Shown in pieces: positions 1-36,174 of a stretch of DNA of 36,174 bases (positions are counted from its first letter, which is position 1; every line of letters begins with the position of its first letter). The notes under the pieces are model-generated. The model searched no databases. It had not been told where the DNA came from and saw nothing but the letters and a program-made list of their open reading frames with translations. The DNA lies in contig CAIMVM010000330.1 of assembly GCA_903844895.1 (NCBI GenBank), forward strand, positions 73,255 through 109,428, in the 5' to 3' direction. Position numbers and translations under genes: made by a program. The stretch comes from an uncultured Pseudomonadota bacterium (GTDB taxonomy: Bacteria; Bdellovibrionota_B; Oligoflexia; Oligoflexales; CAIMVM01).

Positions 1-1416
1 CCCCTTTTTATTGTAAAGCCTAGCCAAGAAACAGCCGCTGCGGTCGACTATCTGGAAACTCATTTGAGTTCGTCTCTAGAAGATTTAAAGACATTGGCGT
101 CCATCCCTAGTGTCTCTTTGGATGAGTTTGGTTCTAAGCCCATGTCTCTATCTGCCGAAGCAACCGCGGAGCTCTTTCATAGAACCGGACTGGACAATGT
201 GAAGATCATGCAGTTTGGGGATGTGCATCCCTATATCTATGCCGACTGGATACATAAACCTGATTGTCCCACTCTCCTGCTCTATGCACATCACGATGTG
301 CAACCTCCTGGGAGGATGGACAAGTGGGGCTCAGATCCCTTTAAGCCAAAGGAAAGCCAAGGCCGCTTATATGGCAGGGGAACTGCCGATGATAAAGCTG
401 GTATTATTGCCCATACGGCAGCAATCGCTGCCTATCTAAAGACGGCGGGCGAGCTTCCCGTCAACGTGAAGATTTTAATTGAGGGTGAAGAGGAGACGGG
501 ATCTACTCATTTGGCAGAGTTTGTCAGGCGCTACAAAAGCAGCCTCCAAGCAGATGCTATGGTTTTAACTGACTGTGCCAACATCGACAGTGGGATTCCC
601 TCTATCACGACGGCTCTTCGGGGGCTGTGTGCCATTGACGTTGAGATTGAAACTATGTCCCATCCCGTTCATTCTGGGCTTTGGGGGGGGATTTTACCCG
701 ATCCCATCTTTGCATTATCTAAGATCCTTTCAGGTCTAACAGATGAAAAAGGACATATCAAAGTACCAGGTATTTATGATGATGTTGGGTCCCTGTCTTC
801 TTTGGAGAAGAATAGGCTTAGCACCCTTAAATTAGAGTCTTTGGCCCGCAAAGCCACGGGACTTCGCAGGGAACTGCCTTTCACGGTTTCCGAAAGGGAC
901 ATGGCTGAGCATCTTTGGCATGCGCCTTCACTTTCCATAAATGCGATTGAGTCTGGGTCTAGAAAGTTGGTTTCTAATGTGATTCAGGACGGTGCATGGG
1001 CTAGGATTTCCGTGAGGATTGTCCCCAATATGAAGCCTGAAAAAGTAGTCGCTCAAATATCTTCTTATATGGAATCCCTCTGTCCTCCAGGATTTCGTTT
1101 GAAAGTGACTCCTCAGAGCGCTGGTAATTGGTGGGCGATTTCAAATCAGTCTGATGATGTGTATCAAATCGCCGCAAGATCTTTAGAAAAAGGTTACGGA
1201 AGGACCACTCAATTTGTAGGATGTGGAGCCAGTATTCCCTTTGTTCAGCCCCTGAGCGAGGAACTTGGAGGAATTCCTGCCATTTTAGTCGGTGTCGAAG
1301 ATCCTTATACCAATGCCCATTCGGAAAATGAGTCCTTAAATCTTGACGACTTCCGAAAGACTCTACTAGGCCAAGTTTACATGTTAGGTGATATGGCTAA
1401 ATGGAGAAAAGCTTGA
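1..1416 (+). CDS. M20 family metallopeptidase (dipeptidase-like), 5' end outside window
   Basis: This is a zinc-dependent M20 aminoacylase/dipeptidase-type hydrolase, probably cytoplasmic and acting on short peptides or acyl-amino acids. The reading frame is open from base 1. The residues before the first possible start (TTG at 64) look like a normal M20 N-terminus (ETAAAVDYLETHLSSSLEDL), so the true start probably lies just left of the window. Family landmarks in order are YAHHDVQP (metal His), GRGTADDKAG (bridging Asp), EGEEETGS (catalytic Glu and metal Glu), LTDCANID (metal Asp), the HSGLWGG dimerisation/lid region, and the late His in NAHSENESL. All expected ligands are present, so the enzyme looks active. 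The exact substrate cannot be read from the sequence. A degraded copy of its C-terminus lies about 260 bases downstream. Confidence 0.9.
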   Translation, partial: PLFIVKPSQETAAAVDYLETHLSSSLEDLKTLASIPSVSLDEFGSKPMSLSAEATAELFHRTGLDNVKIMQFGDVHPYIYADWIHKPDCPTLLLYAHHDVQPPGRMDKWGSDPFKPKESQGRLYGRGTADDKAGIIAHTAAIAAYLKTAGELPVNVKILIEGEEETGSTHLAEFVRRYKSSLQADAMVLTDCANIDSGIPSITTALRGLCAIDVEIETMSHPVHSGLWGGILPDPIFALSKILSGLTDEKGHIKVPGIYDDVGSLSSLEKNRLSTLKLESLARKATGLRRELPFTVSERDMAEHLWHAPSLSINAIESGSRKLVSNVIQDGAWARISVRIVPNMKPEKVVAQISSYMESLCPPGFRLKVTPQSAGNWWAISNQSDDVYQIAARSLEKGYGRTTQFVGCGASIPFVQPLSEELGGIPAILVGVEDPYTNAHSENESLNLDDFRKTLLGQVYMLGDMAKWRKA

Positions 1417-1829
1417 ATAGTTCTTTATCGCAGCTATTGGTGCTCTGGTAGTTACGTTTCGTCATAAGAGAAGAAATCAAGTTTGCATAGATTTGTTTGC
1501 CAGTTTTTCTGTATGTATGTCTAACTGTTTCCGTCCTTGCAGAGCGAGCAATTTTAAAGCGTTAACCTTTATCAGGCGCTGCGATGCTATTTGGCAAAAA
1601 CCAATTGGGTGTAAAAAAAGGATGTATTACACACCCTTTGCAGATTTGATTGGAATTCTAGAACGGACGCGTTTTGAGAAAGACTCTAGTGAGCCAAGCA
1701 TATATGGAAGGAGATATGGCTAATTTGGAAAAAGAGTAATTCGTTTCTCCTTTCTTAACTTCAGTTTAAGCTGATGATGGAAGGGCATGCGGAGACTAAA
1801 TACATAATTCGTTAATCTATCACAATACT
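1417..1829. other. Intergenic, no intact gene
   Basis: Apart from the M20 relic at 1655-1739 nothing convincing was found. A 76-codon open frame at 1493-1723 overlaps the relic out of register, lacks family features and is probably chance. Confidence 0.5.
1655..1739 (+). pseudogene. Relic of a second M20 peptidase C-terminus
   Basis: In frame from 1680 the DNA reads KTLVSQAYMEGDMANLEKE and then a stop. The intact upstream M20 gene ends KTLLGQVYMLGDMAKWRKA and then a stop. At DNA level, GAAAGACTCTA, CCAAG and GATATGGCTAA are shared with identical spacing. Upstream of 1680 the similarity fades, with stops and a probable frameshift near the TTTTG at 1672-1676. This is best explained as the eroded end of a tandem M20 paralogue or partial duplication. 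No intact gene is present. Confidence 0.7.
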
Positions 1830-2462
1830 TTACCAAAAGCCTGGCACTGTGCCTTGGGGAGAAGGTTTGAGCTCAGTTTTACATTCTTGAATCGGGCAGA
1901 AGTTCCCAGAATTTAATTCTTTAAGCCCATCGTAGGCTTCATTACTTGATTTGCCACTAATTTCTTTGCGCCTTTCATCCGGAAAGGATTCTTCTATGGG
2001 TTGCAAGCACCAGCAAGTTTCAGGTTTGAAATCAGGCTTTATAGCTTGACTTGCAAAGAGCTGCTTATGGCCAATAGTTACCAGGTATCTGTCGAGAGCC
2101 AGTGCCATTAATCTCTTCTGGCTTGAGTCGCCTAACTCGACGGCTCGCTGAGTCCAAATAAAAGCTTGGAAGAAATGTTCGGAAACGATTCCATGTTGAA
2201 AAACGATGGCTGCAGCTGCAAAATCTTTTGCTGTTTGAAAACACCCTTCGCCAAAGATCTCTCCTACTCGTCGCCTGCGAATCGTGTCCCTTTTAACTAC
2301 CTTCGCCAATTCTTTTTGGGTTTTTCGCTCCCAATGGACGCGGTCGTCCTGGTCAGCTTTGGCGATGGCTGAAAGCTCTTTGGACCTTGCCTCAAGACCC
2401 CCTTTGTTGTCTTGGCAGAAGTCTGGGTCATTCCTTGGGCTTGCATGAACGGGTGGGGGCAT
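1830..2462 (-). CDS. DUF6624-type conserved protein, probable lipoprotein with out-of-frame signal peptide
   Basis: The function is unknown. The centre of the protein matches a conserved family pattern: AAAIVFQHG, then an Ala/Leu-rich helix with AVELGDSSQKRLMALALDRYL, then GHKQLFASQ. This resembles the QHG...LG...DRYL...GxxQLYGTQ pattern that I associate with DUF6624-like proteins. The ATG at 2462 gives a 210-residue protein without an export signal. Directly upstream, from an ATG at 2506, another frame encodes MPKKLATLLFLNLLGC, a good type II signal peptide with an LLGC lipobox. One extra C in the run of five (2455-2459 on the plus strand) would join the two into a lipoprotein of about 226 residues. 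Either the gene is frameshifted or the base is a sequencing error. The family assignment is from memory of the motif. Confidence 0.7.
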   Translation of the reverse strand: MPPPVHASPRNDPDFCQDNKGGLEARSKELSAIAKADQDDRVHWERKTQKELAKVVKRDTIRRRRVGEIFGEGCFQTAKDFAAAAIVFQHGIVSEHFFQAFIWTQRAVELGDSSQKRLMALALDRYLVTIGHKQLFASQAIKPDFKPETCWCLQPIEESFPDERRKEISGKSSNEAYDGLKELNSGNFCPIQECKTELKPSPQGTVPGFW

Positions 2463-2801
2463 CCAAGTAGATTCAAAAATAGAAGCGTGGCTAATTTCTT
2501 GGGCATTTATAACTCTTTGAGATAGATTTAGGAGTCTTTAGCAAGACTGTATATTGCAAAATAAACCATGTCCATGCTTACAATTTGAAAGACATGGTGC
2601 CGTTACCGTAGACCGCGAATATCCAAAATATTCCAGCTTCATCGCTCCAACTCTAAAGAGGTTTAGAATAGACGAAATTCTTTTCAAGCTATTCGTAAAT
2701 CGTGAAAAAATTTTTATTTCATACCATAATGATTCCAGATCTAAGTAGTTTAAGATTAGAAAGAGACATTAAGAGCGTCAAAAAACTTCACTAACCAAGG
2801 C

Positions 2802-5800
2802 TCAATAAAAAACTTCAATTTGGTGCTCCAGGCTGTCATCGACTAATAAAAGGCTATTGCCGCTTTGGGAAACTTGATCAGCAATGATGAGACCTCGGCT
2901 TTCATGGGCCCTACTTCGTCTAAACTTAATGTGGTAATAAGTGCTTCGATAGCGGTACCTCACTTCATAACCCTCCCAGTTCTCCAGAACACAGGGGAGG
3001 AACGAGAGTCTGTCCACATTTAAGGTGATCCCCAAAAGAGACTCGAGGATAAGTCTATACATCCAGCCAGAAGAGCCAGTGTACCATGTCCAGCCTCCTC
3101 TGCCGACGTGTGGTTCTACGGCATAAACATCTGCGGCCATCACGTATGGTTCTACTTTGTAGGTTTCTAAGTCAGACGCAGTTAGGGCATGATTTACAGG
3201 ATTGATCATGTGAAGAAGTTCCCAGGCTTGCTTGCTTTCCCCTAGGGCAGCAAAAGCCATTGCTGACCAGATAGCAGCATGGGTATATTGCCCGCCATTT
3301 TCACGCACTCCCGGTACGTACCCTTTAATATATCCTGGCTCCACTTCTGATGTGTCAAAGGGCGGATCAAAGAGCTTGATGATACCGCCTTTTAGGTCGA
3401 TGAGTCTTTCCTTCACAGATGACATAGCTATTTCAGAACGCTCCCTGCTAGCAGCTTTAGAAAGAACCGACCAGCTCTGGGGGATAGAATCTATTTGGCA
3501 CTCTCCATTACTGGAAGAACCCAGGGGCTGGCCATTGTCAAAATATGCGCGACGATACCATTTTCCGTCCCAGGCATTTCGATCGATATTTTCTGAAAGT
3601 TTGCGTGAATGATCTCTGCAAGTGGCTGCAAAGTCAACATCCCCTCGCTGTTCCGCAACTTTAGAAAACTCAGATAACACGTTGAATAAGAAGAAAGCAA
3701 GCCATACACTTTCTCCTTTTCCATCCTTGCCAACCAAGTTCATGCCATCATTCCAATCACCAGATCCCATTAAGGGAAGCCCGTTTTCACCCCAATTGAG
3801 TCCATGACGAATGGCGCGCACACAGTGATCATAAAGAGTGGCAGTTTCTTCTGTACTACCGGGAAGGTCCATGTAAGCTTCCTCATCAGGCCTCACTTCT
3901 CTGCCCTCGAGAAATTCAATACGAACATCAAGAACGCCGGTATCACCTACACCTAATACATATCTACTAGTAGCTAAAGGTAGCCACAAATAGTCGTCTG
4001 AAATGCGAGTTCTGACCCCTCGCCCTGAGGGGGGGTGCCACCAGTGTTGTACATCCCCCTCGCGAAACTGTCGCGATGCGCATCTTAATAAGTGCATGCG
4101 GAGGAGATTAGGTGCGGTATGAAGAAGCGCCATGGCGTCTTGCAACTGATCTCGATATCCGAAGGCACCTCCCGACTGATAGGTGCCACTTCTTGCCCAA
4201 ATCCGGCAAGCGAGAGTCTGATAAACTAGCCATCCATTAGCCAAAATATCCACCGATGGATCCGGTGTCTTAATTTGGACTGTGGTGAGTGTTTGACGCC
4301 AAAAATCCTCCACCTCCTCCAAGGCAAGTCTTGCAGAACTAATTGAGCCAAAACGCTTTATGAGGGTCTTTGCGTCCCCTTCATCCCTCCCCACTCCCAA
4401 GAGAAAAGACACTGTAACTTCGCTACCAGGATCCAGCTTCACGACTAAATTTAACGCGGCGCAAGGATCTAGCGCAGGTCCTAGGCGACCCGATAAACTT
4501 GTGCGATACATAGCGTCTGGGGCCTGAAGATGGCCATTTCTTCCAAGAAACTCAGTTCGATCGCCAGTTACTGTTTTAACTTTTTCACTGGCGCTGAAGA
4601 ACGCGATGCGCGATCCAAACTCAGGATGATAGGGATTTCTTGCAAAAATTGCTTCTGTTTCTGGGTCCAACTCAGTGGAAACATACATTAGAGACTTAGG
4701 ACGAGTTTCCCCTAGAACCCACTCACAATATCCAGTAATGGACATGCGTCTAGGTCGTGTGGAACGATTTTTCAACTTGATAACCGTCATTTTTACAGGT
4801 GCATCTATGGCCACAAAAACCGTAAGTTCTGAAGAAATTTCTGCGTTCTCGTGGAGAAATTTAGAATACCCGAATCCGTGGTGAGTGGTGTAGGGTGTCT
4901 CTGCTCTAACTGGCAACGGGGTCGGTGACCAGAACTCACCGGTTTCTTCGTCTCTTAAGTAAAAAGCTTCGCCAGAACTATCGCTTATACTATCGTTGCT
5001 CCAAGGAGTAAGCCGAAACTCATGGGCATTTTCACACCATGTATAGGCTGATCCACTTTCCGAAACCACAGTTCCAAAATAAGGGTTGGCAAGCACATTT
5101 GCCCATGGAGCAGGAGTGACATGATGCGTATGGGTTCTGATTTGGTAGCTTCGACCGTCCGAGGAAAAGCCCCCGAATTCGTTGGGATAGAGCAATCTTT
5201 TTTGGAAGAAATCGGCATCTAGCTCCACTTTGTGGCGCTCACTAGACTTAGCTCGCGTCGTGACCAAATAGGACGTTTGCAGCGGGCTGCGCATGCGCCT
5301 CTCTACTTGGTTCTGGAGTGAGCCGCCATTTCCTAAAATTACAGCTCGAGCTACGGTTTGAACCAATACTCGATCTTCTCCCGACATTTGCTCAGCCCGC
5401 AGAATGAAGATCCCGCCTGGAACATCTATCAGATGACCAGAGCCTCCCGACGATATTAAATTCCAAAGGGAATCATAAAGTAACTGGCGATAGGACGAGA
5501 GATCTTCTATCCATATAACGAATTCCACCTCCAAATTCATTGTTTTCCAATAGCTATGAGCTTGTATGAGTTGACGGGCAATTTCCATGTTTTCTTGGGA
5601 AGTCATTTTAAGTAATAGAATGGGAAGGTCGCCTGAAATCCCGTATCCCCACAAACCAGACTGTCCTAGTTTGTTTCGTAGTAAGATACTAGAGTCTGCT
5701 CTCATTGCTCCCCAAGAGTAGAGAATAATACCGGCAAGTATTTCATATAATTGAGAATCAGACTCCGTTAAGCCTGCCTGTCTGCATGCTACCTGGGTAT

Positions 5801-8800
5801 GAGTCCAGGCAAGCTCGAAAACGCGTTCAGCGACATGGCGGTCGTGATACTTTTCAACAAGGTGCAGCGCATTTTCTTTGTTTTCTCCAACTCCTGTGAC
5901 GAAATGTACTTTAAATGTTTGTTCAGCCTCGACTATAAATTGGCATCGTATCGCTACTATAGGGTCCAGCACCGAACCATCGCTTCCAGAAAGACGTTGT
6001 GAGTTAGAGAGAGTGTCTTTATTCCAAGAACCAGGCTCCATGGCTAAAGGATTCCTTGTACTGCGACCTCGGCCAATAAACTTAGAACGATCCGTTTCAA
6101 ACGAAAAATCTCCGACTACAGCGCCATGGGCGCACATGAGATGAAGCACTACGGGGGTTGCCTCTTCAGACGAACGCGGTCTTCTAGTGCAAAGAATCGC
6201 ATTTTTATTCGCTAGAATTTCAGTCTGAATAAACAGGTTGCTAAAAGCAGGGTGAGAATCATCTGCAGCTGCTGGTCCCAGGACTATTTCAGCATAGCTC
6301 GTCAGCTCAACTAGACGTCTACGGGATGTTCTATTGGTTATAGTAATGCGGCGCAACTCAATATCATCCTCTGGAGAAACTGTGATTTCTGTGTGCATTT
6401 CCAGATCCTCATCAGATCGACGATATTCAGCTTTTGCTTGGGGAAAAATAGCTTCGTATTGATCTGCTGATTTTCCTATAGGATGATAAGATGATGACCA
6501 TACTTCCTCGTTTTCGATATCTCGTATATAGCAAAAGGTTCCCCAATGGTCGCTCGTGGGGTCCTCCCTCCACCTTGTAATTGCTAGGTTCTTCCAGCGG
6601 CTGAATCCACCTCCTGAATTTGTAACCATGACTGTATAGCGGCCGTTAGACAGCAAGTGGATTTCAGGTTTTGGTGTATTTGGCGAGGGAATAACTCGCA
6701 ACTCTGTTTGGTGATCTTCTCGCCATCGAGTTACCAAAGAGGCTTCGGGGGCGTGTGGAAAAACAGCTGAAACTTCAGGTACTCGCTCATGCAAAAGGAG
6801 TTCTACCGCTTGAAACTCAGGAACGGATTGAAATCTACTTTGCATTTTCCGGCCTAAAAGAACGTAAGCTAAAGCGAGAAATCCCATTCCTTGATGATGG
6901 GCCATAAACGAATTCAATACGACGCCCCTTTTAGAGGAACTCCTCGCAGATGTAAAGTCGATAGCCTCATAAAAGCCATACTTTCCTTCATATCCTAGAG
7001 CGGTCATTCGCTGTAAATTGAAACATGCGGCAGTAGGGGTGATCATCAAGGCCATCATACATGCATAGGGAGCAATCACGAGATCGTCCGCTAACCCTCG
7101 TTTCAGACCCAGCCCCGGGACACCAAAGGCTCTATACTGATAATTGAGATGGATGTCAGTGGCGTTGTAACCTGATTCTGAGATTCCCCATGGAACTCGT
7201 CTCTGTGAGCCATATTCCATTTGACGACCTACGACTGAATGAAATGTTTGATCTAGAATGGTGTGGCGAAAAGATGGCATCACTACGAGAGGCATAAGAT
7301 ACTCAAACATGGAGCCACTCCAGGAGAGTAGAGTAGGAATGCCTCTCCACTCGGTGAGAGACCTTCCTAGCGTAAACCAGTGTTCCTGGGGCAAATGGCC
7401 TTGCGCTATGCCTACAAAACTACAAAGTCGTGCCTCTGAAGCCAGAAGGTCATAGAAGCCGTCGTCTCGTCTTCGCTCAGTAACATTGTAGCCGATGGCG
7501 AGAAGGTTTCGGGATTTATCGTAAAGAAAATCATACTGGACACACGCCAGACTATCAATGTCTCTACAAAGGCTATCTGCAAGGGATAGATAGGTCCTTG
7601 CTCTTATCATGCCATTTCGCAAATCCGTCCTAAGTAGATTTAACCAGTCAATATCCTCTCTAATCCTTTTAATCGTATCGATACCCTCAACCAGGGAAAG
7701 CATGGACATAGCCAAAGCTTCTAGATTTTCTAGTGTAGGCGTTTGCTCCATTTTAGCCAGTAACTCACTGGGCAAATCAAAGGGCGCCTTAGGCAAATGG
7801 CACCAAGGGGTGAAAGATGAGACAGGCACAAGGAGACAGTTGGAAATCTGGTCTTCTAATTCCTTGATGCTTTGGTTGAATTCCTCCTTTCTACTTTCAG
7901 GTATATCAGCTACCGTTTTAAGTTCGGCGATGGATCCTCGCAGGGAATGCGATAGGTCTATGATTTTTCGCAAAGATTTCGGATCTATGTTTGCAAAAAG
8001 GGTATTGATAGCATCCTTTTTTTCCTGAAATAGTTTTATTGAAAAGAAGGATTGAAAGAAAGACTCAAAAGCTTCACCAAGACTTCGTAAAACCTGTGGT
8101 TGTACTATCAGGTCTCCCTTTAGTGCCATCAGTCCTGGTCGCAAGGTAAGAATAAGCCCTATAAAATTACCACTGTCGACAGTGGAGATGTAGTTTGGTG
8201 GCAATGGGGCTAGGGTTCTTGTGTCGTACCAATTGTAAAAATGGCCCCTAAACCGCTCAAGTTTGTGCAGTGTTTGAAATGTATGGGAGGTTCTATCCAA
8301 AAGCATGGATGCAGAAATATAGGAAAAGTCGTAGGCAGCAAGATTTGCTAAAAGACTGAGTCCTATATTTGTAGGAGAGGTTCTGTGCGCCAGAACCGGA
8401 TTAGGCAGCTCTTGGAAGTTGTCAGGAGGAAGCCAGTGGTCCTCAGGTCCAACAAAGGTCTCGAAGAATCGCCAATTCTTTCTTGCCATTTGATGTAAAT
8501 ATTTAACTTGATCAGCTTTCAAATTAGAATCTACTTGGTTTGTAGTCCTGCTAAGGAAGAATGCTACTATTGGTGATAGCCCCCAAATCATGAGAAAAGG
8601 TAGAGCTGAAGAAATCGCTCCTTCTTTTTGATAGAGGATTGCACTCACTAAAATAACAATCGAAGGTGCGCTCCACATGAACTTAAAAAAATGTAAAGTA
8701 TCTGAGTTGTCTTGATGTCTTGGGTCACTTGATGATTGCCATTCGAGTAAGCGTGTGTGGGTAACAAATTTTCTTACGAATACTCGCCCGATCGCCTGGG

Positions 8801-11546
8801 CATTCGTTGCGAGATCAAAAGGCAAAAAAACCAATCCTAGAAAGGATCTCGTGAGTCTCTGGATGGATTTGCGCAGGTAAAGGTTAAAATGACGAACATA
8901 AGAAATTTCTTTTGGTTTCGTGACGATGGACCTGACTAGAATCAAGGCGCTCGGGAGCAATACCGCTGCGATTGCGATGCGTGTGGCATATTCTTGAATA
9001 GGCCATAGGTACCATCCACAAACTAGCGATGTCAGCGTGGCAACAGGCACCAGGCTGCGTCTAAGGTTGTCAAATATCTTCCATTTCGATAGTCCCGAAA
9101 GCGAGTTTTTGTGCCATTTTCCGTCAAATCCAGGCACCCAAGGAAGGAGCCAAAATGCAATTTGCCAATCTCCTCTAATCCACCTGCGGCGTCGCTTTAC
9201 ATCCTCTCCAAAGTGACTAGGATGGTCTTCGTATAATATGACATCGCTAACTAAGCCACAGCGGCAGTAGGTGCCCTCTAACAAGTCATGGCTTAATATC
9301 AAATTCTCAGGAAGCTTTCGTTCTAGAACGGTTCGAAATACATCAAGGTCATAAATACCTTTTCCAAAAAAGGATCCCTCTTCAAAGAGATCTTGGTAGA
9401 CATCAGAAACTGCTCGCGTGTAGGGATCTGTTCCAGCGTCTCCGCCATAAAGACGAACGAACCACGATCTGTAGGCGCCTGGAAGACAGACTGCCACACG
9501 CGGTTGCAATATGCCATATCCCTCTATCACACGATCATTCGCTTTGGTTAGAACAGGAGTGTTAAGGGGATGTGCCATAATCCCAATAAGTGTGTGGGCA
9601 GCTCCACTAGGTAGTTGTGTGTCGGAATCGAGTGTGATTACATATTTTATGCTCTGTATGTGTTTAATATCACCTACTATAGTGCAAAAAAGCGGCACGT
9701 TCGTGTCATGGGTACAAAAAGATCCTCTTAAAGTGGCGTTTAAAGCTTCCAGTTTTCCACGTTTACGCTCATATCCCATCCAGAGCTTTTCTTTAGAATT
9801 CCAGACTCGTGGTCGATGGAAAAGAAAGAAAATGTCTTCATTGCGCTGAGATGAGAGTCTATATTTGTCGTTAAGAGCACAAATTCCGTTTTTGGCAAAT
9901 TGCAGAAGTTCAAAGTCACCCTCCAAGGTGGGGCTTATAGCGTCGATAAAATCAGTGAGAAGGCAAAAGTAGAGGTTCCTATCTCGATTTGCCAGGTAAC
10001 GTATCTCTAGCGAAGAGATTAACGCTTCAATATTTTTAGGCGTGATTAGCATGCTCGGCACAGCAACTAATGTTTTAAATTCCACAGGTATCTTTTTACT
10101 AAAGTCCATTCGTGGCAAGCGTTTTGGTGAGCGAATCGTGGTAACTAAGCCATTCGTGAAATTGACCCCTATTTGGCTAGCCGCAACAGCTGCTAAAGCC
10201 AAAATAGGAATTAGAATCTCTGAAGCAACGGCTAGTCCTATAGTGTAATAAACTGCAAGGGTCACCAAGACAGCTGTTGAGAAAAATATGCTTGAAAGAA
10301 ACATTTGGAACGAGACTTCATTACTTAATCTAAACCAACGATTTTTTCCAGTAAGTGCATCCACAAGTTCAGGAAGGCCTGGGCCGGCTAAAAAGTAGCC
10401 AATATGATGGCGCTTCTTGTCTTCATATGCAGTGGCTTTGTGCGATTCGCTGAGGGACAATGCTTTTTGAGCAATATCTAACTCCTGCATTTTATATTTT
10501 CGTGAAAGTCTTTCAACGCTATGGCGGTACTGGTCGCGGGAGGAAAAAGCCATTGAGGCGTAGATTTTAGCTGGGTCCATTCTCAGCAATGATTCTACGA
10601 CACTCGAAGATTCGACAAAATCTTGCCAATTTGTGGAATCTAAGTACCTCAAGCTTCCTATGCTGGCGCTAACGGATACCTGATTCGCTGCCTGCTGATG
10701 GCTCTCCAATAGAATGGATTGCGCGATCGTCCGCCCTGAACCCTCGAGTTGAAAGGTAAGCCACGTGAGCGGGACATCTAGAGTCTGCGAGTGCCCGTGT
10801 AGGCCGCGGACAAAGTCTGCGACAAATGCATTTGAAAGGTGAGGGTTGGAGCGCGCCAAATCCGCGACGACCAAAATCAAATTTTTGGGATCTTGATCTA
10901 GTGCCTTCGTTAAAAGTTGAGACCATATTCTGGCTTGATGCCTGTCTTTAAGCGCTGCAACTACCCTTACAGCGACTCTTCGAAGATTTTCAATCAAAGC
11001 CAACCGCAGCATAATTGGTATTGCCCACAACTCGCCCAGTTTTAGCGGCGAAATTTCTTGATAGGAATCCAAAAATGATTTCATATTTTCTAGGTCTACA
11101 CGTCCATCGACATGCTTAATGATTTCCAATGCGATATCATAGACGCGAGGGAGCCCTGCTTGATCGTCGTGACCTATTAGGTGCGGCAACGTACGGCAGT
11201 AGTGACGGGGGAGATGGCGTTTGGCAGTTCGTATTTGTTCTTCAATAAGGTGATAGTTGTCGAGCAACCATTCTCCAGCTGGTGAAATAGTCTGCTTAGA
11301 ATGCACCGCGTCACACAGGCTTTCATAGGCATTCGCTAAAATAAGTTCATTCTCAGTCAATCGATCAAGAAGCTTTTCATCGCCAGATCCCAAACCTAAC
11401 TCATGTCGATTTGCTAGCGATCTTGAATGTCTCTTCAGTTGTTCCAAATTGAAAAGTTCTGATGAAAGTGGCAAGTCTTCCAAGAAATCATCAAAGCTGA
11501 TCACGATATTTTTTAGTTTTAGGCGTTCTATGAAGTTTCTAATCAA
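2802..11546 (-). CDS. ndvB: Cyclic beta-1,2-glucan synthase
   Basis: This giant inner-membrane enzyme polymerises glucose from UDP-glucose on itself and cyclises the chain, yielding periplasmic cyclic beta-1,2-glucan. At 2914 residues it is close to ChvB/NdvB/Cgs. The order matches that family: an N-terminal region; hydrophobic segments at about 410-465; a GT84 glycosyltransferase domain with TLDSDTQ (Asp640, Asp642) and RRRRWIRGDWQ near 785; more membrane segments at about 820-1000; a glycoamylase-like domain around 1480 (NYQYRAFGVPGLGLKRGL); and two GH94-type sandwich repeats. The phosphorylase-like catalytic region has GSGDWNDGMN (Asp2597, Asp2600) and controls chain length in known enzymes. 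Translation starts at a TTG preceded by GAGGT. No NdvA/ChvA-type exporter is visible in the window. The gene stands alone, with 1.8 kb of empty DNA upstream. Confidence 0.95.
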   Translation of the reverse strand: MIRNFIERLKLKNIVISFDDFLEDLPLSSELFNLEQLKRHSRSLANRHELGLGSGDEKLLDRLTENELILANAYESLCDAVHSKQTISPAGEWLLDNYHLIEEQIRTAKRHLPRHYCRTLPHLIGHDDQAGLPRVYDIALEIIKHVDGRVDLENMKSFLDSYQEISPLKLGELWAIPIMLRLALIENLRRVAVRVVAALKDRHQARIWSQLLTKALDQDPKNLILVVADLARSNPHLSNAFVADFVRGLHGHSQTLDVPLTWLTFQLEGSGRTIAQSILLESHQQAANQVSVSASIGSLRYLDSTNWQDFVESSSVVESLLRMDPAKIYASMAFSSRDQYRHSVERLSRKYKMQELDIAQKALSLSESHKATAYEDKKRHHIGYFLAGPGLPELVDALTGKNRWFRLSNEVSFQMFLSSIFFSTAVLVTLAVYYTIGLAVASEILIPILALAAVAASQIGVNFTNGLVTTIRSPKRLPRMDFSKKIPVEFKTLVAVPSMLITPKNIEALISSLEIRYLANRDRNLYFCLLTDFIDAISPTLEGDFELLQFAKNGICALNDKYRLSSQRNEDIFFLFHRPRVWNSKEKLWMGYERKRGKLEALNATLRGSFCTHDTNVPLFCTIVGDIKHIQSIKYVITLDSDTQLPSGAAHTLIGIMAHPLNTPVLTKANDRVIEGYGILQPRVAVCLPGAYRSWFVRLYGGDAGTDPYTRAVSDVYQDLFEEGSFFGKGIYDLDVFRTVLERKLPENLILSHDLLEGTYCRCGLVSDVILYEDHPSHFGEDVKRRRRWIRGDWQIAFWLLPWVPGFDGKWHKNSLSGLSKWKIFDNLRRSLVPVATLTSLVCGWYLWPIQEYATRIAIAAVLLPSALILVRSIVTKPKEISYVRHFNLYLRKSIQRLTRSFLGLVFLPFDLATNAQAIGRVFVRKFVTHTRLLEWQSSSDPRHQDNSDTLHFFKFMWSAPSIVILVSAILYQKEGAISSALPFLMIWGLSPIVAFFLSRTTNQVDSNLKADQVKYLHQMARKNWRFFETFVGPEDHWLPPDNFQELPNPVLAHRTSPTNIGLSLLANLAAYDFSYISASMLLDRTSHTFQTLHKLERFRGHFYNWYDTRTLAPLPPNYISTVDSGNFIGLILTLRPGLMALKGDLIVQPQVLRSLGEAFESFFQSFFSIKLFQEKKDAINTLFANIDPKSLRKIIDLSHSLRGSIAELKTVADIPESRKEEFNQSIKELEDQISNCLLVPVSSFTPWCHLPKAPFDLPSELLAKMEQTPTLENLEALAMSMLSLVEGIDTIKRIREDIDWLNLLRTDLRNGMIRARTYLSLADSLCRDIDSLACVQYDFLYDKSRNLLAIGYNVTERRRDDGFYDLLASEARLCSFVGIAQGHLPQEHWFTLGRSLTEWRGIPTLLSWSGSMFEYLMPLVVMPSFRHTILDQTFHSVVGRQMEYGSQRRVPWGISESGYNATDIHLNYQYRAFGVPGLGLKRGLADDLVIAPYACMMALMITPTAACFNLQRMTALGYEGKYGFYEAIDFTSARSSSKRGVVLNSFMAHHQGMGFLALAYVLLGRKMQSRFQSVPEFQAVELLLHERVPEVSAVFPHAPEASLVTRWREDHQTELRVIPSPNTPKPEIHLLSNGRYTVMVTNSGGGFSRWKNLAITRWREDPTSDHWGTFCYIRDIENEEVWSSSYHPIGKSADQYEAIFPQAKAEYRRSDEDLEMHTEITVSPEDDIELRRITITNRTSRRRLVELTSYAEIVLGPAAADDSHPAFSNLFIQTEILANKNAILCTRRPRSSEEATPVVLHLMCAHGAVVGDFSFETDRSKFIGRGRSTRNPLAMEPGSWNKDTLSNSQRLSGSDGSVLDPIVAIRCQFIVEAEQTFKVHFVTGVGENKENALHLVEKYHDRHVAERVFELAWTHTQVACRQAGLTESDSQLYEILAGIILYSWGAMRADSSILLRNKLGQSGLWGYGISGDLPILLLKMTSQENMEIARQLIQAHSYWKTMNLEVEFVIWIEDLSSYRQLLYDSLWNLISSGGSGHLIDVPGGIFILRAEQMSGEDRVLVQTVARAVILGNGGSLQNQVERRMRSPLQTSYLVTTRAKSSERHKVELDADFFQKRLLYPNEFGGFSSDGRSYQIRTHTHHVTPAPWANVLANPYFGTVVSESGSAYTWCENAHEFRLTPWSNDSISDSSGEAFYLRDEETGEFWSPTPLPVRAETPYTTHHGFGYSKFLHENAEISSELTVFVAIDAPVKMTVIKLKNRSTRPRRMSITGYCEWVLGETRPKSLMYVSTELDPETEAIFARNPYHPEFGSRIAFFSASEKVKTVTGDRTEFLGRNGHLQAPDAMYRTSLSGRLGPALDPCAALNLVVKLDPGSEVTVSFLLGVGRDEGDAKTLIKRFGSISSARLALEEVEDFWRQTLTTVQIKTPDPSVDILANGWLVYQTLACRIWARSGTYQSGGAFGYRDQLQDAMALLHTAPNLLRMHLLRCASRQFREGDVQHWWHPPSGRGVRTRISDDYLWLPLATSRYVLGVGDTGVLDVRIEFLEGREVRPDEEAYMDLPGSTEETATLYDHCVRAIRHGLNWGENGLPLMGSGDWNDGMNLVGKDGKGESVWLAFFLFNVLSEFSKVAEQRGDVDFAATCRDHSRKLSENIDRNAWDGKWYRRAYFDNGQPLGSSSNGECQIDSIPQSWSVLSKAASRERSEIAMSSVKERLIDLKGGIIKLFDPPFDTSEVEPGYIKGYVPGVRENGGQYTHAAIWSAMAFAALGESKQAWELLHMINPVNHALTASDLETYKVEPYVMAADVYAVEPHVGRGGWTWYTGSSGWMYRLILESLLGITLNVDRLSFLPCVLENWEGYEVRYRYRSTYYHIKFRRSRAHESRGLIIADQVSQSGNSLLLVDDSLEHQIEVFY

Positions 11547-12827
11547 GATGTAACCTCGAAATGAATAGGGTGGTGAGGCTAATATTTGTAGCGAAAGATC
11601 TTACCGAAGCCGCGCCGAACATAGCATGGTGCTAGTTGATTAGATAGGTTTACCTCTCGCAGTCTCTCTTCAAATTCCCAAAAAATGCTAGACATAAGGT
11701 TGTTCCTATTTAGTGGCTCAAGAAGCTAATAGCGCCATATGAAACTATGCTTGGTTGTTTCTGTCTTACGATAAGCGGTGAGTAGCAGACATGGTTTGCG
11801 CAGTTGGGGAGCAAGCATTCTAAGGACGATTTTGTAGGGGAATCTGCTAATAAATTTTGATTGGCGGATATACATGTAGATATGCGACTTTTTCATAAAG
11901 GCGTGATATCAGGGCCAGATTTACTTTGAAAGACAACATAGTGGAAGTTTCTAACTAGGATTATCTACACACGATTTCTGTTTATGCCTCAAATTGGGTA
12001 ATGCGGAGTGAAGCTTGGAAGGAAAAGGATGGCTATAACCGGCTGCAAGCTGGAAGACCTATATTTTTTTCTAATCAGAGGACTAAAGTAAGAGATGTTT
12101 AGAAGCCTCTTCTAGTCTTTTGCAACGAAGTGGCGGACTTACGGATAAACCAACGCGCGTAATTTCAGAAAAAATCTGCTTTCTTTAGATCTTTGGGTGC
12201 TTGATGAAATGGCAAGCGAATATTTTCTCTATTAATAAAGATTGGCATGCTTCCTGCTATTCTAGGGTGGATTTGGTAAGTGATTGAGAAGGGGACTGAG
12301 CTGTAGTTGGGACCTAGTGCATGGGAGAAACGAAATTTGAAAAGCATTATAGCGGTGGAAAATCATGGGATCGAAGCGTCAATTATATCGGTAGGACAGA
12401 AACTTGAAATGCTATTGTAGAAATGTGATGGTTTTCAGCTTCTTTGACAATGCTTAAATGATTTGACTAAAGTTTTGAGTCGTATCGACTGCTGGGTGCG
12501 AAAGGGATGCCTGTGGTTTGTGTTCCTGAATGGGGAAGTTTTTTGTTTGCCTTGTTGGAGGAGGTGAGATGCTTTATCTACAATGTTTTATGCCAATGAC
12601 TCGTTTAAAGATGCAAAACAAAGTAATGCTGAGTGACACTAAGAGAAAGAAAAAATGTTTGTGCAGCGAAACAGACTATTTAATTGCACTAGATATTTTT
12701 TCAAACTGGGAGAAATTCTATCAACATAAAAAAGAGCTAAAACACGCGTCGAATGCGCCTTCTGGCGAGTTGTGGCGTGACTAAAGAGTATGAAGTCGAG
12801 GATATTGACACCTCCCAGTGCTTTCAC

Positions 12828-12940
12828 CGTTAGGTTATTTCAGTTAGGTTATTTTAGTTAGGTTATTTCAGTTAGGTTTTTTACAGTTAGGTTTTTACAG
12901 TTAGGTTTATTTATAGTAGGTTTTTTCAAAGTTAAATTTT
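12828..12940. repeat. Degenerate tandem repeat, about 14 bp, GTTAGGTTATTTCA-type
   Basis: About seven or eight copies of a unit like CAGTTAGGTTATTT follow each other, with drift to CAGTTAGGTTTTTTA, CAGTTAGGTTTATTTA and finally CAAAGTTAAATTTTTT. The unit length is not a multiple of three and varies, so it is not coding. It sits in the empty stretch upstream of the glucan synthase and downstream of the GHL10 gene. Confidence 0.8.
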
Positions 12941-13298
12941 TTGACGATCAGAAGACGAATCGAGTCGAATGATGGATTTATGAAATTACTTTTGTCGCAA
13001 CGCCCTGGTGTCTACTAACTTCTATAAATTGCCGTTTTGCGGCTACGTTAACTAAGATCTCCTTTTAAAAGAAAGACTTTACACTTGCTTTGGCGGTAGA
13101 TCGCTTGATGCGGCGCTTAATGCTGCGTTGAGAAGTGTATCTAAAGTAGTGCCAGCTAGGGTTTAACTGAAGCCCAGGGGGGTAGCGTCTTTGGGTCTTT
13201 GTAGGTTTTTCAAGGCCCCAAGTTGCGTTTTTGAAGTGAAGTACAGAAAGCAGGCTTGTGGGGCCAAGATTGATAAAGTTTCATGATGTGTTCTTAAC

Positions 13299-13349
13299 GT
13301 CTCTTCTAAGGGTCTCTTCTAAGGGTCTCTTCTAAGGGGCTGTTCTAAA
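13299..13349. repeat. 13-bp tandem repeat GTCTCTTCTAAGG
   Basis: Three perfect copies (13299-13311, 13312-13324, 13325-13337) are followed by a degenerate fourth, GGCTGTTCTAAAT. The array ends exactly at the stop codon of the leftward GHL10 gene (13350), so it would lie at the start of that transcript's 3' untranslated region. Confidence 0.85.
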
Positions 13350-14855
13350 TTAGGTGCCAGCTGCGGAACTGTCGACTTTTGGGTTTTCGGGAGGCTCCTG
13401 TTCAAGACGATTGTCCAGTATGGGAGAAGTATCAAAATTGGTCTGGTCTGGCTCAATCTCGTGAAATCCAGTATCTAAAGCCGGATCTGTTTCAGATTCA
13501 CTATTTTCACGGGGTAACTCAGGTGGTTCGGGCTTGTTCTTAAGATTTTTGCACGGGGCATTGTCTTTGAACAGCGATTCAATCCAGCACTGCCGTTCTT
13601 CCATCGATTCTTGTTGAGCTAGTGCCGGTCTAAACAAGCTATCGCTATAAAAGAAGGATATGTCATATCCAGCTTTTCTTGCAGCGCGGACCTGTTGATA
13701 AAGGAGATTGCCGGAAACTGACTTTTTGGGGTCGTTGTTATTTCCAATTCCAGCCAAAATAGCTACACCCACGGGACGTTGGTAGCTTTGGCGCACGCGG
13801 CGCAATTCCATCTTAGCGATTTCTTGAAGGAACGAGGCTAGTGAGTATCGGTATGTTTGAATGATAATTTCATCGACGAGTCCTCGTCTGGCTATTTCAT
13901 GCCAATCTTGGCGGGACCCATTGCGTGTGAAATTCTGGCCACCTCCTGGTGCAAGGATTAAAGCTTTCCATTGTCTTCCTCCCTCGGCTCCGCTGTGGAC
14001 GGTTTTGCTTATGGCGCTGACGAGGGAAATAATTTTTTCGACACTATAGCGTTCGATTTTTTCCGAATCACTGCCCTTGCAAGAAACTTCCTTGCACCAT
14101 TGCAGTGCGTCATTTTTATACTTTTTGCCTGCTTCAAATTCTGGATCTATGGAAAAGTGGTCGTCAAGCATAATACCTGCCACTCCCCGTTGGCTGATAA
14201 TCTCAATGACGAGTTCTTGGAAGTAGTTAACGACCTCAGGATTGGTCGGGTCTAGAAAACCCCATGAAGCATTGTTGATGTAATCATCTTTTTTATGAGC
14301 TCCATTTGCCAACGTCAGAAGCCATCCCCTTGTCTTAGCCTGATTTGCGATGGGATAATTCTGAGTAACCGGTTTTCCCTCAACCCTCCGAGTAACACTG
14401 AAGGGAACCTTCAGTCCCGACTCTAACCATGGAATGACAATAAGTCCTACTTGAGCTGCCTCTTCGGTCAGCTCACGCAATACATTGCGGCCTCTATAGC
14501 GTGGGTCGATACTGATCCCTAATTTCAAAGCGGAAATTTTGCTCGGATATATAGTCATACCTTTGTTAGAAACGACGGGATAAATGGTATTGAAACCTAA
14601 GGCTTTCAATTTTTGAAGGTGGGTGCGTATGTTCTCGCGCGAGTCGTACACATTGCTATTTACACTGGTAATCCAAACTCCACGCCGACTGCGTCCTTTG
14701 CTCTGCTGGTTTTTGCCTAATTCTAACGAGTCATTTTCGCTGGGGTCCTGCTGAGGGCGAAGTGGTCGACATGAAATATTGCTTAAGTATAGAAACGCCA
14801 TGCTGATGATCGATACTAAAAGCTTCTTCTTGGTGACTACCTTGACTTTAATCAC
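13350..14855 (-). CDS. GHL10-type glycoside hydrolase-like lipoprotein
   Basis: Exported protein with a GHL10 (glycosyl hydrolase-like 10, PF02638-type) domain. After a basic, hydrophobic N-terminus ending ...YLSNISC (possible lipobox, not ideal), the domain runs from about residue 57 (RRGVWITSVNSNVY, helix, LGFNTIYPVVSNKG, ITYPSK-like YPSK) to about 400. It includes VIPWLESG, WGFLDPTNPEVVNYF, GIMLDDHFS and an alanine-rich VAILAGIGN segment, as expected of a TIM barrel. The acidic DD of MLDDHF is a plausible catalytic site. Family members are predicted to act on envelope or peptidoglycan sugars, but few are characterised. The last 70 or so residues are rich in Pro, Glu, Asp and Ser and look disordered. 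The start is a GTG with AGG-rich sequence upstream. It is transcribed alone. Confidence 0.85.
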   Translation of the reverse strand: MIKVKVVTKKKLLVSIISMAFLYLSNISCRPLRPQQDPSENDSLELGKNQQSKGRSRRGVWITSVNSNVYDSRENIRTHLQKLKALGFNTIYPVVSNKGMTIYPSKISALKLGISIDPRYRGRNVLRELTEEAAQVGLIVIPWLESGLKVPFSVTRRVEGKPVTQNYPIANQAKTRGWLLTLANGAHKKDDYINNASWGFLDPTNPEVVNYFQELVIEIISQRGVAGIMLDDHFSIDPEFEAGKKYKNDALQWCKEVSCKGSDSEKIERYSVEKIISLVSAISKTVHSGAEGGRQWKALILAPGGGQNFTRNGSRQDWHEIARRGLVDEIIIQTYRYSLASFLQEIAKMELRRVRQSYQRPVGVAILAGIGNNNDPKKSVSGNLLYQQVRAARKAGYDISFFYSDSLFRPALAQQESMEERQCWIESLFKDNAPCKNLKNKPEPPELPRENSESETDPALDTGFHEIEPDQTNFDTSPILDNRLEQEPPENPKVDSSAAGT

Positions 14856-15416
14856 GGGTGCTTTTCCTCGCGGGTAGAGATGTAGTCATATTTTAACACA
14901 GCTAATCGTAACTTTGCTGCTTTTTGTTAAGTGTTTAAATTAAGACAAATCAAAGTTTGAGTCGGGAGGATGGGCCGTCCTATATGCCCATTATAAGATG
15001 GGCAGCAATTGGCAGCGCCTAGCTATTTATTGTGGGAGAGGCGAAATTGATACCATGAATAGGATATAGGAAGTTCAATTTTTTTAAATGGATGAACTAA
15101 ACGCATAGAATGTGCAATTTAGCAATAAAGGAAATTAATGCACTGTAGACAAATCTTATTTTTGAACTATTGCTTCATGCATTTTTCGTCGATCGGGAAT
15201 TGCTCACGCAAAGGCTATCAAATTTGGTCACTTCATTTGAAGATAGAAAAATACTTGATAAAGATAGAACTTTGATTCTATTTTGATATTTGCTTTAGTC
15301 TAAGTTCGATTTCATTTAGGTTTGTGCAAGCGATTTGATGAAAACCGCATGCATTAAAAGACTGGCGCTTTTTTGGCGTAGAAATCGAGTATTTGGGTAG
15401 TAAAATATCTTTATCA
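14856..15416. other. Intergenic, nothing recognised
   Basis: An AT-rich stretch between two leftward genes. It should contain the promoter of the GHL10 gene at its left end. No gene, RNA or strong hairpin was identified. Confidence 0.4.
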
Positions 15417-16280
15417 CTATTTTAAGGAAGAGATTACGGCGCGTAGGTAATCTGGTAGGTATTTCCTTGGATACCATGCCAATGCCAAAGAGTAGTCGAA
15501 ATGCTTTTTGGGACAAAGTGAGATGAGCTTCTTTTGCTGAATCCATGGTTCCGCAAATTCTTTCGAAAGGACGGAATACCCGGCTCCGAGTTCTACGGCT
15601 TTAGCAAGGGCGTCTGTGTTATTTATAAAGTGACGGTCTCTCCTGCGATTGTGGTGGAGTCCGTAGTATTCTAAATAGTTTAGTGTCATTTTGTCGGTGG
15701 CATTAAAGTCTATGATCCTTTCTTCCTCAATAATATCTTCTAATTTGCGTGTGGACCAAGCGGCTGGGGCTACTAGAATATACTGCTCTGGTTTAAGTTT
15801 TTTACTGTCAAATTCTTTTACCACTTCTGCACTGGGTATGATGACTAAATCAGCCTGCCCCAATTTAAGCGAATCGACTCCACTGCCTTCATCGTTGATT
15901 CTAAAGTGAAGGATTAATTGCGGATGCTTTTTCAGCACTTGGCTGGTGCATTCCAAAACTCTTGTGTTTATAAAACTTGATGGTCCCTCAACTGTGATCT
16001 TTTGCGTTGGTTCTTTGTCTGAGGAAAATGAGTTTGCTAAAACCTCACCTTCAAGTTCCAGGGCTTGACGACAATATTTTAGCATTTGACGGCCCCTTTC
16101 TGTTAAGCTCATTCCTTTTCTTGAGCGCAGAAATAGAGTCATTTTGACCTCTTGTTCCAAGGCAGCAATTCGCCTAGTAGCAGCAGTTTGGGTTAGATGT
16201 AAATGTTTTGCTGCTGCGTGGACGGTTCCCAACGTCGCCGTAAAATAGAAGGCCTGGAGATTTGGTGAAAGTAGCTTCAT
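15417..16280 (-). CDS. LysR family transcriptional regulator
   Basis: A 287-residue LysR-type regulator of usual length. The N-terminal winged helix-turn-helix is clear (LQAFYFTATLGTVHAAAKHLHLTQTAATRRI, then LEQEVKMTLFLRSRKGMSLTERG), followed by an effector domain of the periplasmic-binding fold (LGQADLVIIPS, ILVAPAAW, ALAKAVELGAGYSVLSKEFA). The start ATG is preceded by AGAGG at good spacing. It is divergent from the small exported protein at 16431, separated by 150 bases holding a palindrome, so autoregulation and control of the divergent cytochrome cluster are the usual expectation. The ligand is unknown. Confidence 0.93.
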   Translation of the reverse strand: MKLLSPNLQAFYFTATLGTVHAAAKHLHLTQTAATRRIAALEQEVKMTLFLRSRKGMSLTERGRQMLKYCRQALELEGEVLANSFSSDKEPTQKITVEGPSSFINTRVLECTSQVLKKHPQLILHFRINDEGSGVDSLKLGQADLVIIPSAEVVKEFDSKKLKPEQYILVAPAAWSTRKLEDIIEEERIIDFNATDKMTLNYLEYYGLHHNRRRDRHFINNTDALAKAVELGAGYSVLSKEFAEPWIQQKKLISLCPKKHFDYSLALAWYPRKYLPDYLRAVISSLK

Positions 16281-16312
16281 GGAGCAAAACCTCTAAAGAG
16301 TTGTGTGATGAC

Positions 16313-16326
16313 TATGATGCATCAAT
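16313..16326. promoter_or_regulatory. Candidate LysR operator (T-N11-A with TGATGCATCA palindrome)
   Basis: The perfect palindrome TGATGCATCA lies at 16315-16324, inside a T-N11-A frame (T16313, A16325). It sits between the divergent LysR gene and the rightward exported-protein gene, the classical position for such a site. Binding is inferred from position and symmetry only. Confidence 0.4.
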
Positions 16327-16430
16327 ACATAATAATAATGAATTAGCTACAAAATAGATAGGCCTGTTATCTCATACCTACATCCGAGGGTCGGATTGTG
16401 TTTAGACAAAATAGGAAGAGGAGTTTAGTA

Positions 16431-16850
16431 ATGAAGGTAGGAAGCGTTTTGGGGCTTATGTTGGGGATCGCAATATCAGGCTTTAGTCATGGAGAAAGCC
16501 TAAATCCAGGGATATTGTATCACTTGGGGGCGTCGTCGCCTTTAGCTCAGGCATTCTACAAAGATGGTGCTTTGGTTTGGGATCCGAGTCAATCCAATCT
16601 TGATCAAAAAGTGTTTCATGGATTTTTTCCTTCTGGTCCGAACGAAGGCGGTCTACTTGTGGAATGCATTGTGGCATACATTCCTGGTCCTAAATCAGGC
16701 GGCAGAGGCAGAGGCGCTGATGTTGAAAATTTCCCAGGTAAAAGCACTTTTATGGGGTGTAATGTCGTCAAAAAAGACTCCATTGATCCTATAGATGCTC
16801 CTATCGTTACCTTGGAAGGTTTAATTAAGGCGCAACTTCCGAAAAAATAG
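16431..16850 (+). CDS. Small exported protein of unknown function
   Basis: A 139-residue protein with a signal peptide (MKVGSVLGLMLGIAISGFSHG, cleavage near GFSHG) and no domain I recognise. The mature part has two cysteines (LVECIV and MGCNV) that could pair, and a Gly-rich GPKSGGRGRGAD loop. I chose the ATG at 16431 because AAGAGGAG stands 7 bases before it; an upstream GTG at 16398 would put a charged tail before the signal peptide. It lies 95 bases upstream of the cytochrome-YceI gene on the same strand and divergent from LysR, suggesting the two exported proteins share an operon or regulator. Confidence 0.75.
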   Translation: MKVGSVLGLMLGIAISGFSHGESLNPGILYHLGASSPLAQAFYKDGALVWDPSQSNLDQKVFHGFFPSGPNEGGLLVECIVAYIPGPKSGGRGRGADVENFPGKSTFMGCNVVKKDSIDPIDAPIVTLEGLIKAQLPKK

Positions 16851-16864
16851 ATTTCAAGTTTGTT

Positions 16865-16897
16865 TGAGGGGCCGACTCAGTTTCAAAGCTGAGCCGG
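16865..16897 (+). promoter_or_regulatory. Intercistronic hairpin
   Basis: GGCC, then CTCAG, loop TTTCAAAG, CTGAG, then GGCC can fold into a two-part stem between the small exported protein and the cytochrome gene. No T-run follows, so it is more likely an mRNA-stability or partial-termination element than a full terminator. Confidence 0.4.
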
Positions 16898-16945
16898 GCC
16901 CAGGTCTTTAGCAGTAATCTGAAACCAATCCAATTGGAATATTTT

Positions 16946-18508
16946 ATGACAAGTCTAGCGACAACATCGCTTCTTTTGGGATTGTATAGTCAGTTTCTTC
17001 CTTCAGGAGACGAGGGTCAAAAGTTGTTTCAGGTTCTCAGTTCCTTTGACCTATCCCAGAAAAGTCAAGAAGCACTGCCCTATGTTACCTTTCAGTCTGG
17101 GGAATCTCTTTCGGATAGAGGAAACCCAGTTTTGAATCGAGTATCTTTAATTGCACGGGGAGACTATGATTTTTGGCTCATGAGGCAGTATATATCTCCT
17201 AAGAAGTCGCTGCCGGCATCATTGCCAAAATGGCAAACTTGGGCCTTTGTGGGGATTTTGGTCGATAGGTCTAAGGAGCCCGTGAGGGCTTATTATTTCG
17301 AATTTGATTCAAGTCCTGTACCTGACAATTCGTTGCCGAGTCTTATACCATTTCGTGCCAGTTGTTCTAAGTGTCATTCTTCTGGGCCTAGGGTTATAAG
17401 GCCTCATGTTTCGCCAAATTCTATGTTTAAAACTTTAGAGTCAAAGAGAAATATTTTAGAGGAGTGGAATCAGAGGATCGCGCAGTATCGCACCGTTAAA
17501 GATTTTCTATCAAATCATGAATCTAAAATGTTTCCCACGACAAGTTCGTCATCGGAAATTCTGAAGCTTGGACTGTGTGCGGAATGTCACAATTCCAAGT
17601 CTGATGCAATAAGGGGGGCCCTGAATAGAAAAAATGCCGATTCCATTCTCTATCTGGTAGAAACTCATGAAATGCCTATGCATGATGATGACGCTTTGCC
17701 CCAAGCAGGTGATAGAACAAAACGGATTCGCAATAAAAAACTTTTGAAATGTCTGAAGGATTGGGCTTATATCAAAGAAGCCTCTGCTCAGGTTGTGGAT
17801 GCAAACATGAGGTTGGAAAAATGCGTTGCATCTGCAGGGCCCGTCAAAGCCGCTCAGCAAGTAAAGCAAGTAAAGCAAGTAAAGCAAGTAAAGCAAGTAA
17901 AGCAATTAGATCACGTCAGTATTGAGCAGAGTTTACCTAAAACCAAGGAAGAGCAATCTGATGTGTTTGGTTTTTCAGTTAAGAATATGGAACTTAGCGC
18001 AAAAGTAGAGTTGTCTCTGGGGCATTCTATGGAGATTTCTGGTATAAAAATAAAGTCTCTGCAAATCAACTGTCAAAAACCATCGGCCTGCACCGGTGTT
18101 GCTGAGTTAGACCTCGCTCATTTGACGACGGGGATTCAACTTAGAGACAGACACCTGAGTTCTTGGGTACAGAGAAATCGTGCTCTCAGTGCTAAAGTCG
18201 ATATGAAGTTTCTGAATCCAATTCAAAAAATGAGGCTTCAGAATCAAAAAGAGATGGCTTTTTTGGCACAAGCTCAGGTTGCGCTTGAAGGAGGAGGTGG
18301 TAGGGATAGCGAAACGGACGTCACGATTACTTGTAGACATATTTCTCCTCCAATCAGGACTGATGTTCTTGAATGGCAATGTAGAGTTGAATCTAGGCAA
18401 ACCTTCTTTAAGCCGATTGAAGATGACAATCCATGCTTCTTAGGGGTCTGCGTCTCCCCCTACATCACGGTTGGTGGTCAGTTTGTGCTGGCCGCAAATG
18501 CCAGGTAA
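16946..18508 (+). CDS. Diheme cytochrome c - YceI-like fusion protein
   Basis: A probable periplasmic protein of 520 residues. Two heme c motifs, CSKCH (140-144) and CAECH (211-215), lie in the N-terminal half, and HEMPMHDD (Met243/Met245) could supply an axial ligand. After a VKQ repeat linker (about 304-322) the C-terminal part looks like a YceI lipocalin-type barrel: KVELSLGHSMEISGI, a two-Cys loop (CQKPSAC) and the hallmark TTGIQLRDRHLSS. YceI proteins bind isoprenoid-like lipids such as quinone analogues; cytochromes carry electrons. A quinol-linked redox role is therefore a reasonable guess. I prefer the ATG at 16946 to the upstream TTG at 16934. The N-terminal signal is weak (short hydrophobic stretch TTSLLLGLYSQFL). 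It follows the small exported gene. Confidence 0.8.
   Translation: MTSLATTSLLLGLYSQFLPSGDEGQKLFQVLSSFDLSQKSQEALPYVTFQSGESLSDRGNPVLNRVSLIARGDYDFWLMRQYISPKKSLPASLPKWQTWAFVGILVDRSKEPVRAYYFEFDSSPVPDNSLPSLIPFRASCSKCHSSGPRVIRPHVSPNSMFKTLESKRNILEEWNQRIAQYRTVKDFLSNHESKMFPTTSSSSEILKLGLCAECHNSKSDAIRGALNRKNADSILYLVETHEMPMHDDDALPQAGDRTKRIRNKKLLKCLKDWAYIKEASAQVVDANMRLEKCVASAGPVKAAQQVKQVKQVKQVKQVKQLDHVSIEQSLPKTKEEQSDVFGFSVKNMELSAKVELSLGHSMEISGIKIKSLQINCQKPSACTGVAELDLAHLTTGIQLRDRHLSSWVQRNRALSAKVDMKFLNPIQKMRLQNQKEMAFLAQAQVALEGGGGRDSETDVTITCRHISPPIRTDVLEWQCRVESRQTFFKPIEDDNPCFLGVCVSPYITVGGQFVLAANAR
17861..17905 (+). repeat. Coding minisatellite, 9-bp unit GTAAAGCAA x5
   Basis: Five perfect copies of GTAAAGCAA encode (Val-Lys-Gln)x5 in the linker between the cytochrome and YceI-like domains. 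As the unit is three codons, copy-number change would alter linker length without breaking the frame. Confidence 0.95.
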
Positions 18509-18601
18509 TCGGCATTCTGCCCTAATTGATCTTGCATTCGCGATGCGACCTGCCCACAACTTGAGTCGGGGAGTGAAAGATTACATTAAGTCCAATTGCT
18601 A

Positions 18602-19333
18602 TCAGGGACTGACAGGTGCCTTGGCTGGTGCTTTCTTTTTCGCCTTTTTCTTTGCTCCAGATTTCTTTGTGGTTTTGGGTGCCGTCGTCGCTGCATCTGT
18701 TTCGCTGGCAGCCCCAAAAGTCATAGAAATTCCAGCCCCAAAAATTATGGTGGAAACACTTGATGAACTTTCCTTAAACTTTGAGGATCCATAGGTAAAG
18801 AAGCCGGCTAAGGCAAGGGTCGGAGAAAGGTTGTAATATCCATCAGCTTCAAATCCGAACATTGCCCCTTGTTTGGAGGTCGTTTCCCCTTGAAGGAGGC
18901 CTGTGCCGGTCATTTTAGCCTCACCACTCACAGCAGCATCAAAGAAGACCTGTGTTGCTAGGGCTATGTCACCCATTGTATATTTGGTTCCCATGCCAGT
19001 GCCTACTTGTATACCTGAGTAGGTAGCCGTTAAGCTGGAGGCTTCAACTCCTTCCGCAGCTTCAAGAGAGTATGGCTTGCTTTTAACAGACATATAGCGG
19101 AGGTGTGGTTCTGCAAATATACCGAGGGAACCCATTTGCATAAAGGTTACCGGTACTCCAACTTGAAACGCAAATCCATTTAGACTGACATCTGTAGCTG
19201 CAGATGCAGCTGTCTCTGGTATGAGCGTTTTTGCAGTTAACGTGCTATAGCCTCCGTTGGCATTCAGTCCCAATGTGAGAGCGGAGGCAATTGAAGATGG
19301 CATAACTGCAACTACTAGAAGAACCTTTTTCAT
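18602..19333 (-). CDS. Outer-membrane beta-barrel protein with Lys/Ala-rich tail
   Basis: A 243-residue exported protein with a type I signal peptide (MKKVLLVVAVMPSSIASA, cleavage before LTLG). The mature part is made of alternating hydrophobic/Gly strands (GLNANGGYSTL, LGIFAEPHLRYMSV, GIQVGTGMGTKYTM, GAMFGFEADGYYNL, ALAGFFTYGSSKF, TIIFGAGISMTFG), typical of a small OmpA/OprF-like barrel of about eight strands. Instead of ending at an aromatic residue after the last strand it continues for some 35 residues of Ala/Thr then Lys/Ala/Pro (KKSGAKKKAKKKAPAKAP), which is unusual. The start has GGAG 6 bases upstream. It converges with the cytochrome-YceI gene. No function beyond an outer-membrane location can be claimed. 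Confidence 0.8.
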   Translation of the reverse strand: MKKVLLVVAVMPSSIASALTLGLNANGGYSTLTAKTLIPETAASAATDVSLNGFAFQVGVPVTFMQMGSLGIFAEPHLRYMSVKSKPYSLEAAEGVEASSLTATYSGIQVGTGMGTKYTMGDIALATQVFFDAAVSGEAKMTGTGLLQGETTSKQGAMFGFEADGYYNLSPTLALAGFFTYGSSKFKESSSSVSTIIFGAGISMTFGAASETDAATTAPKTTKKSGAKKKAKKKAPAKAPVSP

Positions 19334-19468
19334 GATCTACTCCTAAAGATCTCAGCAAAGGCTTCGGGATTCTAAAAAAAAATTCTGAGGAAAAAGGCAA
19401 AAATGACGCTAGGGTAAGGCAAGCGAATAGAAGGCAACTCATCAAAACTATTAGCATTAGTTGAAATT

Positions 19469-20428
19469 TTATAAGTTATTGGATCTTTTTGAAAGGCTGC
19501 TAAAGACATCCGCAGCTGCAACGGGTAACAGTCGTTCCAATTTAATAGAAATGCCACCCAATGAGCCAGCTAAGTTTAAATATTCTAGAAGGGCATCTTT
19601 GTGAAAAGCCCCGCGCCGCTCCGCGGAAATGAGTCTATTCTTGGGAGTATGCTCACTAGGCACAAATTCCGTTGTGGTTACTTCATAGCCTGAGCCTCGT
19701 AACAATAGAATTCTAAGGGCATCGGTCATCAGCGCTCCCGTTTCGCGACGCAACAAGGGTGCATTCATGACTACTTTAAAGGGATGATCAGCATTGGTTC
19801 TGGAAAACTCAGTCCACTGCTGAGAGAGCTCAGCCTGGCAACACGGAGCACTAGCAATAAAGTCGGCAGACGTTCTGAGCGCCAAACCAAGGGCATCGTC
19901 AGTGGCAGTATCGCAGGCATGAAGAGAAAATACAGCGTGAAATCTATTGCTTTTGCGGAGCTCTTCAGGTTGTTCATTGATGCTATTGAAGAAGTCATCC
20001 ACGGATGTAGTTAAAAAGAAAACGGAATCGTCGAATCCAAGTGTCCTAGCTCTTTCTTTGGAACGCTCAATGAACTTAGAGTTGGAATCGATTCCGGTGA
20101 TTTCAAAAGGATGATTAAGAATTTCTTTAAAATACCAAGCAATTAGAAAAGTTAGGTAGGAATTTCCGCAGCCACAGTCGAGAATTCGAACTTTAGCAAA
20201 TCTTTCTTTAAGGCGTTCCAGGGGCCTGCGCGTTAGCTCAAGCATGTGATTGATTTGCAAATACTTGCTAGTTTGATTTGCGGATATGGAACCGTCACGA
20301 TTCATGAGTCCCAAGGTAAAAAGCAACTCAGCACCGTTTACGGGAAGTAGCAGTAATTTCTTGCCTCCCGTAAGCTTTTTTAGTCGGTCTGGACTCCAAT
20401 GTTTTTCAGCTGCTTTTCTTTTTGACAT
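19469..20428 (-). CDS. SAM-dependent methyltransferase, METTL25/Methyltransf_32-like
   Basis: A 319-residue class I methyltransferase. The SAM-binding motif I is ILDCGCGNSYLTFLIAWYF (about residues 84-102), followed by the acidic end of strand 2 (ITGIDSN). Later come FSLHACDTATDDALG, equivalent to the LHACGDLSDA signature of the Methyltransf_32 family, and SAPCCQAEL, the PCC signature seen in METTL25/RRNAD1-type proteins. The substrate is not known, although relatives are linked with RNA or ribosomes. The start ATG has GGAG upstream. It is divergent from the Rsm22-like methyltransferase, 115 bases away, so the two may share a regulatory region. Confidence 0.82.
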   Translation of the reverse strand: MSKRKAAEKHWSPDRLKKLTGGKKLLLLPVNGAELLFTLGLMNRDGSISANQTSKYLQINHMLELTRRPLERLKERFAKVRILDCGCGNSYLTFLIAWYFKEILNHPFEITGIDSNSKFIERSKERARTLGFDDSVFFLTTSVDDFFNSINEQPEELRKSNRFHAVFSLHACDTATDDALGLALRTSADFIASAPCCQAELSQQWTEFSRTNADHPFKVVMNAPLLRRETGALMTDALRILLLRGSGYEVTTTEFVPSEHTPKNRLISAERRGAFHKDALLEYLNLAGSLGGISIKLERLLPVAAADVFSSLSKRSNNL

Positions 20429-20543
20429 ATCAATCTCCGCAGTGCCTTCCTACCTAACAAATTTAGGAACTTCCAGGTCAAAATAGATTTATCTAGGATT
20501 TTTAAGGAAATCATGGCAGTGAAGTGCTTGGAGGTAGGGCTGT

Positions 20544-21467
20544 ATGGATGCTGGGCGGCTTAAGATTTTGAAAGAAATCAGGTCTCATTTTTTGAAAGAT
20601 GCACCGTCAACTACCAAGGATTATTGGGAATCTGCCGTTGCCCTTGAGGCTTATGACGCGGTATTTGCACGTCGAATACAGTGGAAATGGCGGTCCGTGC
20701 TAAAAGAGCTTGAGGTTTTGAAGTTGGAATTGCCAATGGGGCGAGTGCTGGATTATGGTTCAGGTACTGGAGTCGCTTCTGAAAGCTTGGGTCAGCTTTT
20801 CCTGCGAGAGTATCTGATTTTCGATCGAAGCGAACGCGCAATGGACTTTGCTCAAAAGAAACTTCAAAATCTTGGGGTCAATTGCAGGAAAGTCAACTCG
20901 ATAGAGAATTTGGCCTATGATACTTTTATAGCCAGCCATATTTTGTCTGAACTAGAAGAAGCGGAATTCCTAAAGGTCGCGAAGGCAGCTGAGCGGGCCC
21001 AGTTTTTGATTCTAGTTGATGCAGGTACCCCCTCAGTCTCTAAAAAGCTGATCAGCCTGAGAGACGAACTCCTACAAAAATCTTGGTTTGTCGTTGCCCC
21101 ATGCACTCATTTGAATCCCTGTCCCCTTGCAAAGTCGGAGAGTGATTGGTGTCATTTCTTTGCAAAACCCCCTTCTTCTGTTTTTACAGATTCCACTTGG
21201 GGGAAGCTTGCAAAAGAGCTTAACATTGATCTTCGATCTCTTCCCTTGAGCTATCTCATTATGTCAAAGACTCCTGTAAAGCTCGAAGGAGCCGATCGTC
21301 TTATTGGTAGATTAAAGCGAAATGGCCAGGAAACTCAGTTTCATAGCTGTGGGTCCCAAGGATTTTGTTTGAATAAAATGAAAATTCCAAAAAAGAAAAT
21401 CAAAGAAATTGACAAAGATTCTTTTCGTTCCTTTCCGCTTTTAAGCGAATCAGAATTAGAATCCTGA
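20544..21467 (+). CDS. Rsm22-like (METTL17-type) methyltransferase-like protein
   Basis: A 307-residue protein of the Rsm22 family, relatives of which assist small-ribosomal-subunit maturation. It has motif I (VLDYGSGTGVAS, about residues 70-81), FDRSERAM at strand 2, and the typical Cys-rich segment APCTHLNPCPLAKSESDWC followed by HFFAKPPSS. A further CGSQGFCLNK lies near 270. In mitochondrial METTL17 such cysteines bind an Fe-S cluster; the spacing here (C-x5-C-x9-C plus a later Cys) suggests the same, by inference. GGAGG precedes the ATG. The last 30 residues are Lys-rich. It is divergent from the METTL25-like gene and convergent with the phosphatase-like gene. Confidence 0.82.
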   Translation: MDAGRLKILKEIRSHFLKDAPSTTKDYWESAVALEAYDAVFARRIQWKWRSVLKELEVLKLELPMGRVLDYGSGTGVASESLGQLFLREYLIFDRSERAMDFAQKKLQNLGVNCRKVNSIENLAYDTFIASHILSELEEAEFLKVAKAAERAQFLILVDAGTPSVSKKLISLRDELLQKSWFVVAPCTHLNPCPLAKSESDWCHFFAKPPSSVFTDSTWGKLAKELNIDLRSLPLSYLIMSKTPVKLEGADRLIGRLKRNGQETQFHSCGSQGFCLNKMKIPKKKIKEIDKDSFRSFPLLSESELES

Positions 21468-21525
21468 AAGCATGTGTTTAATAAGGGTTTGAAATCTCAG
21501 GCAAGAGACATTCACTCTTATACTT

Positions 21526-21554
21526 CGCCTGATCTAAGCTAGTTAGATCAGGCG
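21526..21554. terminator. Long perfect hairpin between convergent genes
   Basis: CGCCTGATCTAA, loop GCTAG, TTAGATCAGGCG: a perfect 12-bp stem between the 3' ends of the Rsm22-like gene (plus) and the phosphatase-like gene (minus). No T-run follows on either strand, so it may end transcripts inefficiently or protect 3' ends, but the position fits a bidirectional terminator. Confidence 0.65.
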
Positions 21555-21576
21555 CGGTTCTTGGAAAGATGTCAGC

Positions 21577-22344
21577 TTATTGCTGATGATAGATGTTCTG
21601 GGGGCAGATGAGTGCTTGAAGTTCGCTGGAAATCATAAGCTCGGGATAAGGCTCAAATGCTTTAATTCCTTCAGGAAATGAGGGATAGTTCGAGGCGCCG
21701 TCAGTTCCATCCGCCCAATATTGAGCGGCTTCTTCGCCGCTAAATCCGCAAAACTGTCTGAGTGCCACGGCTGACATAAAACCCGAAGAGTGTCGGCCTG
21801 ACCAGCAGTGGATATAAATGGGATGGCGCACTCTGTTTTCAGCGGACTCTTTAGTGGCTTGCAAAAGCTCTTTGATGACTTGGGGTTTGGGAATGGCAAT
21901 TCTTTCCCTAGTGACTTCGACAGGAACTTTGGAAGTATAGGTAATGGAGCCCGCCTGCTGATTCTTCTTCACGCAAGAAAACGGACCTTGAGGAAAAACA
22001 CTGTCATAGAGATAAACGACACTTCCAAAATCTTCACTACAAAGACGGCTTAAGGTATTTTGATCGAGGGGAGGAGCTTTCGGATCATAATTAGGATCTA
22101 AGCTTGCAGCTGTTCCGCCGCGGTATAAAACCCCATGCAGGACCGTGCGAACGTTTGTGGTCCCCTGCAAGCTGGCATCGCCTGCTCCTTTGGCATCGAC
22201 AATCTTGGACATAAGATCATTTCCTTGACTGAGCCATGGAGCGTACTTTGTTTTAAACTCAATGACGCGTTCTTTAGGAAGAGGCGTTTCATACGCCAAG
22301 GAAACTTGAGCCAGGAGGACAGACAAAAAACCAAGAATTTTCAT
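21577..22344 (-). CDS. Exported phosphatase-like protein with atypical HCWSGRHSSG motif
   Basis: A 255-residue protein with a signal peptide (MKILGFLSVLLAQVSLA). The fold resembles dual-specificity phosphatases: VVYLYDS before the active site, YIHCWSGRHSSG, then ALRQFCGFSGEEAAQYWADGTDG and FEPYPEL. The catalytic Cys would be Cys180, but classical enzymes need Arg six residues later (CX5R). Here that place is Ser186 and the Arg is at 184. I recall relatives with HCWNGWHASG, which also lack the CX5R Arg, so this is probably a family trait rather than a mutation. Activity is uncertain. I chose the ATG at 22344 because it begins the signal peptide and has GGGAG upstream; the frame extends to 22401. 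A strong promoter lies just upstream. Confidence 0.72.
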   Translation of the reverse strand: MKILGFLSVLLAQVSLAYETPLPKERVIEFKTKYAPWLSQGNDLMSKIVDAKGAGDASLQGTTNVRTVLHGVLYRGGTAASLDPNYDPKAPPLDQNTLSRLCSEDFGSVVYLYDSVFPQGPFSCVKKNQQAGSITYTSKVPVEVTRERIAIPKPQVIKELLQATKESAENRVRHPIYIHCWSGRHSSGFMSAVALRQFCGFSGEEAAQYWADGTDGASNYPSFPEGIKAFEPYPELMISSELQALICPQNIYHQQ

Positions 22345-22391
22345 GGGACTCCCACTTATTAATATAAGGCTAAATTGGCCCTGTGTTTTAA

Positions 22392-22420
22392 AATATAGCA
22401 CCAGTTGGCCGGTCGGTCAA
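22392..22420 (-). promoter_or_regulatory. Sigma70-type promoter with overlapping TTGACCGACCGGCCAA palindrome
   Basis: On the minus strand TTGACC and TATATT are separated by exactly 17 bases, directly upstream of the phosphatase-like gene. The -35 and spacer carry TTGACCGACCGGCCAA, a near-palindrome resembling operators of many TetR-family repressors. The promoter call rests on consensus match and spacing; repressor binding is inference. Confidence 0.65.
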
Positions 22421-22834
22421 TATAGCATATCTGCCATATTCTCAAGAGGAGTCGGAGTGTTGTCTCCCAAGCGTTTAAAAAACGTCTCTTTAATTTCGGG
22501 AGGTAAAGATTTTTCCAGAGAAATTAGCTCGTTTGACTCTTAAAAGGCCATTTAAGTAGAAACCAGTGAGGATTTAAAGGAGTCTGGGAGGGCCTTGTAA
22601 AGGCCCACAGAACCTTAATACTTGGTAAGAGACCAACGCAAAGAGTTTATGGTGGCGATTGATGGGGCCGTAGCAAGCTCTTCAATTCTAAGGGCGAGTC
22701 TCAGTAAAGCGCGGCCAAACTTCTTCTAAAGAGAAGTTTTTTTGATACAGATCGGAATACGAAGTGAAAGAAAATCTTGGGTTTGTGAGTTCTACTTAAC
22801 TGTAGGCCATAAAGGGCCTTTGGTGTGTTCTTCA
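22421..22834. other. Intergenic, no gene recognised
   Basis: It holds only a plus-strand terminator-like hairpin at 22718-22743 (listed separately) and short chance frames. A small RNA ending at that hairpin is possible but unproven. Confidence 0.4.
22718..22743 (+). terminator. Rho-independent terminator with no obvious gene upstream
   Basis: AACTTCT, loop TCTAAAG, AGAAGTT followed by a T-run on the plus strand. The nearest plus-strand gene ends more than 1.2 kb upstream, across a minus-strand gene. Confidence 0.6.
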
Positions 22835-22951
22835 TTATTCAGAGTGGCAGTCACGCCAGTAGGCATCGATTGTTTCATAATTTGGCGGAGTTGGTGGAGT
22901 AAACAACCGCCAATATCCAACCAGAAAATCTAAGTAGTCATCAATCGTCAT
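22835..22951 (-). CDS. Small protein partnered with ruined nucleotidyltransferase
   Basis: A 38-residue protein beginning MTIDDYLDFLVGYWRLFTPP and ending YWRDCHSE. Its ATG overlaps the stop of the upstream nucleotidyltransferase remnant as ATGA, a sign of translational coupling. The pattern (short acidic-aromatic start followed by Pro-rich PPTPP) resembles small partners that follow DUF6036-like nucleotidyltransferases in toxin-antitoxin-like pairs. That link is from memory and moderate. It could be truncated, since partners usually have another 10-20 residues. Confidence 0.45.
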   Translation of the reverse strand: MTIDDYLDFLVGYWRLFTPPTPPNYETIDAYWRDCHSE

Positions 22952-23451
22952 GAATCCTTCCTTATACATAATATTTCCTCCCATTCGTCAAAAAGTTCGG
23001 CATGCTGTTTCATACGATTAAGACCCATGCTTGGTTCGGACCGCATAAGAGCTAAGATGTCGGCTTTGTCTTGGTGCTAGCGTTTAGGATTATTACAACT
23101 GGCTTGGATCTTTAGGCAGATGAATCCTTCAGTGCTGACTGCTTTAAGGCTGAGCTTCAGAATTTGTAACGCTTCGCGCAGCACGTCTTGGCTTAGGAGC
23201 TTTCGCGCTAGTATAAAGTCCATGGAGTCTCCTCCGACAAAAAACAGTACCTCTTCAGTTGCAGCGGCCAAGGTCTAATTGAAGCGGGGAAGATTTGTGA
23301 TAAGTATGACGGATCAGCTTCATTCAGGAGAAGATCAATATCATTCGTGGCGTTGAGGACGCCGTGGGCAGCTATTCCAAAGTCTCCGATCAGGGGGGGC
23401 AAGGTCGGTTAGGATTTTGTTTAGGCGCATAAGCGATTCTTCAAGATTCAT
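22948..23451 (-). pseudogene. Decayed nucleotidyltransferase (toxin-antitoxin type)
   Basis: From an ATG at 23451 the reading begins MNLEESLMRLNKILTDLA, then must shift at a run of seven C (minus strand; G run 23393-23399) to give LIGDFGIAAHG, ATNDIDLLLNE. This is the G-G-x-A...HG and DIDLL signature of MNT/DUF6036-type nucleotidyltransferases. A second shift near 23271 leads to VLFFVGGDSMDFILARK and VSTEGFICLKIQASCNNPKR, then an in-frame TAG, after which HQDKADILAL and HAELFDEWEEIL complete the normal C-terminus. Two frameshifts and one stop make it non-functional. In intact systems the enzyme is thought to add nucleotides to a partner or RNA. Confidence 0.75.
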
Positions 23452-23514
23452 GGCTTCGCTAGCCTTGAGAAATAGTCTTTAATGATTAGATTTCATGGCT
23501 AAGTTAGTATTACT

Positions 23515-24141
23515 TTAACTATTAGAAATCGTCTCCGCTTTCTTTCTTCGATAGAAAAACCAAACAACACTAAGAATCAACAGAGTGATGACACTAAAAA
23601 TTACCATTTGGGTTTGCTTCATGACTCGTTCTAAGTCTTCTAAATGTCCGGCAAAAAAATATCCGACCCAAACCCAGGCCGGCACAGAGACTAACGCAGC
23701 GACGCCATCAAAGACCCAAAACTTCCACGGTGGCACGCCAAAACTTCCCGAAGAAAGAAAAATAGGCATTCTTAGGCCTGGCATAAAGCGGGCAGCGAGG
23801 ACGACTTTTTCTCCATATTTCTTAAAAACAAGTCTCGTTTTTTCCATTCTTTGTTCATTTAGGAAGAGCTTAAAGGGCCATTTTGAGGTGATCCTTGGCC
23901 CGTAGTGGCGCCCTAAGTGAAAAATGATCCCATCCCCGATGAGGACTCCTGCAAGAGTCACTGCTACTACCCACTCAAATTTGCAAACTCCTGCAGCAAC
24001 CAAAATTCCACCGGTGACAAGGACAACATCTTCCGGCAAAGGAAGGCCAAAGCCGCAAGCAATGAGTATTAAAAAAATAGCGAGGTAGGCTAAATGGCCA
24101 TAGGCCATGAGGGTTTCAGATAATTTTACCAAGAGTTCCAT
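23515..24141 (-). CDS. DedA family membrane protein
   Basis: A 208-residue inner-membrane protein of the DedA/SNARE-associated (VTT) family, related to undecaprenyl-phosphate or phospholipid flippases. Characteristic pieces are CGFGLPLPEDVVLVTGGIL near the N-terminus, GVLIGDGIIFHLGRHYG, and AARFMPGLRMPIFLSSG with the conserved Arg and Pro-Gly-x-Arg. The last segment is a C-terminal membrane helix (VIFSVITLLILSVVWFFY) followed by basic residues. Length is typical. It lies 103 bases downstream of nupC on the same strand, so co-transcription is possible. The exact lipid substrate cannot be told. Confidence 0.92.
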   Translation of the reverse strand: MELLVKLSETLMAYGHLAYLAIFLILIACGFGLPLPEDVVLVTGGILVAAGVCKFEWVVAVTLAGVLIGDGIIFHLGRHYGPRITSKWPFKLFLNEQRMEKTRLVFKKYGEKVVLAARFMPGLRMPIFLSSGSFGVPPWKFWVFDGVAALVSVPAWVWVGYFFAGHLEDLERVMKQTQMVIFSVITLLILSVVWFFYRRKKAETISNS

Positions 24142-24244
24142 AGCATGGTTCCAAAAATATGGGGTGACTATACAGGTACTAATAACAGATCGCGTCTTTA
24201 ATGACTCTATTGTACGTACTTCCTGAGTAAAGTCCTATTAAGAA

Positions 24245-25510
24245 TTAGATAAACAACCCAATGATGGCTCCACACATAGCAGATGCAAACATGCCAGCAA
24301 TCATGGCCTTAAGGCCTAACGATGCGATTTCACTCTTTTTATTAGGGGCTAGACTTCCGATTCCACCGATTTGTATAGCAATAGAGGCAAAATTGGCGAA
24401 GCCACAAAGTGCATAGCTCATAATCACCGCCGAGCGCTGATCCATGGACTTTCCATTTTGAGCAAAATCCATGTAAGCTACAAACTCATTGAGCATGATC
24501 TTTTTTCCTAGCAGCTGACCTGCATAAGCAATGTGCTCATTGGCAACTCCTAAGCACCAAGCAAAGGGAGCAAACACCCACCCTAAAATAAGCTCTAAAC
24601 TGACCGGCTGTCCTACCATCGCCGTAAGGTGAGCTTTATCTGCAAGCCAACCGATAACCGAATTTCCAAAGCTTAATAGAGCTATAAATGCTAAAAGCAT
24701 GCCGCCAATGGCGATGGCAAGTTGGGTGCCTTCATACGCAGAACTAGCTGCTGCTTCAATTCCGTTTGTATATATGGACTTAGTGTCTTTAACTAATGTA
24801 GCGGCAGTTTTAGGCGATTTAGTTTCAGGGACGATGATTTTCGCAAAAACTATACTAGCCGGGGCACTCATGACACTAACCGTCAATAAGTGGGCCGCTA
24901 TATCAGGGATCATCCCCGAGAGCATGCCGACATAAGCAGCCAAAACTCCACCTGCGACATTAGCGAATCCGCCAACCATAATGCACATAATTTCACTTCG
25001 CGTCATATCACCGACATAAGGCTTTATTAAAAGTGGGGCCTCGGTTTGGCCAAGAAAAATATTCCCGGCAGTGGAGAGACTTTCAGCGCCGCTAATATTT
25101 AGAAAGCGGTACATGACCCAGGAAAGCCCATGTACAATTTTTTGCATAATGCCATAGTGGTAGAGAATACCCATAAAGGCAGCAAAGAAGACGATGGTGG
25201 GAAGTACCTTTACAGCAAAAATATAGCTACCGATCACTTCTGGGTGGGCAAGTGATCCAAACAGGAAATCAGTTCCTTTATCCACATGCGATAAAATCCC
25301 GGCAATGGCATCATTGGCAAGTTGAAACAGCGGATTTAGGGGACCTTTAATGCCAAGTTTGGGAATCCCCGCAATGAGAATAGCAAGTACAAACTGCATT
25401 CCTACTGCGATAGCAATGGGCTTCCATTTAATGGCCCGGCGATTCTCGCTAATTCCAAAAGAAATGGTCATCATAGCAAAAATTCCAATTAGGCCCGTTA
25501 GGTTCGTCAT
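24245..25510 (-). CDS. nupC: Concentrative nucleoside transporter (NupC/CNT family)
   Basis: A 421-residue inner-membrane symporter of the CNT family, importing nucleosides with H+ or Na+. Diagnostic segments: FLGQTEAPLLIKPY (hairpin loop), IMVGGFANVAGGVLAAYVGML, EGTQLAIAIGGMLLAFIALL, GVANEHIAYAGQLLGKKIMLNEFVAY, and SYALCGFANFASIAIQIGGIGSLAP (nucleoside-binding core). These match CNT transporters throughout, and the length agrees with bacterial members. The start ATG at 25510 has AAGGA about 11 bases upstream. Whether it uses Na+ or H+ is not decided here. DedA follows on the same strand. Confidence 0.93.
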   Translation of the reverse strand: MTNLTGLIGIFAMMTISFGISENRRAIKWKPIAIAVGMQFVLAILIAGIPKLGIKGPLNPLFQLANDAIAGILSHVDKGTDFLFGSLAHPEVIGSYIFAVKVLPTIVFFAAFMGILYHYGIMQKIVHGLSWVMYRFLNISGAESLSTAGNIFLGQTEAPLLIKPYVGDMTRSEIMCIMVGGFANVAGGVLAAYVGMLSGMIPDIAAHLLTVSVMSAPASIVFAKIIVPETKSPKTAATLVKDTKSIYTNGIEAAASSAYEGTQLAIAIGGMLLAFIALLSFGNSVIGWLADKAHLTAMVGQPVSLELILGWVFAPFAWCLGVANEHIAYAGQLLGKKIMLNEFVAYMDFAQNGKSMDQRSAVIMSYALCGFANFASIAIQIGGIGSLAPNKKSEIASLGLKAMIAGMFASAMCGAIIGLFI

Positions 25511-26036
25511 TTAGTATTTCGTCCTTTTTGTCGCGATTCTTCTTAGGGCTATAGGCCTTAAGAGCTATTCTTTTTCCGGCCCAACAAGCTGAAAAGATGT
25601 GCCTCTATCTAGGAAGGCAAAAATGTAGCATAAAATTGCCATGCAATGCAGTAAGAATGAAGGTTTAGCCTCTCATTTTCCAAGTGAGGTTTGACTCAAA
25701 ATCATTCTCTTTCGACGATAATTCTCTGCCTTCCGCGAAAATACCCCTAGAATTTAAATGTTCTATCGAGAGGAATCAAGCGTTCCAGCTAGTGCCGCAG
25801 GTTTCCTAAATGCTGCCTCATGAGCAAAGCCTCTCGTCAAGAGTGGGCTACCTATATCACTTCGCCCGTCAGGACAGCCAGTCGCGGGTTTAGGTGCTGG
25901 TTTTCACGAGATTGAAACAGTTGATTATGTCTAGTTTCAGCCACCGGACGGCCGAACGAGGTTTTGTGATTTCACACGGGGGCCATGTGTGTCAAGGCTG
26001 ATCCAGTTTTTTTAAAATACCTCTTTAGACAAAAAA
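25511..26036. other. Intergenic with inverted repeats, unresolved
   Basis: No convincing gene. Around 25750-26010 the GC content rises and several inverted repeats occur: a 7-bp stem CGAGAGG (25769-25775) with CCTCTCG (25837-25843) enclosing about 60 bases; GAAAC/GTTTC near 25914-25945; CACAC/GTGTG near 25974-25994. It could be a structured RNA or remnant element. I could not match it to a known class. Confidence 0.35.
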
Positions 26037-27302
26037 CTATTTAGGACGACTCAGCATGCGACTAACCGATCTCAGATAATTGAAAAAAACATGATCAGCA
26101 ATTCCCTTTGAAAGTTTAACTGAATTGCTATCTAAATTGATCGTGTCGTCATCAAGTTCTCTTTTTGAAAATAAAGAGCATGCTTCTTTATTTCTCACGA
26201 ACCAAGGGGCAAAGGATAAAGGATTCTGCTTAATGAATCGATCTTGCAGGAAACAATTTCCTCGATTTGTGAGAACCATAAGTTGGCTGTCTGGTGCGAA
26301 ATTTCCAAAAGGATTTATCCGTGCAATGAGGTCGTTTTCATATTGAATTCGAACCACGCGAAAGAACATGGAAGAGATTTTACGATCAAAATTTCCCGCA
26401 AAGGCACCATTGCCAATTCTAGGTGCACCAATGGTGTAAGCGCCTGCTGCCAATCCAGAATATTCAGGCAAGGTTAATAACTTTTTAAAGAACATCAGGC
26501 CCATGGCCCCGCCAAGACTGTGCCCTGCAATCCAAATTCTTTTCTTTTGTAATTGGGCTCGCTTCAAGACATTTGCCAAAATAGGCCGAAATTGTGAATA
26601 CTTTTTCTCTGTCAATTCCATCTCTTTACGTAATTGTTCCTCCGTTTTTCCTTCAGGAAGGACCTCGGGAAGGTCCAAGTGTACTGGAGTCACCGGTAAG
26701 GTTAGCTCTTGAAATGCCTTGACAAAACCCGCATGAACTTGACCTACCCCATCAATAGGGTCACGAATTAAATTTGGATGCAAATCCACCAATAAATCCT
26801 TCTGACCTTTAGTGCCTCTAAATACAAAGAAAACATCTCGATTGTTGCGATGCTCTATGATCAAAAGTTGGGTTGAACCTTCTTGAAAAATATCGGTTTG
26901 ACTGAATTTCAAACGTCCCCCTGAAAATAGGAGCAGTTTAGATGGCGATGTTATTACGCCATCTTTGTCAGGGGAACCAGAGTTTTCTTCCCTATCGTTA
27001 TATGCCAAATTGTATTCCATTAGCTCGGCAATTCGATTAAAACTTCGAGCTGCACCTAAATTGTCGTCGGATAGCTGATCCTTTAGTTTTTTAATGAATG
27101 AGTCTAGATCCGTGTTGGAGAAGTGTGATCCCACAGCATTTTTACCTGATTTAATGAGTGCTGCAGTAATTCCCTTAAATACAAGATCAAGTCTTTCCGA
27201 ACTACTGACCCATCTTTTTTCCTGCTTCACAAATGACTCGGGGTCTTGGGATTTCAGAAAATCAAGATACATCCCTCCCTCTAGTGCTCCTATTCGATTC
27301 AC
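26037..27302 (-). CDS. Class 3 lipase, C-terminal part of a frameshifted gene
   Basis: Alpha/beta-hydrolase of the lipase class 3 family. The nucleophile elbow IAGHSLGGAMG (Ser262 counted from the GTG at 27302) is clear, preceded by VFFVFRGTKGQKDLLVDL (oxyanion strand and acidic turn) and VHAGFVKAFQEL. GAYTIGAPRIGN and RIQYENDLIARINPFGN follow, carrying probable catalytic Asp; His in ...IADHVFFNYL fits the triad. The frame stays open upstream of 27302 to about 27408 and would encode ALYKLASKDLQDSGFE, continuing the fragment at 27385-27858 if one base were removed from the GGG at 27397-27399. Thus this is probably the catalytic part of an exported lipoprotein lipase of about 600 residues. The GTG start is only the first available and may not be used. 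Confidence 0.85.
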   Translation of the reverse strand: MNRIGALEGGMYLDFLKSQDPESFVKQEKRWVSSSERLDLVFKGITAALIKSGKNAVGSHFSNTDLDSFIKKLKDQLSDDNLGAARSFNRIAELMEYNLAYNDREENSGSPDKDGVITSPSKLLLFSGGRLKFSQTDIFQEGSTQLLIIEHRNNRDVFFVFRGTKGQKDLLVDLHPNLIRDPIDGVGQVHAGFVKAFQELTLPVTPVHLDLPEVLPEGKTEEQLRKEMELTEKKYSQFRPILANVLKRAQLQKKRIWIAGHSLGGAMGLMFFKKLLTLPEYSGLAAGAYTIGAPRIGNGAFAGNFDRKISSMFFRVVRIQYENDLIARINPFGNFAPDSQLMVLTNRGNCFLQDRFIKQNPLSFAPWFVRNKEACSLFSKRELDDDTINLDSNSVKLSKGIADHVFFNYLRSVSRMLSRPK

Positions 27303-27384
27303 CTCGCGGCCTTCTCGTGGCGTATCCCATTCTGCAAGCAGCAGAGATTCAAAGCCCGAGTCTTGAAGGTCTTTGGAAGCTAAT

Positions 27385-27858
27385 TTATATAGAGCAGGGA
27401 TGCGCCTTTATGCCAACTTCGAGCCTTTTCATAACAGTCGATTGTTTCATGTACGCGCCGATAGAATGCTCGCCATTTCCTTCATAGCTATCACTCAAAG
27501 CTCTAAAAAGCTGAATTTGATTGGAAGTCGCTATAGTTGCCTTTGCCGCGTTCTCGTCTAATATTCCCGCGCTCTGCAACTGTGAGGCAATTTGAGAGGC
27601 AGATCCATAGGACAAGCTAGCTAGCCATGATGAAACGAGGGCATTTTGAAAACTAATTGAGGATTGACTCGGCAAATTATCTTCCATGCGGCTCAAAGAT
27701 GTCAGTTCGATTCCATTTTCCTTTAAAATACTAGGAATCAAGTCAACGTCGGAATCCTGTTTTGAAAATTCGCCAGATTCGCTTCTCACAGCCGACTCGG
27801 TGCTAATTTTACATGCTGAAATCGCCGTGATAAATACTATGGGAAGTAGAAGCTTCAA
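27385..27858 (-). CDS. N-terminal lipoprotein part of frameshifted lipase
   Basis: A 157-residue frame starting with TTG (GGAG 8 bases upstream) and encoding a lipoprotein signal, MKLLLPIVFITAISAC. The mature part includes FQNALVSSWLASLSYGSASQI, which resembles the lead-in of class 3 lipases (a helix with SxxaY), and ends abruptly in KRLEVGIKAHPCSI. The other frame continues ALYKLASKDLQDSG, which makes better sense after KAHP. So this is the front part of the lipase gene at 26037-27302, separated by a one-base insertion in a C triplet. If the frameshift is real, only this truncated lipoprotein would be made. A sequencing error cannot be excluded. Confidence 0.75.
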   Translation of the reverse strand: MKLLLPIVFITAISACKISTESAVRSESGEFSKQDSDVDLIPSILKENGIELTSLSRMEDNLPSQSSISFQNALVSSWLASLSYGSASQIASQLQSAGILDENAAKATIATSNQIQLFRALSDSYEGNGEHSIGAYMKQSTVMKRLEVGIKAHPCSI

Positions 27859-28548
27859 TGTGTCACTCCGGTTTACTAAAGGGTAACATTAGTTTAACAC
27901 AAATAATTCATTATCAGCTACCCTCGGAACTAGCTCTCATGTGTCTCAATTTGACAGCATATAAACAGATATTCTTTGCGGTAGTCCTTACATTATGACT
28001 CTTTGAGATATAACGTCACAGCGGATGCTGCCCTCGAAAACTTTTATGGGCTGTCTTGCCCAAGTTGTAAAGAATTTACCATGCATTCTAAGTCATGTTG
28101 GATAGAAAGGCGATGCGGAAAAGTTTCTGGTGTTTTTATTGTGGCTAAACCATCTATTTTGGCACTGAATAAGCAGTATTCGATAGATTGTTGAGCTTGT
28201 TGGGATCGTCGCGTGGTCTAAGACGACAGAAATGAGTTTGGACGCTTCAAGCGTTTTTAGCTGAGCAAACAGCAAGTTCCCTTCATGGGTATGTCATAGA
28301 GGCATTATTTTTTGGAAGGACATGGCCTGTGATTGCTCGCGTGGACTGTTTGGGAGGCGGATATAGAACGCCAAAGGTTTTAATCTAGTCCTTTATGCTC
28401 TGAGACCAGATTTGCTCTCTATGTAGACATTTTCTTGGTACTATAGGGCTCGTTTTTTGTTCTTTTTCCAGCCAAATAGGCGCAGAATATGCTATTTTAT
28501 CCCAGAGGCTAAAAGCCTAGTGAATAATTCCAGCGTAAAGCAGTAAGA
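27859..28548. other. Intergenic between divergent genes, nothing recognised
   Basis: About 690 bases separating the leftward lipase from the rightward selenium operon. Promoters for both are expected here. Short open frames on each strand (for example 28003-28194 plus) show no family likeness. Confidence 0.4.
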
Positions 28549-29433
28549 ATGAAACATCGCCATTTTAAATCTCTAAAAGAAGTTTTCCCGGTTGCCTTTG
28601 CCGTGCAGAATATTTTTGCTTTTGTACCTATCGCCATAAAGTCCACGAGTGCTGATGTGCAAAGCATTGCCCTCATTCGATTGTCGATAACCGTCTTCTG
28701 CTTAAGTTTTATAAAGATGGATTTTTGGGAATGTTTGAAGAGACACTTCTTGGTTTTTTTGATACTTGGGGGCTTGTTTTCCACTCATTGGTACACCTAC
28801 TTTACTGCTGTTAAGCTAGGAACTCCATCGCTAGCGCTGCTAGGATTAAGCAGTTACGGCATTTTTCTAAATTTCTATGCCTGGTTCTTCTTCAATGAAA
28901 AAGCAAGTGTTATGTCCTTATTGGCAGTCTTAGGTTCTATCTTTGGGGTCTATCTAGTGTCTTCTGGTACGACAGCGTTGGAAGGCGAGGCTCTATGGCT
29001 CGCCATTTTAAGCGGCAGTCTATACGCTTTTTTGCCGATAGTTCATCGCAAATTTGCCCACATCCCAACCAAAGTTAGGGTGCAGTTTCAATTTGCTGGT
29101 GCCTTTCTTTTCTTTCTGCCTTTTTCCAGTAGTCTAAATCTCCACTATGATTTTAAAGATTGGGGCTATCTTCTCTATTTATCGATCGGCGCTACCCTCG
29201 TCGGCCATGGTCTGTGGGTTTGGGTTACGACCCACTCGACGGCTGTTTTTTCAAGTTTGGTCTATTATATTAATATTCCGATGGTACTTTTCTGGGAAAA
29301 GCAGATTCTGGGTAAGACTTTGTCTGAAATTCAACTGAGCGGAGCTGCTATTATGATCAGTGCCCAGCTGGTTCCTCTCCTTTTGAATCGACGTACTCCA
29401 TCTATTAGTCCGGGGGTGATGCCAAATGATTGA
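28549..29433 (+). CDS. EamA/DMT family transporter
   Basis: A 294-residue inner-membrane protein of the drug/metabolite transporter superfamily with two EamA repeats, about ten hydrophobic helices. Segments such as FAVQNIFAFVPIAIKSTS, GGLFSTHWYTYFTAVKLGTPSLALLGL, GIFLNFYAWFFFNEKASVMS and SVYLVSSGT-like GVYLVSSGT in the first repeat, and LVYYINIPMVLFWEKQILGKTLS in the second, are typical. Its stop overlaps the start of the SelD fusion by 8 bases (29426-29433), so translation is coupled. That placement hints at transport linked to selenium or sulfur, but DMT substrates are diverse and no residue reveals it. The ribosome-binding site is weak (AAGCAGTAAG). Confidence 0.88.
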   Translation: MKHRHFKSLKEVFPVAFAVQNIFAFVPIAIKSTSADVQSIALIRLSITVFCLSFIKMDFWECLKRHFLVFLILGGLFSTHWYTYFTAVKLGTPSLALLGLSSYGIFLNFYAWFFFNEKASVMSLLAVLGSIFGVYLVSSGTTALEGEALWLAILSGSLYAFLPIVHRKFAHIPTKVRVQFQFAGAFLFFLPFSSSLNLHYDFKDWGYLLYLSIGATLVGHGLWVWVTTHSTAVFSSLVYYINIPMVLFWEKQILGKTLSEIQLSGAAIMISAQLVPLLLNRRTPSISPGVMPND

Positions 29434-31504
29434 CTTAGTATTGGTAGGCGGTGGTCATTCCCATGCGTTGCTCATTAAAATGTGGGCTATGAAACCCTTA
29501 GGCCAGGTTCGGCTTACTTTGGTTTCTCCCGAGCCGCTCACTCCCTATTCTGGCATGATTCCTGGATACCTTGCTGGTGTTTATAGTTATGAGGATGTTC
29601 ATATTGACCTTTTTAGGCTCACTTCGTTTGCTGAGGTCAGATTCCTAGTGGACTCAGTCGAAAGTCTAGATTTAGCTCGGAAACAAGTGAAGCTTAAAGC
29701 TACCGGAACTTTAGAATTTGATATTCTTTCGTTGAATATCGGAAGTACTCCCTACCCATTGCCTGACAGTTCGCAGCGCCTCACACCCATTAAGCCTATT
29801 CAGCATTTTTTACACGTTTTTGACCAGCTTGTCTTGCGGACTGATATCCATTCCGTTGCTGTTGTGGGAGCGGGGGCAAGCGGTGTGGAGCTGGCCCTCA
29901 ATCTCTCCATAAGACTTCCTCAAGCCTGCATTACCCTTATTCACTCCACAAGCAAGATTTTGGAGTCCTTTCCAGACTCGGTGAGGGACATTCTTCTAAG
30001 GGAGTTGGCTCTAAGGTCCATAGAACTGAGACTTGATACGACGGTAGAATCAGAAAAAGATGGCACGCTAGTTGGCACAGGATTTGAACGTAAGTTTGAT
30101 CATATTTTTTGGACGACTTCACCGAAAGCTCCCGATTGGATTAAAGACTCAGGATTGAACGTCGATCGCAGAGGTTTTGTGGAGATTCTTCCGTCCATGC
30201 AATCTTCTAGCCATTCGTTTGTCTTTGCGGCGGGAGATGTCTCTAGTCTTAAAGGCTACAATCTCGCAAAGTCTGGTGTATATGCCGTGCGTGCCGCCAG
30301 ATTTTTACTTGCTAATATCAAAGCATATATTCAAGACAAGCCGCAAAAACTCTGGAAGCCGAACCTAACTCCTTTGGCACTCATTGGTATTAATGGGAAG
30401 TCTGCAGTAGCAGCGAAAGGAAGTTTTGGATTTAGAGCTAACTTTCTTTGGTGGGTTAAGGACTGGATTGATCGCCGCTTTATGGATCAGTTTCGAGATT
30501 TACCACCGATGGAAGACGACATGCCTTGTGGAGGCTGTGCAGCTAAGGTCAGTCCCACGGCTTTAGGTTGCTTTCTGTCCACAGATCCTGGCACTGGAAT
30601 TTCTAAAGAAGATGCGAGTCTTTTGCCATTTGGAGATCTCAATCTCATTGCAAGTATCGATAGACTTACGAGTCTTGTGTTAGACCCCTTTGTTTTCGGC
30701 CAAATTGCAGTTCTTCATTCTTTAAGCGATATCTTTGCTGCAGGAGGAACACCTCGATATATTCAGGTCTCTGTAGAACTTCCAAGGGCTACTCAAGATT
30801 TGCATCACCGCGATATTGGTCGCATTATGGAAGGCGTGATGGCTTCTTCTAAGCATCAGGAAGTCGAACTCAAAGGTGGGCATTCTGGTGTCGGCGAGGA
30901 GTTAGCAATTACCGTCTCGGTGATTGGAGATGCCGGGCAAAATTCCACAAAAAAGGGATCTGGCAAAGTGGGGGATGTATTAATTCTAACGAAACCCTTA
31001 GGTACTGGGATTGTCTTTTCAGGTCTTATGCACCAACAGGCAGACCCTAGGAGTGTCCAGCAAGCGATTCATTCCATGCTTCAGTCAAATCGTAAAATGG
31101 CGGAAATCTTTCGGGATTTGGGCTTGGATGCACAAACGGATATTTCTGGCTTTGGACTGCTTGGCCATCTTTTAGAAATGCTTCAAGGTAATGTAAGCGC
31201 CGTTCTAAATGAGTCCAAGATACCGAGCTTTTATGGCGTTCCATCGTTGATAGCAAAGGGATTTCGCTCGAGTGCCTACGCTCAGAACTCAATTTTCTTA
31301 AGATATCTCCATGCGAGTCCATGGCCCGAAGCTTTGAAGTATTTGCTTTGTGACCCGCAAACATCTGGTGGGTTGCTGGCGTGCGTCCCGCAAGGCCTAT
31401 TGCCCGAGCTTTGGCATCAAGTTGACCGTTTAGGATTAGAAAGACCTTGGGCTATTGGTCATATTGTTTCCCTTCGAGCTAAGCCTCTTTATTTGGAGCC
31501 TTGA
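29426..31504 (+). CDS. selD: Oxidoreductase - selenide,water dikinase (SelD) fusion
   Basis: A bifunctional protein of 692 residues. Residues 1 to about 350 form a pyridine nucleotide-disulfide/NADH dehydrogenase-like flavoprotein: LVLVGGGHSHALLI (FAD), VAVVGAGASGVELAL near 143 (NAD(P)H), and FVFAAGDVSSL (FAD). From about 360 the SelD domain follows, which makes selenophosphate from selenide and ATP. The catalytic site is PCGGCAAKVSP (Cys368, Cys371, Lys374) with Cys, not selenocysteine, at Cys371. Later motifs are ASIDRLTSLV-like DRLTS, GGHSGVGEELAITVSV, TDISGFGLLGHLLEM and DPQTSGGLL. Such fusions are known in cyanobacteria and others; the oxidoreductase might supply reduced selenium. It is sandwiched, with overlaps, between EamA and MnmH. 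Confidence 0.95.
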   Translation: MIDLVLVGGGHSHALLIKMWAMKPLGQVRLTLVSPEPLTPYSGMIPGYLAGVYSYEDVHIDLFRLTSFAEVRFLVDSVESLDLARKQVKLKATGTLEFDILSLNIGSTPYPLPDSSQRLTPIKPIQHFLHVFDQLVLRTDIHSVAVVGAGASGVELALNLSIRLPQACITLIHSTSKILESFPDSVRDILLRELALRSIELRLDTTVESEKDGTLVGTGFERKFDHIFWTTSPKAPDWIKDSGLNVDRRGFVEILPSMQSSSHSFVFAAGDVSSLKGYNLAKSGVYAVRAARFLLANIKAYIQDKPQKLWKPNLTPLALIGINGKSAVAAKGSFGFRANFLWWVKDWIDRRFMDQFRDLPPMEDDMPCGGCAAKVSPTALGCFLSTDPGTGISKEDASLLPFGDLNLIASIDRLTSLVLDPFVFGQIAVLHSLSDIFAAGGTPRYIQVSVELPRATQDLHHRDIGRIMEGVMASSKHQEVELKGGHSGVGEELAITVSVIGDAGQNSTKKGSGKVGDVLILTKPLGTGIVFSGLMHQQADPRSVQQAIHSMLQSNRKMAEIFRDLGLDAQTDISGFGLLGHLLEMLQGNVSAVLNESKIPSFYGVPSLIAKGFRSSAYAQNSIFLRYLHASPWPEALKYLLCDPQTSGGLLACVPQGLLPELWHQVDRLGLERPWAIGHIVSLRAKPLYLEP

Positions 31505-31506
31505 CG

Positions 31507-32553
31507 ATGAATCCAGATATTGATGAAGTAGATTTCTTTAGCGCGCATGTCCAATTTATAAATCGAGATGTAGCTATACTGGACTTGCGAGCGTCTTTAG
31601 AGTTCGCGAAGGGTTCGATTCCGACCGCTGTTAATATCCCCTTATTTTCTGACCAGGAACGCGCAGAAATTGGCACGCTATATAAGCAGGTAGGAAAATC
31701 TGATGCTGTTGCAAGGGGCGTAGAGATATTTTCTGAAAAATGCGAGTCATTTTTTCATCAAGTTTTAGGGTTGGTGAATGCAAATCGGGAAATTGCCTTG
31801 TATTGCGCTCGCGGTGGCCTTCGCTCGTCTTTCGTTGCTACTCTTCTAAAAGCTGTTGGCATAAAGGTTTTTCAATTCAGAGGGGGTTATAAATATTTTC
31901 GATCTCAGGTTCTAACAGAGTTAGATCTTTTTGCCGCTCACCCTAAACTTGTTTTAATCGGCATGACGGGTTCTGGTAAAACTGAGGTGATAGAATATTT
32001 AAAAAATCATCCCGTAATCGACTTTGAAGGGCTGGCCGGTCATCGAGGTTCCGCCCTTGGCGGAATGGCCCAGGAGATCCCGCCCGCAACGCAGCAAAAT
32101 TTTGAAAACTTGATTGCGTTTCATTTTGCGAGAATCAAGGGGTCTGCTCTTATTTTAATTGAACACGAGACAAGCTTAGGGGATGTGATTCTGCCAGGCC
32201 CTCTCAGGCTTTCTCTAAAGCAGGAGAAAATGGTTCTCTTGAAGCGTAGTTTTGAAGATCGGGTGTCAAGTATTACGAAAGTCTATTTTTCAAATTTCAC
32301 TGAGAAAGAACTCGAAAAATTTGAGGCGAGCATCAATCTATTTAAAAACCAAATTTCTGTATCTACCAAACAGCAGCTTATCTCCCTTGCTCGTGAAAGA
32401 AAGTTTTCTGAATTGACCGAAATTTTGCTTCGGGAGCGCTACGATAAGACATATCAAAAGTTTCTAACCAAATCGGAGCCGAATATTATAAAAACTTTGG
32501 ACTTATCTGCTGATTTTGGGGGAAGTATTGAGTGGATAAAACGCCAACTTTAG
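31507..32553 (+). CDS. mnmH: tRNA 2-selenouridine synthase
   Basis: MnmH/SelU replaces sulfur by selenium in 2-thiouridine at the wobble position of tRNA, using selenophosphate. This 348-residue protein has the two family parts: an N-terminal rhodanese domain with DLRASLEFAKGSIPTAVNIP and YCARGGLRSS (catalytic Cys100), and a C-terminal P-loop domain with GMTGSGKT (152-159), DFEGLAGHRGSALGG and LIEHETSLGDVILP. Length is normal. I chose the ATG at 31507 since GGAG lies 8 bases before it; a TTG at 31501 overlaps the preceding stop. It directly follows selD, so both steps of selenouridine synthesis form one operon. Confidence 0.95.
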   Translation: MNPDIDEVDFFSAHVQFINRDVAILDLRASLEFAKGSIPTAVNIPLFSDQERAEIGTLYKQVGKSDAVARGVEIFSEKCESFFHQVLGLVNANREIALYCARGGLRSSFVATLLKAVGIKVFQFRGGYKYFRSQVLTELDLFAAHPKLVLIGMTGSGKTEVIEYLKNHPVIDFEGLAGHRGSALGGMAQEIPPATQQNFENLIAFHFARIKGSALILIEHETSLGDVILPGPLRLSLKQEKMVLLKRSFEDRVSSITKVYFSNFTEKELEKFEASINLFKNQISVSTKQQLISLARERKFSELTEILLRERYDKTYQKFLTKSEPNIIKTLDLSADFGGSIEWIKRQL

Positions 32554-32763
32554 ATCCATAGAGATAAAGCGAGAGCAAAATTTGCTGCCGGAGCCCTGAT
32601 TTTTACGTGAATATAGAAGGGCTTAAATTATTTCAAATCATATATTATGTCTTGAGGTCAAAATCTCTCGTCATAGCCTGAGGCAAACTGAAGTTTCAAT
32701 AGAATCAGGCATCGGGTATCTCGCTTCGTTTAGGAATCTCAAAAGCGTCACTTATTGAGGTTC

Positions 32764-32808
32764 CTAACTTTTAGAAGTGTCTAACTTTTAGAAGTTTCTA
32801 ACTTTTAG
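32764..32808. repeat. 17-bp tandem repeat CTAACTTTTAGAAGTKT
   Basis: Two full units (32764-32780, 32781-32797) and a third partial CTAACTTTTAG. Each unit holds the small inverted repeat CTAA-CTT-TTAG. It lies downstream of mnmH and just beyond the terminator of the leftward small gene. Confidence 0.85.
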
Positions 32809-32813
32809 GCGGA

Positions 32814-32842
32814 AAACAAAAAAGGGTCCTTAAGAAGAACCC
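32814..32842 (-). terminator. Rho-independent terminator
   Basis: On the minus strand GGGTTC, loop TTCTTAA, GGACCC is followed by TTTTTTGTTTT. It ends the leftward small gene that stops at 32869. Confidence 0.85.
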
Positions 32843-32868
32843 AGATGTAAAGGACACTATTTTATCAA

Positions 32869-33102
32869 CTATTCTTCGGTTGGTGGGACAACCTTGGGGA
32901 ACAAAGTTCTCTTGCTTGTCTTTAGCTCTTTAAAAAGGGCTTTTATTTTTTTATAAGCTTCAACACTCGAATATTTACCACCAGCTTCTAATGCGCAAAT
33001 CATACTAATTTGCATTGCGAATTCTTGAAGCTCGCTATCAAGGATATTTTTTTTCTCTTTCTCGTCAAGTTCTTCCACGAATAAATTTCTCGCTATGGCC
33101 AT
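32869..33102 (-). CDS. Small acidic-basic helical protein, unknown
   Basis: A 77-residue protein, predicted from composition to be mostly alpha-helical: LFVEELDEKEKKNILDSELQ, FAMQISMICALEAGG, SSVEAYKKIKALFKELK. No domain was recognised. It has no signal peptide. I chose the ATG at 33102 because GGGGTG stands 6 bases upstream; the GTG at 33111 lies inside that site. It is a self-contained unit with its own consensus-like promoter (33124-33152) and terminator (32814-32842), which strongly supports it being a real, expressed gene despite its size. Confidence 0.8.
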   Translation of the reverse strand: MAIARNLFVEELDEKEKKNILDSELQEFAMQISMICALEAGGKYSSVEAYKKIKALFKELKTSKRTLFPKVVPPTEE

Positions 33103-33123
33103 TGTTATCACCCCTTTTGTGCA

Positions 33124-33152
33124 TTTATAAAACTATGACACTAAACTTACAA
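33124..33152 (-). promoter_or_regulatory. Sigma70-type promoter for small gene
   Basis: TTGTAA and TATAAA, 17 bases apart on the minus strand, ending about 20 bases upstream of the start codon of the 77-residue gene. Confidence 0.65.
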
Positions 33153-33154
33153 AA

Positions 33155-33199
33155 AGGGAACCCGCTGACCGGGTATCCTATTGGTTTTTTTGGACAATG
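33155..33199 (+). terminator. Hairpin with T-rich flanks, possible terminator
   Basis: GG-ACCCG, loop CTGAC, CGGGT-TCC, then TATTGGTTTTTTT on the plus strand; on the minus strand CCCTTTTTG follows. It may end read-through from the selenium operon, or insulate the small-gene promoter from the rightward pseudouridine synthase gene. Confidence 0.5.
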
Positions 33200-33254
33200 T
33201 AAACATGTTTTCGTAGGTTTGACAGATTTCTTGTTAGCTTTTTGAGATCCCCCC

Positions 33255-33283
33255 TTGACAGATGAGTACGGGTCGGTTTTATG
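33255..33283 (+). promoter_or_regulatory. Possible promoter for the pseudouridine synthase
   Basis: TTGACA (33255-33260) and TTTATG (33278-33283), 17 bases apart. If used, transcription would start near 33290, favouring the downstream TTG start at 33317 for the following gene. Confidence 0.45.
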
Positions 33284-33316
33284 GTGTCTGCGCGTTTACC
33301 TAGGGAGAGCTTATTT

Positions 33317-33961
33317 TTGTCCTATCAAATTCTTTACAAAAGTGAGTTCTTTGTGACTGTAGATAAGCCGGCCGGCATCTTATCTGTGCCATCTCGTCAG
33401 GGGGGGGCTGATCTTCGGCGGGTTTTAGGGGTCGAACTTGAAAAGCAATTAGGGGTCCGACTTTGGCCGGTTCATAGGCTAGATGAGGAAGTTTCTGGGG
33501 CCATCCTATTTGCATTATCTGCGCCTGCCCATAAAGCGGCAAATACGTGGTTCGAGAATAGGCTGGTAGAGAAAACCTATGAAGCCCTGTCTCTAAGCGA
33601 CGGTGGGATGAAAGAGGGCGAGCTTTATACCTGGCGTTGTAAAATAGCCAGAGGAAAGAAACGTGCCTATATCCATGAAGTAATCGGTAAAGAGTCTTGG
33701 ACGGAAGCAAAACTTATGGGACCTGTGGCTGACTATTTCTTTTGGAGGCTTTGTCCCAAAACGGGAAGATCCCATCAGCTTCGTTTTGAAATGGCACGTC
33801 ACCTGGTACCCATTGCCGGAGACCAGCTTTATGGTGGAGCTCAATGGAACAAACCTGGCATCGGGCTAAGAAGTGTAGAGTTAGACTTTTCCAAGATTCC
33901 TGCCGAGGATCGGTGGGGACTTCCAGCGCAAATCAAAGCTCAAACATTGAGGGACTTGTGA
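33317..33961 (+). CDS. RluA family RNA pseudouridine synthase
   Basis: Converts uridine to pseudouridine in rRNA or tRNA. The family hallmarks are present: VTVDKPAGILSVPSR near the N-terminus, PVHRLDEEVSGAILFA with catalytic Asp56, KTYEAL, and CPKTGRSHQLRFEMARHLVPIAGDQLYGG near the C-terminus. At about 214 residues it lacks the S4 domain and is of the short RluA/TruC type; the target site is not identified. I favour TTG 33317 (AGGGAG nine bases before it; protein begins SYQILYKSEFFVTVDKPAG), although an in-frame ATG at 33281 exists. Its stop overlaps the GTG of the next gene (GTGA), so the two are translationally coupled. Confidence 0.87.
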   Translation: MSYQILYKSEFFVTVDKPAGILSVPSRQGGADLRRVLGVELEKQLGVRLWPVHRLDEEVSGAILFALSAPAHKAANTWFENRLVEKTYEALSLSDGGMKEGELYTWRCKIARGKKRAYIHEVIGKESWTEAKLMGPVADYFFWRLCPKTGRSHQLRFEMARHLVPIAGDQLYGGAQWNKPGIGLRSVELDFSKIPAEDRWGLPAQIKAQTLRDL

Positions 33962-34776
33962 CACTTCTATCGGGAGCTATTCTGAAATGGAAACAGGGGG
34001 AGCTTAGTGATGCAATTATGGCAAGCACCTTTCTTCTTGCCAAGGCCTACGAAAAAGATGCAAGTCTTTTGGCCAGGAAATCCTCAAAGTTTCAAAAAAT
34101 TACAAGTTCTTCGATCTTTCCAATCTTGGACGCTTCCCTGTCCACGAATTGTCCTGACCATTTAATTGAACTTTTTACCGGACAAAGATTAAAAGGTTAT
34201 TCTATTCGTGTAAGTGATTCCCTGGAAAACTGGCTTAGGGGGCATTGGCAAATGAAGCTCCTTCAGGTCGTGCCTTTTCCCTCGCAAGTTTTTCAAATGC
34301 AATGTCAAGGTATTAGGCCTGTGTCTATGATTATAGATACCAATCTCTGGGGCCTTCCCATCCGCGATCATGATGACGAATTGGATTTCATGGTACATGA
34401 CCTAGAACACGCTGCTAACTTTCATAAGTCGGATTCTTGGAAAGAAGCTCAGGTCGCTTTTTTTAATGATTTAGGCAAGATTCAAGGCGTGATTAAACCT
34501 CATTTAAAAAATGCGAGGTTTAGACAAAAGTATGAATACATGATTGCAGACATGAATAGTCATGTTCTACACCTAATTTTGTTTTTAAGAGCAAGTCTTT
34601 TAGAGTATTTGGATGATCGAGAGATTTACCAGGCGGTTTTGTCAGACCTTGCCGATGCCTTTGCCTTTGTTGGGGAGGTCCGAGAAAGTTTCCTTCATTT
34701 TGAGCGGTTGCCGAGGTATGAAGCTTCGGTAGCTCTCACAGAGTACTACCAGAATTATCGGTTAAATCTCATTTAA
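33958..34776 (+). CDS. Conserved-looking protein with VHDLEHA motif, unknown function
   Basis: A protein of 272 residues, no signal peptide. The most distinctive stretch is RDHDDELDFMVHDLEHAANF followed by EAQVAFFNDLG, then several helices (YEYMIADMNSHVLHLILFLRA). The His/Asp/Glu-rich RDHDDE...HDLEHA could bind a metal, but I cannot name the family. The frame is open back to an ATG at 33844, which would overlap the pseudouridine synthase by 118 bases; the GTG at 33958, overlapping the preceding stop as GTGA with GAGGGA shortly upstream, is more sensible. Coupling to an RNA-modifying enzyme is suggestive but not proof of function. Confidence 0.75.
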   Translation: MTLLSGAILKWKQGELSDAIMASTFLLAKAYEKDASLLARKSSKFQKITSSSIFPILDASLSTNCPDHLIELFTGQRLKGYSIRVSDSLENWLRGHWQMKLLQVVPFPSQVFQMQCQGIRPVSMIIDTNLWGLPIRDHDDELDFMVHDLEHAANFHKSDSWKEAQVAFFNDLGKIQGVIKPHLKNARFRQKYEYMIADMNSHVLHLILFLRASLLEYLDDREIYQAVLSDLADAFAFVGEVRESFLHFERLPRYEASVALTEYYQNYRLNLI

Positions 34777-34855
34777 AATGACAGTATTTTTGACAGTTTG
34801 TCCAAGCTTTCGACGAATTTTTCGTCTTATGTATCGAAAACAAGGCCCCTCCGTC

Positions 34856-34872
34856 TTGGCACGCTCCTTGAA
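34856..34872 (+). promoter_or_regulatory. Sigma54-like promoter element
   Basis: TTGGCACGCTCCTTGAA matches the sigma54 consensus (TTGGCACG-N4-TTGC-A/T) except that the invariant GC is GA. It sits 24 bases upstream of the endolysin-like gene's ATG, leaving room for a short leader. The mismatch makes this doubtful. Confidence 0.3.
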
Positions 34873-34896
34873 TAGAAAGTGTCTGGAGGATTGGTC

Positions 34897-35688
34897 ATGC
34901 GCCAAACAGCTATTCTATTTTTCATATTGCCTTTTGCCAGCCTAAGCTGCAACGACAAGCAGGTTCATGGGATTGTTTCCAGCGAACCGATGACTAACTA
35001 TATTCGAGTGATTCAGGGCAAAGACACGGTGCTTTTTGAAAAGGTTTCTTCGGAAAAAGATTCAATTTACTCTGAAAACTATCTCGATCGTAGATGTAAT
35101 CTCTACTCCGGGATGACCTTGAATTTGAATATGCCTCCCGTTCCCACAAAAGATGGCTACCTAAAAGTAGACTTTTCGTTTCCGGTTCCCGGTTGTGAGA
35201 TCGCAAGTGGCTATGTGTTAGAGTCAGATGTGGAATCGTCTTTTTCCAAGGTAGAAACCATGTCAAAAAATGAAAAAGCTTTTCTCTCAACGATTGCTTA
35301 CGCTGAGGGCACGGGAGACGCCTACAACTATATATTTTCCCATGCGAGTTTTAGTTCCTATGAGGATCATCCCCGCCAGAGAAAGTGCTCCAATGGTCTT
35401 TGCTCTAATGCAGCAGGTAGATACCAATTTTTAGCAGGAACATGGGACCCATTGGCAAGAAAAGCCGGCGTTAAGGATTTCACTCCTGCGAGCCAAGACA
35501 CGGTTTGCCTAGCACTGATCAAAGAAGTAGATGCTACCCAAGATGTGATTGCTTCGAATCAATATGCGTCTTTTGAAAGAGCTATATACTCTCTTTCTGG
35601 AAAATGGGCGTCGCTGCCGGGAGCGCCCTATGGGCAACCCACTAAATCCATGTCAGACCTTTGGCGATTCTATCAAAGCCAGTTGTGA
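34897..35688 (+). CDS. Lambda-endolysin-like (GH104) lipoprotein
   Basis: A 263-residue exported peptidoglycan-cleaving enzyme, probably a lytic transglycosylase. Signal: MRQTAILFFILPFASLSC, a plausible lipobox. Residues about 125-260 follow phage lambda endolysin closely: FLSTIAYAEGTGD (catalytic Glu137), SSYEDHPR, NAAGRYQFLAGTWD, KDFTPASQDTVCLALIKEVDA, SGKWASLPGAPYGQP. Before it lies a domain of about 100 residues with Cys pairs that I do not recognise. Cell-wall remodelling is the likely role. GGAGG stands 7 bases before the ATG at 34897; an upstream in-frame start at 34879 is less likely. Its stop codon is immediately followed by remains of a group II intron protein. Confidence 0.88.
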   Translation: MRQTAILFFILPFASLSCNDKQVHGIVSSEPMTNYIRVIQGKDTVLFEKVSSEKDSIYSENYLDRRCNLYSGMTLNLNMPPVPTKDGYLKVDFSFPVPGCEIASGYVLESDVESSFSKVETMSKNEKAFLSTIAYAEGTGDAYNYIFSHASFSSYEDHPRQRKCSNGLCSNAAGRYQFLAGTWDPLARKAGVKDFTPASQDTVCLALIKEVDATQDVIASNQYASFERAIYSLSGKWASLPGAPYGQPTKSMSDLWRFYQSQL

Positions 35689-35884
35689 GCTTATGGTGTC
35701 CAATAATCAACGAGGCGTCTCGAGGTATATATTCGCGGCTACACGTATCTTCTTCAAATGGCTAAAAAAACGCGGTGGAAGAAAGCTCTTGGACTGGGAC
35801 AAATTCAACCTCTTCATGAAGCTCTACCCTCCGCCCAAGGCTATCATTCATCACAAACTCTTCATGTTACATACAAGCAAATGA
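35689..35884 (+). pseudogene. ltrA: Group II intron-encoded protein, C-terminal remnant
   Basis: Only the last 60 or so residues remain. After AYGV in one frame, the sequence shifts frame to SNNQRGVSRYIFAATRIFFKWLKKRGGRKLLDWDKFNLFMKLYPPPKAIIHHKLF, here described in parts: SRYIFAATRIFFKWLKKR matches the end of the maturase domain, and WDKFNLFMKLYPPPKAIIHH the DNA-binding region of intron reverse transcriptases (pattern RYxFxxxRxxFKWLNRRS...PLPKPxIxH). The reverse-transcriptase core is missing. The remnant starts right at the stop codon of the endolysin-like gene and ends 9 bases before domain V. It is a clear relic. Confidence 0.8.
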
Positions 35885-35975
35885 TTTGATCAGGAGCCCG
35901 TTGCCTTAGTAGGGCACGACGGGTTCTCACTGGGGGGGGGCGGCTAGGCAACTAGCGTATCTACCACCTCCCAGG
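35885..35975 (+). ncRNA. Group II intron domains V and VI (3' end)
   Basis: Domain V is at 35894-35926: GAGCCCGTT pairs with GACGGGTTC (including the G-U that marks the catalytic triad GAGC/GTTC), a two-base AC bulge, and an inner stem GCC/GGC closed by a TTAGTA loop; 33 nt against the usual 34. Domain VI follows at 35932-35972: nine G pair with CCACCTCCC, inner stem GCTAG-GCAA-CTAGC, with an unpaired GTATCTA holding a possible branch A. The 3' splice site should be near 35973-35976. The 5' part of the intron is not present immediately upstream, so it cannot splice as a normal intron. Confidence 0.78.
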
Positions 35976-36174
35976 GAGATGACGGCTCTGGCTATTTGGA
36001 GCTTTTCCAAGAAGCCAACCGGCATCGATGAAGTGGGAAATGAACAGCAGCTGCGGCCTTGCAATGCCGCATGTTCTAGCCGGTGGGAATCCGGTCTGCG
36101 TAACTGCTAACCACAGGCGCAGTATCTAGCCTTGCAGAAGTGGAGGTAACTCCATTTTTGATGCGTAGGTAAGA
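35976..36174 (+). ncRNA. Hairpin-rich RNA-like segment, possible group II intron domain I-type sequence
   Basis: Beyond the presumed intron end the sequence is densely foldable: GGCT-TTGGA/TCCAA-AGCC (35989-36016), GCGGC/GCCGC (36053-36070), CCGG-TGGGAAT-CCGG (36080-36094), CTGCG/CGCAG (36096-36123) and TGGAG-GTAA-CTCCA (36140-36153) with a GNRA loop. No reading frame is evident. This looks like structured RNA and may be the front part of another group II intron extending past the window, but this is inference. Confidence 0.4.

What the first reader, a model, noticed from the sequence alone, without database searches (positions are those of the whole stretch)
35976..36174. Structured RNA directly after the intron 3' end: tandem intron or circularly permuted arrangement
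Domains V-VI are followed within about 15 bases by a run of short hairpins including GNRA tetraloops, reminiscent of group II domain I. Order V-VI then I-like is expected for two introns in tandem, or for the circularly permuted group II introns reported in bacteria that produce RNA circles. If the second, the short stretch between would be the circularised segment.
Basis: inference. Interest (0 to 1): 0.6.

Follow-up and report, generated by a model that had tools for sequence, protein, structure and literature searches.

The report
Two group II introns flanking tnpB end
The contig ends in a pile-up of mobile elements: the broken tail of one self-splicing intron, then the last 81 bases of a transposon's tnpB gene, then the start of a second, unrelated intron; it is a nested-insertion scar, not a rearranged ribozyme that makes RNA circles.

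Summary
The order 'domain V-VI, then domain I' is real, but the anatomy differs from the one proposed. 35695-35969 is the 5'-truncated 3' end of group II intron 'A': C-terminus of its reverse transcriptase/maturase, a variant D5, and D6 ending at the 3' splice site. 35970-36050 is not domain I. It is a near-terminal 81-nt piece of an IS607-type tnpB gene, where the omega RNA is expected to overlap; the genome holds about 34 whole or partial copies of this transposon end. 36051-36174 is the start of a different intron 'B' (Rfam RF02005 D1 match, 50.7 bits), cut off by the contig end. B's 5' end recurs at exactly the same tnpB position in contig C138, and C12 shows an intron 3' end joined to the other half of that site. 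Intron A relatives repeatedly sit 19 nt further along in the same transposon end. So these are insertions of two intron lineages into a transposon, followed by truncation. A circularly permuted ribozyme is not supported: D5/D6 and D1 come from different introns, maturase coding sequence precedes D5, and the linker is transposon sequence. The modest novelty is a repeated group II intron landing site in tnpB/omega RNA.

The parts
35695..35969 (+). Intron A remnant: 5'-truncated 3' end of a group II intron
   Evidence: 81-93% identical to seven other copies in the genome, homology of all ending at 35970
35696..35884 (+). C-terminal ~62 codons of intron A's reverse transcriptase/maturase, stop at 35882-35884
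   Evidence: Translation matches the C-terminus of the 444-aa maturase P0001 of the intact copy in C67; P0001 hits RVT_1 and TIGR04416
35894..35926 (+). Domain V of intron A, variant with a non-GNRA tip loop
   Evidence: Covarying stem over 14 relatives; not detected by RF00029
35932..35969 (+). Domain VI of intron A; proposed branch A at 35963, 3' splice site 35969/35970
   Evidence: Covariation; shared 3' boundary and C as next base in the other copies; splice site position inferred
35970..36050 (+). 3' part of IS607-type tnpB (in frame PREMTALAIWSFSKKPTGIDEVGNEQQ), presumed 5' part of the overlapping omega RNA
   Evidence: About 34 genomic matches; in-frame end of the complete TnpB in C101, next to an IS607 serine transposase
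36051..36174 (+). 5' start of intron B (domain I, cut by the contig end); exact first base uncertain by 1 nt
   Evidence: RF02005 at 36086-36174; identical 93-nt junction region in C138 and a 107-nt fragment in C7

Best explanation
The region is a stack of mobile-element insertions. (1) An IS607-type transposon end (3' end of tnpB overlapping its guide RNA) was present. (2) Intron B inserted, most likely by retrohoming, after nt 81 of this stretch, a site used more than once in this genome; the missing part of B and of the transposon end would lie beyond the contig end. (3) Intron A inserted at nt 1 of this stretch, just upstream, and later lost everything 5' of its last ~62 maturase codons, together with the rest of tnpB. 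Shown: the identity of each block, the block boundaries, the recurrence of the B site and of intron A in the same transposon end. Inferred: the order of events, that A arrived by reverse splicing rather than by a deletion ending there, and that B is complete and able to splice. The truncated A cannot splice by itself.
For: Intron A family of eight copies with a common 3' boundary and covarying D5/D6. The 81-nt block is the in-frame tnpB tail of a complete IS607 element in C101 and recurs about 34 times. Intron B's start sits at the same tnpB position in C138 in a diverged tnpB copy. C12 shows a canonical D5/D6 followed by tnpB nt 81-119. Intron A sits at tnpB nt 100 in C144 and, seen from the 3' side, in C153, C81, C82 and C89.
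Against: The contig ends inside intron B, so its D2-D6 are unseen and the C12 3' end cannot be proved to be B's. The 5' exon of the window's intron A is lost, so its target pairing cannot be tested. The join of A to tnpB nt 1 is seen only once; a deletion ending there by microhomology (CTC/CCC) is possible, and C241 shows another odd join near the same point.
Confidence: 0.88

Rival explanations
1. A natural circularly permuted group II ribozyme: D5-D6, an 81-nt linker, then D1-D4, which would back-splice and release an 81-nt RNA circle.
For: Domain order D5-D6-linker-D1 and a linker under 100 nt match the published class (PMC8637638); the linker can form a stem.
Against: D5/D6 and D1 belong to different lineages: A's own D1 is known and has no significant similarity to the downstream D1. 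Maturase coding sequence precedes D5. The linker is a tnpB tail found mostly away from introns. In C138 intron B starts at the same site with no D5/D6 directly before it.
Confidence: 0.02
2. An assembly artefact: the contig end wrongly joins pieces of repeated elements.
For: The window ends at the contig end inside a repeated element; many contigs of this 372-contig genome end in or near introns.
Against: The tnpB/B junction recurs in C138 in a different tnpB copy. The A/tnpB join falls exactly at the intron's 3' boundary, which a random mis-join would not favour. The D6/tnpB join itself is unique, so this is not fully excluded.
Confidence: 0.06
3. A functional tandem in which intron A is complete elsewhere in the transcript and both introns splice in series.
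For: Both pieces are on the same strand and tandem or nested introns do occur in this genome.
Against: Homology to intron A stops at 35695, right after an unrelated gene (34879-35688); D1-D4 and most of the maturase are absent.
Confidence: 0.03

Closest known systems
Group II introns that insert at fixed sites in other mobile elements, including twintrons (Thermosynechococcus elongatus, PMC2882425)
   Same: Several intron lineages in one genome, repeated insertion at a conserved site in an insertion sequence or another intron; nesting
   Different: Here the recurrent target is the 3' end of IS607 tnpB with its presumed guide RNA, and the upstream intron is a truncated remnant
IStrons: group I introns fused to IS200/IS605 or IS607 transposons (PMC4227781)
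   Same: Self-splicing intron joined to a tnpB-carrying transposon of the same IS607 kind
   Different: Group II, not group I; the intron lies inside the transposon end and no joint mobility is shown
Natural circularly permuted group II ribozymes (PMC8637638)
   Same: Linear order D5-D6, short linker, D1
   Different: Two unrelated introns, maturase sequence before D5, linker is transposon sequence

Membership tests
Circularly permuted group II ribozyme | D5 and D6 lie 5' of D1 with a short linker | tested here: met
   D5/D6 35894-35969, linker 81 nt, D1 from 36051
Circularly permuted group II ribozyme | D5/D6 and D1-D4 form one ribozyme | tested here: not met
   D5/D6 is lineage A; its cognate D1 in L039/L040 is unlike the downstream D1
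Circularly permuted group II ribozyme | No maturase reading frame in or near it | tested here: not met
   Maturase C-terminus ends 9 nt before D5; criterion from PMC8637638
Circularly permuted group II ribozyme | D2-D4 downstream of D1 and then an end without D5/D6 | not testable with these tools
   Contig ends at 36174
Group II intron (block 35695-35969) | D5 and D6 with covariation, maturase, D1 in intact copies | tested here: met
Group II intron (block 36051-36174) | D1 model match | tested here: met
   RF02005 50.7 bits, above cut-off
Group II intron (block 36051-36174) | GUGYG 5' end | tested here: inconclusive
   Junction reads GCAGCUGCGGCC; start is GCUGCGG or CUGCGG
IS607 tnpB 3' end | In-frame with a complete TnpB next to an IS607 transposase in another copy | tested here: met
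   C101: NF040570 and NF033518 above cut-off
TnpB omega RNA | Conserved structured RNA overlapping the tnpB end, followed by a variable guide | tested here: inconclusive
   Conserved to GTTTCATGTAGCGG and then variable sequence; stem with some double changes but weak covariation energy; no Rfam match
TnpB omega RNA | Transcribed and bound by TnpB | not testable with these tools
   Needs RNA data

The most novel reading that the evidence does not exclude
Two group II intron lineages have specialised on the guide-RNA end of an IS607 tnpB transposon, using its hairpins as landing sites and splicing out so that tnpB and the guide RNA stay usable: a group II counterpart of the group I IStrons.
Probability: 0.15. 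Interest if true: 0.55.

Novelty: new member of a known kind. Interest (0 to 1): 0.27.

Why it matters
It removes a tempting but wrong case from the small list of natural circularly permuted introns, and shows how nested insertions can mimic one. It also records a genome in which group II introns repeatedly land at two sites in the 3' end of IS607 tnpB, a possible point of conflict or cooperation between self-splicing introns and RNA-guided nucleases that can be tested directly.

Tried and rejected
Extension to the right: impossible, contig end. Domain I reading of 35976-36050: rejected, it is the tnpB tail. An attC or terminator reading of the 81-nt repeat: dropped once the upstream TnpB was seen. 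Finding a complete intron B in relatives, in the phylum or in plasmids: no match outside this genome. Finding lineage A elsewhere: five relatives at 57-63% maturase identity, none seen next to tnpB; L118 and L119 lie by hairpins, judged by eye. Target pairing of lineage A: a perfect 7-nt EBS1/IBS1 match in C67 (CGATAAT/ATTATCG) but only 4 of 7 in C144. Rfam identity for the transposon RNA: none.

Full report
Where it lies. The window is the last 36,174 bases of a 109,428-base contig (C330) of a 4.23-Mb, 372-contig genome, and the window end is the contig end. Nothing to the right can be read, so the finding was worked out from other copies of its pieces in the same genome.

Block 1, intron A remnant (35695-35969). 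This stretch is 81-93% identical to seven other places in the genome, whose homology ends together at about window 35970. It encodes the C-terminus of a group II maturase. A complete copy in C67 encodes 444 aa with RVT_1 and TIGR04416 at E = 2.4e-86, just under that model's curated cut-off. C67 and C144 also carry the cognate D1 (RF02005, 112 and 100 bits). D5 and D6 are supported by covariation over 14 relatives, including named genomes from several bacterial phyla: 11 of 26 pairs have changes on both sides. The D5 lacks a GNRA tip loop and is missed by Rfam's D5 model. Placing the branch adenosine seven bases before the end puts the 3' splice site at 35969/35970, and the next base is then C, as in the other copies in this genome.

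Block 2, tnpB tail (35970-36050). This is not domain I. It is found in about 34 places in the genome (69-100% identity), mostly away from any intron. Upstream of several copies lies the C-terminus of TnpB. In C101 the stretch is the in-frame end of a complete 407-aa TnpB (...GPARSESKPREMTALDLWRLSIGSTSIDELGNEQQASMSKFA*), adjacent to an IS607 serine transposase. That RNA role is inferred: the consensus stem has five pairs with double changes but little covariation energy, and Rfam has no match.

Block 3, intron B (36051-36174). The first 124 nt of a second group II intron follow, with an RF02005 match (50.7 bits) and a GUAA loop at 36146-36149. C138 carries the same intron start, identical over 93 nt, at the same position of another, diverged tnpB tail. 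C12 shows the complementary half: canonical D5/D6 ending ...GTTACTCACG, then tnpB nt 81-119. The positions fit one insertion site, GAACAGCA(G)|GGCTTGCC, though the C12 intron cannot be proved to be B. The first bases (GCUGCGG or CUGCGG) are not a clean GUGYG.

Recurrent targeting. Intron A sits after tnpB nt 100 in C144 (5' side) and is followed by the end of the same element (GTTTCATGTAGCGG) in C153, C81, C82 and C89 (3' sides). So the same transposon end is a repeated landing place for two intron lineages. The genome is rich in such nesting: in C243 another intron lies inside the 3' end of a lineage A copy, and C211 and C243 show D6-D6 tandems. Fourteen maturase matches and 16 D5 matches were counted. 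Only one complete tnpB was found, so the host transposon is mostly decayed.

Circular permutation tested. The published class has D5-D6-linker-D1-D2-D3-D4, without maturase reading frames in or near it (PMC8637638). Here the order and linker length fit, but the D5/D6 belongs to lineage A, whose own D1 shares no significant similarity with the downstream D1; the maturase frame runs almost up to D5; and the linker is tnpB. In C138 intron B begins at the same site with no D5/D6 directly before it. The resemblance is best explained as coincidence.

What remains open. The order of insertions, whether A reached its site by reverse splicing or by a deletion ending there, whether B is complete, and whether splicing keeps tnpB or its guide RNA functional. 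Group II introns at fixed sites in other mobile elements are known (PMC2882425); IStrons join group I introns to the same kinds of transposon (PMC4227781). A search of the held library found no report of group II introns inside tnpB/omega RNA, but the library lacks most subscription papers, including the 2024 Science paper on transposon introns and guide RNAs.

Noticed in passing
window 35894-35926; L118, L120, L121, L122, L093, L094, L095: Lineage A has a D5 with a UUAAU/UUAGU-type tip instead of a GNRA loop (consensus GAGCCYRUUGCCUUARUWGGGCACGAYGGGUUC). Its D1 matches Rfam strongly but its D5 does not match RF00029 even at E 0.05, so Rfam-based surveys will miss these 3' ends.
   Followed up: partly
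L003 (C243:2719-2793): A canonical intron 3' end is followed by CCACCTCATAGGTTTCATGTAGCGG, the last bases of intron A plus the transposon end: an intron nested in the 3' end of another intron that itself sits in the transposon.
   Followed up: partly
L009 (C243:798-873), L011 (C211:10772-10888), L060 (C111:25500-25930): D6-D6 tandems and two intron 5' starts in a row: several intron lineages nest in one another in this genome.
   Followed up: no
L065/L048 (C241:352-504): The same transposon end joined in inverted orientation to a lineage A D6 across CCCAGTGAGA, close to where the window's A/tnpB join lies; a trace of the same join is in C311.
   Followed up: partly
L090 (C138:88-230), L089 (C341:11121-11161): Short palindromes made of two inverted copies of the transposon's right end, like miniature elements.
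   Followed up: no
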